64,000 nucleotides of DNA, taken from assembly GCA_017307355.1 (NCBI GenBank), contig JAFKFG010000016.1, positions 62,001-126,000 on the forward strand, in the 5' to 3' direction. Below are positions 1-64,000 of the stretch, one piece after another; position 1 is the first letter of the stretch; the number at the start of each line of letters is the position of its first letter. Below the pieces are notes generated by a model. That model was given only the letters and a program-made list of their open reading frames with translations. It was not told where the DNA came from and did not search any database. This stretch comes from Alphaproteobacteria bacterium (GTDB lineage: Bacteria; Pseudomonadota; Alphaproteobacteria; Micropepsales; Micropepsaceae). Made by a program: the position numbers and the translations under genes.

Positions 1-258
1 CAATTCACGCGGATCGCCCGCGCCCTGGCCGAGCCGCGCCGTTACCAGATTCTCAAGCAGATCGGCGCATCCGAACCGCCCATGGCCTGTTCGGCGATCC
101 GCGGCGCGCACAAGGTCAGCGCCGCCACCCTCTCCCATCACATCAAGGAACTGGAAAATGCCGGGCTGGTGGAAATCACCCGCGACGGCAAATGCATGAA
201 TCTCGCCGTGCAGCGCGACCTGTTGGACGCCTATGTGGCGCGGCTGAAACGGATTTAA
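1..258 (+). CDS. ArsR-type winged-helix transcriptional regulator, C-terminal part
   Basis: Open from the window edge in frame 1 and ending in TAA at 256-258, giving 85 residues without the start. The sequence has the winged-helix pattern of ArsR-like repressors: an [11 protein letters not shown] helix, then [19 protein letters not shown] as the recognition helix, then a short wing and a C-terminal helix. Such proteins bind operator DNA as dimers and respond to metals or small molecules. No metal-binding CVC motif is visible in this part. The SDR gene downstream on the same strand is separated by a hairpin-rich gap, so control of it is only a guess. The N-terminus lies outside the window. Confidence 0.8.
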
Positions 259-273
259 CCCCCTCCGACCTTC

Positions 274-354
274 GCACGCTCAAGAGCGTGCTACGTTCGT
301 ACGCTGCCGCTACTCACCCTCCCCCGTCAGCATGCTTCGCATGCACGGGGGAGG
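274..354. repeat. Two REP-like hairpins between the ArsR-type gene and the SDR gene
   Basis: The first hairpin has 8-bp arms (274-281 and 284-291, GCACGCTC and its complement) with a 2-nt loop. The second has perfect 10-bp arms (318-327 and 345-354, CCTCCCCCGT) enclosing a nested 6-bp GCATGC hairpin. No T-run follows, so this looks more like a repetitive extragenic palindrome than an intrinsic terminator, although it may end the upstream transcript. Confidence 0.55.
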
Positions 355-443
355 CGGGCCTGTGCTTGAATTTTACAGGGGCCTTGCGGTTGTCATTTCG
401 ATACTTATCTAACTGTCGAAGTCATTCGCAATCGAGGGAAATC

Positions 444-1193
444 ATGAGCAAACTCAAGGGAAAAGTGGCGGTGGTGACGGGGGCGTCCAAGGGCATCGGG
501 GCCGGGATTGCCAGGGCCTTGGCCGCCGAAGGCGCCGCCGTGGCGGTCAATTACGCCTCCTCCCGCGCCGGGGCGGACAAGGTGGTCGCGGATATCGAAA
601 AGGCCGGCGGCAAGGCCGTGGCGATCCAGGGCGACATGTCCAAGATCGACGACGTGACCCGGCTTTTCGCGGAAACCAAACAGGCTTTGGGCACGCCCAA
701 TGTCCTGGTCAACAATGCCGGGGTCTATCAGTTCGACGCGTTGGAAAATGTGAAACCGGATGAATTCCACCGCCAGTTCAACACCAATGTGCTGGGCCCG
801 ATCCTGGCGGCCAAGGAAGCGGCGGTCTATTTCGGCGAGGATGGCGGCAGCATCATCAATGTCAGTTCGGTCGTCAGCACCCGCGCCTTTCCGCAATCGG
901 TAGTCTATTCCGCCACCAAGGGCGCGCTGGATTCAGTGACCCGCGTCCTCGCCGCCGAGTTGGGATCAAAGAATATCCGCGTCAACACATTGGCGCCGGG
1001 CATGATCGAGACCGAGGGGACCCACGCCGCGGGTGTCATCGGCAGCGACTTCGAAGCCCAAGCCAAGGCCAGCACGCCGCTGGGGCGCATCGGCCAGCCG
1101 GACGACATCGCGAAAATCGCTATATTCCTGGCGTCGGATGAGTCCGGCTGGGTTACGGGTGAGCGGATCGAAGGCGCGGGCGGCTATCCCTGA
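444..1193 (+). CDS. SDR family NAD(P)-dependent oxidoreductase
   Basis: A 249-residue classical short-chain dehydrogenase. The Rossmann glycine motif TGASKGIG is at residues 12-19, NNAG at about 90-93, the catalytic serine near 142 and the YxxxK pair at Y155/K159. The last part (DESGWVTGERIEGAGGYP) is the usual C-terminus of the glucose-1-dehydrogenase/3-oxoacyl reductase-like group. It is cytosolic and should reduce a ketone or oxidise an alcohol with NAD(P)(H); the substrate cannot be read from sequence. The start at 444 is preferred over upstream in-frame codons because the SDR fold begins there and AGGGAA precedes it. The gene lies alone on its strand, facing the sulfotransferase gene. 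Confidence 0.93.
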   Translation: MSKLKGKVAVVTGASKGIGAGIARALAAEGAAVAVNYASSRAGADKVVADIEKAGGKAVAIQGDMSKIDDVTRLFAETKQALGTPNVLVNNAGVYQFDALENVKPDEFHRQFNTNVLGPILAAKEAAVYFGEDGGSIINVSSVVSTRAFPQSVVYSATKGALDSVTRVLAAELGSKNIRVNTLAPGMIETEGTHAAGVIGSDFEAQAKASTPLGRIGQPDDIAKIAIFLASDESGWVTGERIEGAGGYP

Positions 1194-1209
1194 TCGCGCC
1201 CCCCGTCCG

Positions 1210-1995
1210 TCATTCCGCCGCGACGCCGGCCACGCGCAGGAGATCGGGAGACTCCTGCGCGCGCCGGTATCGCAACGCCCCCACCAACTCAAAATCCCGG
1301 GCATAGATTTTTTCGATTCGGCGCCGTTGCCGCGCCGACAATTCCAGGGGATTGCGCATCGAGGGATTGAGCCAGGCCAGCTTGTCCACGCCGTGCGATT
1401 TCAGGAAGTCCGACAACAACGCATCGTCCCCGCCATAGAGGAAGAGGCGCTTCACCAGCGGGGCGCCGGTCTTCAGGTCACAGACGAACCAGCTTTGCGG
1501 GCGCATCACGAAATCCAGCGACAGCGCATCGCGGTCCTCGATGAAGGACAGGTAATCATCGACATTGCGCAGGCGCGCGGTCTGCTCCACGAAAACATCG
1601 CTGAGGCGGCAGGTTTCGGTCCCCCCGCTGCGCACGAAGGCATAGGACGACGCAAAACGGTCGAAGGGATCGCGCAGCACCGCGAAGGAATCGGCCTGGG
1701 CCCAGAAACGGGGCGCCACCGTCTTGTAGTAGCGGATGCTGTGATGGCGGGTGCAGCGCGGCCCGTAAAGAGCCCGGGCGATCGAGGTCCCGGCCACCCG
1801 GGGCACATGCACGAAAATCAGGTTGCGGCGGCGGATGGCGTCTTCGATCCGCCAATGGAACATGCGCATGGCGCGCGGCATCAGTCCGCAATATCTGTCG
1901 TAGATGTCTTCTTCGTAATAGGCACCGAATAATGCGCGATGGATCCGCTTGGGGTCCGGAAATCGCGAACGAAGGTTCCTTTGTGATATTTCCAT
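1210..1995 (-). CDS. Sulfotransferase family 2-like protein
   Basis: 261 residues. FVHVPRVAGTSIAR, near residues 42-55, matches the 5'-phosphosulfate loop of membrane-associated/carbohydrate sulfotransferases, and AVLRDPFDRFASSYAF, near 87-102, matches the 3'-phosphate (PAPS) site. The usual lysine of the first loop (xPKTAGT) is arginine here. It would transfer sulfate from PAPS to a carbohydrate or similar acceptor, which is unknown. No membrane anchor or signal peptide is evident. The ATG at 1995 directly follows an in-frame TTG. The gene converges on the SDR gene with 16 nt between stops. Confidence 0.82.
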   Translation of the reverse strand: MEISQRNLRSRFPDPKRIHRALFGAYYEEDIYDRYCGLMPRAMRMFHWRIEDAIRRRNLIFVHVPRVAGTSIARALYGPRCTRHHSIRYYKTVAPRFWAQADSFAVLRDPFDRFASSYAFVRSGGTETCRLSDVFVEQTARLRNVDDYLSFIEDRDALSLDFVMRPQSWFVCDLKTGAPLVKRLFLYGGDDALLSDFLKSHGVDKLAWLNPSMRNPLELSARQRRRIEKIYARDFELVGALRYRRAQESPDLLRVAGVAAE

Positions 1996-2238
1996 CAAAT
2001 CCGCTCTTGTGCTTCGAAGAGCAGGCTAGAAATTCACGGGCGCGCTTTCCATTTTAATCATTGGGAATTTGTCGTAAATCTTGTCGGCATTATCCCAATG
2101 CCATGAAGCAGCATCCTTTTAATGTCAGCGGCGGCAACTCAACGGCAATGTTGCCGCCGATATTTATTTTACCTACCGGAAGCTTTCTGCGGATCGATAA
2201 CGAAACAAACCAATGTTTGCACGCGCTGGAGCAAATGC

Positions 2239-2937
2239 ATGGCACTTCACATTCTCGATCGTCCGGTCTGGAACGCATTGACGACGCACCAGGCGCACCT
2301 GGCATTGGGCGATCCCGCGCATGGGTTGCGCTATCCGGCCGATATCGAACCTTTCGGCGCCGCGCGCGACAATGCGCCGGACCAATTGCTGGCGCTGGGG
2401 AAATTGACGCCGATGGATGGCGGCCTCGCTTTGGTGGAGCCGGACAAAATTGTTCCCCCACCCGGGCTGCTTGTTCTCTTCGAAGAACCGGTCCGGCAGA
2501 TGACGGCCGCTCGCATTCCCGCCCCCGACGATTATTCCGGCGTCATCGCCCTCGGCAATGACGATGCGCCAGACATGCGGGCGCTGGCGGAGCTGACGCA
2601 GCCCGGCCCCTTTCATGCCCGCACCCATGAGCTGGGAGATTTTGTCGGCGTGCGCGAAAATGGAAAATTGATCGCGATGGCGGGGATGCGGATGCGCGTT
2701 CCAGGCTTCACCGAGATCAGCGCGGTCTGCACCCATCCCGATGCGCGGGGCCGGGGCCTGGCCGCCAAGCTGATGCGCATCGTCGCCGCCAAGATCGTGG
2801 CGCGGGGCGAGCAATTATTCCTGCATGTCTATCCGCACAATAAGGGCGCGATCGCGGTCTATGAAAAACTGGGCTTCCGCCACCGCGCCGATGTCCAGTT
2901 GACGGTTCTGCGCCACCGGCAACCGGGCGAGGCCTAG
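2239..2937 (+). CDS. GNAT family N-acetyltransferase
   Basis: 232 residues. The C-terminal half carries the GNAT acetyl-CoA binding motif (DARGRGLAAKLMRIV) and the YEKLGFRHR strand-helix typical of the fold; the N-terminal half is a less conserved domain rich in substrate-side residues. It resembles FR47-type acetyltransferases; the acceptor is unknown. The ATG at 2239 has a weak GGAG 9 nt upstream and starts where homology-like sequence begins; in-frame upstream codons from 2122 look non-coding. Its stop overlaps the stop of the convergent GST gene by 4 nt. Confidence 0.88.
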   Translation: MALHILDRPVWNALTTHQAHLALGDPAHGLRYPADIEPFGAARDNAPDQLLALGKLTPMDGGLALVEPDKIVPPPGLLVLFEEPVRQMTAARIPAPDDYSGVIALGNDDAPDMRALAELTQPGPFHARTHELGDFVGVRENGKLIAMAGMRMRVPGFTEISAVCTHPDARGRGLAAKLMRIVAAKIVARGEQLFLHVYPHNKGAIAVYEKLGFRHRADVQLTVLRHRQPGEA

Positions 2938-3545
2938 AATCCGGTTTCGATAAACGCCGGCAAGGCTTCGGCGCGCGCGGAATGCGCCGCCAATTTCGGG
3001 AATGCTTTGGGGGTCACGATCTCGGGAACTTCGTGCTGCATGAAGCGCCATCCCACCGCGACAGTGACATCCGCTTGCATCACCCGGTCGCCGCCGAACC
3101 AGCCCGAATGACGCGCCATCGCCTTTTCCAGTTCCCCATAAGCCGCCAGCAATTGACCCTGCACGCGATCGAGCCAGGGCTGGTGCCATTTTTCCGGCGG
3201 ACGATGATTGTGTTCATAGATGATCTGCACCGACTTTTCATAGGCCGCCAGCTGCAAACCTATCACACGCAGCGCCTCCACATGTTCAGGCGCAGCGGCC
3301 GGCATCAGGCTGCGCTGGGGGCCCGCCAGCCGTTCGAGATATTCCAGGATCAGCCCGGAATCCATCAACACCGCCCCGTCATCGGTCACCAGGGTCGGCG
3401 CCTTGACCACCGGATTGATGGCGCGGAATTCGTCGAAGTTTCGAAACAGGGAAATCTGTTCGTTGGTGAATGCGATCCCCATCAATTTCATGGAAATCGC
3501 AACCCGCCGCACATAAGGCGAATCCAGCATGCCGATCAGACGCAT
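2934..3545 (-). CDS. Glutathione S-transferase family protein
   Basis: 203 residues with a thioredoxin-like N-terminal domain: MRLIGMLDSPYVRRVAISMK, a cis-proline region around NPVVKAPTL, and the DSGLILEYLE glutathione-binding segment. An all-helical C-terminal GST domain follows. S9 next to P10 is the likely catalytic Ser/Tyr position. It is a cytosolic detoxification or maleylacetoacetate-isomerase-like enzyme; the specific reaction is not clear. It converges with the GNAT gene. Confidence 0.9.
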   Translation of the reverse strand: MRLIGMLDSPYVRRVAISMKLMGIAFTNEQISLFRNFDEFRAINPVVKAPTLVTDDGAVLMDSGLILEYLERLAGPQRSLMPAAAPEHVEALRVIGLQLAAYEKSVQIIYEHNHRPPEKWHQPWLDRVQGQLLAAYGELEKAMARHSGWFGGDRVMQADVTVAVGWRFMQHEVPEIVTPKAFPKLAAHSARAEALPAFIETGF

Positions 3546-3624
3546 CGCAGCCCCCTTTTTGGACCGCGATCCTCCGCGGGCATGGTCGCTTTGACAAGCG
3601 CAGGCCTGCCATGCGCGGAACGGA

Positions 3625-4407
3625 TCAGAGCGCGGCGATGATCGCCTGGGCCGCGGCCGGATTGCGCGCCTTGGCGCCGGAAATCACGAACAGGAACACG
3701 TCGCGGTTCTTTTTCGCCGCCGCCTTGGTCAACAGCGGAAGATCCTTGGGCGCATGGCCTTGCGACCAGTCCTTGGCCCGCTCCGCCCATTTGGCGATCG
3801 CCGCTTTGGAATAGCCCAACTTTTCCTTGTCCGTTGTCCCCATGATCCGGGCATAGGCAAAATCGGTGGTAACGTCGGCGATCAGGGGGAATTCGCTGTC
3901 GCCGGACGTGATGATCGCGACTCTGTGCTTGGCGCAGAGCGTCACGAATTCGGCAGAGGCGAAGCTCGGGTGGCGCACTTCCACCGCATGACGCAATGCC
4001 ATCCCGTCATGCTTTGCCGGCAAGAGCGACAGGAAAGCGGAAAAATCCTCCGGATCGAATTTCTTGGTCGCCATGAACTGCCAATTGATCGGACCCAGCT
4101 TCTTTTTCAGCCGGGTGATGCCGCTTTCGACAAAGCGTTCGATCGAATCCCCGGATTCGGCCAGCACGCGGCGGTTGGTGGCGAAACGGGGCCCCTTCAA
4201 GGTGAAGACGAAATCGTCCGGCGTTTCGTCATACCAGCGGGCAAAGCTTTCCGGCTTCTGCGAACCGTAATATGTGCCGTTGACTTCGATGGCGGTGAGA
4301 TGACGGCTGGCATATTCCAACTCTTTCTTCTGGCTGAGGCCCTTGGGATAGAAATTATCCCGCCATTCCTCAAACACCCAGCCGCCGATTCCCACATAAA
4401 CCGTCAT
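3625..4407 (-). CDS. DUF72 family protein (YecE-like, TIM-barrel)
   Basis: 260 residues beginning MTVYVGIGGWVFEEWRDNFYP, the standard DUF72 opening. It continues with EVNGTYYGSQKPESFARWYDE and VEVRHPSF, which are typical of the family, and the C-terminal KNRDVFLFVISGAKARNPA is also conserved. The family folds as a TIM barrel and has no firmly assigned reaction. The reading frame stays open far upstream, but the family start is the ATG at 4407. A 108-bp divergent spacer separates it from the PLP decarboxylase gene. Confidence 0.9.
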   Translation of the reverse strand: MTVYVGIGGWVFEEWRDNFYPKGLSQKKELEYASRHLTAIEVNGTYYGSQKPESFARWYDETPDDFVFTLKGPRFATNRRVLAESGDSIERFVESGITRLKKKLGPINWQFMATKKFDPEDFSAFLSLLPAKHDGMALRHAVEVRHPSFASAEFVTLCAKHRVAIITSGDSEFPLIADVTTDFAYARIMGTTDKEKLGYSKAAIAKWAERAKDWSQGHAPKDLPLLTKAAAKKNRDVFLFVISGAKARNPAAAQAIIAAL

Positions 4408-4515
4408 CTTCTTGTCTCCGTGCGCGGCGGCCCGCGCATGGCTGACCGGCGGATATATTAGTGGCTTTCTGGCGCAGGCCCGGCAAGCTCGCCATTCGAC
4501 TTTATGGGGAAGATC

Positions 4516-5718
4516 ATGACGGATCCCAGTTTCGGCGTGAACCGGCAGGGCTTGGCGCATGCGCTGGACCTGCTGGAGAAGCACGAATTTTCCCAAGCCT
4601 CCGCCCTGCCCCCGCACCTTGCCGAAAATGGGATCGGCGAGACGGCGGCGCTCGATCTTTTGGCGCCGCTGGTTTTCGACGGCGCCGCGCGGCTCGATTT
4701 GCCTCATGCCTTCGCGCATATGGACCCGCCCACGCCATGGGTGAGTTGGGCCGCCACCTTGTGGAATGCGCGGCTCAATCAGAATCTTCTGCACCCCGCC
4801 AGCGCGCCTTTCGCCCGCGCCGCCGAGCGCCAGGCCGTGGCCTGGTTGGCGCCCGCTTTCGGCATGCAGGGCGGGCATATGACGCCGGGTTCCACCCTCG
4901 CCAATCTCACCGCCTTATGGGCGGCGCGGGACGCGACCGGGGCCCGCCGCGTCATCGCCTCCGAAGCCGCCCATCTCAGCATTCCCAAAGCGGCGAAAAT
5001 ATTGGGACTGACGCTGGAAACCGTGCCCGCCGATCCGGTGCAGCGCATGGACGCGGCCAAGTTGCCTCCCAATCTGTCGGACGCCATCCTGGTCCTCACC
5101 GCGGGCACCACCAGCGCGGGCGCCATCGATCCCCTCTCCTTGTGCGGGCGTGCCGCCTGGACCCATGTCGATGCGGCCTGGGCGGGACCGCTGGTCTTTT
5201 CCCGAACCCATGCGGCCCGGCTGGCGGGCATCGAACATGCCGATTCCGTTGCCGTGTCGGCGCACAAATGGCTGTTCCAGCCCAAGGAATCCGCGCTGAT
5301 TTTCTTCCGCGATGAAAAGCGCGCGCATGACGCGATCAGCTTTGGCGGCAATTATCTCGCCGCGCCCAATATCGGCGTGCTGGGCTCGCATGGCGCGGTC
5401 GCGATTCCGCTTCTGGCCACGCTGCTCGCCTGGGGTCGCGAAGGGTTGGCCGCGCGGATCGATCGCTGCATGGATGCGGCGGATAAATTGGCCGGTGCCC
5501 TCTCCGCCGATCCCCGCTGGCAGGTCTTTGCCGCGCCGGAAACGGGCGTGGTGCTGTTCCGCCCGGCCAATGGGGATTGCGACGGCGCTTTCGCGCGGCT
5601 GCCCGATGGCCTTGCCTCCACCACGCGGATCGGAACCGAGACCTGGTTGCGTTCGGTTGCCGCCAATCCCAATGTCGATATCGCCGCCGTGACGGACGCG
5701 GTTCGAAAAGCGATCTAG
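4516..5718 (+). CDS. PLP-dependent group II decarboxylase-like protein
   Basis: 400 residues. Fold-type I PLP enzyme of the glutamate/aromatic amino-acid decarboxylase group: THVDAAWAG is the aspartate region that contacts the cofactor nitrogen, and [16 protein letters not shown] contains the Schiff-base lysine (HKW). The first quarter ([23 protein letters not shown]) matches the substrate-side N-terminal segment of the family. It probably decarboxylates an amino acid, with substrate unknown. The ATG at 4516 is chosen over the one at 4504 because GGGGAAGA lies at ribosome-binding distance. Its stop overlaps the aqpZ stop on the other strand by 4 nt. Confidence 0.88.
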
Positions 5719-6431
5719 CGGCCCGCCACATCCATCGGCTTGGGCTCGTCAGGGCTCAGCCAGCGATAAACGAAGCCTGCCAACGCCGCGCCCAGGATCG
5801 GCGCCACCCAGAACAACCAGAGCTGTTCCAGCGCCCAGCCGCCCGCGAACAAGGCGGGCGCGGTGGAGCGTGCCGGATTGACCGAGGTGTTGGTGACCGG
5901 GATCGAAATCAAGTGAATCAGTGTGAGGCACAAGCCGATGGCGATCGGCGCGAAGCCGGCCGGCGCGCGGCCATGGGTCGAGCCCAGGATCACGAACAGG
6001 AACGCAAACGTCATCACCACTTCGCAGGTCAGCGCGGCGGCCATCCCGTAGCCGCCGGGCGAATGCTCGCCATAGCCGTTGCTGGCGAAGCCCCCATGCA
6101 CATCGAAGCCCGCATGACCGCTGGCAATCAGATACAGGATCCCCGCGCCCGCGATGCCGCCTGCAACCTGGGCAATGATGTAGCCGGGCAGATCGCCGGC
6201 CGGAAAACGCCCGCCCGCCCAGAGACCGACCGACACCGCCGGATTGAGATGACAGCCCGAAACATGGCCGATGGCGAACGCCATGGTCAGCACCGTCAGG
6301 CCGAAAGCCAGCGCCACCCCGACAAATCCGATGCCCAAGGCTGGAAAGGCCGCAGCCAGCACCGCCGCGCCGCAACCGCCCAACACAAGCCATGCTGTTC
6401 CGATGAATTCGGCCGCCAGTTTGCGCATCAT
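5715..6431 (-). CDS. aqpZ: Aquaporin Z-type water channel
   Basis: 238 residues with six transmembrane helices and two re-entrant NPA loops: [13 protein letters not shown] in the first half and [16 protein letters not shown] in the second. The residue context (a T before SVNPARS and a H in the filter region) fits the water-selective AqpZ branch rather than glycerol facilitators. Length is normal for AqpZ. It is an inner-membrane channel for rapid water flux. Two adjacent ATG codons (6431, 6428) follow a GGGGG-containing leader. Confidence 0.95.
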
Positions 6432-6486
6432 GCGTCAACCCCCTGCTTTGCCGGGTGCGAGCCTACTCCCACAACTCTGCCGGGCG

Positions 6487-6834
6487 CTAGCGCTTCAGCA
6501 ATTTTTCATATTGCTCGGGGCGGAAACCGGCGGTGATCTTTCCGGACATCTCCAGAACCGGCCGCTTGATCATCGAAGGCTGGGCCAGCATCAGCGCGAT
6601 GGCCTTCTTTTCCGTCAGCCCGTCTTTTTCGGCATCCGGCAATTTGCGGAAGGTGGTGCCGGCCCGGTTGAGCAGCACCTCCCAGCCCAGCTGCGAGACC
6701 CAGGCTTGAAGCCGCGCTTTTTCGATTCCCGCGGTCTTATAGTCGTGAAAAGCATAAGCGATGCCGTGCCCGTCCAGCCAGGCACGCGCTTTCTTCATCG
6801 TGTCGCAATTCTTGATACCATAAAGGGTCATCAT
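6487..6834 (-). CDS. ArsC/Spx-like thioredoxin-fold protein (YffB type)
   Basis: 115 residues in the ArsC family: MMTLYGIKNCDTMKKARAWL holds the single active-site cysteine C10, and MIKRPVLEM holds the conserved arginine-proline. Such proteins are called arsenate reductase-like or Spx/MgsR; the YffB branch uses glutathione and its role is not settled. Length is usual. A second, damaged copy lies just upstream on the same strand (6921-7263), so this appears to be the working member of a tandem pair. Confidence 0.9.
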   Translation of the reverse strand: MMTLYGIKNCDTMKKARAWLDGHGIAYAFHDYKTAGIEKARLQAWVSQLGWEVLLNRAGTTFRKLPDAEKDGLTEKKAIALMLAQPSMIKRPVLEMSGKITAGFRPEQYEKLLKR

Positions 6835-6920
6835 GTCGGTCCGCCGGCGGCTGGAGATTCGCGGCGCCTCTTTTGCTGCCGCTGCGGATCCCGATCAAGA
6901 CCGCCGGCACCAGCCGGCAC

Positions 6921-7263
6921 TCAGACCCCGAATAATTTTTCATACACGCCGGGGCCAAAGCCGGCGGCGATGCCGAACCCCGTATCGAGTATGGGACACC
7001 TTATCATGGCGGGTATCGCCAGCATCAACGCCATGGCTTTTCCCGGTTGAGTTTCTGCCGGGTTTCGTACGGAAGCATGAAGAAAAGATACCCCGTACGA
7101 TCCAGCACCGCTTCCCAGCCGAACCGCGCAATCCATTGTTCCAGCAAGGGCCGCCCGATCTTCGCCGGGCCGTGATCGGAAAAACGATGTGCGATATTTC
7201 GCGCGTCCAGCCAGGCGCGCGTGCCTGGTGATGCCGCATCTTTTCAGGCCGTAGATCGTGATC
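6921..7263 (-). pseudogene. ArsC/Spx-like paralogue with two compensating deletions
   Basis: The ATG at 7263 opens MITIYGLKRC, matching the intact neighbour, and the end (KAMALMLAIPAMIRCPILDTG) also matches in the same frame. The middle does not; the family-like middle is in another frame. Read there, the minus strand gives WLDARNIAHRFSDHG followed by LLEQWIARFGWEAVLDRTGY. A loss of 2 nt in the GCGCGC run near 7215-7221 and of 1 nt near 7034-7036 explains this and restores the final frame. A full-length product would have a foreign middle third, so function is doubtful. Confidence 0.85.
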
Positions 7264-7293
7264 ATTGCAGCGCCCCCGGCATTCATAACCGTA

Positions 7294-7325
7294 TTCGGCC
7301 CGGGCATCGGAATGCCCGGGCCGAA
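7294..7325 (-). terminator. 14-bp perfect stem-loop behind the OmpA-like gene
   Basis: Arms TTCGGCCCGGGCAT at 7294-7307 and its exact complement at 7312-7325, with a 4-nt loop, 6 nt beyond the stop of the OmpA-like gene. No strong T-run follows on the minus strand, so it is a terminator or mRNA-stabilising hairpin. It sits just before the start region of the damaged ArsC-like copy and would insulate it. Confidence 0.65.
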
Positions 7326-7331
7326 GATCCG

Positions 7332-8369
7332 CTACTTGTCCAGATCGATCACCGCGCGCCGGTTCTGCGGCTCGCGCACGCCAGGCCCGGTCTGCACCAG
7401 AGGCTGGGAGAAGCTGCGCCCGGCCGTGAAGATATCGCCGGCCGGCATCCCCAGGCTCACCATCTGCTCCTTCACGGCGATAGCACGCCGCTCCGAGAGT
7501 TTCTGGTTGTACGGATTGCTTCCCGTCGTATCGGCATGGCCGTTGATCGTAACATGCACGAAATTATTCTGCCGGGCGCTTCGCACCGCATCGGCGATCG
7601 TCACCCGCGCGGCGTCGTTCAGATCCGATTTGTCGAAATCGAAGAACACCACAAAGGTCTTCACCGGCGGCGGCAGCGGCATGGGAGCCGGCGCGGCCGG
7701 CGGAGGCGGTGGAGGAGACGGCGGCGGGGGTGGGGCTGGTGGAGAGGCCGCCGCCTCCTCCGCGAACGGATACCACCGGACCCCGATCATGACGGTCTGG
7801 TCTTCTCCATTCGCAAAGCGTACCGGCGCGAATTGCGAAACCGCGCGGGTCGTGCCGGTATTCATGTAACGATATTCGAGCCCGATCTCGACATTGTGGA
7901 ACAGGGCATAGGAGATCCCGGCCATCGCCTGCCAGGCGAAATCGGTGCCGCTGCTTCCCAGGTAAAGAGAATTGTTCGCGAGGTCGCGGATATTGTGCGA
8001 GACGCGGGCGGCGCCCAGGCCGAACCCGCCGGTCAGCATCCAGCGATCGGTCAGTCGATAGTCATAGGCGACATTTCCCAGCAGCGCCGCCATGGTGGTT
8101 CCGCCGGTATGGCCGGCGAAGCGCACGTCATTGGTGACCCAATTGGGCTCTAGCTCGGCGCGCCAGCCGCCCCATTTATATCCCAGCGCGCCGGAGAGGC
8201 GGGCATTGCTCTGATAATCGAACGCATTGTCCGGTAAGCCCTGGAAATCGGCTTTGCCCGACATCGAGCTCCAACCCATACCGGCTCCGACATACCAGCC
8301 TTGCGGCGTCGCGAACGCGGGCGATGCGATTGCCATGACGGCCGCGCAACCCAAAAGAAACTGTTTCAT
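7332..8369 (-). CDS. OmpA family outer-membrane protein with proline-rich linker
   Basis: 345 residues. A signal peptide (MKQFLLGCAAVMAIASPAFA) leads to an eight-stranded OmpA-like beta-barrel of about 200 residues, ending in QTVMIGVRWYPF. A proline-rich linker (runs of P between about 220 and 250) follows, then an OmpA peptidoglycan-binding domain with INGHADTTGSNPYNQKLSERRA. It anchors the outer membrane to peptidoglycan and may form small pores. The start at 8369 has an excellent GGAGGTG site, and an upstream in-frame extension is ignored. It is divergent from the Tad operon; the shared 228-bp promoter region carries TTTGTG repeats. Confidence 0.93.
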   Translation of the reverse strand: MKQFLLGCAAVMAIASPAFATPQGWYVGAGMGWSSMSGKADFQGLPDNAFDYQSNARLSGALGYKWGGWRAELEPNWVTNDVRFAGHTGGTTMAALLGNVAYDYRLTDRWMLTGGFGLGAARVSHNIRDLANNSLYLGSSGTDFAWQAMAGISYALFHNVEIGLEYRYMNTGTTRAVSQFAPVRFANGEDQTVMIGVRWYPFAEEAAASPPAPPPPPSPPPPPPAAPAPMPLPPPVKTFVVFFDFDKSDLNDAARVTIADAVRSARQNNFVHVTINGHADTTGSNPYNQKLSERRAIAVKEQMVSLGMPAGDIFTAGRSFSQPLVQTGPGVREPQNRRAVIDLDK

Positions 8370-8468
8370 CGTCCACCTCCGCCGAAGCGGCGCTGCACAG
8401 TGCCCGCCCTTCATCGCCATCGAACCTGACAAAAACGGACGTGCCTTTCGACGCGAGTTTCTTGGGGA

Positions 8469-8530
8469 TTTGTGCCGTTTGTGGAGTTTTGTGTTCAGCG
8501 TTTAGCGAAAAGTAACGCTTCCGGCGTTAC
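8469..8530. promoter_or_regulatory. TTTGTG direct repeats and inverted repeat upstream of cpaB
   Basis: Three copies of TTTGTG start at 8469, 8478 and 8488, so they are spaced 9-10 bp, one DNA turn apart, as OmpR-type regulators prefer. A 7-bp inverted repeat GTAACGC (8512-8518) / GCGTTAC (8524-8530) follows. The region lies between the divergent OmpA-like gene and the Tad operon. Similar repeats occur upstream of the response-regulator gene and of tadG. Binding by that regulator is inference. Confidence 0.45.
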
Positions 8531-8597
8531 AACTTATACGGGCATTATAGAATATTTTTACTCGCATTACGTGCGACCACTGGAGAATACGGGGTTG

Positions 8598-9479
8598 ATG
8601 GGGCTGACATTTTCACGCGCCGCGCTGGATCGTCCGGCCGTCATTCTGCCGGTCGCCTTGCTGCTGCTGGCAGCCGCGGGCGGCGTGATGTGGAGCAATC
8701 TGACCGCCCGCGAGGACGCGCGCTCCCTTCACGCATCGGCGCCGGCAACAGCCAGCGTGACGGTGGCGATGCTGGTGAGCGCCTCGGATATTCCCCGCGG
8801 CAGAATCCTGAACGCGCAAGACATCTCCATTCAAATGGTCGCGCCTGCCAAAGCACCCGCCGCCGCCCTTCGTCGCGCGGAAGATGCGCAAGGACACATG
8901 GCGCTGACTCCGATCGCCGCCGGTTCGCCGATCCTGAGCAGTGAAGTGAGCCCGGAGACCGTCGCCGGCCTTTCCGCACGGGTGCCGCAATCCTATCGCG
9001 CCTACTCCATCCCGGTTTCCGAAGCCGATATCGCGGGCGGCTTCGTCCAGGCGACCGACCATGTCGATCTCTACGTGACATTGCCCGGCGCGCTGTTCGG
9101 GGACGGCCAGAAGGCCGGCGATCGCAGCAAGGCCACGTTGCTTCTGCAAAGCGCCCTGGTCCTGGCGGTGGGTGCAAAACTCAAGAATGACGGTTCGCCC
9201 GCGCCCGGCGTGCGCACCGTCACATTGGCGCTTTCCGCGGAGGATCTTGCCAAGGTGGCGCTGGCGGCGCGGCTGGGCTCGATCAGTTTCGCGATCCGCA
9301 ACCCCCTGGATGACGCGGCCGCACCGGTTTCGGGCGCGGAATTATCCAGCCTGCTGCGCCATGCGCCCGCGGGCCCCTCCGCGCCGGACCAGCCCGCGCG
9401 GAAAATATTCGCCGGAAAATCCCCGGCCGGCATTCCTTTCTATTCCGGCCGCGAGCGCACCACCCTTCGCTTGCCCTGA
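8598..9479 (+). CDS. cpaB: Flp pilus assembly protein CpaB (RcpC)
   Basis: 293 residues. An N-terminal membrane segment (PAVILPVALLLLAAAGGVMW) is followed by a SAF/CpaB domain: VTVAMLVSASDIPRGRIL, the DQVDLY-like ATDHVDLYVTLP, and the repeat-like VRTVTLALSAEDLAKVALA. CpaB is a periplasmic Tad component that acts with the secretin. The ATG at 8598 is chosen because the membrane anchor begins there and GGAG precedes it; an upstream in-frame extension to 8472 lies in the regulatory region. It is the first gene of the Tad operon, 8 nt before cpaC. Confidence 0.9.
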   Translation: MGLTFSRAALDRPAVILPVALLLLAAAGGVMWSNLTAREDARSLHASAPATASVTVAMLVSASDIPRGRILNAQDISIQMVAPAKAPAAALRRAEDAQGHMALTPIAAGSPILSSEVSPETVAGLSARVPQSYRAYSIPVSEADIAGGFVQATDHVDLYVTLPGALFGDGQKAGDRSKATLLLQSALVLAVGAKLKNDGSPAPGVRTVTLALSAEDLAKVALAARLGSISFAIRNPLDDAAAPVSGAELSSLLRHAPAGPSAPDQPARKIFAGKSPAGIPFYSGRERTTLRLP

Positions 9480-9487
9480 GGCGCGCC

Positions 9488-10822
9488 ATGCATGTTTCCC
9501 TCAAAACGCTTTTCCTGGGCAGCCTGGCGGCCATGACGAGCCTGCCGGCATTGGCGGCGGACGTGACGGTTCCGATGGGCGGCCAGCAGGTCGTGCGCAT
9601 CGACGGCGAAATCACCCGGATCGCCGTGGGCGATCCCGCCATCGCGGATGTGCGGCTGGTATCGGCCCGCGAACTGCGCGTGCTGGGCGCCAAAACCGGC
9701 ACCACCGATCTCCTGGTCTGGCGGCGGGGACAGGCACAGCCCGCCGATTACCATCTCTCGGTGGGCGCCGACGTGGCCGGGCTCAAGGCTGCCTTCGCCG
9801 CCGACCCGGATCTTGCCGGCATCACCATCAACGATACCGGCAAAAGCGTCGTGCTGAGCGGGCGCGTGCCTTCGGCCGCCGCGCATGATCGGGCATTGAC
9901 CCTGGCGCGTGCCGAGCTCGGCAAGGACATTGCCGACATCACCAGCATCGGCCAGACCCAGATGGTGGCCGTGGAAGTGCGCTTCGCGGCCGTCTCCTCC
10001 ACCGCGCTGCAGGCCTTGGGGATCAATCTTCAGAGACTGGGCAACAGCGGGTTCCAATTTTCCTCGAATGCGCCCAACACCGTGACCAACTTCTCCTTCC
10101 TGCAGAACAATCTGTCGGTGACCGGAAGCCTGCCGCTCAGCCAGGCCTTCAACCTTCTGATGGCATGGCCGGGCGCCGATTTCATGGGCGTGGTCAGCGC
10201 CCTCAACAGCGCCAACCTGGCCCAGGTGCTGGCCAAGCCGACCTTGCTGGTGCGCAGCGGCGAAAGCGCCGACTTCATGGCGGGCGGGCAGATCCCCGTT
10301 CCGGTTCCGCAATCCGGCGCGATCTCCAACACCGTCACCATCGAATACAAGAAATTCGGCGTGCAGCTGCATCTGAAGGCGACCGTGCTGGACGACAAGC
10401 GCATCGTCATCAACGTCAATCCGGAAGTCAGCGAACTCGACCGGGTCAACTCGGTGCAGATCCAGGGCTATACCGTCCCGGCGATCAAGACCCGTTCCAC
10501 CAACACCACCATCGAGCTGGGCGACGGCCAGAGCTTCGTGCTGGCCGGGCTGATGTACAGCGCCGATTCCAGCATGGAAGACAAGTTGCCGGGGATCGGC
10601 GATCTGCCCGTGATAGGCGCCTTCTTCAAGCAGACCCAGCGCAGCCGCGAGCGCCAGGAGCTGATCATCATCGCCACGCCGCATCTGGTGTCGCCGCTGA
10701 AGCCCGGAGAAATGCCGCCGCTGCCGGGCGAGAACCTCAATTACAGCCCCACCCTGGCCGACACCGTCATCGGCACCAAGCCGCTCGACAAATTCGCCGT
10801 CGAATACGGATTGATGAGATAG
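9488..10822 (+). CDS. cpaC: Tad pilus secretin CpaC (RcpA)
   Basis: 444 residues. Signal peptide MHVSLKTLFLGSLAAMTSLPALA, then the pilus/secretin N-domain (VPMGGQQVVRIDGEITRIAVGDPAIADV), a BON-like segment (ITINDTGKSVVLSGRVPS), and the secretin pore domain from about 190 (NSANLAQVLAKPTLLVRSG through GIGDLPVIGAFF). It forms the outer-membrane ring through which the Flp pilus leaves. Length and domain order are normal for CpaC. It follows cpaB by 8 nt and precedes cpaE by 2 nt. Confidence 0.95.
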   Translation: MHVSLKTLFLGSLAAMTSLPALAADVTVPMGGQQVVRIDGEITRIAVGDPAIADVRLVSARELRVLGAKTGTTDLLVWRRGQAQPADYHLSVGADVAGLKAAFAADPDLAGITINDTGKSVVLSGRVPSAAAHDRALTLARAELGKDIADITSIGQTQMVAVEVRFAAVSSTALQALGINLQRLGNSGFQFSSNAPNTVTNFSFLQNNLSVTGSLPLSQAFNLLMAWPGADFMGVVSALNSANLAQVLAKPTLLVRSGESADFMAGGQIPVPVPQSGAISNTVTIEYKKFGVQLHLKATVLDDKRIVINVNPEVSELDRVNSVQIQGYTVPAIKTRSTNTTIELGDGQSFVLAGLMYSADSSMEDKLPGIGDLPVIGAFFKQTQRSRERQELIIIATPHLVSPLKPGEMPPLPGENLNYSPTLADTVIGTKPLDKFAVEYGLMR

Positions 10823-10824
10823 CC

Positions 10825-12000
10825 ATGCGCCACAACCTGCTTTTCCTGTCGGGCGACGCCAGGCTGGTCGAACGGCTGGAGGCCGCGCTCTCGGCCGATT
10901 GCGCCGTGATGGCGGTCGATCCGCGCGGACAGGACAGCGCCGCCGTGGCGGCCCGGTTCCGGCCGCTGGCCGTCATCATCGATACCGGCGCCCATAGCGG
11001 CGCGAAGACCATCCTGGAACGCATGGCGGCGGTGCGGGCCCAGTTTCCCGACCTGCCATTGATCGCCATCGGCGATGAAATGAGCGCCCAGATGATCCTG
11101 GCCGCTTTTCGCGCCGGGGTGGACGATTTCATCGATCGCGATGCCGCGGATGGAGAAATCCGCAACGCGGTGATGTCCCGCCTGCGCGGCAAGGACACCC
11201 ATGACGGCGCGGGCATTCTCGTGAGCGTTCTCAGCCCCGCGCCCAGCAACGAAGATGCCGATCTCGCCCTCAATATCGCCAGCCTGCTGGCGTCCGCCTC
11301 GCGCGAACGGCGCGTGCTGCTGCTGGACCTTTCCCTGCCGGTGACCCCCGCCCATACTGCGTTGGGCCTGGAGTTCACTTTCACCTTGACCGCGGCCCTG
11401 CGCGACATGGCGCGGTTGGATCGGGCTTTTCTGGATTCCGCTTTGGCGCGAACCGAGAATACCGGCCTTTACGTGCTGCCGCTGACGGATGACGAAAACG
11501 ATGCCGCGCTGCCGCAGCCGCGCGACCTGACGGTCCTGCTGCAGATTCTTCGCTCGCTGTTCGATGCCGTGGTGGTGCATTGGGGCGCCTTCTCCCGCCA
11601 GGCAGTGCGCGCCGGCGCCGTGGGCGGCACGATCCTGGTGGGCTGCGATCAGCGTTTTTCCTCGGTCCGCAACGCCAAGTCTTTTTTTCAGAATCTGCAT
11701 GCGGCGGAACTCGGCAGCGAGCCGATCCTGGCCGTCCATCATCTCGATGCCGGGATGATGCCCTCGCCCGGCGACATTGTCGAAGCGGTCGGCGCGCGCG
11801 CCAGCCTTGTCCTGCGCGCGAACTGGAACACGCTGGCGCTGGCGCATAATCGCGGCCGCCCGCTCGCGCTGATGCCACCGTCGCCATATGGCGACGCCTT
11901 GCGCATGCGGCTGGCCGAGCTGGGACTACTGCCCCAGGCCCAACCCGGCAACGTCGCCGGTAAATTGCTGCACTGGATCAACCGCACGAGGGCCGGATGA
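10825..12000 (+). CDS. cpaE: CpaE/TadZ-like pilus assembly protein with degenerate P-loop
   Basis: 391 residues. The N-terminal third is an atypical receiver domain (LLFLSGDARLVERLEAAL, FRPLAVIIDTGA, AGVDDFIDRDA) and the rest is a MinD/ParA-like ATPase fold. CpaE/TadZ places the Tad machine at the cell pole. The usual deviant Walker A (KGGVGATT type) after the domain start is replaced by LSPAPSNED, although the following strand (RRVLLLDLSLP) is kept, so ATP binding is probably lost. The gene starts 2 nt after cpaC and its last 4 nt overlap the cpaF start (ATGA). Confidence 0.88.
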   Translation: MRHNLLFLSGDARLVERLEAALSADCAVMAVDPRGQDSAAVAARFRPLAVIIDTGAHSGAKTILERMAAVRAQFPDLPLIAIGDEMSAQMILAAFRAGVDDFIDRDAADGEIRNAVMSRLRGKDTHDGAGILVSVLSPAPSNEDADLALNIASLLASASRERRVLLLDLSLPVTPAHTALGLEFTFTLTAALRDMARLDRAFLDSALARTENTGLYVLPLTDDENDAALPQPRDLTVLLQILRSLFDAVVVHWGAFSRQAVRAGAVGGTILVGCDQRFSSVRNAKSFFQNLHAAELGSEPILAVHHLDAGMMPSPGDIVEAVGARASLVLRANWNTLALAHNRGRPLALMPPSPYGDALRMRLAELGLLPQAQPGNVAGKLLHWINRTRAG

Positions 12001-13223
12001 GCGCCCTGCCTTACGCCGCACCGGCCGGCAATGTGGACGATATTCAGGTATCGGACCAATATCAGGACATGAAATTCCGGGTATTCGAGGTCACGCTCGA
12101 ATATCTGGACCGGCGCGGCGTCACCGGCGACACCATCCAGCATGCCGCCCTGCTGGACGAAATCGCCCGCGCCATCTCCATCGTGCTGGGTTCGCGCGGG
12201 CTGGCGCTGAACACGCCGGAACGCTCGCAGCTCATTCTTGACGTGGTCAACGAAATCACCGGCTTCGGCCCGCTGCAGCCGCTGCTCGACGATCCGGGCA
12301 TCGACGATGTCATCGTCAACGGTCCCCGCACTATCTATGTCGAGCGCAAGGGCGAGCTGGAGCCCGTCAATGCCCGCTTCCGCGACATGGATCATCTGAT
12401 GAATGTGATCCAGCGCATCGTCGCGCCGATCGGCCGGCGGATCGACGAAGCCAATCCGTATGTCGATGGGCGCCTGCCCGACGGTTCACGGCTCAATGTG
12501 GTCATCCCTCCCGTGGCCCTGGACGGCCCTCACGTCTCGATCCGCAAATTCAAGGCCGTGCCCTTCACGGGCGAGGATCTGGTGCGCAACGGCAGCATGA
12601 CGGCGGAAGGGCTTCGCTATCTGTCGGGCGCGGTGCGCAACCGGCGCAATATCCTGATCTCGGGCGGCACCGGTTCGGGCAAGACCACGCTTCTCAATGT
12701 TCTCAGTTCCTATGTCGGAGCCAAGGAACGCATCGTCACCATCGAGGACACCGCGGAATTGCGGTTGCAGATGGCACATGTGGTGCGGATGGAAACGCGC
12801 GCCGCCACCATGGACGGCGCTCGCGAGATCACCGCCCGCGACCTGTTGCGCAACGCCCTGCGCATGCGCCCCGACCGCATCATCCTGGGCGAAGTGCGCT
12901 CGCATGAAGCGATCGAAGTGCTTCAGGCGATGGGCACCGGCCATGACGGCTCGATGGCGACCATCCATGCCAATGGCACGTCGGACGCCCTGGAACGGCT
13001 GGAGATGCTGGTGGGGCTGCACGGCTTTTCCAGCGATCTGCGCTCGGTCCGGCGCTTCATCGTCAGCGCGGTGGACATCGTGGTCCAGACCATGCGCGGC
13101 GCGGGCGGGCGCCGTTCGGTTTCCAGCGTGGTCGAGATCACCGGACTGGAGGGCTCGCACTATATGCAACGCGAAATCTATCGCGGCCCCGAACAGGCCG
13201 AACGCAAAGGCGCCGTGCCATGA
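11997..13223 (+). CDS. cpaF: Tad pilus assembly ATPase CpaF (TadA)
   Basis: 408 residues, a type II/IV secretion ATPase. The Walker [10 protein letters not shown] starts at residue 223, the Walker B region is [11 protein letters not shown], and the conserved histidine box reads [14 protein letters not shown]. Earlier come the N-terminal helical part and the [21 protein letters not shown] signature of the CpaF group. It is the cytosolic motor that powers pilin assembly. It overlaps cpaE by 4 nt and tadB by 4 nt, consistent with coupled translation. Confidence 0.97.
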
Positions 13224-14131
13224 CGTCGCTGGCGGCCAACCTGATTGCCTTGTCATGCCTTGCAGGAGCCGGGCTGCTGGTCGCGCATCTGGCCGCCGCG
13301 CATCTTCGCATGGCCGATCTGCGGCGCCTCAAGGATCTGCTGGCGATGCATGCAGAGAAAACAGCCCAACCGCGCGCAGAAGCCGCGCGCCGGCTGCCGT
13401 CATTTCTGGAACGCAAGCTCGCGCGCGCCGGATGGGAGCCATCTGGGCGCCAGCTGATGATCGGCGCGGCGGCCATGGCTCTGGCGATCCTGGCGGCCGC
13501 TGCGATTGCCGGGCTGCTGGCGGGTTTTCTATCGGCGGTCACTTTGGCTTTGCTGGTTCTGGTCGCGTTGGAATATCGCGCCGGCGTGCGCGTGCGGCTT
13601 TTATCGGAGTGCATGCTGGGATTCCTGGAACGGATGCGCCAGCTTCTGTCCGTGGGCAACAGCCTGTCGGTGGCCCTGGAGCGGGCGGTCGAGAATTCGC
13701 CCCCCATCGTGACGGAGTGCCTGGCCCCCACCCTGCGCCGCATTGCCAACGGCAGCGGCGTGGCCGAAAGCCTGGAGCGCGCCGCCGCCGAATTGGATCT
13801 TTACGAACTCCATCTCCTGGCCACCGCCACCCGCACCAATCTGCGCTTCGGCGGCTCGATGACGGCAATCCTGCGCAACATCATCGAAAATATCCGCCGC
13901 CGCGCGTCGATCGAGCGCGAGCTTCGGGCCAACACCACCCAAGTCCGTGCCAGCGCCTGGGTGCTGGCCCTGCTGCCGGTACTGGTCGCGACCCTGGTGA
14001 TCCTCACCAACCGCGATTATTCGCGCTGGTTCCTGGCGACCGAAAAAGGTCATTACATGCTCGCCTACGCGGTCTTCTCCCAGATCGCGGGCGCCGTATG
14101 CATGCGCATGATCATACGGACCCGGTACTGA
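13220..14131 (+). CDS. tadB: Tad inner-membrane platform protein TadB
   Basis: 303 residues with a T2SSF domain: transmembrane segments near 5-25, 75-120 and 250-300, and a cytoplasmic helical domain with GFLERMRQLLSVGNSLSVALERA and LDLYELHLLATATRTNLRFGGSM. TadB and TadC together form the GspF-like platform that couples CpaF to pilin extrusion. The start overlaps the cpaF stop; tadC starts 1 nt after its stop. Confidence 0.93.
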   Translation: MTSLAANLIALSCLAGAGLLVAHLAAAHLRMADLRRLKDLLAMHAEKTAQPRAEAARRLPSFLERKLARAGWEPSGRQLMIGAAAMALAILAAAAIAGLLAGFLSAVTLALLVLVALEYRAGVRVRLLSECMLGFLERMRQLLSVGNSLSVALERAVENSPPIVTECLAPTLRRIANGSGVAESLERAAAELDLYELHLLATATRTNLRFGGSMTAILRNIIENIRRRASIERELRANTTQVRASAWVLALLPVLVATLVILTNRDYSRWFLATEKGHYMLAYAVFSQIAGAVCMRMIIRTRY

Positions 14132-14132
14132 C

Positions 14133-15077
14133 ATGACCGATATCCTTTCCTGGCTGCTCTGCATGGCCTGCGTTCTGACCGGCGGGCTCGCACTGGCGCG
14201 CGGCGTTCGTTTCTATGCGGCCGACCAGACGGTGGCGCGGCGCTTCCGCCAGCATATTTCGCCGTCCCTGGCGCCGCCATGGCCCGCGATGCGCGGCCGT
14301 GCCTTGCTGGAGAATTTCGGCCGCATGGTGGCCGGCACGGACTCAGTGCGCGGCCTGCAGGGGCTACTGCTTCAAGCCGGCTTCCTTTCGTCCGGGGCGG
14401 TCTTTCTGTTTGCGGGCCTGCGCCTGATCGCCGCCCTGACGGTGGCGGGCATGACACTGCTTCCCCACTGGCTGCACGACGGCAACATCGGCTCCGGCGA
14501 TGCGGCCATGGCATTCTTCCTGGGCTTTTTCGTCTATCGCGCCTTCAGCATCTTCCTGAAGCTGCGCAGCGAGACGCGCCAGCGCGAGATTCGCCGCGAG
14601 CTTCCTTATATACTGGACCTGCTGCTGATGGTGCTGGACAGCGGCGTCAGCATCGACCAGGCGCTGCAGCATGTCAGCCTTCAGGTGGCGCGGGTCGCGC
14701 CGCTTTCCGGCCAGATCCTGGTCCGCTATATCGCCGATACCGAAGACGGCGTGCCGTATGACAAGGCGCTGGACCGGCTGGCGCAAAGGTTGGCGATCAG
14801 CGAAGGCCGGGACTTCGCCGGCCTGCTGAAGCAGAATCTTTTCCAGGGCGGCGAACTGGCCCAGCCCCTGCGCCGCCTGGCGGGCGATATCAGCGAAACC
14901 CGGTTGTCCCTGGCGCGGGAACAGATGGGCCGCAAATCCGTGCTGCTGACCTTGGTGATGCTGGCCTTCTTCATGCCGGTGCTTCTGATCGCGATCGCCG
15001 CGCCCGCCGTTTCCGACGTTCTGAGTACCATGCATCACGTCGCGCAGGACATGGCCGCTTCGAGGAGCCGAAAATGA
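14133..15077 (+). CDS. tadC: Tad inner-membrane platform protein TadC
   Basis: 314 residues, the second T2SSF-type platform protein. Hydrophobic segments lie near 3-20, 85-135 and 270-300, and the cytoplasmic part reads ELPYILDLLLMVLDSGVSIDQALQHV with a later ISEGRDFAGLLKQNLFQGGELAQPL. It follows tadB directly and overlaps tadD by 4 nt. Confidence 0.93.
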   Translation: MTDILSWLLCMACVLTGGLALARGVRFYAADQTVARRFRQHISPSLAPPWPAMRGRALLENFGRMVAGTDSVRGLQGLLLQAGFLSSGAVFLFAGLRLIAALTVAGMTLLPHWLHDGNIGSGDAAMAFFLGFFVYRAFSIFLKLRSETRQREIRRELPYILDLLLMVLDSGVSIDQALQHVSLQVARVAPLSGQILVRYIADTEDGVPYDKALDRLAQRLAISEGRDFAGLLKQNLFQGGELAQPLRRLAGDISETRLSLAREQMGRKSVLLTLVMLAFFMPVLLIAIAAPAVSDVLSTMHHVAQDMAASRSRK

Positions 15078-15808
15078 AACGCGGATTGTTCTGCCTGCTG
15101 GGATTGCTGGCATCCGGATGCGCCGCATCGGGGTCCATGACGACGCGAACCGAAACCGCGCGAGCCGAAACCGCGCTGACAGGACCGGCCGCCGCCATGA
15201 GCCCGGCCGCCCAGGCCGACCTTTATCTGGGAATTGTCGACGGCCTGATCCGGCAGCAGCGCTATGAGGCCGCCATCGCCTTCCTGGCCAAATTCCAGAA
15301 GACCGAGACGCTCACGCCTCGCTACCACAAGCTGGCCGGCGATGCCTTGTCGGGTGCGGGCCGCATCGACGAAGCGATCGCAGCCTATCGGCAGGCTCTG
15401 ACCTCGGATCTCGCGCCACAGGCCTATAACGGGATCGGCCGCGCGCTTTCGATCAGGGGCGATTGGGTTCTGGCAGCGGAAAATTTCCGTCAGGCCGCCA
15501 CTCTCGATCCCGCCAACGCGACCTATCTCAACAATTTCGGCTACGCGCAGCTGAAGCAGGATTTCCGCGGCCCGGCCCTGGCACCGGTGGTGAGCGAGCT
15601 TCAGCGGGCGCATGAACTGGATCCCGATTCCAATCTGATACGCGCCAATCTGGCGCTGGCACTGTCGCTGTCCGGGTCCCGTGCGCAGTTCCTCGCCTTT
15701 CTCGACGCCATTCCCGATCCCATTCGTCGCCAGGATATCGCCGCCTTTTCCGCGAACTGGGCTCCGGCCTGGACCGGCGACACCGGCATCAAGAAAGGCA
15801 CGCCATGA
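15074..15808 (+). CDS. tadD: TadD-type TPR lipoprotein
   Basis: 244 residues. A lipoprotein signal (MKRGLFCLLGLLASGC, lipid cysteine C16) precedes several TPR-like helix pairs (YEAAIAFLAKFQK, KLAGDALSGAGRIDEAIAAYRQAL, GIGRALSIRGDWVLAAENFRQA). TadD is thought to act as a pilotin or assembly factor for the secretin at the outer membrane. The fit to TadD is by operon position and architecture. It overlaps the next small gene by 4 nt (ATGA). Confidence 0.88.
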   Translation: MKRGLFCLLGLLASGCAASGSMTTRTETARAETALTGPAAAMSPAAQADLYLGIVDGLIRQQRYEAAIAFLAKFQKTETLTPRYHKLAGDALSGAGRIDEAIAAYRQALTSDLAPQAYNGIGRALSIRGDWVLAAENFRQAATLDPANATYLNNFGYAQLKQDFRGPALAPVVSELQRAHELDPDSNLIRANLALALSLSGSRAQFLAFLDAIPDPIRRQDIAAFSANWAPAWTGDTGIKKGTP

Positions 15809-16056
15809 AGCATCCTCTCGCTCCCATGCTTGGCGCGCTCTTGCTCGGCCTTGGCGGATGCACCGGGGACGTCAAGCCGTCTCCCACCTCCGATCAGGTG
15901 ATCGCGGCGCAGCTTCGCGCGCGCGGCGCTCACGGCGACATGGACGGGCGCGAAGCCGGCGCCATCGCGGACGCCTATCGCCAGCAGATCGCCAAACCAG
16001 CCCAAGCCTCCCGCCCCCCGATGTCCGGACCATCGGACAGCGGCATCAACCCCTAG
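15805..16056 (+). CDS. Small lipoprotein in the Tad operon
   Basis: 83 residues. The N-terminus (MKHPLAPMLGALLLGLGGC) is a lipoprotein signal with the lipid cysteine at position 19. The mature part is hydrophilic with a helical middle (SDQVIAAQLRARG) and a proline-rich tail, and no family is recognised. It is translationally coupled to tadD and lies 24 nt before the pilin gene, so a role in the pilus apparatus is likely, but only position supports it. Confidence 0.75.
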   Translation: MKHPLAPMLGALLLGLGGCTGDVKPSPTSDQVIAAQLRARGAHGDMDGREAGAIADAYRQQIAKPAQASRPPMSGPSDSGINP

Positions 16057-16080
16057 CCTCATTGTCAAAGGAGAATTGCC

Positions 16081-16275
16081 ATGCACATGAAGTTGAAAAC
16101 CCTGGCGCAAAGATTCATCGCCGATGAAAGCGGCCTGTCGGCGGTCGAATATGGCCTTCTGGCCGCCGGCATTGCCGTCGGCCTTTGGACCATCATCTCC
16201 CAGATGGGAACCGACCTTCGAGCGATCTTCACGTCGGTGAAGACCGATATCGCCGGCGCCGCTCCCGCTGCCTGA
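16081..16275 (+). CDS. flp: Flp/Fap-type major pilin
   Basis: 64 residues. A short basic leader ends in ...DESG, followed by LSAVEYGLLAAGIAVGLWTI: prepilin cleavage after G18 would leave glutamate E23 at +5 and tyrosine Y24 at +6, as in Flp pilins. The mature 46-residue protein is almost all one hydrophobic helix with a short tail, so it is the fibre subunit. It has a strong AGGAGA site. No CpaA/TadV prepilin peptidase gene is in the window. Confidence 0.95.
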   Translation: MHMKLKTLAQRFIADESGLSAVEYGLLAAGIAVGLWTIISQMGTDLRAIFTSVKTDIAGAAPAA

Positions 16276-16293
16276 AACAGCGGAACGCCGGAC

Positions 16294-16746
16294 GTGAGAC
16301 GGATCTTTTCCAGGGCAGGAAGAGCGGGCGGGCGATTGCGCGGCGATACCCGCGCGACCACGGCGGTGGAGTTCGGCATCGTGGCACCGCTGCTCTTTGC
16401 CGTCATGTTCGGCATTCTCGCCTTCGGCATACAATTCGCCACCCGCATCGCCGTCACCTATGCGGCGACGGAGGGCGGCCGCGCCGCCATCGGTGGCCTT
16501 GACGACACCGAACGCGAAAGCCTGGCGCGGGCCGCCATCACCCGCGTGCTGACGGCCCTGTCGCCCCTGGTCGATCCCAGCAAGGCGGCGGTCAATGTCG
16601 TTCAGGCGGACGAAGCCAGCGATCACAAGATCGATATCAGCATCACCTACAACGACACGCGTTTTGCCCTGTTGCCTTTTGTTCCCGATTTCAGCGCGCT
16701 CAACCCCGTCACGGTCGAATATTATGTCACCGATCCATCCGGCTGA
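16294..16746 (+). CDS. tadE: TadE-like pseudopilin
   Basis: 150 residues from a GTG start at 16294. The leader ends RGDTRA and is followed by TTAVEFGIVAPLLFAVMFGI, a pseudopilin cleavage site with glutamate at +5, then a periplasmic domain with a VEYYVTDPSG end. It belongs to the TadE minor pilin family needed for Flp pilus biogenesis. Its final 23 nt overlap the start of the histidine-kinase gene in another frame. Confidence 0.88.
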   Translation: MRRIFSRAGRAGGRLRGDTRATTAVEFGIVAPLLFAVMFGILAFGIQFATRIAVTYAATEGGRAAIGGLDDTERESLARAAITRVLTALSPLVDPSKAAVNVVQADEASDHKIDISITYNDTRFALLPFVPDFSALNPVTVEYYVTDPSG

Positions 16747-18811
16747 ACGCGCGCCGCCCGACGCAGATCAGGGCATCCTGCCGGGGCTGCGGCGCATTCT
16801 CGGCTCGGCGTCACCGCGCGCCTGTCATGGCGCCCTGGTGCAGACGGCGCGGCTGCTGGAAGAGGAGTTCGGCTTTTCCATCCTGATGGCGGCGGAAATC
16901 GCCCCCGGACCCGCGATCGTCTGGCAAAGCGACGGTCCCTTGCGCGAAAACGGGCCGGCGCTTCGTGCATGGCTCCAGCGCGCCAGCCAGCATCCCGGAC
17001 GCTGCCTGGCATTCGGCGATGCCGCCGCCGGCATGGTGATGACCGGCGCGCCGGGCCCCGGCGCGGCCATGATCGCGCTGGTCGCAGATGCGATCCTGCT
17101 TCCGCAGAAGCTGGAAAGCGCGATGCGCGACGTGGCCGAATTCACCGCCCGCCACCTGCACCATCTGCGCACGGGCGAGGAAAATATGCGCCGCCGCCAG
17201 CGGCTGGATGCCGAAGGCGCCCGGGATGCCGCCCTGGTGCGCGCCAGCGCCGATCTGGTCTGGGAGGCCGAAGGAGACGGCATCATTCATGTGACGCATG
17301 TCTTTCACGACCGCCGCGACCTGGCGCGACTGATCGAAGGCCGGGCCTTGCGCGACATTCCGGCGGGTGCCCTCGATCTGCAAAGGTCCGCGGAAAAGGG
17401 ACAGATCCTGCGCGCCCAGCGCATCGCTTTGCCCGGATGGGACGAGCCGCTGTTTCTCACCGCCTGCCCCAGCCCGGGAACGTCGGCGCCATTCCCGCTG
17501 CGTGGCACCATCGCCACGGCCCCGGATAATGCGGCGGAAAAGCTGACGATCGATGCCCGCACCCTGGAAACCATTCTGGCGTCGCATCGGCGCGAGGAGC
17601 AATTGCGGCGGGAAACCGAAACCATGATGCTGGGCCTGCGCGTGCTCCTGGGAGAAGCCCCCTTCCGCGAGAAGCTGGAGCAATTGGCGCGCCATCTGGC
17701 GGGCGCAATCGATTGCGACGATGTCCGGCTGATCCTGCTGCGGCCCGGCGAGGACCCGCGCCTGGTGCTGCCCGACGCCATGGCGGCGGACGCGCGCCTG
17801 CTCGGACAGATCGACGCGCTGGGCCAACAGCGCCTTCTCACTCTGCTGCCGGCGGCTAGCGCCGACACTGCGCGCCTGCGCGAAAACCTGGCCATGCGCG
17901 ACGGCGATCTGGTTCTGATCGCGCTGCCGTCTGCGGCGGAACGCTATTATCTTCTCTGCCGGGCGCGGCGCAGCCTCAATCCCGACGATCATGGCGTTGC
18001 CGAGCGGATATCGTTGCTGCTGCAACAGGCATTCCTGCTGCAGACCGACCAGAAGCGAATGATCCACACCGCCAAATTGTCCGCGCTGGGCCAGATGTCC
18101 ACCGGCATCGCGCATGAATTGCGCCAGCCGCTCAACGCCATCTCGATCGCCGCTCAGAATATCGAGCTGATGGTCAGCCTGGGAAAAGCGGGACCGGAGC
18201 TGTTGAAGGAAAAGACCGACCGGATCATGGCGCAGATCGACCGGGCCTGCAAAGTGATGGATCGCATGCGCCGCTTCGGCCGACGGACCGCCGGCGAGTA
18301 TAAGCCCGCGCCTCTCGCCGCCATCGCCAGGAGCGCCCGCTCGCTGATGGATCCGTTGGTCCTGTCTTCCGGAATTGCCATCGACATCGACATTGCGGAC
18401 GATCTCAAAGCCGTCGCCGACGAATTGGAGATCGAGCAGGTTCTGGTCAACCTGATCCAGAATGCGGCGGATGCGCGGGACGCCAAGCCCGGCGGCCGCA
18501 TCCGGATCTGGTCCGAAGACGATCCGGACGATCCCGGCGCGCTGCGCCTTCATGTCGACGATAACGGGCCGGGTTTCCCGCCGGACGTCCTCGCCCATGC
18601 GCTGGATGCATTCTTCACCACCAAGCCGGAAGGCAAGGGAACGGGCCTGGGTCTCTCCATCGCCCATTCCATCCTGCGCGAACATGGCGGACGCATTCTT
18701 GTCGGCAATGGCGCATTGGGCGGCGGACGGATCACCTTGGTCCTGCGCCGTCCGGCGGCGCAGGTCCTGCCATTCGTGTCCCGGTCGCCGGAACGGGATG
18801 GCGCGCCATGA
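16724..18811 (+). CDS. Sensor histidine kinase at the end of the Tad operon
   Basis: 695 residues, no transmembrane segment seen, so probably cytosolic. The N-terminal 400 residues look like GAF/PAS-type sensory modules (for example CHGALVQTARLLEEEFGFSI). HisKA follows with QMSTGIAHELRQPLNAIS, phospho-histidine H464. The HATPase has N box NLIQNAADARDA, G1 DDNGPGFP and G2 GKGTGLGLSIAHSI. The ATG at 16724 overlaps the tadE end by 23 nt, suggesting coupling. The likely partner is the OmpR-type regulator at 19158. Confidence 0.92.
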   Translation: MSPIHPAERAPPDADQGILPGLRRILGSASPRACHGALVQTARLLEEEFGFSILMAAEIAPGPAIVWQSDGPLRENGPALRAWLQRASQHPGRCLAFGDAAAGMVMTGAPGPGAAMIALVADAILLPQKLESAMRDVAEFTARHLHHLRTGEENMRRRQRLDAEGARDAALVRASADLVWEAEGDGIIHVTHVFHDRRDLARLIEGRALRDIPAGALDLQRSAEKGQILRAQRIALPGWDEPLFLTACPSPGTSAPFPLRGTIATAPDNAAEKLTIDARTLETILASHRREEQLRRETETMMLGLRVLLGEAPFREKLEQLARHLAGAIDCDDVRLILLRPGEDPRLVLPDAMAADARLLGQIDALGQQRLLTLLPAASADTARLRENLAMRDGDLVLIALPSAAERYYLLCRARRSLNPDDHGVAERISLLLQQAFLLQTDQKRMIHTAKLSALGQMSTGIAHELRQPLNAISIAAQNIELMVSLGKAGPELLKEKTDRIMAQIDRACKVMDRMRRFGRRTAGEYKPAPLAAIARSARSLMDPLVLSSGIAIDIDIADDLKAVADELEIEQVLVNLIQNAADARDAKPGGRIRIWSEDDPDDPGALRLHVDDNGPGFPPDVLAHALDAFFTTKPEGKGTGLGLSIAHSILREHGGRILVGNGALGGGRITLVLRRPAAQVLPFVSRSPERDGAP

Positions 18812-18841
18812 AACATGCGGCGCGGATATCGGGGGCCGGCG

Positions 18842-19039
18842 TTATTCGCGTTTCTGTTCGGAGCGGGCGCGCCATTCCTGCAGCAATGCGATCAGCAATA
18901 TGCGCAACTCCGTGTCGTCGAGCGAACGGATCGCAAGCGGCAACGCCGTGTGAAAGACCAGAGGGCCAAACGGCTCGTCGGCGGACATCCCGCCCGGCCC
19001 CGCCGCATCGTGATATGGCATTCCCAACCTTTCGATCAT
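18842..19039 (-). CDS. Possible small protein opposite the kinase-regulator gap
   Basis: 65 residues from the ATG at 19039, or 59 from the one at 19021. The second half (SLDDTELRILLIALLQEWRARSEQK) is a plausible amphipathic helix, and the opposite-strand frames here look non-coding. No family is recognised. It is convergent with the kinase gene and divergent from the response regulator, and may be a small regulator of the pair or a chance frame. Confidence 0.4.
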   Translation of the reverse strand: MIERLGMPYHDAAGPGGMSADEPFGPLVFHTALPLAIRSLDDTELRILLIALLQEWRARSEQKRE

Positions 19040-19098
19040 TCCAGGCCCAATTTCGTTGCGGACACTATGCGCCGATCCGGGCCCGATTGATTGTCGAG

Positions 19099-19114
19099 TT
19101 GTGTCTAATTGTGT
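19099..19114. promoter_or_regulatory. TTGTGT direct repeat upstream of the response-regulator gene
   Basis: TTGTGT occurs at 19099-19104 and again at 19109-19114, exactly 10 bp apart, 44 nt before the start codon at 19158. The arrangement is like OmpR-family half-sites and resembles the TTTGTG series upstream of cpaB, so autoregulation is possible. This is inference from pattern only. Confidence 0.4.
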
Positions 19115-19157
19115 GCGGCCGCGCCGCACGTTCCCGATATATGCAAAGGCACTCATC

Positions 19158-19847
19158 ATGACATCCGCTTCCCAAACCGCCGCTCCGGGCGATGCCCGTT
19201 TGCTGATCGTGGACGACGACAGTGAAATCCGCGCCGAGCTCGGCGCCTATCTGGGCGCGAACGGCTTTGGCGTGGCAACTGCCGCGAACGGCGCGGAAGC
19301 CGAACGCCACCTGTCGGATCGTGCCTTCGACGTCATCCTGCTGGATTTGTGGCTGGGCAACGAAAACGGCTTCGATGTGCTGCGCCGCCTGCGCCAGACC
19401 CGCAACACGCCCTGCATCATGGTGACGGCCCAGGATGAAGTGACGGATACAATCGTGGGACTGGAACTGGGCGCCGACGATTATCTGGTCAAGCCGGTCA
19501 ATCTGCGCGAGTTGCTGGCCCGCATCCGCGCCCTGATCCGGCGCAGCGGCGCAACCGAGGAAAGCGGTCCGTCATCCGCCCCGCCGCCGAAGGCCGATGA
19601 CGAAGCGAACTGGAAATTCGATCCCATGCGACGCAGCCTGCGCGCGGCCACTCACCGTACTGACGCCGACCAGACCCGCGACGAGCTTTGCCGCCGGGTA
19701 TTCAACCGCGAATGGAGCCCGTATGACCGGGGCCTGGACGGCATCATCGTCAAGCTCCGCCGCAAGCTGGAGCCCAATCCGGACAATCCGCTGGTGATCA
19801 AGACCGTGCGCGGGCGCGGCTATGTCTTCACAGGTTTCGTTCGATAA
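19158..19847 (+). CDS. OmpR-type response regulator with shortened winged-helix domain
   Basis: 229 residues. The receiver is intact: acidic pair DDD near 19-21, phospho-acceptor D63 (VILLDLWLG), T in MVTAQ and K in LVKPVN. The C-terminal domain has canonical strands (WKFDPMRRSL) and recognition part (SPYDRGLDGIIVKLRRKL, RGRGYVF), but the alpha-1 segment between them is only HRTDADQ. The domain is about 78 residues against about 96 usually. Another frame reads PLTVLTPT there, the usual text before alpha-1, so a deletion plus frame change is likely. DNA binding may be altered. Confidence 0.88.
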   Translation: MTSASQTAAPGDARLLIVDDDSEIRAELGAYLGANGFGVATAANGAEAERHLSDRAFDVILLDLWLGNENGFDVLRRLRQTRNTPCIMVTAQDEVTDTIVGLELGADDYLVKPVNLRELLARIRALIRRSGATEESGPSSAPPPKADDEANWKFDPMRRSLRAATHRTDADQTRDELCRRVFNREWSPYDRGLDGIIVKLRRKLEPNPDNPLVIKTVRGRGYVFTGFVR

Positions 19848-21528
19848 GCGACAGCGCGCCATCCACCCCGACTTCGAAGCCGGCGTAAATGCGCCAGCCC
19901 TTGTCGCGACGCCCATAGGGCACGCGGTTCAGCGGCTTGGCCAATTCCCATGTCATGCTGGCGAGATTGTCGACCGTGACCCTTGCCCCCACGCCGGTGG
20001 AAATCAGCTCGCCATTCGGCTGCAGATCGCCATGCCGGTTATAGACCTTGGCATAGTCCAGCAACGGATAGGGCGTGACGCTGAAGCCATGCCCCAGGGC
20101 GATCCGGTATTCGGGCTGGAAGGAAAATCCGATGCCGCTGTCGCCGGAAATTTCCGACGTGTTGAAGCCGTGCCCGTAAGCCAGGCCGCCGAACGAGACT
20201 TCTTCCGACGCGATCAGGGAATTGGGGCTGTATTGGCCCAGGGCGCCGAATTTGAGCGTCACATTCTCCAACGGCTGCCATGCCAGCCTGCCCTCGGCGC
20301 GAATCTTGGCGAAACCGGGAATGGTGTGCAGGCGGGTATGCGGCTCGTGGGCGAAGCCGGCCAGGCCCTGCGTCAGGCGGACGGTGCCGCTGGCCCACAT
20401 ATCGGCAGAGACGGTCTCGCTGTAATCGCCGCCGATCTGGAGCGCGAGATTGCGGTCGCTGGCGAAATCGCCGATGCCAAGATGCGCCAGGCTGTAACGG
20501 GCATCGGCATAATAAAGTCCGCCCGTCAGATTGACGGTCTGTGACTTGCCGCGGATCAGCGGATAGGTGGCATTGGCGGCAAGGCGCGTGATGCGGCTAC
20601 GCACTTCATAGGGCCTAAGGCTGATGGCATCCAATGTCTGCGCCCAGGCGCCGTCGATGCCCAGCCTGAGACCGTTATCGCCCACCATCTGCGAATAACC
20701 CAGATCGTAGAAAGAAAAATTCTTCGGCTGCGGCGACAAAAGAGCCGCGACGGTGATCCGGTCGCCCTCGCCCAGAAGATTGTTGAATGAAGCGGTGGCG
20801 TAGAGCTGAAACGGCAGGGAATGAAGATTGGCGCGGTTGTCCAGATTGAGGCCCACGCTCACCCACTTCACCGCGGCGGACAACACCAGGCGCGTGGCCC
20901 CGGTTTGCGGATCCATGCCTTCGAATTTCGAACTCAGCGTCATGCCCGGGATGTCCTGGATGAGCAGGATCACCCGTTCCAGGGTGGCGCGCGTCAGCGG
21001 ATGCTCTTTCGTCAAAGGCGCCGCCATGCGTTCGACCAGCGCCTTGGTGCGTTCGCTATCGGCCGTCACCGCGACCGTGCCGACATAACCGTCGACCACC
21101 CGCACAACGAGAACACCGTCCGCGATCTTCTGGGCGGGAATGAAGGCCCGGCCCAGGGGATATCCCGCGCCGGCAATCAGTGCATTGACCTGATCCAGGG
21201 CCGGCTTGAGCGCGGAGACCGGAATCTTGCGGCCCTTCAACCTGTCGAACGCGGCGTTGATCTTCGCGTCCGGCAACAATCGGGCGCCGATCACCCGGAC
21301 ATGTTCGAAATGCAACGTGCCCCGTTCCTGGGCCGGAAGTTCGGCCTGCTGCGGCAATTGCGGCGCGGCGGGAGCCGGCATGCGCGGCGGAACCGGCGGG
21401 CTCAGCAGATGGCCGGGGTCCGGCACGGATAGGCGCGGCGGCGCACTCTGTGCCAGAACCGGCGTCGCAGTCATCAGCAGAAACGCGCAAAGCGCGGTGG
21501 AATTTCCGGTGCGGTGTTTCTTTTCCAT
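19828..21528 (-). CDS. TpsB/ShlB/FhaC-type outer-membrane transporter
   Basis: 566 residues. A signal peptide (to about 27) and a proline-rich stretch are followed by a POTRA domain (LHFEHVRVIGARLLPDAKI; GAGYPLGRAFIPAQKIADGVLVVRVVDG) and a 16-strand-type barrel with LRLGIDGAWAQT and the C-terminal RIYAGFEVGVDGAL. It would secrete a TpsA exoprotein across the outer membrane by two-partner secretion. No TpsA gene is adjacent. The start at 21528 begins the signal peptide. Its end overlaps the response-regulator end by 20 nt, tail to tail. Confidence 0.9.
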   Translation of the reverse strand: MEKKHRTGNSTALCAFLLMTATPVLAQSAPPRLSVPDPGHLLSPPVPPRMPAPAAPQLPQQAELPAQERGTLHFEHVRVIGARLLPDAKINAAFDRLKGRKIPVSALKPALDQVNALIAGAGYPLGRAFIPAQKIADGVLVVRVVDGYVGTVAVTADSERTKALVERMAAPLTKEHPLTRATLERVILLIQDIPGMTLSSKFEGMDPQTGATRLVLSAAVKWVSVGLNLDNRANLHSLPFQLYATASFNNLLGEGDRITVAALLSPQPKNFSFYDLGYSQMVGDNGLRLGIDGAWAQTLDAISLRPYEVRSRITRLAANATYPLIRGKSQTVNLTGGLYYADARYSLAHLGIGDFASDRNLALQIGGDYSETVSADMWASGTVRLTQGLAGFAHEPHTRLHTIPGFAKIRAEGRLAWQPLENVTLKFGALGQYSPNSLIASEEVSFGGLAYGHGFNTSEISGDSGIGFSFQPEYRIALGHGFSVTPYPLLDYAKVYNRHGDLQPNGELISTGVGARVTVDNLASMTWELAKPLNRVPYGRRDKGWRIYAGFEVGVDGALSLIERNL

Positions 21529-21635
21529 GCGCGCAGCATCGCAACGCACGGAACGGGAAAATACGAGGATTTGGCGAGATTAAGTGTACTCCTGCGCGTT
21601 TTTGTAAGCGTCTGTCGAGCGCGCAATAAGAAGGA

Positions 21636-21657
21636 CCCAAGCGCTTTCGCGCTTGGG
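21636..21657 (-). terminator. Stem-loop after the collagen-like gene
   Basis: Nine-bp perfect arms CCCAAGCGC (21636-21644) and GCGCTTGGG (21649-21657) with a 4-nt loop. On the minus strand it lies about 70 nt beyond the stop of the collagen-like gene and is followed by a pyrimidine-rich CCTTCTTATT. It probably separates that gene from the TpsB gene. Confidence 0.6.
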
Positions 21658-21726
21658 CCTCCCCGCCGCCGAAATAAGCCGGACGGCACGGCGGATCGCC
21701 GGCAGGTTGCGACGTCCGCCGTTTTC

Positions 21727-22818
21727 CTAACGGCCGGTCAAACCGCCCAGCAGGCCGGTGAGCGAGCCGGCGCCAGCGCCGCCATTGGTGATGCTGCCGG
21801 TCAGGTCCGTCACCGTGTTGGTGACCGATCCCAGCACATTGGTGTTCGTCGGCGTGCCGGTGACGCCGCCGGTCAAGGTGGCGAGGACGGGGCTGACAAC
21901 AGGACCGACCACCGGAATGTTGCTGACGGTGCCGGTCACGCCGCCGAGAACGGAGCCAAGCGCGGGAACGCCGCTTCCGGTACCGCCAAGCGCGCCGGTC
22001 AAACCGCCCAGAAGATTGCCCGTCGCCGGCAAGCCGCCGCTGTCGAGCGCATTGCCGGCCGGGCTGGGGCCGGTGCCATTCGTGTAGCCGATCGCATTGC
22101 CGATCGGGGTTCCCACCGGCGCCAGCGCCGGATTGCCCGCGGGCACCACGGTGCCGAGGGTGCCGTCACCGCCTCCGGCCAGCGTACCGTTGACGCTGCC
22201 CTGATAGCCGACCAGCGCGCCGACAAAATCATTGCCGAACAGATTCTGCACCAGCCCGTTCGTGCCGGTGACGCCGGCCGGATTGGTCGAGTTGGACGGG
22301 TCGATGACCGGAAGCTTGTCCAGCGCCTGCCCGACGCCAGGCAGCAGCGGATTCGAATCCGGGCCGCCGATGATATTGCCCAGCAGACCTTGCTGACCGC
22401 CGGCCAGCCTGGAAGGAACGATGCCGCCGGTGCCGACCGATTGCGTGACCGGATCGGGCGGATCGATCAGGTCTTCGATCAGGCCGCCCGCGCCGGTCAG
22501 GCCCAGGCCGGCATTGGCCGACAAAGGATTGGGGCCAGCCGGACCCGTTGCACCTGTGGCTCCCGTTGCGCCCGAGGCCCCCGTCGCACCTTGAGGGCCC
22601 TGCGGCCCCGTCGCGCCCGTGGCCCCGGTCGCGCCGGTAGCACCTGTGGAACCTGTGGATCCGGCTGTACCATCAGCGCCGTTCAAGGCCTGCTGATTGG
22701 TGGTGGTTCCGCCCTGTCCCAATTCGGAACCGTAATACATCTTGTCGGCGCAGGCCGAGAGCGAGACGGCGCACAGGGCCACCACGCTGACCTTCCCTAG
22801 CAATTTGTTGAATCGCAT
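21727..22818 (-). CDS. Collagen-like repeat lipoprotein
   Basis: 363 residues. A lipoprotein signal with lipobox LSAC (C23) leads to about 50 residues of Gly-X-Y triplets, many GAT and some GPQ (residues about 55-105), as in bacterial collagen-like proteins. A long Gly/Pro/Val/Leu-rich tail of degenerate GG(L/V)TG-like repeats follows. It is likely exported and lipid-anchored, the collagen part forming a trimeric rod. Start at 22818 with AGGGAGA. It lies between the TpsB gene and divergent tadG in the pilus locus, hinting at surface adhesion. Not a known named gene. Confidence 0.85.
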
Positions 22819-22895
22819 TTTTATCTCCCTCATGTCGGCCGGCGACATCGCCCATGGCCTGCTGCACGGGGCGGGAGGTTAGGCAAATGCTAAGG

Positions 22896-22925
22896 GTTTG
22901 CGTGTCAGGTTATGTGGAGACTTGT
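22896..22925. promoter_or_regulatory. TTNTGTG-type repeats between the collagen-like gene and tadG
   Basis: TTATGTG at 22909-22915 and ACTTGTG at 22919-22925 have the same 10-bp period as the TTTGTG repeats upstream of cpaB and of the response-regulator gene; a further TTTGCGTG lies just before. The divergent position would allow control of both genes. Weak evidence, pattern only. Confidence 0.35.
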
Positions 22926-23019
22926 GCGCCGATTTCGCGACAAAAACGCAGAGAAGACGACACGGCGCATCCGGTCTCACGCTTAGTCTGCCGGGCCAGT
23001 TCTGAAGTGTAAAACGGCC

Positions 23020-24747
23020 ATGTCGGGACCGAGCCTGAAACCGTGCGCGCTCTGCAAGCGCTTCCTTCGCGACCAAAGGGGCGTCGCCTCGATCGTGGCC
23101 GCATTGCTGATGCTGCTGGGGCTCGGCTTCGGCGTTCTCACATTCGATGTCGGCCACCTCTATCTGGAAAAGCGCCGCCTGCAGGGCGCGGTCGATGCCG
23201 CCGCGCTGGCCGCGGCGGGCGATCCGGCCAACGCGGCGGCGATTGCGACCCGCGTGTTGACGAACAATGGCTATGCGCAGGTGGCCACGGTCGTCACTGG
23301 CGCTTACACGCCCGATCCCGCCCTTGCCGTCGCAAGCCGGTTCAACGCCGATCCGGCCGCGCAGAAGAACGCGGTGCGCGTGACCCAGACGGTTTCGGTC
23401 CAGGGATATCTGGCGACCGTCATCGGCGGCGGGCTTTTGTCCAATGTCACGGCCACGGCCACGGCCGCCCAGGCGCCCCTGGTTTCCTTTTCCGCGGGCA
23501 CGGGGTTGGCCAGCCTCACCAACGGCCAGCTCAATGCCGTTCTCGGCGGCCTTTTGGGCGCCACGCTCACACTGTCCCTGGTCAACTATCAGGCGCTCGC
23601 CAGCACCAATGTGGACGCGCTCACATTTCTGGATCAGTTGGCCACCCAGGCCGGCGTCACCGCGGGAACCTATGGCGACCTCGCCAATACCAGCGTCACC
23701 ATGGGCCAGATGGTCGCCGCCATCCGCACCGCCCTCAACATTCATCCCAGCGGCAACAACAACGCGGCGTTGGATGCGCTCAACCTGATCGCATTGCAGA
23801 CGCCCGCCGGCGCGGCGGCCGCCACCGGCAATATCGTCAACACCGGCCTGTGGCAGAAACGGCAAATCGGAACGATCGTCCAACAGGTGCCGGGCCAGGT
23901 CTCGCTCAACCTGTTCGATCTGGTCGGCGCCATGGCCCGGGCCTATGGCAGCGGCCATCTGGTCAATGCCGGCACCGCGATCAGCGTGCCCGTCACCAAC
24001 AGTTCGGTGATCACGCATCTGTCCCTCGGGGCGCCCATGACCAGCGTGGCGCTGGCCCGCGTGGGGACCAGCATTTCCACAGCACAGACCCGGCTGACGC
24101 TCACCGCCACCGTCACCGATGTCAGCCTCGGCATCCCGGGATTCCTCAACGCTTCGATTTCGCTGCCGCTTTATGTGACCGTGGCATCGGGCACCGCCAC
24201 GGTGACCGCGATTCCGTGCCAGGCGGGCGGCACCATGGCCACCATCACCGCGGCGGCCCAGGCCGCCACGGCACAGATCGGCGTCGTCAGCGATACCGAC
24301 CTCCAGAATTTCGCCAGCAACCCAGTCGTCCAGCCGGCCGGCATCGTCACCATCTCCGTCCTGGGAATTCCGGTGGCGGTCACCGCAAGCGGTTCATCGT
24401 CGGTGGCCGCGGGCACGCCCATCCAGGAGAATTTCACCCAAGCCGACATCACTGCGGGCACGGTGAAATCCGCGTCCGGCAGCGGCGCCGGTAACATCAT
24501 TTCCGGCCTGGTGCCCAACATGACCTTGTCCACCACCCTGCTTTCGAGCGGCGGCCTCCTGACCAGCACCATCAACAACACATTGAACGTCACGGTGCTG
24601 CCGCTGCTGCGCCCGGTGCTGGTCAGCCTTCTGTCCTCGCTCGATGCGCCGGTCGATACGCTGCTCAGAAGCCTCGGCCTCAGGCTGGGGGTGATGGATA
24701 CCGTCGTTCACGGCGTGCGCTGCGGCACGCCAACCCTCGTGACTTAG
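23020..24747 (+). CDS. tadG: TadG-like pilus assembly protein
   Basis: 575 residues. The N-terminus has CKRFLRDQRGVASIVAALLMLLGLGFGVL, a TadE/TadG-type pseudopilin-like membrane anchor, then YLEKRRLQGAVDAAALAAAG, the conserved TadG helix. The remaining 500 residues are a large Ala/Thr/Val-rich periplasmic domain of low complexity with few charged residues. TadG-like proteins act in Flp pilus assembly or anchoring. It is separated from the main Tad operon by the regulator, TpsB and collagen-like genes, and is followed by a receiver gene after 9 nt. Confidence 0.85.
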   Translation: MSGPSLKPCALCKRFLRDQRGVASIVAALLMLLGLGFGVLTFDVGHLYLEKRRLQGAVDAAALAAAGDPANAAAIATRVLTNNGYAQVATVVTGAYTPDPALAVASRFNADPAAQKNAVRVTQTVSVQGYLATVIGGGLLSNVTATATAAQAPLVSFSAGTGLASLTNGQLNAVLGGLLGATLTLSLVNYQALASTNVDALTFLDQLATQAGVTAGTYGDLANTSVTMGQMVAAIRTALNIHPSGNNNAALDALNLIALQTPAGAAAATGNIVNTGLWQKRQIGTIVQQVPGQVSLNLFDLVGAMARAYGSGHLVNAGTAISVPVTNSSVITHLSLGAPMTSVALARVGTSISTAQTRLTLTATVTDVSLGIPGFLNASISLPLYVTVASGTATVTAIPCQAGGTMATITAAAQAATAQIGVVSDTDLQNFASNPVVQPAGIVTISVLGIPVAVTASGSSSVAAGTPIQENFTQADITAGTVKSASGSGAGNIISGLVPNMTLSTTLLSSGGLLTSTINNTLNVTVLPLLRPVLVSLLSSLDAPVDTLLRSLGLRLGVMDTVVHGVRCGTPTLVT

Positions 24748-24756
24748 GAGACAACG

Positions 24757-25239
24757 ATGCCCGCACCACCGCTTCAAACTTCCCGCCCCGCATCCGCAAG
24801 GCTGCGGACCAATCCGGAAAGCCTCAGGGTCTTCATCTGCGACGACGATATGGATTTCGCCACCGAGCTGGCGTCCGCGCTGACCGCCAGCGGCTTCGAG
24901 GCCCGCACCCTGGCGCATGGCCGGACTCCCAAGGAGATCTTCGAGCTGTTCGCGCCGGACATCGTGCTGCAGGATATTTTCATGCCCCCGCCCGACGGCT
25001 ATGAGATGATCAATCACATAGCCCAGAACATCCGGCACAAATATGTCTCGCTGGCACTGATCTCGGGCGCCGACCACGCGCAACTGGAAACGGCGCAGCA
25101 TTTCTGCGCCGCGCGGGGGATCGTCCCCGTCGCCATATTGCAGAAGCCGGTGCGGCTGAGCGATATCCTGAATGTCTGCATGACCCACCCCCGGCGCCGC
25201 ACGGCCGGCCTGGCGGAATGTCCCCAACCGAATGCGTGA
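24757..25239 (+). CDS. Single-domain response regulator
   Basis: 160 residues. After a 22-residue leader comes a receiver domain: ICDDDMDFATELASAL with the acidic cluster, VLQDIFMPPPDG with the likely phospho-acceptor aspartate near 73, and LQKPVRLSDI with the conserved lysine. There is no output domain, only a short basic tail. It presumably acts through protein contact. It has a TTAGGAG site and follows tadG by 9 nt, so it belongs with the pilus locus. Confidence 0.9.
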   Translation: MPAPPLQTSRPASARLRTNPESLRVFICDDDMDFATELASALTASGFEARTLAHGRTPKEIFELFAPDIVLQDIFMPPPDGYEMINHIAQNIRHKYVSLALISGADHAQLETAQHFCAARGIVPVAILQKPVRLSDILNVCMTHPRRRTAGLAECPQPNA

Positions 25240-25333
25240 GGCGGGGTGCAGCCCTGCATAAACGCGTCGTCGGTGTCGCGCGATCCGGGTTAAGCTCTTC
25301 CGGCGGCCCATGCCGGCCGGAAGGGAGCGGCTC

Positions 25334-26215
25334 ATGCAGATCGGATTCATCGGCCTGGGTGTCATGGGCCAACCCATGGCGCTCAACCTTGCCCGCGCGG
25401 GCACGTCATTGGTCGTCTGGAACCGTTCCCCGGACCGCTGCGACGCTTTGCAGGCGGCGGGCGCGAGTATCGCCGCCAGCGTCGCCGATGTCTTTGCCCG
25501 CACGCGCATCGTGCTGCTGATGCTCTATGATGCCGCGGCGATCGATGCGGTTCTGGAGCGCGGGACGCCGGGATTCCACGATCTGGTTGCCGGGCATGTG
25601 ATCGTCCAGATGGGCACGCCTTCGCCCGGCTATTCGGCATCGCTGGATGCCGATATCCGGGCGGCCGGCGGCGCCTATGTCGAAGCACCCGTGTCCGGCT
25701 CCCTCAAACCCGCCGAAACCGGGCAATTGGTGGGGCTGCTGGCCGGCGACCCGGAGCGGATCGCCCAGGTGCGGCCCTTGCTGGCGCCGATGTGCCGCGA
25801 AGTTTTTGCCTGCGGCCCGGTTCCCGGCGCTTTGCTGATGAAAATCGCGATCAACGCCTTTCTCATTCCCATGGTGACCGGACTGGCGGAGGCATTCCAT
25901 TTCGCCGACCGGCATGGGCTGGACGTGCGGCAGCTTCAGGCCATTCTGGATGCAGGCCCGATGGCCAGCAATGTCTCCAAGGTGAAGGGCGCCAAGCTGG
26001 CCGGCGGCGACTTCACCGTGCAATCGGCCATTTCCGACGTCCTGAAAAATACAAAGCTGACCACGGCCGCGGCGCGGGAAAAGGGCCTGGCCTCGCCGCT
26101 GCTGGATGTCTGCGAGGCGCTCTATGGCGAGGCCATCGAACAGAACCATGCCGGGATCGACATGGCGGGCGTGATCAAGGCCATCGAAGCGCGCACCGAC
26201 CGCCACAAACGCTGA
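25334..26215 (+). CDS. 3-hydroxyisobutyrate dehydrogenase-like NAD(P) oxidoreductase
   Basis: 293 residues. [16 protein letters not shown] is the Rossmann motif of beta-hydroxyacid dehydrogenases; [21 protein letters not shown] is the substrate-binding signature and [18 protein letters not shown] holds the catalytic lysine. It should oxidise a 3-hydroxy acid or reduce a semialdehyde; the substrate is unknown. The start at 25334 has AAGGGAG upstream. It is monocistronic and converges with the phosphoesterase gene. Confidence 0.9.
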
Positions 26216-26230
26216 ACGCCGCCAGGGAAG

Positions 26231-26827
26231 TTATCGCAGCGGCCAGCGCGCCACCGTTTCGTGCCGTCCCAGCCCGACAAAGCTGTGAACCAGCACGAAC
26301 TCGCGCGCCATCCACCGGATCGGTTCCACCGGCTGCTTTTCCACCGGCTTGTCGGCATAAAGCAATGTCATATGGGGCATGAAAGACGCCTTTCCCGTTC
26401 CGCGCCTGGTCGCAAGAACGAGATGCCGGTTCAATCCGTAAATATGCGCGACGCTGCGCGTGGTGCCCAGCACCAGCACATAGCGCTTGGATTGGCGAAA
26501 GCACATCGCCATGTCCAGAACGATTTCGAAAGCCGGCATCCGCACCGCATGAACCTGAGCGGATACGGTTTCCGCCAGATCGGCGGGCGCATCGTCACCA
26601 TCCCAAACCAGCGGAAGCGATATGTGAAAATTCTGAGGCTTCAGCGGCGTTCCCGCCAACCCATATTCGCGCTTCAGGCGGAGCGCCGCCTCGCAAGCCT
26701 CGCCGGCCGCCATGGGATCGGGTTTCAGCGCCAGAAAAAATCGGTGCAGCGACGGTTCGGCCGGACGGCGGCGTTTTCGCTCGGGCACGAGTCCGGGAAG
26801 GAAAGACTGATCGTCGCCGCCGGTCAT
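26231..26827 (-). CDS. 2H phosphoesterase (2'-5' RNA ligase family)
   Basis: 198 residues. The two HxT/S motifs of the LigT/2H superfamily are visible: NFHISLPL near residue 70 and PHMTLLYA near 155, in the right order and spacing. RFFLALKPDP is the usual first strand. Members act on 2',3'-cyclic or 2'-5' phosphodiester bonds of RNA or nucleotides. The ATG at 26827 is chosen because GGGGAG lies 8 nt before it; an in-frame ATG at 26842 is possible. Confidence 0.88.
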   Translation of the reverse strand: MTGGDDQSFLPGLVPERKRRRPAEPSLHRFFLALKPDPMAAGEACEAALRLKREYGLAGTPLKPQNFHISLPLVWDGDDAPADLAETVSAQVHAVRMPAFEIVLDMAMCFRQSKRYVLVLGTTRSVAHIYGLNRHLVLATRRGTGKASFMPHMTLLYADKPVEKQPVEPIRWMAREFVLVHSFVGLGRHETVARWPLR

Positions 26828-26913
26828 GTGTCGGCTCCCCATTGATGCCATCATAGCCGAGAAAGGTTTTAATCGCCAACGCGCCGCGGCTATGGTGTAT
26901 TTCCGGATCACGC

Positions 26914-27351
26914 ATGGAAACGCCGATGTCCGCTCCCCCCAAATCGATCACTGGCGGCTGCCTTTGCGGCGCCCTGCGCTACGAAGCCGAAGGCGATCCC
27001 CTCTATATGGGCCACTGCTATTGCGCCGATTGCCAGAAGGCATCGGGCTCCGCCTTCATTCCGTTCATGGGCTTTGCCGCGAGCGCCCTGCGCATCAGCG
27101 GCCCATCCCGGCCTTTCGTTTCCCCGGCGGCCAATGGCGGCGTTGCGACGCGCAACTCCTGCCCAGTCTGCAACAGCCTGGTTTTCGGCGGCGTGGTCGG
27201 AGAATCCGACTCCTTCACCATCTATGCGGGCTCGCTGGACGACAAATCGCATTTCCGCCCGACCATCGCCATTTTCGCTTGCAACCGCCCGCAATGGGCA
27301 TTGCTTCCCCCGGACGTTACGGTCTTCGACCGGATGCCCCCGGCCGGCTGA
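26914..27351 (+). CDS. GFA/CENP-V family zinc protein
   Basis: 145 residues. The zinc-binding cysteines of the glutathione-dependent formaldehyde-activating fold are present: GGCLCGALRYEA, HCYCADCQKASGSAF and NSCPVCNS. Members bind zinc; the formaldehyde-glutathione role is known only for Gfa itself. Start 26914 or 26926 cannot be decided. Convergent with the PD40-repeat protein gene. Confidence 0.9.
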   Translation: METPMSAPPKSITGGCLCGALRYEAEGDPLYMGHCYCADCQKASGSAFIPFMGFAASALRISGPSRPFVSPAANGGVATRNSCPVCNSLVFGGVVGESDSFTIYAGSLDDKSHFRPTIAIFACNRPQWALLPPDVTVFDRMPPAG

Positions 27352-27373
27352 CGTCAGAGTCCCGCGCCCGCGA

Positions 27374-28231
27374 TCACGGCCGCCCGGCGCAGACAGGCGG
27401 CCATTTCGCCGCGCCATCCAGATGCACCGCGAACAATTCGCCGGACTGGTCGCCCCCGGCATCGCGCGAGAAGACGAAACTCCGGCCATGCGGCGCGATC
27501 ATCGGCCCGATGCCGCTGTTATCGACATTGATCTGGGGCCCGAACTTTTCCCGTCGCGTCCAGCCGGTCTTGCTTTTTTCCACGCGGTAGAGCCCCTTGT
27601 CCGTGGCCAGAACGCCCCATTGTCCGTCCGGCGACGGCTGGAATTCATATTCGGCATCCGCCGTGTTCAGGCCCGGTCCGGCATTCTCCACCACCCATTG
27701 GCCTTGCGACACCTGCCGGGCGCGCCAGATATCATTCTTGCCCAGTCCGCCATCCCGCCGCGAGCCGAAATAAAGCCAGCCGTCCGGCGCGGGCCGGGGA
27801 AACCATTCGGCTTCCCCGGAATTCACCGGTGCGGGCAATCGCTCCGGCACGCGCCATTCATTGTTGGCATCGCGGCGGGCCATCCAGATGTCCAGCGCGG
27901 CGCTGGTGCCCGCCCCGGTCGCGCGGGTCGAAATGAAATAGAGGCTGCGCCCGTCCGGCGTGAAATACGGATCGGCCTCCAGGCCTGCACGGGCGAACCG
28001 CCACGGCTTGGGATCGGACCAGTGGCCTTTGTCACAATGGCTGACCAGGATGCGCCAGCCGGAGAATTTCTTGTCGCTGCGCACGAACCAGAGATCGCCG
28101 GTCAAGGGATCGATGGCGGGATGGGATTCCCACATCGGGCTGGAAATGCCGGGCAGGTTCCAATGCGCGACGTTTGGCGCGGCCTCGGCGGCATTGGCCA
28201 GAATGAGCAGCGACAATGCCAAAGCGCGCAT
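27374..28231 (-). CDS. Secreted PD40/TolB-like beta-propeller protein
   Basis: 285 residues. A signal peptide (MRALALSLLILANAAEA) is followed by repeated blades with the PD40 text: DPYFTPDGRSLYFIS, FPRPAPDGWLYFGSRRDGGLGKNDIW, FQPSPDGQWGVLATDKGLY and MIAPHGRSFVFSRDAGG. These form a periplasmic propeller probably used for binding; no enzyme motif is seen. The start at 28231 begins the signal peptide. It lies 20 nt downstream of the DUF2585 gene on the same strand. Confidence 0.85.
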   Translation of the reverse strand: MRALALSLLILANAAEAAPNVAHWNLPGISSPMWESHPAIDPLTGDLWFVRSDKKFSGWRILVSHCDKGHWSDPKPWRFARAGLEADPYFTPDGRSLYFISTRATGAGTSAALDIWMARRDANNEWRVPERLPAPVNSGEAEWFPRPAPDGWLYFGSRRDGGLGKNDIWRARQVSQGQWVVENAGPGLNTADAEYEFQPSPDGQWGVLATDKGLYRVEKSKTGWTRREKFGPQINVDNSGIGPMIAPHGRSFVFSRDAGGDQSGELFAVHLDGAAKWPPVCAGRP

Positions 28232-28251
28232 CAAACTCTCCCCGCGTCCCG

Positions 28252-28845
28252 CTAATGCACGGCGCCGGCCTGCCAGTCGTGAAGGGCGGCAATCGGCGCC
28301 CATCCGGAAGGCGCGATCAAATTTATCACGTTGAGCGTGAGATTGTCACGGATCATCACCGCGGTGAAAATCTCGAACGCCACCGCAATCGCGATGACGG
28401 CGCGGCCGGGCACGCGGGCGGTGAACAAAAATCCCGCCGACATCATCACCACATCGGATAAGGAATTCAGGATACTGTCGCCGACATAGCCCGCCGCCAG
28501 CGCCTGCTGGCGGTAATGCTGGATCACCGCGGGGCTATTTTCCATGATCTCCCACCCGATCTCCACGCCCATCGCCAGCAAAAGCCGGAAGCCCAAAGGC
28601 AGCCCCGGCGCGATCAGGCGCAGTACGCCGAAAAAAACGAAGCCATGAATGATGTGGGAGAAGCTGTACCAGTCGGCCAGCTGCTGCGACATCTCCGGGC
28701 TCCAGGGATCGTTCACCCAAAGCAGGATGCGCCCGCTGGCGCTCAGGAATGGCTGGCCCAGCATGTGCAGAATGGCGATCTGGACACCGACCAGCGCCAG
28801 CGCGGCGGCGCCGTAATATCGCGGTGAAATATGCGCAAGCATCAT
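28252..28845 (-). CDS. DUF2585 (UPF0314) membrane protein
   Basis: 197 residues with about five hydrophobic segments. The family signature is clear in RILLWVNDPWSPEMSQQL followed by DWYSFSHIIHGFVFFG, and in GVEIGWEIMENSPAVIQHYR. The function of the family, which is mainly alphaproteobacterial, is unknown. A short reading frame ends 3 nt before its start codon. Confidence 0.92.
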   Translation of the reverse strand: MMLAHISPRYYGAAALALVGVQIAILHMLGQPFLSASGRILLWVNDPWSPEMSQQLADWYSFSHIIHGFVFFGVLRLIAPGLPLGFRLLLAMGVEIGWEIMENSPAVIQHYRQQALAAGYVGDSILNSLSDVVMMSAGFLFTARVPGRAVIAIAVAFEIFTAVMIRDNLTLNVINLIAPSGWAPIAALHDWQAGAVH

Positions 28846-28848
28846 GAA

Positions 28849-29067
28849 TTACTCGCCCCGTTGCAGAATAACGCCCATTTCCTCGACATCGAGATCGCGC
28901 TCCAATTCGTGCAGCACTTCGTCTTCGATCAGCCCGGCGGATGCATCGTTTCCCTCGGCTGGCCGGAGCGCCGATGCTTCATAGCAGCCACGCGGCGGGG
29001 GGAAAATAAAAACGTCCCGCCGGATCAGGGAAGCAAGCCGGCGGGACGTTAAGAGGGTGTCAGGCAA
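28849..29067 (-). CDS. Doubtful small reading frame before the DUF2585 gene
   Basis: The last 30 residues (from SAGLIEDEVLHELERDLD to the stop) look protein-like and the stop lies 3 nt before the DUF2585 start. The upstream half runs through a terminator hairpin (29011-29050) and looks non-coding. The true start is unknown. It may be a leader peptide or a fragment. Confidence 0.25.
   Translation of the reverse strand: MPDTLLTSRRLASLIRRDVFIFPPPRGCYEASALRPAEGNDASAGLIEDEVLHELERDLDVEEMGVILQRGE
29011..29050 (-). terminator. Strong intrinsic terminator after the 44-residue membrane peptide gene
   Basis: Perfect 13-bp arms AACGTCCCGCCGG (29011-29023) and complement (29038-29050) with a 14-nt loop; on the minus strand the stem runs into TTTATTTT. 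It starts 10 nt past the stop of the small gene at 29060-29194, which supports that gene being real. Confidence 0.8.
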
Positions 29068-29194
29068 CGGCGGCCACCGCCGCGAAAGTGAGCGTGGCGC
29101 TCAGAATGATGACGACGCGCGTCAGCATTTCGATCACGGCGTGACCGAAGCGGCTGGTGGATTCCGTGGGGTTGGCGATGTTGGAAATATGCAT
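29060..29194 (-). CDS. Small single-span membrane peptide
   Basis: 44 residues: a polar start (MHISNIANPTESTSRFGHAV) then one hydrophobic helix (VVIILSATLTFAAVAAVA) to the end. CGGAGAA stands 9 nt before the ATG at 29194, and a strong terminator follows the stop. No family is recognised. Small inner-membrane peptide; role unknown. Confidence 0.6.
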   Translation of the reverse strand: MHISNIANPTESTSRFGHAVIEMLTRVVIILSATLTFAAVAAVA

Positions 29195-29330
29195 GGGCGT
29201 GTTCTCCGAGGTTGCGCAGCCTGTATGGCGGAGGCGAACCAACTCCACACTCCGCCGCTTGCGCTCAAATCGGGACAGCATGATCGGAGGCGAGAATCCG
29301 GCCTCAAAATCACGCCCCATGGGATGGAGA

Positions 29331-30962
29331 TTACGAACTGCCTGGGTGAAGCCCCGGCGCCTCATGACCCGTGCGGGCCACATATTCGGTGTAGCCGCCG
29401 CCATATTGATGAACGCCTTCAGGCGTCAGTTCGAGCACGCGGTTGGAGAGCGCGGCCAGAAAATGACGGTCATGCGAAACGAACAGCATGGTGCCTTCGA
29501 ATTCCGCCAGGGATGCGACCAGCATTTCTTTCGTGGCCATGTCCAGATGGTTGGTGGGCTCGTCCAGGACCAGAAAATTCGGCGGGTCGAACAGCATCTT
29601 GGCCATGACCAGGCGCGCCTTCTCTCCGCCCGACAGCACGCGGCAGGTCTTCTCGACATCGTCGCCGGAAAAGCCGAAGCAACCGGCCAAGGTGCGCAGC
29701 GGGCCTTGGCCCGCCTGCGGGAATGACTTGTCCAGGGATTCGAATACCGTGTCTTCGCCGTCCAGCAGATCCATGGAATGCTGGGCGAAATAGCCCATCT
29801 TCACATTGCTGCCGAGATTGACCGCGCCCTGGTCCGGCTGGGTCGCGCCGGCCACCAGCTTCAGCAAGGTCGATTTTCCCGCGCCGTTGGCACCCAGAAC
29901 GCACCAGCGCTCCTTGCGCCGTACCTGGAAATCGAACCCTGTATAGATAGCCTGGCTACCATACGCCTTGTGGACATTCTTGAACCCGGCCACGTCATCG
30001 CCCGAACGGGGCGGCGTGCGGAATTCGAACCGGACAGCTTCGCGGCGCCGGGGCAATTCCACCCGTTCGATCTTGTCCAGCTTCTTCACCCGGCTCTGGA
30101 CCTGGGCCGCGTGCGAGGCGCGCGCCTTGAACCGTTCGATGAACTTGATCTCCTTGGCCAGCATCGCCTGCTGACGCTCGAATTGCGCCTGGCGCTGCTT
30201 TTCGCTCAACGCGCGCTGCTGTTCGTAGAAATCGTAATTGCCCGAATAGGTGGTGAGCGCGCCGCCGTCGATCTCCACCACCTTGCCGATGATGCGGTTC
30301 ATGAATTCGCGATCATGCGAGGTCATCAGCAACGCGCCGTCGAAATTCTTGAGAAATTCTTCCAGCCAGATCAGGCTTTCCAGGTCGAGATGGTTGCTGG
30401 GCTCGTCCAGCAGCATGCCGTCGGGCCGCATCACCAGAATGCGGGCCAGCGCCACGCGCATCTTCCAGCCGCCGGACAGGAGGCCGACATCGCCGTCCAT
30501 GCGCTCCTGGCTGAAACTCAATCCCGCCAGAACCTCGCGGGCCCGTGCCTCCAGCGCATAGCCGTCCAACTCTTCAAAACGGTGCTGCACTTCGCCATAG
30601 CGTTCGACCAGCGCGTCCATCTCGCTCATGCGCTCCGGATCGACCATGGCCGCTTCCAACTGGGCCATTTCGGCGGCCAGCGCGCTCGCGGGTCCGACGC
30701 CATCCATCACCGCCATGACAGCGCTCTGGCCGGACATTTCGCCGACATCCTGGCTGAAATAGCCGATGACCATGCCGGGATCGATCGTCACCTGGCCATC
30801 GTCTGGCTGATCCTGGCCCGCGATGATCCGGAAAATCGTCGACTTGCCGGCGCCGTTCGGCCCGACCAGCCCCACCTTCTCGCCCTTCTGGATGCCCATC
30901 GACGCTTCGACGAACAAAAGATGATGGCCATTCTGTTTGCTGATGTTGTCGAGGCGGATCAT
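29331..30962 (-). CDS. ABC-F family ATPase
   Basis: 543 residues with two ABC domains and no membrane segment. Domain 1 has Walker A GPNGAGKST, signature LLSGGWKMR and DEPSNHLD; domain 2 has GANGAGKST, LSGGEKARL and DEPTNHLD. A charged coiled linker (SEKQRQAQFERQQAMLAKEI) lies between. ABC-F proteins act on ribosomes, in translation or antibiotic protection, rather than in transport. The start at 30962 begins IRLDNIS; upstream in-frame text is ignored. Confidence 0.95.
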   Translation of the reverse strand: MIRLDNISKQNGHHLLFVEASMGIQKGEKVGLVGPNGAGKSTIFRIIAGQDQPDDGQVTIDPGMVIGYFSQDVGEMSGQSAVMAVMDGVGPASALAAEMAQLEAAMVDPERMSEMDALVERYGEVQHRFEELDGYALEARAREVLAGLSFSQERMDGDVGLLSGGWKMRVALARILVMRPDGMLLDEPSNHLDLESLIWLEEFLKNFDGALLMTSHDREFMNRIIGKVVEIDGGALTTYSGNYDFYEQQRALSEKQRQAQFERQQAMLAKEIKFIERFKARASHAAQVQSRVKKLDKIERVELPRRREAVRFEFRTPPRSGDDVAGFKNVHKAYGSQAIYTGFDFQVRRKERWCVLGANGAGKSTLLKLVAGATQPDQGAVNLGSNVKMGYFAQHSMDLLDGEDTVFESLDKSFPQAGQGPLRTLAGCFGFSGDDVEKTCRVLSGGEKARLVMAKMLFDPPNFLVLDEPTNHLDMATKEMLVASLAEFEGTMLFVSHDRHFLAALSNRVLELTPEGVHQYGGGYTEYVARTGHEAPGLHPGSS

Positions 30963-31074
30963 GGGTGTGTGCTGATGGAGGAATTTATTTGGTGTTTTCG
31001 TCGCCACTCGCTTTAGGCCCGCGGCGTGATGGCCGGGTCGCTGCCGCTCGCCCAAGCTCGCGGCGTTCGCCAGT

Positions 31075-31099
31075 TGATTTGATCCGCTGGATCAAATCA
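31075..31099 (-). terminator. Stem-loop between guaA and the ABC-F gene
   Basis: Eleven-bp perfect arms TGATTTGATCC (31075-31085) and GGATCAAATCA (31089-31099) with a 3-nt loop, 35 nt past the guaA stop on the minus strand. No long T-run, so it is a possible rather than certain terminator. Confidence 0.5.
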
Positions 31100-31133
31100 T
31101 CGGCAAGCGGCTCCGCCGCCCGCCGAACCTAGC

Positions 31134-32669
31134 TCACTCCCATTCAATCGTCCCTGGCGGCTTGGAGGTCACGTCATAGACGACGCGGTTGATGCCGCGC
31201 ACTTCATTGACGATGCGGGTCGAGACCCGGCCGAGGAAGCTGTGTTCGAAGGGATAATAATCCGCCGTCATGCCGTCTGACGATGTCACGGCGCGCAACG
31301 CGCAAACATGATCGTAGGTGCGGCCATCGCCCATCACGCCCACCGTGCGCACCGGCAGCAGCACCGCGAAAGCCTGCCAGATATTGTCGTAGAGGCCGGC
31401 TTTGCGGATTTCGTCCAGATAGATCACATCGGCCTTGCGCAGGATCTCCAGCTTTTCTTCCGTGATCTCGCCGGGAATGCGGATGGCCAGGCCCGGTCCC
31501 GGGAACGGATGGCGGCCCACAAAGGCGGGCGGCAGCCCCAGCTCGCGGCCCAGCGCCCGCACTTCATCCTTGAACAGCTCGCGCAAGGGCTCGACCAACT
31601 TCATCTTCATGTAAGCGGGAAGCCCGCCCACATTGTGATGCGACTTGATGGTGACGGAAGGACCGCCGGTCGCCGAGATGCTTTCGATCACGTCGGGATA
31701 GAGCGTGCCCTGGGCCAGGAATTCGGCGCCGCCCACTTTCTGGCTTTCCTTGTCGAACACGTCGATGAAGGCCGCCCCGATGATCTTGCGCTTCTGTTCC
31801 GGATCGCTGACGCCCTTGAGCCGGCCCAGGAACAGGTCGGCCGCTTCGGCGTGGATCAGGGGAATGTTGTAATGATCGCGGAACAGGGTCACCACCTCGT
31901 CCGCTTCGCCCGCGCGCATCAGCCCGGTATCGACAAAAATGCAGGTGAGTTGGTCGCCGATCGCTTCATGGATCAGGACAGCGGCGACGGAGGAATCCAC
32001 CCCGCCCGACAAGCCGCAAATCACTTTCGCGCTGCCCACCTGCTTGCGGATCTTCTCCACCATCGCGGCACGGAAGGCGTGCATGTTCCATTCCGGCTCG
32101 ATGCCGGCAATGCCCCGCACGAAGTTGGAAAGAATGGTGGCGCCGCGCGGCGTGTGTGCCACCTCCGGATGGAATTGCACGCCGTAAAAGCGGCGCGCTT
32201 CATCCGCGATCACGGCGAAGGGCGAACTTTCGGAGGTCGCCACCACCGAGAAGCCTTCCGGGATCGCGACGATCTTGTCGCCATGGCTCATCCAGACCGG
32301 CTCGCTGCCGCTTTCCGCCAAGCCTTCCAGCAGGCGCGACGGGCGCTCGACATGAATGTCGGCGCGGCCGAACTCGCGGGAATGCCCGGCTTCGACCCGC
32401 CCGCCCAGCTGGGCCGACATGGTCATTTCGCCATAGCAGATGCCTAAGACCGGCACGCCCATCTCGAACACTTGCTGCGGCGCGCGCGGCGTGTCGGATT
32501 CGGTGACGCTGGCCGGGCCGCCGGAGAGGATGATGGCGCGAGGCTTTTTCGCCAGCGCCTCCTCCGCCTTGTTGTAGGGAACGATCTCGCAATAGACGCC
32601 CGCTTCGCGGACGCGCCGTGCGATGAGTTGTGTGACCTGACTTCCGAAATCGAGAACCAGTACCGTCAT
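31134..32669 (-). CDS. guaA: GMP synthase (glutamine-hydrolysing)
   Basis: 511 residues. The N-terminal glutamine amidotransferase has the nucleophile in [10 protein letters not shown] and the histidine in [12 protein letters not shown]; the ATP pyrophosphatase has the PP-loop [12 protein letters not shown]; the C-terminal dimerisation domain ends in the conserved KPPGTIEWE. It converts XMP to GMP with glutamine and ATP. The start at 32669 is the [11 protein letters not shown] of the family. guaB is found 4 kb away on the same strand, with an RsmB-like gene between. Confidence 0.98.
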
Positions 32670-32682
32670 TGCGCCGAAATAA

Positions 32683-33096
32683 TCATTGTGTGTTGGTATC
32701 TGCCTTTGCGGCGCGTTGATCGTCGCTATGCTCCAAGGCGGCCATCGCCTTGGTCGCATCGGCGTCGGTGGGATCGATGGTGAGCGCGCCCCGGTAATAG
32801 AAGCGCGCATAATCGGCATCGCCGTCGGCGGCATAAAGATCGGCCAGGGCGTTATAGGCCGCGGGCAGCGCCGGATTGGCGACAATCGCGGATTGCGCCA
32901 ACCGCACCGCCAGGTCCTTTTCGCCCCGCGCTTGCGCCGCTTGCGCCTGGCCGATCAGGTCGGCGGCGGTCAGCGCGGGCGCCGGCGCGGCGGCGGGCGC
33001 GGCCGGCTTCGCCACCGGCTTTTTGGGCGCGGCGGCCAGTGCCGGCATGGCGACCAGGACCAGCGCCAGGATCAGGGAATCGCGGGGGAACTTCAT
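32683..33096 (-). CDS. Periplasmic TPR-repeat protein
   Basis: 137 residues: a signal peptide ([16 protein letters not shown]), an Ala/Pro/Lys-rich linker, then about two TPR motifs ([22 protein letters not shown] and [20 protein letters not shown]). It is probably a periplasmic scaffold. It lies 13 nt upstream of guaA on the same strand and may share its mRNA, with no functional link evident. Confidence 0.8.
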
Positions 33097-33231
33097 GGGG
33101 GGACTTTAGTCAAATCCGCAGGCGTCAGCTATGCGTCCGATAAACACCGGATATGGCGGCCATGGCGATGTGCCCCTCCTGGAAAACCTCGCAAAAACAG
33201 CCGGCTATGAGAAAGGTCCTGCCCGGCGGCC

Positions 33232-33936
33232 CTATGCCGGGCCGTCATAGCTGAGTTTGGGATACCAGTCGGTGCCCCGGCCGCCCGGCGTGGTGTCCAG
33301 AATGATCCAGAGCGGATCGAAGTCCGGCGCGCCGCGCGGATCCTGGCCGGGATCGGCGGTGGCGCCACCCATTTCGCCGCTCCAGAAGTGCCGGATCGCC
33401 CCGTCCTTGCGGGTGAAGACCGAATAGCCGGGCATGTCTTCGTCCTCGGCGCTGGCATAGTCGCGGGTGTAATCGCCGCTGGTGTCCGAAACCATCTTCA
33501 GATTCTTCCAGCCGCGCGAGGCTTTGGCCTCCAGGATGCGCGCGATGGGCGAGCGCGCCACCATCACGAAAGCGACGCGTTGCTCGATGTCGGCCATTTT
33601 CTTTTCCCATGTCGCCATGAAGGACGTGCAGCTGGGGCACATCGCCTTGCGCTGAGGACCGAACATGAAATTGTAGACGATCAGCGTGTCCTTATCGCCG
33701 AACAGGTCGGCCAGGCTCACTGGGCCCATCTCGCCTTCGAAGCGATACGCCTTGGTCACCAGGCCGCCGGGCGGCAGCGCGCGGCGCATCTGCGCCACCC
33801 GCTCCAGATGGCGGCGCAGCTCGATCTCTTCCGCCAGAAGCGCGTTGCGGGCGCGGCGATATTCGGGGCTTTCGTTGGGAACGTGCGCGCGGTTGGCCTT
33901 TGCCAGCGTTTCCGCGGGAACCAGGGTCTGTGTCAT
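33232..33936 (-). CDS. DUF899 family thioredoxin-fold protein
   Basis: 234 residues. FEGEMGPVSLADLFGDKDTL, then IVYNFMFGPQRKAMCPSCTS with CPSC, and YSVFTRKDGAIRHFWSGEM are all typical of DUF899. The fold is thioredoxin-like with a possible CxxC redox pair, although the family is not characterised. MTQTL at 33936 is preferred to the ATG at 33954 because GAGGAAG precedes it at the right distance. An A+T-rich stretch upstream (33955-33990) may hold the promoter. Confidence 0.88.
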   Translation of the reverse strand: MTQTLVPAETLAKANRAHVPNESPEYRRARNALLAEEIELRRHLERVAQMRRALPPGGLVTKAYRFEGEMGPVSLADLFGDKDTLIVYNFMFGPQRKAMCPSCTSFMATWEKKMADIEQRVAFVMVARSPIARILEAKASRGWKNLKMVSDTSGDYTRDYASAEDEDMPGYSVFTRKDGAIRHFWSGEMGGATADPGQDPRGAPDFDPLWIILDTTPGGRGTDWYPKLSYDGPA

Positions 33937-34010
33937 CGCCGCTTCCTCTTCCATTTGCCGCTTAATAGTTGATATCAACATATACCCGTGAAGTCAAAAT
34001 TCGTTGCCGC

Positions 34011-35201
34011 TCACGCATCGCGCATCAGGAACGCCGCATAAAAACCATCGCTGGCGGTGCTGGCTGGCGAAGCATGGAAGTCCGGTGCCGCGCGACGGAA
34101 CATGGGATGTGCCGACAGGAACGCCTCCACCCGGTCCTCATTTTCCCGGGGCAGGATCGAACAGGTGGCATAGACCAGCTTGCCGCCCGGTGCGGTATGG
34201 CGGGCACCATCCGCGAACAGCCAATCCTGAATGGCTTGCAGTTCCGCCAACCGCTCCGGAGTCAACCGCCATTTCAATTCCGGCTGCCGCCGCCAAGTAC
34301 CGCTGCCGCTGCAGGGCACATCCAGGAACACCAGATCGAACCGGCCATTGCCCCATAAGGGCCCGCCCCTCGCCTCGGCGATGGTGATCAAGGGCGCACC
34401 GGCGCGCGCGGCCCGTTCCGCCAGCGGCGCCAGCCGCTCCGGCTTGTCGTCGAACGCCAGAATGCTGCCCTGGTTCTGCATGGCGGCGGCGAGCGCCAGA
34501 GATTTTCCTCCCGCCCCTGCCGCCAGATCCAATACCCGCATGCCCGGCCGCGCTTCGCTGAGCGCCACGGCGCGCTGCGCGGCCCAATCCTGAATCTCGA
34601 ACGCACCCGACAGGAAAAGCGGATGAGCGGTGAGCTTGACGCCGGGCGGGCAGCGAATGGCGTCGGCAAGTTCGGGAAGAATTTCGCAGGCGAAATTGTC
34701 CGCGCGCAGCTGAGCGATCACGTCGGCGCGCCGGGCTTTCAATGTGTTGACCCGCAGATCGACCGGGGCGCGGGCCTGAAAAGCCGCCATCTCCCCTTCC
34801 AGCCGCGCCGCGAAAGCCCGGGTCAATTCTTCTTCCAGCCAAAGCGGATATTCCCCGGCGACGAAAGGCGGCTCGGGCGGCGGCGTGCGGGCGATGGCGG
34901 CGCGCTCCGCATCGCTCAGCGGCGAAGGCCCATAGCCGCCGGTAAATAACGTCTCCGGCGCATCGCCCGCCGCCAGCACCGCCGCGATCACCAGCGCGCG
35001 CGGATCCTCGGCCCCCATGCGGTGCGCAAAACAGGCGCGGTGCCGGACCACGCCGTAAACCTGCTCGGTGATGGCATGGCGGTCCTTGGAGCCGGCGAAG
35101 CGATGCGCCCGGAACCAGTCCTTGAGCTGGCGGTCCAACGGCCGGCTGCCCCCGGCGCCCAGGATCTCGATGGCGGCCTGAAGCCGGGCGGCGGGCGTCA
35201 T
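34011..35201 (-). CDS. RsmB/NOL1-type rRNA cytosine-5 methyltransferase
   Basis: 396 residues. An N-terminal helical NusB-like part precedes the Rossmann SAM domain: VLDLAAGAGGKSLALA is motif I, FLDVPCSGSGTWRRQPELKW holds one catalytic cysteine and VYATCSILPRENED the other, the pair used by m5C RNA methyltransferases. Probably methylates C967 of 16S rRNA or a similar site. The start at 35201 opens MTPAARLQAAIEIL. Its place between guaB and guaA is seen in many alphaproteobacteria. Confidence 0.92.
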   Translation of the reverse strand: MTPAARLQAAIEILGAGGSRPLDRQLKDWFRAHRFAGSKDRHAITEQVYGVVRHRACFAHRMGAEDPRALVIAAVLAAGDAPETLFTGGYGPSPLSDAERAAIARTPPPEPPFVAGEYPLWLEEELTRAFAARLEGEMAAFQARAPVDLRVNTLKARRADVIAQLRADNFACEILPELADAIRCPPGVKLTAHPLFLSGAFEIQDWAAQRAVALSEARPGMRVLDLAAGAGGKSLALAAAMQNQGSILAFDDKPERLAPLAERAARAGAPLITIAEARGGPLWGNGRFDLVFLDVPCSGSGTWRRQPELKWRLTPERLAELQAIQDWLFADGARHTAPGGKLVYATCSILPRENEDRVEAFLSAHPMFRRAAPDFHASPASTASDGFYAAFLMRDA

Positions 35202-35272
35202 TTTCCTTGATATCCCAATGCCTTGTAGGGGCAAACGCGTTGTTGAGACTTCCTTTATAGCCTCTGGCCGCG

Positions 35273-38232
<2,960 letters not shown>

Positions 38233-38351
38233 CTATTCCGCCAATTTTGGCAGCTTTGCGGCAGGGTCCGAAACGGAACCGAAGCCCAAGGCACACGTTC
38301 TTGTCCCGCAGCCCCGAAATCAGAACGGGGGCGTCTCCAAAGGAGAAGGAT

Positions 38352-38837
38352 ATGAAAAAGCAATTTCGTTTGTTGATGGGCGCGGCGATTGCCGTCGGCG
38401 GCCTGGCGATGGCTAGCGCGGCGAATGCCGCACCCCATGGCGTCAAGGTCGGCGAATTGACCTGTAATGTGGCCAGCGGCTGGGGCTTTGTCTTCGGCTC
38501 GTCCAAGGATCTGCATTGCACTTATCGTCCCAGCAATCATCCCCGCGAGCATTACACCGGCAGCATTTCCAAATTCGGCGTCGATGTCGGTTATACCGAA
38601 GGCGGCGTTCTGATTTGGGGTGTGTTCGCGCCTTCGTCCGACGTCCGTGCCGGCGCGCTGCAAGGCGATTATGCGGGCGCAACCGCCAGTGCGACGGTGG
38701 GCGTGGGCCTTGGCGCCAATGTGCTGGTCGGCGGATTGGACAAATCCATCGCGCTGCAGCCGCTCAGCATCGAAGGCAATAAGGGCCTGAACGTGGCGGC
38801 GGGCATCGGCTCGATCAGCTTGAAATCCGCCCCGTAA
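38352..38837 (+). CDS. DUF992 family secreted protein
   Basis: 161 residues. Signal peptide MKKQFRLLMGAAIAVGGLAMASAANA, then the DUF992 pattern: VGELTCNVASGWGFVFGSSK, a second cysteine in LHCTY, HYTGSISKFGVDVGYTEGG and a Gly/Ala-rich tail. The two cysteines could form a disulfide. It is a periplasmic alphaproteobacterial protein of unknown role. It has a strong AAAGGAGAAGG site and a terminator 25 nt after its stop. Confidence 0.92.
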   Translation: MKKQFRLLMGAAIAVGGLAMASAANAAPHGVKVGELTCNVASGWGFVFGSSKDLHCTYRPSNHPREHYTGSISKFGVDVGYTEGGVLIWGVFAPSSDVRAGALQGDYAGATASATVGVGLGANVLVGGLDKSIALQPLSIEGNKGLNVAAGIGSISLKSAP

Positions 38838-38862
38838 CGATCGGCTTACCGACGAAAGCAAA

Positions 38863-38895
38863 AACCTCCGGCAATCACTTGCCGGAGGTTTTTTT
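38863..38895. terminator. Bidirectional intrinsic terminator
   Basis: Twelve-bp perfect arms AACCTCCGGCAA (38863-38874) and complement (38879-38890) with a 4-nt loop. T-rich DNA follows on the plus strand, and the A-rich stretch before it gives a T-run on the minus strand. It ends both the DUF992 and the rlmE transcripts; the rlmE stop codon lies in the loop and its last codons form one arm. Confidence 0.9.
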
Positions 38896-39552
38896 GAAAT
38901 CGCGCGCCACCAGATAAAGCTCCACCGAGTCGGCTCGGCTCGAGGGCGGCTTCACATGCTTCACATCGCGGAAGGATTTCTTGATCCGGGCCAGCAATTC
39001 GTTGGCGGCCCCGCCCTGAAACACTTTGCCGACAAACGCCCCGCCCGGGCGCAGCGTGTCTTCCGCCACCTCCAACGCGATCTCGACCAGGGCGGTGGTG
39101 CGCAAATGATCGGTGGCGCGATGGCCCGTGGTGGGCGCGGCCATGTCGGTGAGCACCAGATCGGCGGGCCCGCCCAGCGCCTCTTTCAGCATGGCGGGCA
39201 CGTCCGCATCGGTGAGGTCGGCCTGAAAAAACGTGACGCCGGGAATCTCTTCCATCTCCAGCACATCGGCAGCGACCACGGTGGCACCCTTGGCGGCGGC
39301 AACCTGGCTCCAGCCCCCCGGCGCCGCGCCCAGATCCAGGACCCGCGCGCCTTTTTTGAGGAAATGGAATTTTTCGTCCATGTCCAGAAGCTTGAAAGCA
39401 GCACGGCTGCGATAGCCTTTGGCTTTCGCGGCATGGACATAAGGATCGTTGAGCTGGCGCGTCAGCCATTCGCGCGAGGATGCGGTGAGGCCGCGCTTCT
39501 TTTTCACTTTGACGCGCACTTCCCCGCGCCCAGATCCCGACGGCCCTTTCAT
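38875..39552 (-). CDS. rlmE: 23S rRNA 2'-O-methyltransferase RlmE (FtsJ)
   Basis: 225 residues. AKAKGYRSRAAFKLLDMDEK is the RNA-binding start of the fold, VLDLGAAPGGWSQVAA is the SAM site, and DMAAPTTGHRATDHLR and FVGKVFQGG complete the K-D-K catalytic set. It methylates U2552 of 23S rRNA. The gene overlaps the upstream Ppx/GppA gene by 4 nt (ATGA), so the two are co-translated. It ends within the bidirectional terminator. Confidence 0.96.
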   Translation of the reverse strand: MKGPSGSGRGEVRVKVKKKRGLTASSREWLTRQLNDPYVHAAKAKGYRSRAAFKLLDMDEKFHFLKKGARVLDLGAAPGGWSQVAAAKGATVVAADVLEMEEIPGVTFFQADLTDADVPAMLKEALGGPADLVLTDMAAPTTGHRATDHLRTTALVEIALEVAEDTLRPGGAFVGKVFQGGAANELLARIKKSFRDVKHVKPPSSRADSVELYLVARDFKKTSGK

Positions 39553-40583
39553 GCCGAAACCCTCCGCCGCCGCGCCGACAGCTCGTCGCGCATCTGGCGC
39601 AACATGCCTTCGCGCAAGCCGCGATCCGCCACCCGTAACGTCGGGCTCTCCCAAAGCCCGCAGATCGCGGCGAAGATCGCCGAGCCCGCCAGCATCAGGT
39701 CCGCGCGCTCCGGCCCGATCGAACCGATCCTTGCCAGCGCGGCCACGTCCATGCGGGAGATGTGGTCCGCCACCTGCAAAAGCTGCGGCGTTTCGTGCCA
39801 GCTCGCATCGACCTTGGCGCGGATATAGCGCGGCAGCTTCAGCGCGATCGCCGCCAAGGTGGTAACCGTGCCGGACGTGCCCAGAAGATGTTCGCGCTGG
39901 GGATCGAAATCCGGCATCTGCTCCGCCAGGGGAGCGAAGCGCGCCCGCATGGCCTCGCGCATGGTTTCGAATCCGTCCCGGGTGCGGGCGGCGGCGCCAT
40001 ATTGCTCGGCCAGATTCACCACTCCCACCGGCAGGGACGCGGAAAAGCGTTTCACCAGCCGGCCTTCGCTCCTGCGCTGCCACACGATTTCGGTCGAGCC
40101 GCCGCCGATGTCGAAAATCAGTGCGCCTTGATATTTGCGCCCGATCAGGGGCGCGCAACCCAGCGCGGCGAGATCCGCCTCGTCTTCCGGGGAAATGACA
40201 TGCAAATCGATGCCCGCCTCGGCACGGGCGCGGGCGATCAGAATGGAGGTGTTGGCCGCCTGGCGCGCCGCCTGGGTGGCGATGGCGCGCACATGGCGGA
40301 CGCGGTGCCGCGAAATCCGCTGAGCGCAGATTTTCAGCGCCGCAAGCGTGCGATTGATCGCGGCATCGCAGAGAAGGCCGCTGTCGCCCACCCCTTCGCC
40401 CAGCCGGACGATCCGGGAAAAGGAATCGACCACCCGGAAATTGTCGGGCGGGGCGGATCGGGCGATCAACAGCCGGCAATTGTTGGTGCCCAGGTCCAGC
40501 ACCGCCAGCAAAGGGCCGTTTCCGGCCGATGGCCGATGCGATTCGCCCTGCCGTTCGTTCGAATATGCCCGGTTTTGCTGCAT
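39549..40583 (-). CDS. Ppx/GppA family phosphatase
   Basis: 344 residues with the ASKHA ATPase fold: LLAVLDLGTNNCRLLIA is the phosphate-1 loop and LIFDIGGGSTEIVW the phosphate-2 loop. Only the N-terminal catalytic half is present, without the C-terminal HD domain of long exopolyphosphatases. It would hydrolyse polyphosphate and/or pppGpp. The start at 40583 has GAGGTGA in front. Coupling to rlmE by a 4-nt overlap is common in alphaproteobacteria. Confidence 0.92.
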   Translation of the reverse strand: MQQNRAYSNERQGESHRPSAGNGPLLAVLDLGTNNCRLLIARSAPPDNFRVVDSFSRIVRLGEGVGDSGLLCDAAINRTLAALKICAQRISRHRVRHVRAIATQAARQAANTSILIARARAEAGIDLHVISPEDEADLAALGCAPLIGRKYQGALIFDIGGGSTEIVWQRRSEGRLVKRFSASLPVGVVNLAEQYGAAARTRDGFETMREAMRARFAPLAEQMPDFDPQREHLLGTSGTVTTLAAIALKLPRYIRAKVDASWHETPQLLQVADHISRMDVAALARIGSIGPERADLMLAGSAIFAAICGLWESPTLRVADRGLREGMLRQMRDELSARRRRVSA

Positions 40584-40735
40584 TTCACCTCGGAATGCGG
40601 ACCGTCCGCGGACCGACGCTAGCATGAGCAAAAGCGGGGCGGGCAACCCAATTGCGCACGCTTTCCAGCCGGAAAATCCCCGCTAAACTGCGCCCCATAT
40701 CGGCAATGGGCGTCAGGAAAGAGGCGGCGGCAGGC

Positions 40736-41155
40736 ATGCGCGTGACACTTAAATTAATAAGCGTGACTTTCGGCCTGTTGACGGCGATCACCACCGCCCG
40801 GGCGGAGACGGTTTCGCTGGCCGCGCAGCTTTTGGGAAGCAATGCCGTTCCCCAGAACAAAAGCGATGCCTTCGGCGAAGGCCAATTCAACTATGATAGC
40901 GAGACGGGAAAGCTTGGCTATTACCTGACCTATGACGGCACCGCGCCCACCCGGATCGACCTTCATGGTCCCGCCCAGGCCGGTGAAAATGCGGCGCCCA
41001 TCCTGGCCTTTCCGGTCTCGGCATCCCCGGTCAGCGGCGCGGTGGCGTTAACGAAAGCCCAGGCCGACAGCCTTCTGGCCGGAACCCTGTATGTGGACAT
41101 GCACAGCCCCGCCTATGCCGATGGCGAGATCAGGGGCCAGATTAAGAAGCAATAA
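40736..41155 (+). CDS. Secreted CHRD domain protein
   Basis: 139 residues: signal peptide (LISVTFGLLTAITTARA), then a CHRD domain with AAQLLGSNAVPQNKSDAFGEGQFNYD, LHGPAQAGENAAPIL, and the C-terminal LYVDMHSPAYADGEIRGQI typical of the fold. CHRD proteins are extracytoplasmic; their bacterial role is not known. It stands alone between the Ppx/GppA gene and tRNA-Gln. Confidence 0.9.
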   Translation: MRVTLKLISVTFGLLTAITTARAETVSLAAQLLGSNAVPQNKSDAFGEGQFNYDSETGKLGYYLTYDGTAPTRIDLHGPAQAGENAAPILAFPVSASPVSGAVALTKAQADSLLAGTLYVDMHSPAYADGEIRGQIKKQ

Positions 41156-41233
41156 CAGCCCTCCAAAAGCATCCTTGAAAGGGCCCGCGGGCTGGTCTAA
41201 ACGGGCGGTCCCAAAGGGGTTTTCCCCCGGTTT

Positions 41234-41307
41234 TGGGGGATCGTCTAATGGTAGGACTGCAGACTCTGACTCTGCCTGTCTAGGTTCGAATCCTAGTCCC
41301 CCAGCCA
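41234..41307 (+). tRNA. tRNA-Gln (anticodon CTG)
   Basis: The cloverleaf is complete: acceptor TGGGGGA (41234-41240) pairs with TCCCCCA (41297-41303), G discriminator, CCA encoded at 41305-41307. The anticodon arm GCAGA/TCTGC holds loop CTCTGAC with anticodon CTG, and the T arm contains GGTTCGAATCC. It reads CAG glutamine codons. The accessory region begins directly after it, so it may be the integration target of an island. Confidence 0.95.
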
Positions 41308-41444
41308 CCGAAAAAAGGCTCTATTCCTAGAAAAATTTTGGCCTGCAAAGTCCCCGTAGAACCGGGTGCTTCGTGCTGTTCGTTGGCGTCCAGAGACTAG
41401 GCCCGGGCAAATTTCGAAGGAAAAACAGCGATATTTTGAAGCGC

Positions 41445-41499
41445 GTCTCCATTTGAAAAGCTCCGGATTCCAAAATTTGGAAACGCGATTTCTGGAGAC
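41445..41499. repeat. Dyad element 1 (GTCTCCA...TGGAGAC)
   Basis: GTCTCCA at 41445-41451 and its complement TGGAGAC at 41493-41499, with a TTCCAAA/TTTGGAA inverted repeat in the middle. A second element with the same ends and length lies at 41711-41765. Confidence 0.5.
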
Positions 41500-41524
41500 T
41501 GCATTCGACGATTTTGATGGGGGG

Positions 41525-41567
41525 CAATTAGGATTCGAACTGCCGTTGGCGGTTCGAATCCTAATTG
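41525..41567. repeat. 16-bp perfect inverted repeat resembling a tRNA T arm
   Basis: CAATTAGGATTCGAAC (41525-41540) and its exact complement (41552-41567) flank an 11-nt loop. The right arm, followed by GACAGCCA, resembles the 3' end of a tRNA (GTTCGAATCC...GCCA), as in tRNA-Gln 260 nt upstream. It may be a relic of an attachment site or of a partial tRNA copy. Confidence 0.6.
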
Positions 41568-41710
41568 GACAGCCACTCACCACCGGCTCCGCCCTTCAAT
41601 TTCGTAGCTCCCGAATTAGACCAAGAAATCAGGCTCTTGTTCTCCCTCTTTGCGAGTGGAGAGCACAGCTGGCCAGTCTTTCAGGGATTTCGGCGTTTCT
41701 TTATCGGCCC

Positions 41711-41765
41711 GTCTCCAATCAAGATTTCCAAATTTCCGAAGTCGCATCGGCGAAATCTTGGAGAC
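41711..41765. repeat. Dyad element 2 (GTCTCCA...TGGAGAC)
   Basis: GTCTCCA at 41711-41717 and TGGAGAC at 41759-41765. The inner arms (CAAGATTTCC and CGAAATCTTG) extend the pairing imperfectly. It has the same 55-nt length and ends as element 1. Confidence 0.5.
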
Positions 41766-42481
41766 CGGTTAGCTGATTTATCGTTTCAATCCGTATTCAA
41801 ACCAATTCAACAAGGCGATTTCATATAACCCATTGAAATAACGTGATAAACTAAATTTCAGCATTACCGCAGATGATCATTATCAGCGAACTTTTTCGAC
41901 GATATCAGGGAAGATCGCGAAATTATCAGCGAAAATTTTGCGCGTCAGGGCGCGAAATACGCTTCACACACCTTTTCATTTATCAGAGACCGATGCGTCG
42001 CTCTGAGTCAGAACAAGGACCTATCCCGCCCCCCATGGGACCAAAGCGGGCCATCAATGCACCTGTAGGTTCACATTTTTGCTCGCGCAAGGAATGCCGA
42101 ACTCAATTTTATACGTCAGCAAAACCGTAGACATTCCAAAATTTAACACCGGCATCCAGTAGCTAGGCGTTGCCCTGACCGTCTCGGATATTGTCTCGCG
42201 ACATTTCCCGCTCGACGCAGCCACTGTCTGTCTGCGCAATCACAGCACCCAGCTGACGCCACGAGCATTTCCAGCCAACGATTCAGTCAAAGTCGTGACT
42301 TTTTTCGCACAAAAAGGTTTCATTTACTTCTGTTCTCAGGTCAACGCTTTGACTCTTCGCGATAATCGGATTCGAGACCTTCATTAGTCGCAGCGGGATC
42401 TGAAACATCCGCAAACGATAGCCTCCGAACTCCAACCCTCTGCGCACTTTACTTGCACAAAAAATAGCTTTTACGTTCTCC

Positions 42482-42501
42482 GGCGCGGCTTAAGCCGCGC
42501 C
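42482..42501. promoter_or_regulatory. 20-nt perfect palindrome before the ParB-methyltransferase gene
   Basis: GGCGCGGCTTAAGCCGCGCC reads the same on both strands, with no loop. It lies 31 nt before the ATG at 42533. It could be an operator, possibly bound by the gene's own ParB-like domain, or the stem of a terminator for an upstream transcript. Only the symmetry is seen. Confidence 0.55.
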
Positions 42502-42532
42502 TTATGAAAAGCCAGAGCCATGAGAGTTGTTG

Positions 42533-43909
42533 ATGCCTTCGCGCATCGGCCGCACTTTTGGTTTGGCCGGTGCAAACAATGGAGAGTTTGCATTGAAAGA
42601 TTCAAAGCCGAAATTTACTTACGTCTCACCCCATGAATTGACGCCGCATCCTAACAATCCGAAACGCCACCCCCGCCATCAGATCAGAAAGATGGCCCAA
42701 AGCATGAAATCCTTCGGCTTTAATTCGCCGGTGTTGGCGGATGAAAACGGAAGAATTCTTGCCGGGCACGGGCGCGTCGCGGCGGCAAAGAAAGCCGGAT
42801 TGACCGAAATCCCCGTCATCTATCTCACCCATCTCAGCGAAGACGAGGCCACCGCTTTCATGCTGGCGGACAATAAACTGGCCGAGATATCCAAATGGGA
42901 CGACCCGCTGCTGGCGACCGTGATCAAGGAGCTTGCTGGAAAGGAGCTCGAATTCGAACTGGAAGACACCGGATTCGAAACTGCAGAACTCGATCGGCTG
43001 GTTCACCAGTTGGAAGAGCCCGGTCTGGCCGATACGGTCGACGAGTTCGAGGTCAGTAGCGGCCCTGCCGTTACCATGCACGGGGACGTCTGGAAGCTCG
43101 GCAAGAGCACGGTAGTCTGCGGCAGTGCCTTGGATGGCGCCTCCTATCACACTCTTGGGGGGGCAGCTGATTTTGCCACAATGACCTTTGCGGATCCGCC
43201 GTGGAATCTCCCGGTGAACGGCCACATCTCGGGCCGCGGAAAGATTCAGCATCGCGAGTTCGCGCAAGGATCAGGTGAAATGTCACGAGAAGAATTTCAG
43301 GACTTCATGAACACAGCGTTCGAAACGTTCACGTTCTGGAACGGCGATGGCGCGTTGCTCTATATCTGCACTGATTGGCGCAATTACGAGGTGATGCTGA
43401 TAGCCGCTCGGGCTTGCCGCCTTAAGCCGGTTAACGTCTGCGTGTGGGTCAAAAACAATGGCGGAATGGGCTCTTTCTACCGTTCGCAACATGAATTCGT
43501 GCTGGTCTTTCAGAAAGGTGATAAACCCCATCGCAATAATGTCCAGTTGGGCCGCAACGGCCGCAACCGCACCAACGTCTGGAATTATCCTGCCGCCACC
43601 GTTCCTGTGAAGGGCAAACGGCCACTCGAATACCATCCGACGCCGAAGCCGGTTCTCATGGTGGCGGATGCGATCCAAGACTGCACCCAAGCAGGGAATC
43701 TCGTCATGGACCCCTTTCTTGGCAGCGGCACCACACTTCTCGCCGCAGAGCGCAGCGGCCGCAGGGCCTATGGCATTGAGCTTGACCCGCTTTATGTCGA
43801 TACCACCATCCGGCGTTGGGAAAAGATGACAGGCCAGAAGGCAAAGCACGCCAAGACCGGACAGACGTTCGCGCAAATCAGTGCCGAGAGGTTGCCCGAT
43901 GGCAACTGA
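42533..43909 (+). CDS. ParB-N domain DNA methyltransferase
   Basis: 458 residues. Residues about 30-120 form a ParB/Srx-type domain (SPHELTPHPNNPKRHPRHQI; ILAGHGRVAAAKKAGL), and the C-terminal half is a beta-class DNA amino-methyltransferase with catalytic DPPW at 221-224 and SAM motif DPFLGSGTT from 393. Such fusions modify adenine N6 or cytosine N4 and occur in prophages and islands. ATG 42533 is used, but a TTG at 42593 with GGAGAG upstream is a serious alternative. No restriction enzyme is adjacent. The stop overlaps the next start by 11 nt. Confidence 0.92.
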   Translation: MPSRIGRTFGLAGANNGEFALKDSKPKFTYVSPHELTPHPNNPKRHPRHQIRKMAQSMKSFGFNSPVLADENGRILAGHGRVAAAKKAGLTEIPVIYLTHLSEDEATAFMLADNKLAEISKWDDPLLATVIKELAGKELEFELEDTGFETAELDRLVHQLEEPGLADTVDEFEVSSGPAVTMHGDVWKLGKSTVVCGSALDGASYHTLGGAADFATMTFADPPWNLPVNGHISGRGKIQHREFAQGSGEMSREEFQDFMNTAFETFTFWNGDGALLYICTDWRNYEVMLIAARACRLKPVNVCVWVKNNGGMGSFYRSQHEFVLVFQKGDKPHRNNVQLGRNGRNRTNVWNYPAATVPVKGKRPLEYHPTPKPVLMVADAIQDCTQAGNLVMDPFLGSGTTLLAAERSGRRAYGIELDPLYVDTTIRRWEKMTGQKAKHAKTGQTFAQISAERLPDGN

Positions 43910-44225
43910 TGAGGACGGGATCGGCCGTGGTAAGCCGCCTAAGGCATACCAATTCAAAAAGGGGCGTTCGGGGCACCCTGCGGGGCGCCCTCCCCGTCCA
44001 CGCAAAGCAATATGGCAGCTGATCAATCACTATCTGATGCAGAAATGCGAGGTGACCGAGAACGGGAAGGTGCGCAAGCTTGCCCGTTACGCACTGATCC
44101 TGCGGCGTATCGAAAGCCAGATGATGAAGAAACCATCCAAGCGCCTTCAGCGTATCGAAGCCAAGTACGAAGCCTTTGCCCGCGCGATGCCTATTCGCCG
44201 CAAACCACGAAAGAAGGGGAAATGA
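43899..44225 (+). CDS. DUF5681-type protein of the methyltransferase cassette
   Basis: 108 residues, very basic. The opening (GIGRGKPPKAYQFKKGRSGHPAGRP) is the DUF5681 signature that is often found after ParB-domain methyltransferases in mobile elements. A helical middle (AIWQLINHYLMQKCEV) and a basic tail follow. A DNA-binding role is likely from charge. The start overlaps the methyltransferase gene by 11 nt and the stop lies 4 nt before the next gene. Confidence 0.85.
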   Translation: MATDEDGIGRGKPPKAYQFKKGRSGHPAGRPPRPRKAIWQLINHYLMQKCEVTENGKVRKLARYALILRRIESQMMKKPSKRLQRIEAKYEAFARAMPIRRKPRKKGK

Positions 44226-44229
44226 CCAA

Positions 44230-44724
44230 ATGCCAAGAAAACCAAAGAAATTGACTGCCAAGCAACGAATGACGTGGGCGGGACTGGACGGCTCCTTGGC
44301 GGAATTCTATGAGGCTGAGTGTGACGGGACTTTGGCTGACAAGGAGTTTGAGAATCAACTTTATAAGCGCCGCGTTCCAGCTAAACGCCGACGGACAACC
44401 AATCCATCTGCCAGCGAGATTTACGATGCCAGCATCAATCGCATGGTCAGAACTTCCGACGGACGCAGAATGCGTCGCATCGAAATTAAAATTCTGAAGC
44501 TCGCCTCAATGGCGGTGGAAGATAATATGGAAGCCGCGGATATGCTGATGGTCTGGCGCGAGAAATCCAAGCGGCATGGTGATTTCGTTTTGGAGGAGGA
44601 GTTTGATCGTTATCCGGCCGCCAATAAAGTAGATAACAAAGGCGCCAACAAAAAAGGCGCTGGCGATAAATTCGACTTCGAGATGGCATTTTTCAAAGCG
44701 CTTGCAGGCAAAAAGAAGGGTTGA
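44230..44724 (+). CDS. Uncharacterised third gene of the methyltransferase cassette
   Basis: 164 residues, basic and largely helical (LTAKQRMTWAGLDGSLAEFYEAE; IEIKILKLASMAVEDNMEAADML), ending in a Lys-rich tail. No domain is recognised. It starts 4 nt after the DUF5681 gene and must be in the same operon. It may be a partner or a small packaging-like protein; no evidence decides. Confidence 0.75.
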   Translation: MPRKPKKLTAKQRMTWAGLDGSLAEFYEAECDGTLADKEFENQLYKRRVPAKRRRTTNPSASEIYDASINRMVRTSDGRRMRRIEIKILKLASMAVEDNMEAADMLMVWREKSKRHGDFVLEEEFDRYPAANKVDNKGANKKGAGDKFDFEMAFFKALAGKKKG

Positions 44725-44775
44725 TGGAACTGACCTAGCCACACCAGTGCGTCGCCTAGGTTAAACTAGCCTCAT

Positions 44776-45216
44776 TTATAGCGATTGTGCGCGTTCAGCG
44801 GCGACCAAGAAAACATCATTTGCGAAGGCTTCCTGCAGCGTGCCTTCAACAAAGCGGTCCTGCCGGACTAGGGCTGTTAGAAGTTTCGCCAGGTCGTCTT
44901 CAGACGCGCCGATCACCGTCGCAGGCGTATTCCAGAAGCGCTCACCATCACTATCGATCCAGCCCGCCCAGTCGAAATCGTTCAGTATCCAGCCGGCGTC
45001 GTACAGCATCTGGACGAACTCCAGCGCGGCCTGGGTCAAGCGCGGGACACCGCTGCCCATGACATAGGGATCGGCCGTCCCTGATCCCCGTAGCGGCGCG
45101 GTTTCAATCCAGATGTCCGCTAGGCCGCGCAGGGCGGGCGCGTAGGCTGCCAACCGCTGCAGACGGTCGCCGGCGGCGCCATCAGGGCTGCTATACTGGC
45201 TCACCGGCTCGGTCAT
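44776..45216 (-). CDS. DUF6508-like protein
   Basis: 146 residues, acidic. LAAYAPALRGLADIWIETAP opens a compact domain that continues with QAALEFVQMLYDAGWILNDFDW and ASEDDLAKLLTALVRQDRF; the text resembles DUF6508, an uncharacterised family (name tentative). Its start overlaps the end of the nuclease-like gene by 4 nt, so the two form a coupled pair. It may be an immunity or accessory partner, but that is inference. Confidence 0.7.
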   Translation of the reverse strand: MTEPVSQYSSPDGAAGDRLQRLAAYAPALRGLADIWIETAPLRGSGTADPYVMGSGVPRLTQAALEFVQMLYDAGWILNDFDWAGWIDSDGERFWNTPATVIGASEDDLAKLLTALVRQDRFVEGTLQEAFANDVFLVAAERAQSL

Positions 45217-45713
45217 GGGCTGAGCCGGTACGGTTCGAGGATGTCCAGCAGGTCCTTGGGCGGGCTGCCCATGCTGTAAAGCCCATCCTTCTGCCATGAC
45301 CCCGTCTGCTCTAGCCGCTGCTGGCCCTTGGCCACCCGGACGTCGCCATAGCGCGCCAGGATCTCGTCATGCGGATAGATGTAGATGATCCCCTCCTCCG
45401 CGGCGCCGGCAGCCTGATGGGGAAAGCCAATCCAGAGGTTTTTGCCCTGGTATTTCTGGTCGAAAGTGACCCGCCCCTTGATCTGGATGGTCAGCATCTC
45501 CCGGTCCGGGTCGGTCATATGGCGGGCGATCATATCGCCGCCATTCCAGTCGTCCCGGATTGGGTAGGAGGCGTAGCCGTGTCGGGCCAGCACCGCAGCG
45601 ATGTGGTGGAAGTTATGCACTTCCTTCTGTTTGGCGTTGAGCGCCGTATAGCTGATCTTTTCGAAGGCGCTCGGCAGTGCTCCCGTAGCCTTATTTTTCG
45701 CCATGTCTGCCAT
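45213..45713 (-). CDS. PD-(D/E)XK nuclease-like protein
   Basis: 166 residues. VLARHGYASYPIRDDWNGGD followed by MLTIQIKGRVTFDQKY gives the D-x(n)-Q-x-K layout of PD-(D/E)XK nucleases, with GKNLWIGFP as the next strand. It starts 78 nt from a divergent XRE-type gene. Together with the coupled DUF6508-like gene it may be a small defence or toxin system, or a lone endonuclease-like gene. The catalytic assignment rests on pattern only. Confidence 0.65.
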   Translation of the reverse strand: MADMAKNKATGALPSAFEKISYTALNAKQKEVHNFHHIAAVLARHGYASYPIRDDWNGGDMIARHMTDPDREMLTIQIKGRVTFDQKYQGKNLWIGFPHQAAGAAEEGIIYIYPHDEILARYGDVRVAKGQQRLEQTGSWQKDGLYSMGSPPKDLLDILEPYRLSP

Positions 45714-45791
45714 CGCCGCTGAATATCCGATTTTGGGATAATCCGATTACGGGATTAGCTCTGACGGCGCCTGAATTCAAGTCGGCGCAGC

Positions 45792-46031
45792 ATGAGAAAA
45801 TCCCTTCATTCGCGTGCCAATAGGGTGCTCCGTGAGCACCTTGTTGCGGCGCGACATGCGGCGGGGCTATCTCAGCAACAATTGGCCGAGAAACTGGGCC
45901 GTCATCAGTCGTTCGTCGCAAAATATGAGGGCGGAGAAAGGCGGATTGACCTTGTCGAACTGCTCTATATTGCCAAACTTCTTGGCTTTGACGACAGGCG
46001 CCTCGTGCAGGCTGTAAAGGCCGAGCTGTAA
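45792..46031 (+). CDS. XRE-type helix-turn-helix regulator
   Basis: 79 residues, a lone HTH domain: LREHLVAARHAAGLSQQQLAEKLGRHQSFVAKYEGGERRIDLVEL is the lambda-repressor pattern, with RLVQAVKAEL as the last helix. It is divergent from the nuclease-like gene with a 78-bp gap and is the natural candidate to repress it. Confidence 0.9.
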   Translation: MRKSLHSRANRVLREHLVAARHAAGLSQQQLAEKLGRHQSFVAKYEGGERRIDLVELLYIAKLLGFDDRRLVQAVKAEL

Positions 46032-46046
46032 ACTGCGTTGTCCAGC

Positions 46047-46256
46047 CTAATGGCCGTGGATTTTGGTGTATTCGCGCATGGTGCAGGCATCCATCTGGTC
46101 CTGCGGGACATGGGCGCAGCGCTCGACCAATGCGTTTATGTCCTTCGCCTGCTCGGGTGGCGGCCCGTCGCTTGCGTGCGAGCCGTAGGCGCCCGCCCAG
46201 TAGGCGATGGCAGCAACGCCGACCAGAATGATCAGTAATCCAGTGATCTTGCCCAT
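46047..46256 (-). CDS. Small single-span membrane protein
   Basis: 69 residues: MGKITGLLIILVGVAAIAYWAGAYG is a membrane helix or uncleaved signal; the rest is a soluble part with two cysteines (ERCAHVPQDQMDACTMREY) that could bond. No family is recognised. It converges with the XRE-type gene. Confidence 0.6.
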   Translation of the reverse strand: MGKITGLLIILVGVAAIAYWAGAYGSHASDGPPPEQAKDINALVERCAHVPQDQMDACTMREYTKIHGH

Positions 46257-46334
46257 GTCGCTCCATCGCAATCGGCCGCCTACTCATGGCACGCGTGCCG
46301 GCACGTGTGTAGTTCATTGTAAGGGCGCCCACCC

Positions 46335-47065
46335 TCAATCGAACCTGGGAAGGCTTTGGACGGGCCAGACGCCGATTGCCCGCCCGCGCCGAACAGCTGC
46401 GTCTTCGATTATTCGGTAAGGCGGAGGAAAGCTGTACGGAGGACGGCGGAGGTTGAGCGGTCGATAATCCCCGGTGTGGATATCGGCATTGAACCAAGTG
46501 TCGCTCTCCGTCGTACAGAGAAACCATGATCGCGGGCGGGAAAAAGCATTTCGGAGGAACCGCCGCCGTCCTCGAAACTGAGATGGAACAGAGTTTCCCG
46601 GCACAGGATCGTATCAGCTTCGGGCAGTTGGCCGGATATGGCGTCGATGCAGAAGAACTGGCGCTTGGGACCGGCATATCGCGCATTGTCAGCAATCACC
46701 GAAGTGACGATGTCCACGCCGATATAGTTCTGCCGCAGCTCAATCCGGTTCATCCAGGTGAAGTCGCCGCACCCCACATCCAGCAACGTCTTTGCGGCGA
46801 TTTCGCCGAGAACATTGGGCAGCTGCCACCTGAGACCATCGGTGGCTTGCAGCGATGAGCCGGGACCGGATTTGGGTGTATTCCGATCGCCATTCTGCCA
46901 GACCCCATCGGCGTAAATGGCCTCAAACCGGTCAGACGGAGTTTGCTTCTCCAGATGGCTGCGCCCGGCATTCCCATTGCCTATCAGGCTGACACCGGGT
47001 CTTCCTGTCAGTTTCAGGACGAGATGACGGCGCAGTTCGGTGAGGGAGGTAATCAGGGTCCTCAT
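46335..47065 (-). pseudogene. SAM-dependent methyltransferase broken by a frameshift
   Basis: From the ATG at 47065 the frame encodes a class I methyltransferase with KTLLDVGCGDFTWMNRI and LCRETLFHLSFEDG. After that the family-like text continues in another frame to 46335: WFLCTTESDTWFNADIHTG, RPLNLRRPPYSFPPPYRIIED and a C-terminal VWPVQSLP. One frameshift around 46552-46572 (minus strand GGCGGCGGTTCC area) explains it. GAGGCAAG precedes the start. The full-length gene would be about 243 residues. Confidence 0.8.
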
Positions 47066-47931
47066 CTTGCCTCGCCACCCCGCCATGTTTGGTGGAAAGC
47101 AAAGCGCGTCGGGAAATGAGGTAGGTGTGCGGACTCGGCACCGATCCAATCGGATGACATTCGAACTCCCCAGCCTGGTGATCGGGGAGTTAAGAAGCCT
47201 CGGTTAGGAGAGCCGCATACGCCTTTAGGCTTTCGCCCTGAACATACGCGTATGCCTCCTCGACAATATGGTTGAGGAGTGCTTTGACGGCAGCACTTAT
47301 ACCGCCTAACCGAGAGGTTCTTAAGCCCCAGGCGAAGTGAGCTCCGCCTACGCCGACCATGGCTCAGGCGCGCGCGGATCGCAAGTCGAGTTGATCAGAA
47401 AATCGAGGGATTCAGGAGCTTTTTAACCGGATTGGCTGTGCAGGATGCAGGCGTCGCTCTGTGGCCGGATGTGATTAAGATTCGCGCGTTTGGTGTTTGC
47501 TGCGGGCGTTCGTGCTTTGCGCTAGGAGCTAACATCACGTTCGCCTGTAAGCTGAATAGAAGACGATAGACTTGCATCATCCATACATTGCGCGCCGACC
47601 GCCTGGTCCCGTCGGCGATACGAGCGAGGGCTTTCAGCTGCCATATGGTGGGGCGACGAATTCCATCACGGCGGCAATGGGCCGGATCCCGGGGACCGGC
47701 CGCCGTGCAAAGTCCAGAACATCGATGTGCCCGACTTGCACATCGACACCCTGAAGATCAGTCCACGGAATTTCCGATGAAAGTCCCTGCTTTTGCAGCG
47801 GAGAGTGCGCGACGGCTACGAATCGGGAACACAACCTGCGAGTAGTACACAGGCGAAACTCACCCGCGCGTCTTTCAAAAAACTGGCGGCGCAGCTACTA
47901 TTTTCAAAAACCTGCCGGCTGGAATTCACCT
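47066..47931. other. Non-coding stretch with stacked hairpins before hamA
   Basis: No convincing gene in 866 nt. Hairpins cluster at 47164-47325. A minus-strand frame at 47634-47834 contains protein-like text (VDVQVGHIDVLDFARRPVPG) but no recognisable family or ribosome site; it may be a gene remnant. Confidence 0.55.
47164..47325. repeat. Cluster of inverted repeats
   Basis: AACTCCCC/GGGGAGTT arms at 47164-47171 and 47184-47191, a perfect palindrome CATACGCGTATG at 47243-47254, CTCCTCGAC/GTTGAGGAG at 47256-47264 and 47271-47279, and an outer imperfect pair TTAAGAA..CTCGGTTAGG against CCTAACCGAG..TTCTTAA across about 47190-47325. This could be a MITE-like remnant or a structured RNA. Confidence 0.5.
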
Positions 47932-48903
47932 TTGGCGGACACCGCAACTGGTTCTAAGAGTGAACCGGCTCTGGAGATTATTCTCTCGAGCTTGCGGCGT
48001 GATTTTTCCAAATTGTCGGCGCGGTTGAAAACGGTCATCCACACCGTCACCTGCGACAACAAGCTGGTCACCTTCCGGGTCTATTACCCGGCTTTGCGGG
48101 AGCGGAAGTCTACCGTCAGCGAACTCGTTGACGCTCTCTCCACCTATCTCATCAATTTCGCGCTTCCCCGGTCAGAGGTGCAAGAGGTGCTGGCGCTGAA
48201 GGGCACGCTTTCCGATGACGATTACATGCAGCGGATCGTCATCCTGCAGCAACGGGCCACCGACCTGTTCAAGAAGGCGCAGAAGGCTACAAACCGGAAC
48301 GGCGAGGCCGGCGAGCTGATCCTGTATCTGCTCACCGAATGGATTTTGAAGGCGCCCCAGCTTCTGGCGAAAATGTCGCTCAAGACCAACCCCGCCATGC
48401 CTGTGCATGGCGCGGACGGCATCCATATCGGCATCTGCCCAAAGACCAGCAAGGCCATTCTTTTTTGGGGCGAATCCAAGCTATATGATGACCTTGGGCG
48501 CGCCATTACCGAGGCGGTGAACGATGACGCCGTGAAGCATGAACTGTCGCTGGTGCAGCGTTATATCGACTTGTCGGGCCTGGGCGCCGCCCAAAAGAAG
48601 CACATCCTCGCCTACCTCGACCCGTTCGACGACAAGTCCAACGACCGGATCGAAACGTGCACCTGCCTCTTAGGGTTTGATTTCGACGGCTTTCAGAAGC
48701 TGACGAAAGTAGACGCGGACAAGATCGATTCCACATTTGAAGCTCTCGTTCTGGCGGAACTGAAGGCGGCCGCGCTCAAGGTCGCCAAAGCCCTCAAGAC
48801 CAACGGTCTTGAAGGGCACACCATGGAAATCTTCCTAGTACCGGTGCCATCGGTCCAAAAGCTGCGGGACCTCTTCCAAAAGAAAATTGGCTGGAAATCA
48901 TGA
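47932..48903 (+). CDS. hamA: Hachiman anti-phage protein HamA (DUF1837 nuclease)
   Basis: 323 residues from a TTG start; no upstream ATG fits. The DUF1837 core is clear: RNGEAGELILYLLTEW (G124-E125), LLAKMSLKT, then VHGADGIHIG (D162) and FWGESKLY (E181-x-K183), which make a PD-(D/E)XK-like nuclease site. HamA is the effector of the Hachiman system, a DNA nuclease held in check by its helicase partner until phage infection. It overlaps hamB by 4 nt (ATGA). Length is normal to slightly long. Confidence 0.92.
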   Translation: MADTATGSKSEPALEIILSSLRRDFSKLSARLKTVIHTVTCDNKLVTFRVYYPALRERKSTVSELVDALSTYLINFALPRSEVQEVLALKGTLSDDDYMQRIVILQQRATDLFKKAQKATNRNGEAGELILYLLTEWILKAPQLLAKMSLKTNPAMPVHGADGIHIGICPKTSKAILFWGESKLYDDLGRAITEAVNDDAVKHELSLVQRYIDLSGLGAAQKKHILAYLDPFDDKSNDRIETCTCLLGFDFDGFQKLTKVDADKIDSTFEALVLAELKAAALKVAKALKTNGLEGHTMEIFLVPVPSVQKLRDLFQKKIGWKS

Positions 48904-51470
48904 ATCAAGAGCTGCCCAACAAAGTTTGGTCGAATCCGGCGTTTCATGAGGCCGCCATCGCCGTCGAACTGGCATGGCTGCGGCGGGAAGTGCATGCGCC
49001 ACTGGACGTTGATACTGAGCTGCGTGCCGACAAACTGATGCAGGCGGCTGCCATCCTGGCCTGCTCCAAAGACGCCGAGCATCGCCGGGCGGCATTTCGA
49101 ATTGCGACCTGCAGCTACGAACTCTTTGCCGGCTCCCCGAAGCCTTTCGATCAGGCCCTGCGAGTCGTGCTGACCCGCCTTGGCAATTTCCCCTCCATCC
49201 TGACCCGCAGCGCGGTCGCAGAGTCGCTGCCGCGCCTGCCATGGCATCTGGCCGCCGAGGAAATCAGCGATGCCGAACGGCGGACGGTGAATGTCCGTGG
49301 CACCGAAACCAAGCTTACAAACTTCCAAAACAATCTCTGGCAATCGCTGAATGATGGCACCACCGTTGCGGTCTCAGCACCCACGTCGGCGGGCAAATCA
49401 TTTGTGCTGCAAGCATTCCTGACGTCCGACAAAGGCGCACTTTCCGGGCGGACCATTGTATACATCGTGCCGACCCGGGCCCTCATCACCCAGGTCGCCA
49501 GCGACATTACCGCAAGGCTGCCGCGGCTGAAGAAGGATCGCCCTCGTGTCATCACCATCCCGCTGGAGGCGGATGAGGAACTGCCCGAACACAGCATCTA
49601 TGTCATGACGCAAGAGAGGGCGCAGCTGATGCTGACCTCTCATCCGCAATTCTCGGCAGACATTATTATCGTCGACGAAGCTCATGCGGTCGGCGAAGGG
49701 GCTCGCGGCGTGCTCTTGCAGTGGGTCATCGATGATCTGCTGCAGCGCAATCCGGATGCACAGATCCTGTTCGCTAGTCCGAACATCAAGAATCTAGATA
49801 TCTTCGGAACTCTGTTCGGTCTTCCCCATGTCGAGATCGTCTCGTCCGATGAACCCACGGTGGCGCAGAACTTTCTGATTGCCGAAATCGAAACGGTGAG
49901 TAAGGGCAATATCGCCGTTCGCACGGTTGGCGACGGCTCAGTGACGCCAAGACTGGTGTCCAAGCTCAGCGTGGGACACACTTTGGCCAGCCGTATCGAG
50001 AAGCTGGTCCATGTCGCCAAACACATCGGTCAGGGCCATTCCAATATCGTCTATGCCAATGGCGCGGCCGATGCCGAAAAGCTCGCCATGCAGCTTGCTG
50101 ATCTGCTTTCGGATCGGGAAATCACCCCGCGACGGCAGGCACTGGCTAAGCTGTCGGAAGAAGTGGTCCACGGGAAATATGTACTGGCCGGGTGCCTGAA
50201 GCGCGGTATCGGCTTTCACTATTCCTTCATGCCGACCGTTATGCGGGCCGCGATTGAGACCGCCTTCGCCAATGGCGATCTGGATTACTTGGTCTGCACC
50301 AGCACGCTCTTGCAAGGGGTAAACCTGCCCGCCAAAAACATCTTCATGTGCAAACCGGAGAAAGGGTACTTGAAACCTCTGGAATCTACGGATTTCTGGA
50401 ATCTGGCGGGTCGAGCCGGGCGCCTACTGAAAGAGTTCCAGGGCAATATCTTCCTGATCGACTATAAGAGCTGGGATAAGCAGCCACTGGATGGACCGAA
50501 AGCCGCGGACATTGTCCCCTCGATTGAGAGCACGCTCAAGCACAACAGCCATAGGTTACTCGACGTAATTGCCAGTGGCACCTCGATCGTCGGCCGCCCT
50601 GACCAGCCCGATCTGGAAAGCACTTTTGTGCGCCTGCTTACCGACTACAGGCGTGGGGAGATCAAAGCGACTCTGCGGCGGGCCGGCATGTCACCGACTT
50701 CAGCCCCCGCGAAAGGCATCATCGATGCCATTGCCGGCGCCTCAACACTTGTAACGCTACCCACAGGCGTTCTGCGGCAAACACCCAATGTCTCTGCGCA
50801 CAAGCAGCAGCGGCTGTTCGACATCTTGGCGCAGCGGATCGAAGAGGGTGGTGAGAAGGTTGCCAAAAAGTTGGTTCCCAGCCACCCGCGCGAAGACAAC
50901 GCCTTCAAGTCTTACGCCGATATCCTGGAATTGTGCCACGGCATCATTATGGGTCGCGATATCAACCGCAACCTCCACAAGTTTCATGCCCTGATGGCGC
51001 AACGGTGGATGAGAGGCACGCCCCTCCCCGCCATCATCGAAGCCCAGCTTAAAAAGAGTCCGGGCAAGGACACCCGAAAGGTCATTCGCGACACTCTGGA
51101 AGTGATTGAAAAGCAAATCCGCTTCGAGACGGTTCGGCTTTTCGGCTGCTACACAGCGCTGCTCGTACACGCTTTGGGCGAAGCCGGCATGACCGATGTC
51201 ATTCAGACCATCCCGTCGGTGCCGCTGTTCCTCGAAGTCGGCGCCTCCGACAAGACAATGGTGAGCTTCATCGCCCTGGGCCTGTCCCGCATTGCCGCGA
51301 TGAAGCTGAACGAGATTTCGGCGAGAAAAGACTTGGATGTAGACGCCGCGCGCCATTGGCTCGCCTCCCGAAACCTTGAGGAGCTGGGCCTGTCCTCTGT
51401 CTTGATGGATGAAGTCCACAATCTTCTTGAAGCAGAAGACACCATCCCGGAGGCGGACGCCGATGGCTAA
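48900..51470 (+). CDS. hamB: Hachiman helicase HamB
   Basis: 856 residues, superfamily 2 helicase. Walker A is SAPTSAGKSF near 159-168, the DEAH box is VDEAHAVGEG at 258-267, and helicase domain 2 holds VCTSTLLQGVNLPAKN and FWNLAGRAGRLLKEF (motif VI). A 130-residue N-terminal helical part and a long C-terminal part flank it. HamB senses damaged or phage DNA and controls HamA. It is coupled to hamA at its start, and its end overlaps the HEPN-motif gene by 8 nt. Confidence 0.93.
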   Translation: MNQELPNKVWSNPAFHEAAIAVELAWLRREVHAPLDVDTELRADKLMQAAAILACSKDAEHRRAAFRIATCSYELFAGSPKPFDQALRVVLTRLGNFPSILTRSAVAESLPRLPWHLAAEEISDAERRTVNVRGTETKLTNFQNNLWQSLNDGTTVAVSAPTSAGKSFVLQAFLTSDKGALSGRTIVYIVPTRALITQVASDITARLPRLKKDRPRVITIPLEADEELPEHSIYVMTQERAQLMLTSHPQFSADIIIVDEAHAVGEGARGVLLQWVIDDLLQRNPDAQILFASPNIKNLDIFGTLFGLPHVEIVSSDEPTVAQNFLIAEIETVSKGNIAVRTVGDGSVTPRLVSKLSVGHTLASRIEKLVHVAKHIGQGHSNIVYANGAADAEKLAMQLADLLSDREITPRRQALAKLSEEVVHGKYVLAGCLKRGIGFHYSFMPTVMRAAIETAFANGDLDYLVCTSTLLQGVNLPAKNIFMCKPEKGYLKPLESTDFWNLAGRAGRLLKEFQGNIFLIDYKSWDKQPLDGPKAADIVPSIESTLKHNSHRLLDVIASGTSIVGRPDQPDLESTFVRLLTDYRRGEIKATLRRAGMSPTSAPAKGIIDAIAGASTLVTLPTGVLRQTPNVSAHKQQRLFDILAQRIEEGGEKVAKKLVPSHPREDNAFKSYADILELCHGIIMGRDINRNLHKFHALMAQRWMRGTPLPAIIEAQLKKSPGKDTRKVIRDTLEVIEKQIRFETVRLFGCYTALLVHALGEAGMTDVIQTIPSVPLFLEVGASDKTMVSFIALGLSRIAAMKLNEISARKDLDVDAARHWLASRNLEELGLSSVLMDEVHNLLEAEDTIPEADADG

Positions 51471-51999
51471 GGACGAACAGTTCGGCTTTAAGCGCTTAAG
51501 CCTTGACAACTGGTTGACCATAGATCCGGCCTGGCGGGGCGTCGTCATGTCGAATTCGGTGGGCCGGCCCGACCTGTCATGGGTCCACGACTTGGTGCAG
51601 ACGAACTTGTCGCCCGAGGTGCCAATCGAGGTTCGCAACCTTTTTGACGTTGCCCGCGGCGCGCTGATCTACAGCCTCGTTTTCTATCCCCTGCTGGCGC
51701 TGGGGATCGAGCAAATGTACCGGGTGGCCGATGTCGCTACGGTCGTGCGCTGTACGGCAGCGAGTGCCGACGATAAGGCGACTAAACGCTATGTCGACCG
51801 CATCGACTGGCTGGGAAAGAACGACATCATTGCTGGAGAAGACATTCAGCGCTGGCACGCCTTGCGAATGCTCCGCAATGACACTTCCCATCCGAAGGAC
51901 CAGATGATTATGGCGCCCGGCATCGTTCTCTCCATGATTTCCGACATCATAGAACTGGTCGACCTGCTGTTCGCTGACAACACGCCTGCCACTACATAA
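51463..51999 (+). CDS. HEPN-motif protein coupled to hamAB
   Basis: 178 residues, nearly all helical. WHALRMLRNDTSHPKD carries the HEPN ribonuclease motif R-x4-H (R138 to H143) with the usual RN at its start; before it come two long helices (FDVARGALIYSLVFYPLLALGIEQM) typical of HEPN bundles. Its ATG lies 8 nt inside the end of hamB with GGAGG upstream, so it is translated with it. HEPN proteins often cut RNA in defence systems or act as structural partners. A third Hachiman component is inferred, not known to me. Confidence 0.8.
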   Translation: MAKDEQFGFKRLSLDNWLTIDPAWRGVVMSNSVGRPDLSWVHDLVQTNLSPEVPIEVRNLFDVARGALIYSLVFYPLLALGIEQMYRVADVATVVRCTAASADDKATKRYVDRIDWLGKNDIIAGEDIQRWHALRMLRNDTSHPKDQMIMAPGIVLSMISDIIELVDLLFADNTPATT

Positions 52000-52311
52000 A
52001 TTTGGGCAATGGCCGGTTGCAGAAATCACTGATAGGAGGACGCAACCGCGCAGTCGCTTTTTGGCGCCACACTCCAATTGGCGCCGATTATTTTAGCGAT
52101 GCCAAATATCCGCGGTCATGAGCCATCTGCCGCGAGCAAGGGCTTGGCCTACTTGCGCCTGCTGCGCCCTGCTATTGCGCCACCAATCGTCGTTTCCCGC
52201 CCGGGTCTCGGCCGGTTCCTGTAACGATCCTCTCGCAACAAGTGCTTCGGTAGGCCCGCCTAAAGAATCGTTCGCAATGCTCGTAGCGCGTCGCATAACT
52301 GGGTCGAGCGC
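52000..52311. other. Gap between the HEPN-motif gene and the integrase gene
   Basis: A minus-strand frame at 52093-52296 (67 residues, ending RGRWLMTADIWHR) sits 15 nt past the integrase stop and may be real, but it shows no family. Nothing else is seen in this gap. Confidence 0.4.
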
Positions 52312-52923
52312 TTATATCTCTACTTGGCCAGAAAGCTCCAAAGCGTCATCGACTTCAATCCCCAAATACCGAATCGTATTTTCGATACTTTTATGACCGA
52401 GCAGCAGTTGGACTGCCCTGAGGTTACCAGTCTTCCGGTACAGGATCGTCGCTTTGGTGCGCCGAAGCGTATGGGTGGCATAAAGCGATTTATCCAATCC
52501 CGCCCCCTTAAACCAAGCATCAACAATGCGCGCATATTGTCGTATCGAAAGATGGCGGTTTGCATCGCGCTTACCTGGAAAGAGGAAGCCGCTTCTCCTT
52601 GCGGTCAATATTAACCACGCCTCCAGCCTTAACTTTGTCCGACTTCCGATTTGGAATTGGACAACGCTCGACGTTTTCCGCTGCATCACCGAAGCCCTAT
52701 CGCGCACGCGCCCACCAGCGGCGACACCTTCAATTTTCAGAGCAATAAGATCGCAACCTCTCAACTTGCTATCTATCGCCAAATTGAACATCGCCAGGTC
52801 TCTCACCTGCCTCTTCATCTCCAACAAAGACCGTATCGTGGCGATCTCGTCCAATTTGAGTGGACGTTTCTGGCCTATAATTTTGCCCTTATTCCATGGG
52901 GTATATCCAGGTTGGAATGCCAT
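52312..52923 (-). CDS. Minimal tyrosine recombinase
   Basis: 203 residues, essentially only the catalytic domain. The first arginine is in SKLRGCDLIALK (R55), the box II H-x-x-R is in YATHTLRRTKAT, the second histidine is in LGHKSIENTIRYLG and the nucleophile is the tyrosine in the same segment. The opening (MAFQPGYTPWNKGK) is shared by a group of short integrases of alphaproteobacterial islands and has no arm-binding domain. It could move the surrounding DNA or be a lone resident. The start at 52923 is preferred to one at 52977. Confidence 0.88.
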   Translation of the reverse strand: MAFQPGYTPWNKGKIIGQKRPLKLDEIATIRSLLEMKRQVRDLAMFNLAIDSKLRGCDLIALKIEGVAAGGRVRDRASVMQRKTSSVVQFQIGSRTKLRLEAWLILTARRSGFLFPGKRDANRHLSIRQYARIVDAWFKGAGLDKSLYATHTLRRTKATILYRKTGNLRAVQLLLGHKSIENTIRYLGIEVDDALELSGQVEI

Positions 52924-53308
52924 GTGGACTCGCTCAAAGCACAATGCACTGACGCTCCGTTCGCCTTGGAAGTCCACCGAAAATGCGCCCTATCGCATCC
53001 CAAAGCCACAATTCGGCGGCTTCGTGCTCACCGGACTGCGGCATAATTCCGATGTCAGCTATTCAATAAGCACTGTCGCAGTGCGACACGCTAAAATCAG
53101 CCCTTAAAAAGACGCTCTCGCGGGGCGACATGCCTCCGCCCGCCTACCGACTGACGTGCTCGAGGTTCACAAGCCGAACGCTGCAGTCTAAAATTGCCCA
53201 GTGGCAACGATAACTGAACAGCTTTCGACCTACTGCCGGAAAACGGTGAGCGTGTAAGTGTCCGAAGGACATCAGCGGTGATGTTGGCCGCGCCCTCAAT
53301 TCATCTCA
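52924..53308. other. Non-coding stretch between integrase and nuclease genes
   Basis: No gene is seen. It contains TGTCGCAGTGCGACA near 53067 and a TGTCCGAAGGACA near 53258, short palindromes, plus a TGTCAGCTA that resembles the dispersed island repeat. Confidence 0.5.
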
Positions 53309-54769
53309 TTAACTGCAAATCAGCCGAAGCTTCGAGCGGAGCAGGTTTTGAACAGCTTCCTCTCTGTTTAAGCTTGGAGCGCGTAGAAGTCCTTCAAGGT
53401 CAGGATCACTTAGAACCAGTACGAGCCCCCTTTGCGCTTGAAACACATCCCGGCATCGCCGGACGACCAACTCAGGATCCTCGATCGCCCTGCATAGAAT
53501 CAGCCCAAAACGACCACGCCGAGGGTCAAAGCGACCGCATAGCTGGTCTATCTCGGGGTTCCCTATGTCATCTGTGTAGTTTTTGCACTCAACAATTACT
53601 TCCCGCGAAAGAGTGTATGGATCGTCTTTCCTGTCTTTGAAAAAGCCAGCCTCGGCGGTATTCAAAAATGTTAAGTCAATTCGTTTCCTACCAAAATCAA
53701 TCTCGTACTCGAGCGCCGGGCTGATAAGATCCGGATCAAAGATGTGAGTTAAAATGCCTGTGATCAAATGGTGATAGCTGGTGGCATTCCGCCTACCACT
53801 CGGAATTTGCGCGAGTGTCGCTATTAATCCGTTGTCAAACGCGATTTCGTTAAAACTCCTGTCTCTCACCTCAACCAGTGCCCGCACCGCAACAGGCGCA
53901 TGACGGTCTAATACCTTACGGAATTTCCTGTACTCGTCGGGATGCGTTGTAGAGAAGCGCGCGAGAAATGGCTTCGAAGAAGGGAATTTTTCGTTGATGT
54001 CTTTTTTATACACGACCCGCTTGGTGGTCTTCTTTGTTTTAACCACCTTAACGAGACTTCCATTTGTCCTGAGCTCCTCGTCACGAATAAAGTTCGTCAC
54101 AAATCGATTGTAATAGTGACTCGCAGCTTGTTGCAGTCCACCCTTCCATCGAACGTATCGTTTAGGAACAAGAAGCACTCTTTTGCCCGATATTATCGGT
54201 ATTCGAGCTAACTCATCATTGATCCAGCGTCCGTTACCTGTATCCCACAAAAGCCCGGCAGGAATCTCTCCATCGATTGGAATGCCGAGAAGCTCAAATT
54301 GTTGTTGGGTATATTCTATGAGGTGACGGCGAATAATATTCGTCGTTATATCCGATACTTTATCGGTGCCAATTCCTGGAATAAATAGCGACGCGTCCGT
54401 TAAATCGTTAAGCAAACCCGACTTTGCCGCAGGCGAAGTTTTAAAGTTTGCGAGTATCTTTCTCGCTTGGATCTTTCCGATCCCACGACCTCGTGGCTCT
54501 CCTTGCGATTGGCCCAGATGCGTTTCGTTGGGTTCTTTTAGCCCCGCGAGCAGCTCATCGGTTTTGGAGCTATCACCATCGGCAATGGATTTCAGCACCG
54601 CGTCGAAGAAATCTCGCAGGTCTTGCTGACATCGTTGTGCAAATTCATCTCGTGGAGTCAAAAAACTAGCTGGGTCGATATAAAGGGGGAAATCGAGATC
54701 CAGATCAATGTCAACGAAATCGAGAAGTGGTTGAGACGAATTGAGGCCTAGCGCCTGCGAAAGTAACAT
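53309..54769 (-). CDS. PD-(D/E)XK restriction-endonuclease-like protein
   Basis: 486 residues. The last third has LEYEIDFGRKRIDLTFLN, then REVIVECKNYTDDIGNPEID, the D-x(n)-E-x-K core of Mrr-like nucleases. The first part (LLDFVDIDLDLDFPLYIDPASFL) is a conserved opening of a group of uncharacterised proteins seen in defence islands. The 54769 ATG is taken because this domain begins there; 54817 is an alternative. It is A+T-richer than most genes here, so probably acquired. Not linked by operon to another gene; likely a stand-alone defence nuclease, unproven. Confidence 0.75.
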   Translation of the reverse strand: MLLSQALGLNSSQPLLDFVDIDLDLDFPLYIDPASFLTPRDEFAQRCQQDLRDFFDAVLKSIADGDSSKTDELLAGLKEPNETHLGQSQGEPRGRGIGKIQARKILANFKTSPAAKSGLLNDLTDASLFIPGIGTDKVSDITTNIIRRHLIEYTQQQFELLGIPIDGEIPAGLLWDTGNGRWINDELARIPIISGKRVLLVPKRYVRWKGGLQQAASHYYNRFVTNFIRDEELRTNGSLVKVVKTKKTTKRVVYKKDINEKFPSSKPFLARFSTTHPDEYRKFRKVLDRHAPVAVRALVEVRDRSFNEIAFDNGLIATLAQIPSGRRNATSYHHLITGILTHIFDPDLISPALEYEIDFGRKRIDLTFLNTAEAGFFKDRKDDPYTLSREVIVECKNYTDDIGNPEIDQLCGRFDPRRGRFGLILCRAIEDPELVVRRCRDVFQAQRGLVLVLSDPDLEGLLRAPSLNREEAVQNLLRSKLRLICS

Positions 54770-55181
54770 GGCTCCCGCCCATCCAGCCCGCGTTGGTATA
54801 CCTACTATGAGTTGCACTCACATCAAAGTAGCCCCACAAGGCATTGAGGCAATTCGGGAAATAGCTGGCGTGACATTCCAACAGCGTTCGTCCGCTGCAG
54901 TAGGTCAAAAATAAGTATTTTTGGATGTCAGCTTTGCAGAAGAAACTGCCTCGAAGCGGACGCCTCGCCATGTCAGCTTTCAAACAAAAGCAGACGTTGC
55001 CGCTTTCAATCCACACCCAGTGCTTTGACGCGACGATAGGCACGCGGCAGATTGCCGTCGCGGAACATTATGCTCCAGCCGAGATGTTCGCAAAATTCTC
55101 CGCAACATGGGAACCGGGCGCTTTCCCGAGCTGCCTGCCAGTTGTTGATCCAAATCATACTGCATCCGTCGGGCCAATTTG
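54770..55181. other. Gap with dispersed repeat before the exporter operon
   Basis: No gene is seen. It carries one clear copy of the island repeat at 54925-54995 and little else. Confidence 0.5.
54925..54995. repeat. Dispersed repeat, copy A
   Basis: TGTCAGCTTTG, GAAACTGCC-like and GAAGCGGACG blocks, then a second TGTCAGCTTT 45 nt on followed by AAAGCAGACG. It aligns closely with copy C at 60109 and has the same period as copy B at 58597. Confidence 0.6.
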
Positions 55182-56504
55182 ATGGACCAGTCCTCTACAT
55201 CCGGTTTCGGGGTACGCGCCCAGATCGACAGCTTCCTGGGCAAAAGGCCGGGCGGCTGGGCCATGCATCCATTCGCAATTGGCGTTGTGGCGTTGGGCGC
55301 GGTGCTGGTCATGGCCTGGCTCCTGCTGGGCGGTAGCGGCGACACGGCGCAATATGCGACAGCTTTGGTGGAACGGGGCGATTTGCGGGTTAGCGTGTCG
55401 GCGACGGGTAACCTGCAGCCCACGAACAAGGTCGAGGTGGGCTCGGAACTTTCGGGAATCATCACCGAAGTCTTGGTCGACAACAACGACCGCGTGTCAC
55501 ACGGCCAAGTCTTGGCGCGGCTGGACACGTCCCGGCTGCAGGATACTGTCCGGGAGAGCGAGGCGGCGCTCGCATCCGCCCAGGCCAGTGTCGCCCAGTC
55601 ACAGGCAACACTGACCCAGGCCGATATTCGTCTCAAACGGCTGGAAGACGTTTATCGCCTTTCGGGCGGCGCGGCGCCTTCCGCCAACGACCTGGATATC
55701 GCCCGGGCCGATCAGGCGCGGGCCGCCGCCAGCCTGCGCGTGACGCAGGCTGCGGTTGGACAGGTACGCGCGACGCTGTCCTCCAATCGCACGCAGTTGT
55801 CGAAGGCAACCATCCGGTCGCCCGTCGCCGGGGTAGTGCTTTCGCGCGCGGTTGAGCCAGGCCAGACGGTGGCCGCCAGCTTCAATGCGCCGGTGCTGTT
55901 CACCCTGGCCGAGGACCTGTCCCGGATGCAGCTAGAGGTGAAGGTCGATGAGGCCGATGTGGGACAAGTAAAGGCGGGCCAGCGCGCGACCTTCCAGGTC
56001 GATGCCTATCCCGGCCGCAGCTTCGACGCGACGGTCACCCGCCTCGACCTCGGCTCCACCACAACGACAAGCTCCAGCGGATCGGGCCAAGTCGTGGCCT
56101 ATACGGCCGTGCTGACCGCCGCCAATTCCGATCTTGCATTGCGGCCCGGAATGACCGGGACTGCATCCATTATCGCGGCGGAAAAGAGCGACGTCCTGCT
56201 GGTGCCCAATTCCGCCCTGCGGTTTACGCCGGCCACTGGAGCTGGTGGCACCGCCAGCGGCGTAACCAGTGTGTTGATGCCGCGCAGGCTCCGCTCCAGC
56301 ACCCAGGCCGCCAGCGTGAATATCGGCCGGGGCAGCTACCAGACTCTCTATGTTTTGGGGGACGAAGGAAAAATCCGGTCCATTTCAGTGCAGGTGGGCG
56401 GCAGCAATGGCAGTCAGACTGAAGTTTCGGGCGAAGGTCTCACGGCGGGCCTGAAGGTCGTCACAGGCCAGCTTGCCGGCCAAGGAAATGGAACGGCGCA
56501 ATGA
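55182..56504 (+). CDS. MacA-like periplasmic adaptor (HlyD/RND MFP family)
   Basis: 440 residues. An N-terminal membrane helix (IGVVALGAVLVMAWLLLGG) is followed by the lipoyl/barrel-sandwich halves (SGIITEVLVDNNDRVSHGQVL; SPVAGVVLSRAVEPGQTV), a helical hairpin between them and a beta-barrel domain with LEVKVDEADVGQVKAGQ. It links an inner-membrane ABC exporter to an outer-membrane channel. It overlaps the ATPase gene by 4 nt. No TolC-like gene is in the window. Confidence 0.92.
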   Translation: MDQSSTSGFGVRAQIDSFLGKRPGGWAMHPFAIGVVALGAVLVMAWLLLGGSGDTAQYATALVERGDLRVSVSATGNLQPTNKVEVGSELSGIITEVLVDNNDRVSHGQVLARLDTSRLQDTVRESEAALASAQASVAQSQATLTQADIRLKRLEDVYRLSGGAAPSANDLDIARADQARAAASLRVTQAAVGQVRATLSSNRTQLSKATIRSPVAGVVLSRAVEPGQTVAASFNAPVLFTLAEDLSRMQLEVKVDEADVGQVKAGQRATFQVDAYPGRSFDATVTRLDLGSTTTTSSSGSGQVVAYTAVLTAANSDLALRPGMTGTASIIAAEKSDVLLVPNSALRFTPATGAGGTASGVTSVLMPRRLRSSTQAASVNIGRGSYQTLYVLGDEGKIRSISVQVGGSNGSQTEVSGEGLTAGLKVVTGQLAGQGNGTAQ

Positions 56505-57208
56505 CCGCGCCTCTGATCTCTCTGCAGGGCATTACCAAAACCTTCGGAGAAGGGCTTGCCGCCTTCCAAGCCCTGCGCGGCATAGATCTCGACATCCAGC
56601 CCGGCGACTTTGTGGCCATCATGGGCCCTTCGGGATCGGGAAAATCCACGATGATGAATATCCTGGGCTGCCTCGATGTCCCCACCAGCGGGACATACCT
56701 GTTCAAGGGCCATCATGTGGAACAGCTGACGCGGGATGAACGCGCTCTGCTCCGCCGCCGCTATCTGGGATTTGTCTTCCAGGGCTACAACCTGCTGGCG
56801 CGGACCAGCGCGCTCGAAAATGTCGAACTGCCACTTCTCTATCGTGGCGAGGCCAAGAAAGTTCGGCAACAGGCCGCACTGGCCGCATTGCGCAAGGTGG
56901 GGCTCGAAGACCGGGCCCATCACACGCCTGCCGAGCTGTCCGGCGGCCAGCAGCAGCGCGTGGCGATCGCCCGGGCTATCGTTACCGAACCGGAAGTCCT
57001 GCTCGCCGACGAACCCACAGGAAATCTCGACACCGAACGTTCGCGCGAGATTATGCAGCTTCTAGAGCGCTTCAACCGCGATGCCGGCATCACGATCCTG
57101 ATGGTGACCCATGAGGCCGATATGGCGGCATTTGCTCGGACCACCGTGAAGTTCCGCGACGGCATGATCGAAAGCATGCAGATTCACAAGCGGCTGGTGG
57201 ACGCATGA
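56501..57208 (+). CDS. MacB/LolD-type ABC transporter ATPase
   Basis: 235 residues. Walker A GPSGSGKST, signature LSGGQQQRVAIARA, Walker B VLLADEPTGNLD, and the ARTSALENVELPLLYRG insert typical of the MacB/FtsE/LolD branch. It energises the permease encoded next. Coupled to both neighbours by 4-nt overlaps; in E. coli MacB this domain is fused to the permease, here it is separate. Confidence 0.95.
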   Translation: MTAPLISLQGITKTFGEGLAAFQALRGIDLDIQPGDFVAIMGPSGSGKSTMMNILGCLDVPTSGTYLFKGHHVEQLTRDERALLRRRYLGFVFQGYNLLARTSALENVELPLLYRGEAKKVRQQAALAALRKVGLEDRAHHTPAELSGGQQQRVAIARAIVTEPEVLLADEPTGNLDTERSREIMQLLERFNRDAGITILMVTHEADMAAFARTTVKFRDGMIESMQIHKRLVDA

Positions 57209-58422
57209 TCGCCATGCTGATCATCACATTGGGCTTGGCGATGCGGGAAATCCGCCGCCACTTGATGCGATCCTTTCTCACTGTACTGGGCATCATAATC
57301 GGCGTCGGATCCGTGGTCACGATGGTCACTTTGGGCAACGGCACCACGGCGGCTGTCCAGCAGCAGATCTCCAGCCTGGGAGCCAATATTCTCCAGATCC
57401 GCCCGGGCCAGGGATTTGGCCGCGGTGGCGGCGGCGCGCAACCCCAACCCTTCGACGCCGACGATGTTGCGGCTATCCGCCAACAAGTCGCGGGCGTGGT
57501 ACGCGTTGCACCCCAGGTCCAATCATCAGGTCTTGCGGTGCGCAATGCGGCTAACTGGTCGACCAGCATTTATGGTACCACAAACGATTATTTGAAGGCG
57601 CAATCCTGGAGCATCGACGTGGGCCGCGTCTTCACCCCGCAGGAGGAACAAGCGGGCAAGACCGTGTGCTTGATCGGTTCAACCATCCTGCGCAACCTGT
57701 TCCGGGCGGAAAGCCCGGTCGGGCAGCGCATCCGCATCCGGGACTTATCTTGTGAGGTGATTGGCACCTTGAAGTCGCGGGGCTCAAGTTTCGGACCTGG
57801 CGACCAGGACGACGTGATAATCATGCCGGTGAAAGCCGTGCAACGGCGCATCACCGGCAATCAGAAGGTCAGCATGATCCTGGTTTCGGTAGATCCAGCC
57901 TATAATTCGGACGCGGTGCAGGCATCAATCAAGTCCCTTCTGCGCGAACGCCGCCGGCTTGGCCCCGGTAAGGCGGACGACTTCAACATTTTCGACACAA
58001 GGCAGATCTCCGAGACGCTGCAAAACACCACCAAAACCCTGACGGCGCTGCTAGGCGCGGTGGCGGCGGTGAGCCTGCTGGTCGGCGGAATCGGGATAAT
58101 GAACATTATGCTGGTCTCGATAACTGAGCGCACCCGCGAGATCGGAATCCGCCTGGCGATCGGGGCGCTGGGCCGCGAAGTTCTGCTGCAATTCCTGGTG
58201 GAAGCAGTGGTGCTGGCCAGCCTGGGCGGCGTTCTCGGGCTGGCGATTGCACTGGGCGCCAGCGCTCTGCTTTCACCGATGCTTCAGATTCCCTTTCTCT
58301 TCAACCCGACGATCAATGCCGTCGCCTTCCTTTTCTCCGCGGGGATCGGGATTCTGTTCGGATATTTTCCCGCCCGTCGCGCTGCCCGCCTGAACCCTAT
58401 CGACGCGCTACGCCACGAGTGA
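57205..58422 (+). CDS. MacB-like ABC exporter permease
   Basis: 405 residues. Four transmembrane helices: one near 20-40 (FLTVLGIIIGVGSVVTMVTLG) and three in the last third with the FtsX core (VAAVSLLVGGIGIMNIMLVS, RTREIGIRLAIGA), enclosing a large MacB_PCD periplasmic domain that contains a Gly-rich insert (FGRGGGGAQ). With the adaptor and ATPase it forms a tripartite exporter of peptides, lipids or antibiotics; the substrate is unknown. Confidence 0.95.
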   Translation: MIAMLIITLGLAMREIRRHLMRSFLTVLGIIIGVGSVVTMVTLGNGTTAAVQQQISSLGANILQIRPGQGFGRGGGGAQPQPFDADDVAAIRQQVAGVVRVAPQVQSSGLAVRNAANWSTSIYGTTNDYLKAQSWSIDVGRVFTPQEEQAGKTVCLIGSTILRNLFRAESPVGQRIRIRDLSCEVIGTLKSRGSSFGPGDQDDVIIMPVKAVQRRITGNQKVSMILVSVDPAYNSDAVQASIKSLLRERRRLGPGKADDFNIFDTRQISETLQNTTKTLTALLGAVAAVSLLVGGIGIMNIMLVSITERTREIGIRLAIGALGREVLLQFLVEAVVLASLGGVLGLAIALGASALLSPMLQIPFLFNPTINAVAFLFSAGIGILFGYFPARRAARLNPIDALRHE

Positions 58423-58798
58423 TGCGGATAGTCGCCGCCCATTTTCCGATAACTCCATCGGCGGTTGATCTTCCGGCGTCGACGCTCAGATCTCCACAAT
58501 TTCACTAGGCATCGCCCGGTAACCTACTACCGGCCTATCCGCCTATTCTAACAGCAAATGCGATAGGCGTCGCAAACTGGCTTCTGAGCATCTCAATGTC
58601 CGCTTTGGGGGCATAACTGCATAATAGCTGTCCTAACGGGGTGTCAGCTTTGGCAACTTCACTGTCGGAAAGCAGACACCGGCTTGTCAGCTTCATGCCG
58701 ATTACAGAATTGACAGCCCCCGTAGCCGGCTTCATCAGGCGCGAAATGATTTGGTACGGTCCCGCACCCCCAAGATGCAGCATTCCAGCAGCTTAGCG
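58423..58798. other. Gap with dispersed repeat after the exporter operon
   Basis: No gene is seen. Copy B of the island repeat occupies 58596-58695. Confidence 0.5.
58596..58695. repeat. Dispersed repeat, copy B (three units)
   Basis: TGTCCGCTTTG at 58597, TGTCAGCTTTG at 58642 and TGTCAGCTT at 58685, so units of about 45 nt. The second unit ends GGAAAGCAGACACC. Same unit logic as copies A and C. Confidence 0.6.
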
Positions 58799-59245
58799 TC
58801 AGCCGTAAACAAGATCGGTGCTTTGCCCGACCTCGATTATGTATCCATCAGGATCGCGGATGTAGCAGCGCGTCTCGCCATATTTTGGGATTGGTCCCGT
58901 GATGAACTCTGCTCCTCGAGTCTTCCAGAGTTCATAGCACGCTTGAATATCCGCAACGCGGAAATTCATGAAACTGCTGATGCGATCCGGATCAGGAACG
59001 CAGAGTGTTACAGTGGGCTTATCCGGGGCCGGCCCACCTCCGAGGTTCAGGATCATCCAGATATTCGCAAGCTGAAGATACGCGGGCGCATTACCATCGC
59101 CCAGGGTCAGAATGCGAGCGCCGAAGATTTTTTCATAATAGCGGGCTGACCTCCCGATGTCAGAAACGGTCAGAAAATGGGCAATACTGATCCACTCTCG
59201 CGGGGGCATTTCATAACTCTTCTGCTCGATTTGAATGCCGCTCAT
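58799..59245 (-). CDS. VOC superfamily (glyoxalase-like) protein
   Basis: 148 residues with one VOC module in two halves: SIAHFLTVSDIGRSARYYEKIFGARIL and FRVADIQACYELWKTRGAEFITGP, ending CYIRDPDGYIIEVGQ with the metal-binding glutamate. Possible metal ligands are H at the first strand and E at the last. Members are glyoxalases, dioxygenases or resistance proteins; none can be chosen. Start 59245 or 59257. Confidence 0.85.
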   Translation of the reverse strand: MSGIQIEQKSYEMPPREWISIAHFLTVSDIGRSARYYEKIFGARILTLGDGNAPAYLQLANIWMILNLGGGPAPDKPTVTLCVPDPDRISSFMNFRVADIQACYELWKTRGAEFITGPIPKYGETRCYIRDPDGYIIEVGQSTDLVYG

Positions 59246-59287
59246 TGACAATCCCATCTCTGATGAAATCGAGACTAAACTCAGAGC

Positions 59288-59827
59288 TCATCGGTTCTGA
59301 TAGGGGTGAAAAACGTAGTCTTTCGCCTTCACTTTCAGATGGCAGGCGTTCCCACAATCCGGAGTTCCGGCTTTGTCGGCAGAGTAAGATCCGGACGCCG
59401 AAGCGTAGTCGAACTGAGCGTATCTCCATCCACCAGTGTCGGAAAATCTTTTGCTGTCCTTTTCCATGAAGAAAAGGTCCGCCAAGGTATCCGGCACATC
59501 AACGACAAACGGGGCTTCAGTACTCTTTTTGGGTTTCCACTGAATCTTTGCGATCTTTGAGCCTTCCGGGAATGGCTTGCCATTGCCAGGAATGCCGGAC
59601 TTGAAAGCGGCAATTATCGTGGGATTACCTAGAATAGCTTTCATCCGGTCGTCCGTCTTCGCTATGGAGATGAGCTGCCAATCCCCGTAACCTTTGAAAT
59701 CTGAGAAAGGGACTCCCCCTGGCAATTTCAATAAGTACTTATCTTGAGCGGAAATTGCTGCGCCACTTACAGCCGTCAGCATCAGTACCATGCCGGCAAC
59801 GATGAGCGTCCCTTTACCGGTCAACAA
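59288..59827 (-). CDS. Cytochrome P460-family protein
   Basis: 179 residues from a TTG start with a strong AGGAGG 6 nt before it. A signal peptide (LIVAGMVLMLTAVSGAAISA) leads to the P460 fold (GYGDWQLISIAKTDD; RYAQFDYASASGSY), and near the C-terminus DCGNACHLKVKAKDYVF binds c-type haem. The spacing is C-x3-C-H rather than the canonical C-x2-C-H. It is a periplasmic monohaem protein, possibly oxidising hydroxylamine or NO. It is 42 nt from the VOC gene. Confidence 0.85.
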   Translation of the reverse strand: MLTGKGTLIVAGMVLMLTAVSGAAISAQDKYLLKLPGGVPFSDFKGYGDWQLISIAKTDDRMKAILGNPTIIAAFKSGIPGNGKPFPEGSKIAKIQWKPKKSTEAPFVVDVPDTLADLFFMEKDSKRFSDTGGWRYAQFDYASASGSYSADKAGTPDCGNACHLKVKAKDYVFHPYQNR

Positions 59828-60248
59828 GAAGCCCTCCTTAGTCTGTTTCTAGATCGAGCTATTATGTGCGAGGATGACGGCTGCGTGTCGCGAGCTGAAG
59901 TCAGGCTGGGCTCGCCAAGAAAGGCTAGATAAGCATCAGTCCTATTTTCTGTCGCAGTCAACTACCCTTTAGCGGTTCATCAGAACAATCCGCAAAGGCT
60001 GGCATATGGGTTTTCGATCGTCGCGCTGATGGCGCCCTTCGCAGTGCGCCATCCCCAATAATGTCCCCTTTGCGGTGGTCCTTGTCGCGCTGCGACATTG
60101 GTTGCCATGTCAGCTTTGTGGTGGAAACTGCCGCATAGCGGACGTCCGCCAGTGTTAGCTTTGTAATGATAGCGGACAGATCCGAGTGTCTGGTTTCTGC
60201 GGAAATTGCTTTATCCAACCGCGCTAAAGACATGGGACCTTACTTCCG
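59828..60248. other. Gap with dispersed repeat
   Basis: No gene is seen. It carries copy C of the island repeat and a GTCGCGCTGCGAC palindrome near 60084. Confidence 0.5.
60109..60180. repeat. Dispersed repeat, copy C
   Basis: TGTCAGCTTTG, GAAACTGCC and TAGCGGACG, then TGTTAGCTTTG 44 nt further and TAGCGGACAG. It is almost collinear with copy A. Confidence 0.6.
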
Positions 60249-60589
60249 CATGACCAACTGGCCGCCGCGCGCGACAAGCGCGAAACCCTCACAGCCAAAA
60301 TGAACGCCTTGCTCGACACGGTCGATGTGATGGCCGCACCGGCGGGAGGCGATCCAGCGTCGCCGGTCACACACGCGCTCCAGGTAGGACCGTTACCGGC
60401 CCTTCATACGGCCTGGCCAGCCACCACACCGCGCAGCGCTGAGTTCACCATGCCATGGATCTTGCGGGCGTCGCTGCGATCTGCTTGCCGTGCAGCTTCT
60501 CGTCAGACGGCTTGCCGAACAACATACAATTCACCGGGCGGCGCGTTAGCGAAGCGATGCTGTGCCGCGTACCTAATGCGTATGAGTAG
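60249..60589 (+). pseudogene. Amidase C-terminal remnant
   Basis: Frame 1 reads HDQLAAARDKRETLTAKM, then LLDTVDVMAAPAGGDPA and stops matching after EFTMP near 60450; a second frame continues with MDLAGVAAICLPCSFSSDGL and IQFTGRRVSEAMLCRV to a TAG at 60587. This is the end of an amidase-signature enzyme without its catalytic Ser-Ser-Lys part, and with a frameshift. A dead fragment. Confidence 0.75.
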
Positions 60590-60879
60590 GCGACGAGCTG
60601 GCATGCGCGGCATCTCACCGTGGCGGCGTGAGCGGAAAAGTTTTGCAGTCGATACTCATCCGACCGATCTGAAGGGCGACGACTCCTAATTGTTTTGCAG
60701 CTAACGTATTGAAAAGATGGAAATACACTGAGCCTCCCAAGCTGTTCACGCGGTTCGTTCCCGCCATCCGCTCCAATGGTTTACTGCGAGCACGGTTTGC
60801 GGATTGTGGAATGTCCGCTTTTGCTGGGCACAGGTCTTTCCTGTCTATAGGGTGGCCCTTTCCCAGGGGGGACTGCTAG
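60590..60879. other. Short gap before the alpha/beta hydrolase remnant
   Basis: No gene is seen. ATGTCCGCTTTTG at 60811-60823 resembles half a unit of the dispersed repeat. Confidence 0.4.
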
Positions 60880-61614
60880 ATGGCTCGTTTTATCCTTGTG
60901 CACGGCGCCTTCACCGGCGCCTGGATTTAGGGACCGCTGGCGGAGCGGCTTCGCTCCGTCGGCCGCACTGTGGAGGCATTCGATCTTCCCGGGCTCGGCG
61001 ATGACGCAACGCCTCCGCAGGATGTAACTCTCGATTCATGTGCTGCTCATCTTGGCGAGGTTCTGATTGCCAAGGCCGAACCCGCCATCCTTGTCGGCAA
61101 CAGCATGGGCGGCGTCATTGCCACCCAAGCCGCCGTCCGCAACCCCGACAGTGTTGCTGCGCTGGTCTATGCCACTGCGTTTGTTCCACGCGACGGACAG
61201 AGCCTGCTCGACCTCACACGCCTTCCAGAAGGCGCGGAAGACCAAGTTCAGGCTAACATTGTTATCGAGCCGCCTTTAGCCACGATGCCTGCAGCCGCGT
61301 CACGCAGTGCGCTGTATGGCTCCTGTTCCGAAACCGATGCCGCTTGGGCCATCTCCAAGCAGCGACCACAACCGCTCGGGCCGTTCGGCGCCCCGGTGTC
61401 GATTCCAGAAGGAACGCTGGAAGGGATCAAACGCTACTTCGTCCTTTGCACGAAAGATCAGGCAATACCCGCCGCCCTGCAGCGTCGGATGATCGCCGAG
61501 AATTCAATCACCAACGTCAAAGAGCTGGATACCGACCACACCCCGCACGTTTCCATGACCGCCGCACTGGCTGATGCCTTGCGGGAATTTGCCCGCCATG
61601 CGGCAGACAGTTAG
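60880..61614 (+). pseudogene. Alpha/beta hydrolase with an amber codon at position 17
   Basis: The ATG at 60880 opens MARFILVHGAFTGAWI and then hits TAG at 60928-60930, followed in the same frame by GPLAERLRSVGRTVEAFDLPG and an intact hydrolase to 61614. The catalytic serine is in VGNSMGGVIA and the histidine in DTDHTPH. A tryptophan TGG is expected at the stop (WIWGPL is common), so one base change explains it. It is a fresh pseudogene unless the stop is suppressed or a GTG start at 60970 is used. Confidence 0.85.
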
Positions 61615-62091
61615 TACCTCATGCTCTGAGCGCGTTCACTCGCTCCTAGATTAAGGTAAGGGATAACGCCGGTATATGGACCGCTACATCAGAATTTTGG
61701 GATTGCCGAAAAGCTGACATTTGGGTTGCGCGGCAATCAGGTCTGTCACGTCAGGGCATCGCTATTTTTTTGAGGCGTTCATGGTTGGAGCATCGTGACA
61801 AATTAGGAAAAATTCGAATCGGAGCCTATGTCAGTTGCTTCTAAATCGGCCTTCCGAGCTTCGACGCGCCGGTGACTGGTTGAGAGAGGCGGACATATTG
61901 CTCGCGGCCTTCCGAGTTTTCGCATGGCGGCGCCTCCCGTCTTTCTTCCTTGCCTTGTTTCTGCGCGCCGCCATGGTGGTACTCCTATGTGAAAAGGTAA
62001 TATCGAGCTGCGCATCTACGCAACGGACGGCGTATCACCCTCCGTTTTTCGAAAGATGCAGAGCGTCCAAAAATTAGTCGATGATAACCTA
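61615..62091. other. Non-coding stretch
   Basis: No gene with support; small frames on both strands (for example 61835-62077) read as random. AAAAGCTGACAT near 61710 is a reverse half-copy of the dispersed repeat. Confidence 0.5.
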
Positions 62092-62274
62092 CTACTGCGA
62101 AGCCTGAGCGAATCCTTCATTCCATTTTGCTCGCTCAAGCCCGGTCCGGTAAGGGTTCGAGGCCTGCATTTCTGCAGCACATTCGCCTATTTTCAGCAAG
62201 GATCGCGCGGCTTTCCAGCCCTCCGCGTAAATGCGGCTGAAGCGGAAGGCATCCCGGTCGACAGCATGTGTCAT
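62092..62274 (-). CDS. RMF-like small protein
   Basis: 60 residues. IYAEGWKAARSLLKIGECAA followed by NPYRTGLERAKWNEGFAQAS fits ribosome modulation factor-like proteins (aromatic-Gly helices and NPY...W..G(F/W)). RMF dimerises ribosomes in stationary phase; the group in alphaproteobacteria is poorly studied. The start overlaps the upstream gene's stop by 4 nt. Confidence 0.7.
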   Translation of the reverse strand: MTHAVDRDAFRFSRIYAEGWKAARSLLKIGECAAEMQASNPYRTGLERAKWNEGFAQASQ

Positions 62275-62606
62275 GACCGGTTGGCTAGAAACCGCAGGAT
62301 CCCACGTTTCCGGGACATACTCGGCTCGGTGCGCGGAGCGTGCCCGGATGCGCCCTCGTCAGGGGATACGTCGTGCACCAGCGCCGCTTGAAGATCTTCC
62401 ATGCTGATCGCGGCATGATCGATTGCGCCGCCTTGCGGGACATACAAGGTGGCGGATGTCTGTCGCCATGCATCGATAGTTAGAGTATCAAGCCTTTCCT
62501 CTTCCACTGTCAGCGTGTAGGAGCCGGCCGGCTGCAAGCCCTCAACGCCGTCCAAACGAAAGGGCCGGCGGAAAGTGATTTGACTGCTTGTACTGCGCTT
62601 ATCCAT
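62271..62606 (-). CDS. Uncharacterised 111-residue protein coupled to the RMF-like gene
   Basis: ITFRRPFRLDGVEGLQPAGS and YTLTVEEERLDTLTID look like a small beta-fold, with YVPQGGAIDHAAISMEDLQAAL after it and a basic tail. No domain name is recognised. It is first of a two-gene unit with the RMF-like gene. Confidence 0.7.
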   Translation of the reverse strand: MDKRSTSSQITFRRPFRLDGVEGLQPAGSYTLTVEEERLDTLTIDAWRQTSATLYVPQGGAIDHAAISMEDLQAALVHDVSPDEGASGHAPRTEPSMSRKRGILRFLANRS

Positions 62607-62933
62607 GAACAACTCTTTCTGAATGAGAGCAGCGGCCGAATGACGTTCCCGCCGCCCGGCCGCGCACTCCGGCACATGCATTGCCCAAATCACGCATACG
62701 CCGCGCAAGGGCGCCAGCAGGCGTGAGGGCACTAAGCTGCGCCAGAATTCTGTCGGATGGGTTTATGCCGAGACCCCTTCGGCCCAACTGTAGATGGTGC
62801 GAAATGCCCATAGTTCAAGGCTTTTGCGAACGGTTATCGAAGGTAATTCGTTATTAGCGGTGTATGTCTATCGAGGAAAAATAAGCCAAGATTGTTTGCC
62901 CGTCCGAGCGTGTGAGCTTGAGTGCGGATTCCG
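62607..62933. other. Short gap
   Basis: No gene or clear signal is seen in 327 nt; presumably it holds the promoter of the minus-strand pair at 62092-62606. Confidence 0.4.
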
Positions 62934-63188
62934 TCAGCGGATCCGGTCGCTGTCTATGGCGTTCTTTGCTACCCACAACGCGCGCTCGCGGGTGTTGCAG
63001 CTTGCCGATACCCAGGCTTTGGAGGCGCGGCCATCATGTTCGATCAGCCCTCCGTCACGTGTGACACGCGCCGTGAACCGCGCGCCAGCTTCGGCAATAT
63101 TGATCTGGTATTCCAAATATGAGACCTGATCGTCCAATTTTGTGCTCCTCGATATTGCGGATTCGGTTGCTGCGCTGATTGTCTGCAT
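62934..63188 (-). CDS. Small uncharacterised protein
   Basis: 84 residues; DDQVSYLEYQINIAEAGARF and TRDGGLIEHDGRASKAWVSA look like a real compact domain, ending with a helix (TRERALWVAKNAIDSDRI). No family is recognised. The start at 63188 has no good ribosome site, so it may begin elsewhere. Confidence 0.55.
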   Translation of the reverse strand: MQTISAATESAISRSTKLDDQVSYLEYQINIAEAGARFTARVTRDGGLIEHDGRASKAWVSASCNTRERALWVAKNAIDSDRIR

Positions 63189-63228
63189 TGGCGTAGCAGC
63201 TAACCTCGAAAATTCCTCACTATAGTTA

Positions 63229-63438
63229 TCAATGGATTATATCGCTTTTGGCTACCCCGCTCACGGCCAAAAGGAGATTGCCGATCTTCCCGATCTTGAA
63301 ATAACTCGTCCTGCCGCTATCCCACTGCACTTTTATCTGTTCGTCGTCGGCTTCCACGATCATACCAGCGTCCTTGTTATGAGGACGCAGGACACGCCTG
63401 CCTATTGTCCAAGCGATGTTGCGGGAAGTCGGTCTCAC
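63229..63438 (-). CDS. Small KOW/SH3-like protein
   Basis: About 69 residues from a GTG at 63438; a TTG at 63450 is also possible. GRRVLRPHNKDAGMIVEADD followed by QIKVQWDSGRTSYFKIGKI suggests a small beta-barrel like those that bind RNA or peptides. No firm family. Confidence 0.5.
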   Translation of the reverse strand: MRPTSRNIAWTIGRRVLRPHNKDAGMIVEADDEQIKVQWDSGRTSYFKIGKIGNLLLAVSGVAKSDIIH

Positions 63439-63499
63439 GCATAAACCCAAGCGAATGTGGGATCAGTCTACTCGCGGAGCCAGGTCGGGCAAGAGGCAG

Positions 63500-63892
63500 T
63501 CATTGATGCATCCCCCTGAATACTGGATGAGGCATGACGGCTTGATGACGAGAAAATCTGATAGCTTGGCGCAAGGCTTCGACGGTAACGCCCGCAAACT
63601 CATCGTCCCGCACGCGATACCAGGGATCATCGACCTTCTCGTCCACGGTTAGCGCAAGCCGTATCGAAATCAAAGCGAGGCCGTAAAGACCCGACAAAAG
63701 AGAGCCAGTTGCTTCGGCTAGATTGGCAAGTTCCCAATTGCCAATCTCCTCATCGTCTAGAATGTCGAACGTCAATTCGAGCCAATCCTCCACCACAGCC
63801 TTTTGCTCGTCTCTCGGAAACTGGCTGAAGTCCGCCGGCTCAAGATCGACCATCAGATCTTCGATTTGTTCTTTTTTTTTTGAGCTTTTCAT
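63500..63892 (-). CDS. Uncharacterised acidic helical protein
   Basis: 130 residues, acidic N-terminus (EDLMVDLEPADFSQFPRDEQ) then a helical part (ELANLAEATGSLLSGLYGLALISI). No family is recognised. Codons 4-8 contain a run of ten A (63872-63881 on the opposite strand), which is prone to slippage. Confidence 0.6.
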   Translation of the reverse strand: MKSSKKKEQIEDLMVDLEPADFSQFPRDEQKAVVEDWLELTFDILDDEEIGNWELANLAEATGSLLSGLYGLALISIRLALTVDEKVDDPWYRVRDDEFAGVTVEALRQAIRFSRHQAVMPHPVFRGMHQ

Positions 63893-63935
63893 TGGAGCCG
63901 AAGGGTGACTGCCTTACGGGCGCCGCCCCTAAAGA

Positions 63936-64000
63936 TCAGACTGCCTGCAGATTTGCGGCCTTGGAGCCGCGTGCATCCGGCTGGATATCGAACGAGACCT
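63936..64000 (-). CDS. Cold-shock protein (CspA family), C-terminal end
   Basis: Only the last 21 codons are in the window. The minus strand reads VSFDIQPDARGSKAANLQAV and then TGA, the usual C-terminus of CspA-type single-stranded nucleic acid-binding proteins (QGPKGPQAANV-like). The rest lies beyond the edge. Confidence 0.85.
   Translation of the reverse strand, partial: VSFDIQPDARGSKAANLQAV

Follow-up and report, generated by a model that had tools for sequence, protein, structure and literature searches.

An OmpR/PhoB-type response regulator linked to Tad pilus genes and lacking the alpha-1 region of its winged helix

Introduction

A response regulator gene in an alphaproteobacterium of the Micropepsaceae raises the question of whether an OmpR/PhoB-type regulator has lost a part of its DNA-binding domain, and what such a protein could still do. 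The gene lies in the window, by which is meant the whole stretch of 64,000 nucleotides analysed (contig JAFKFG010000016.1, positions 62,001 to 126,000). A preliminary description had reported an effector domain about 18 residues shorter than usual, with helix alpha-1 missing, and had explained it by a deletion plus a frame change that kept the end in frame. Helix alpha-1 belongs to the core of the winged helix. Among the titles and abstract openings surveyed, no account was found of an OmpR-type regulator without alpha-1, nor of this Tad-linked regulator.

Results

Domain layout of the regulator

The features of the gene are as follows.

19158..19847, plus strand: response regulator gene of the OmpR/PhoB type, 229 aa, with a shortened effector domain (ORF from ATG; Pfam)
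19203..19529, plus strand: receiver domain, residues 16-124, with Asp19-21, Asp63 and Lys112 all present (PF00072, E 1.3e-28; invariant alignment columns)
19611..19646, plus strand: retained start of the effector domain, WKFDPMRRSLRA, residues 152-163 (67% identity to 12 Parvibaculum-family orthologues)
19647..19667, plus strand: junction ATHRTDA, residues 164-170, in place of about 25 residues (beta-4, alpha-1 and loop) of the relatives (alignment gap; profile scores)
19648-19671, in another frame than the regulator ORF: PLTVLTPT
19677..19703, plus strand: alpha-2 of the winged helix, residues 174-182, including DELCRR (AlphaFold2; 83% identity over residues 171-184)
19731..19769, plus strand: alpha-3, the recognition helix, residues 192-204 (AlphaFold2; 76% identity over residues 185-226)
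19797..19829, plus strand: wing, the C-terminal beta hairpin, residues 214-224 (AlphaFold2)

The receiver is complete, covering positions 2-111 of the 111 in the PF00072 profile. Its Asp19-21, Asp63 and Lys112 fall in invariant columns; we take Asp63 to be the phosphoacceptor, and Asp19-21 and Lys112 to be the conserved acidic residues and the conserved Lys. A variable linker joins the receiver to the effector domain. The C-terminal part belongs to the Trans_reg_C family (PF00486, 45.3 bits against a curated cut-off of 26.2); the match at residues 173-224, however, covers only profile positions 26-77 of 77. A complete winged helix consists of an N-terminal sheet, alpha-1, alpha-2, alpha-3 and the wing, and here beta-4 and alpha-1 are absent in both the alignment and the model. 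The regulator ORF is open through all 229 codons, with neither a premature stop nor an unrestored frameshift as a sign of a pseudogene.

Size and rarity of the gap

The length of the affected interval was counted from the first R of the RR in FDPMRR to the R of RDELC. It is 15 residues in the regulator and 32 or 33 in all 88 homologues that span it (32 in 51 and 33 in 37), and therefore 17-18 residues are missing. These 88 were taken from 117 scored loci, after leaving out 29 in which the match did not reach both ends, and two genomes are represented twice among them. The shortening that had been described is thus borne out in size; the loss of alpha-1 is also borne out, although the loss extends to beta-4 and to the loop before alpha-2. 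The residues L169, E173 and L177 (numbering of the Parvibaculum indicum regulator), which are near-invariant in 37 aligned proteins, are all gaps in the regulator.

Incomplete domains of this kind are rare. Within the same genome, 12 of the 13 Trans_reg_C domains begin at profile position 1-4, and only that of the regulator begins at 26. Across 12 genomes, 118 of 121 begin at position 6 or earlier; the three late starters are the regulator and two domains in open frames of merely 42 and 55 aa. No intact second copy of the regulator was seen in the assembly, where the best other match among those listed is 40% identical.

Orthologues and genomic neighbourhood

The closest orthologues are found in the Parvibaculum group, where the regulator has matches at E 1e-45 in 12 of 40 family genomes; the nearest is 64% identical across the aligned part. 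All 12 retain the segment lost in the regulator. This segment is one of the most uniform in these proteins, and they agree fully in the stretch VPLTTAECDLLIELVAHEG; the short form is therefore not a family trait. Close orthologues sharing the short domain had been named in advance as the observation that could overturn the deletion. Since no short domain occurs in any of the 88 spanning homologues or of the 12 Parvibaculum-family orthologues, a stable short family was ruled out. Compared with the 12 orthologues, the receiver is 65% identical and the part before the gap 67%; after the gap the values are 83% (residues 171-184) and 76% (residues 185-226). The receiver and the recognition helix are intact, as originally stated.

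The gene stands beside a histidine kinase and a Tad cluster.

11997..16746, plus strand: Tad (Flp) pilus genes upstream, encoding a T2SSE ATPase (TadA-like), two T2SSF proteins (TadB/C-like), a TPR protein and a TadE-like protein (Pfam; Parvibaculum-group matches)
16724..18811, plus strand: histidine kinase (HisKA, HATPase), the probable partner; ORF open from 16595, with a putative start at 16724 (Pfam)

The Tad ATPase, TadB/C-like, TPR, TadE-like and kinase genes give single-frame matches to Parvibaculum, with a common gene order, and the kinase is 33-35% identical to the one beside the Parvibaculum-group regulators. The regulator is the best match of the Parvibaculum Tad-linked regulator and shares its neighbourhood of Tad genes and kinase; it is the orthologue of the OmpR/PhoB-type regulator that, together with a histidine kinase, ends a Parvibaculum Tad cluster. 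The identity between it and the Parvibaculum-group regulator (for example L032 in Parvibaculum indicum or L108 in genome G357) is 53-64% by different measures. They have the receiver, the C-terminal half and the neighbourhood in common, whereas only the Parvibaculum-group protein keeps beta-4, alpha-1 and the loop. The arrangement is also different: kinase and regulator point in the same direction in the window, separated by 346 bases, whereas they are tail to tail (convergent) in the Parvibaculum-group loci.

Several other reading frames lie nearby. Between kinase and regulator is a small minus-strand ORF (18842-19021; 59 aa from an inner ATG). Its longer reading has no Pfam match, and a search of the genus's other 68 genomes gave no relative. 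A minus-strand ShlB/FhaC-type transporter gene (19828-21549; POTRA_2 and ShlB) overlaps the end of the regulator with its own end by 20 bases. A minus-strand protein with collagen-like repeats follows (21727-22848), and a similar reading is also present near the Parvibaculum-group loci. A receiver-only response regulator (24757-25239) comes directly after the gene of a Tad-like protein (23020-24747).

Searches of 69 genomes of the genus, at E 1e-45 for the regulator and E 1e-40 for the kinase, recovered only the window's own genome and none of the other 68; the pair is therefore species-specific among those genomes. This absence suggests that the two genes were acquired from a Parvibaculum-like lineage or share their inheritance with one. 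In a sample of 385 genomes from the class, only two others matched the regulator. The IMG/VR search for its relatives gave no match, and plasmid matches were all below 60% identity among the matches listed, up to a limit of 5000 records. A 16S gene, sought in the assembly to identify the organism, was not found.

Structure modelling

The AlphaFold2 model of the window protein (37 sequences) has a mean pLDDT of 74.7, and residues 153-168 are below 50. It contains no helix between the strand at 160-163 and alpha-2 at 174-182; alpha-2 and alpha-3 have a pLDDT of about 80. The Parvibaculum control, modelled with the same sequences, has a mean of 84.8 and a complete winged helix with alpha-1 at 171-182 (block means 91-92), alpha-2 at 190-198 and alpha-3 at 208-220. 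Modelling of the domain agrees with the absence of alpha-1, although AlphaFold2 is a poor judge of whether a domain is unfolded by a deletion and cannot tell whether the shortened domain folds. Fold searches grouped both models with full-length OmpR/PhoB regulators (PrrA, KdpE, MtrA), with a weaker best E-value for the short protein (4.3e-15) than for the control (1.9e-20). The known structures PrrA 1ys6, MtrA 2gwr, RegX3 2oqr and KdpE 4kny consist of a receiver and a winged helix and match over nearly the whole length in sequence and fold; their winged helix is complete, whereas the alpha-1 part is absent in the window protein.

Origin of the gap

The peptide PLTVLTPT had been taken as the normal text before alpha-1, displaced into another frame. 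If so, a small indel in the beta-hairpin would have shifted the sequence into that frame, and a larger deletion would have restored it. Such a two-step history is tentative and is compatible with the other readings discussed below. The peptide does exist out of frame. It follows SLRA and precedes QTRDEL, which is the expected order, and its LTPT matches the beginning of alpha-1 with 7.9 bits; however, the complete 8-mer reaches only 3.2 bits when placed at the beta-4 register in a weighted profile of the 88 homologues. That score is reached by 0.5% of 108,508 stop-free window 8-mers at the fixed beta-4 register, and is equalled by 8.4% of 8,000 sampled window 8-mers at their own best register. 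In a cruder profile the peptide scored 0.16 bits, and 770 of the 108,508 8-mers scored at least as high. As the end of alpha-1, the in-frame ATHRT scored 2.7 bits (2.0% of window 5-mers are as good), and the longer ATHRTDAD was below zero there in the same profile. Codon usage gives the PLTV frame no advantage: it scores -2.9, and ATHRTDAD in the reading frame scores -0.4. A frame change needs two events where one suffices, and a single in-frame deletion of about 51-54 bases is preferred because fewer events are needed. It is the simpler account of the gap, and neither account is proven. From the preliminary description, a deletion relative to the relatives with its end in frame is supported, and the frame change is not established. 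A chimera with a paralogue was rejected, as the 24-base stretch 19648-19671 is single in the genome at up to 3 mismatches.

Discussion

The regulator carries a deletion relative to its relatives with ends that preserve the frame, its receiver and recognition helix are intact, and it is probably impaired, as had been suspected. The best explanation, to which we give a probability of roughly 0.6, is a recent lineage-specific deletion that left a phosphorylatable regulator with poor or no DNA binding. An internal loss of about 51-54 bases would have taken out beta-4, alpha-1 and the following loop in the lineage of the window. The receiver could probably still accept phosphate from the kinase and form dimers. 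Without alpha-1, the helical core that carries the recognition helix would not form normally, and DNA binding would therefore be abolished or greatly weakened. We infer that the deletion is real and recent, that the domain neither folds nor binds DNA as it should, and that the regulator targets the pilus genes. The loss looks recent because the retained parts show no decay; the undecayed flanks could mean a recent loss, a short form that still works, or an artefact. The suggestion of changed dimer contacts is unsupported, because the active dimer of OmpR/PhoB regulators forms through the receiver (PMC8541618), and this domain is intact here.

The main rival, which we consider unlikely, is an error of assembly or sequencing in which the true gene has its full length and the draft has dropped about 51-54 bases. 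The assembly is indeed a draft of 64 contigs, and no decay is seen in the sequence adjoining the gap; highly identical flanks are equally expected from a working regulator or from an assembly error. The out-of-frame PLTVLTPT could also be a leftover of the normal text, which would require a pair of indels close together, of the kind that a wrong join produces. Two further points count against the best explanation: the nearest orthologue is only 64% identical and so a distant guide to the ancestral text of the gene, and ends that fall in frame by chance occur one time in three. On the other hand, the total loss is a multiple of three, and between about 11.9 and 18.8 kb the Tad and kinase genes each align with their Parvibaculum counterparts in one unbroken frame, which argues against general indel noise. 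A collapse driven by repeats was rejected, since there are no direct repeats of at least 6 bases within 19560-19760 and the DNA fold in 19600-19740 is not unusual (z 0.64), with nothing to invite collapse.

A reshaped domain that still works, through new packing, protein contacts, the drawing off of phosphate or a dominant-negative partnership with other regulators, is improbable and ranks as the least likely of these readings. The open frame has been retained, conservation relative to the full-length orthologues is good in the receiver, alpha-2, the recognition helix and the wing, and alpha-2 and alpha-3 were modelled near pLDDT 80. However, recent loss explains the absence of decay equally well, the near-invariant columns fall in the lost segment, such a gap occurs in none of the 88 spanning homologues, and the only two other N-terminally incomplete domains among the 121 are those in very short open frames. 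We would put very little weight on a regulator that works without alpha-1 as a trimmed reader, in which alpha-2, the recognition helix and the wing are held by dimerised receivers.

The biological meaning depends on which reading is correct. A gap due to assembly error would be of note only as a warning for annotation. A protein that still bound DNA would call into question the view that the winged-helix core needs alpha-1. As it stands, the regulator can probably still receive a signal and no longer grip DNA, and it is a curiosity unless the assembly is mistaken. If the deletion is real, the species has probably uncoupled a Tad-linked sensor kinase from transcription, and the regulator would be a natural separation-of-function form.
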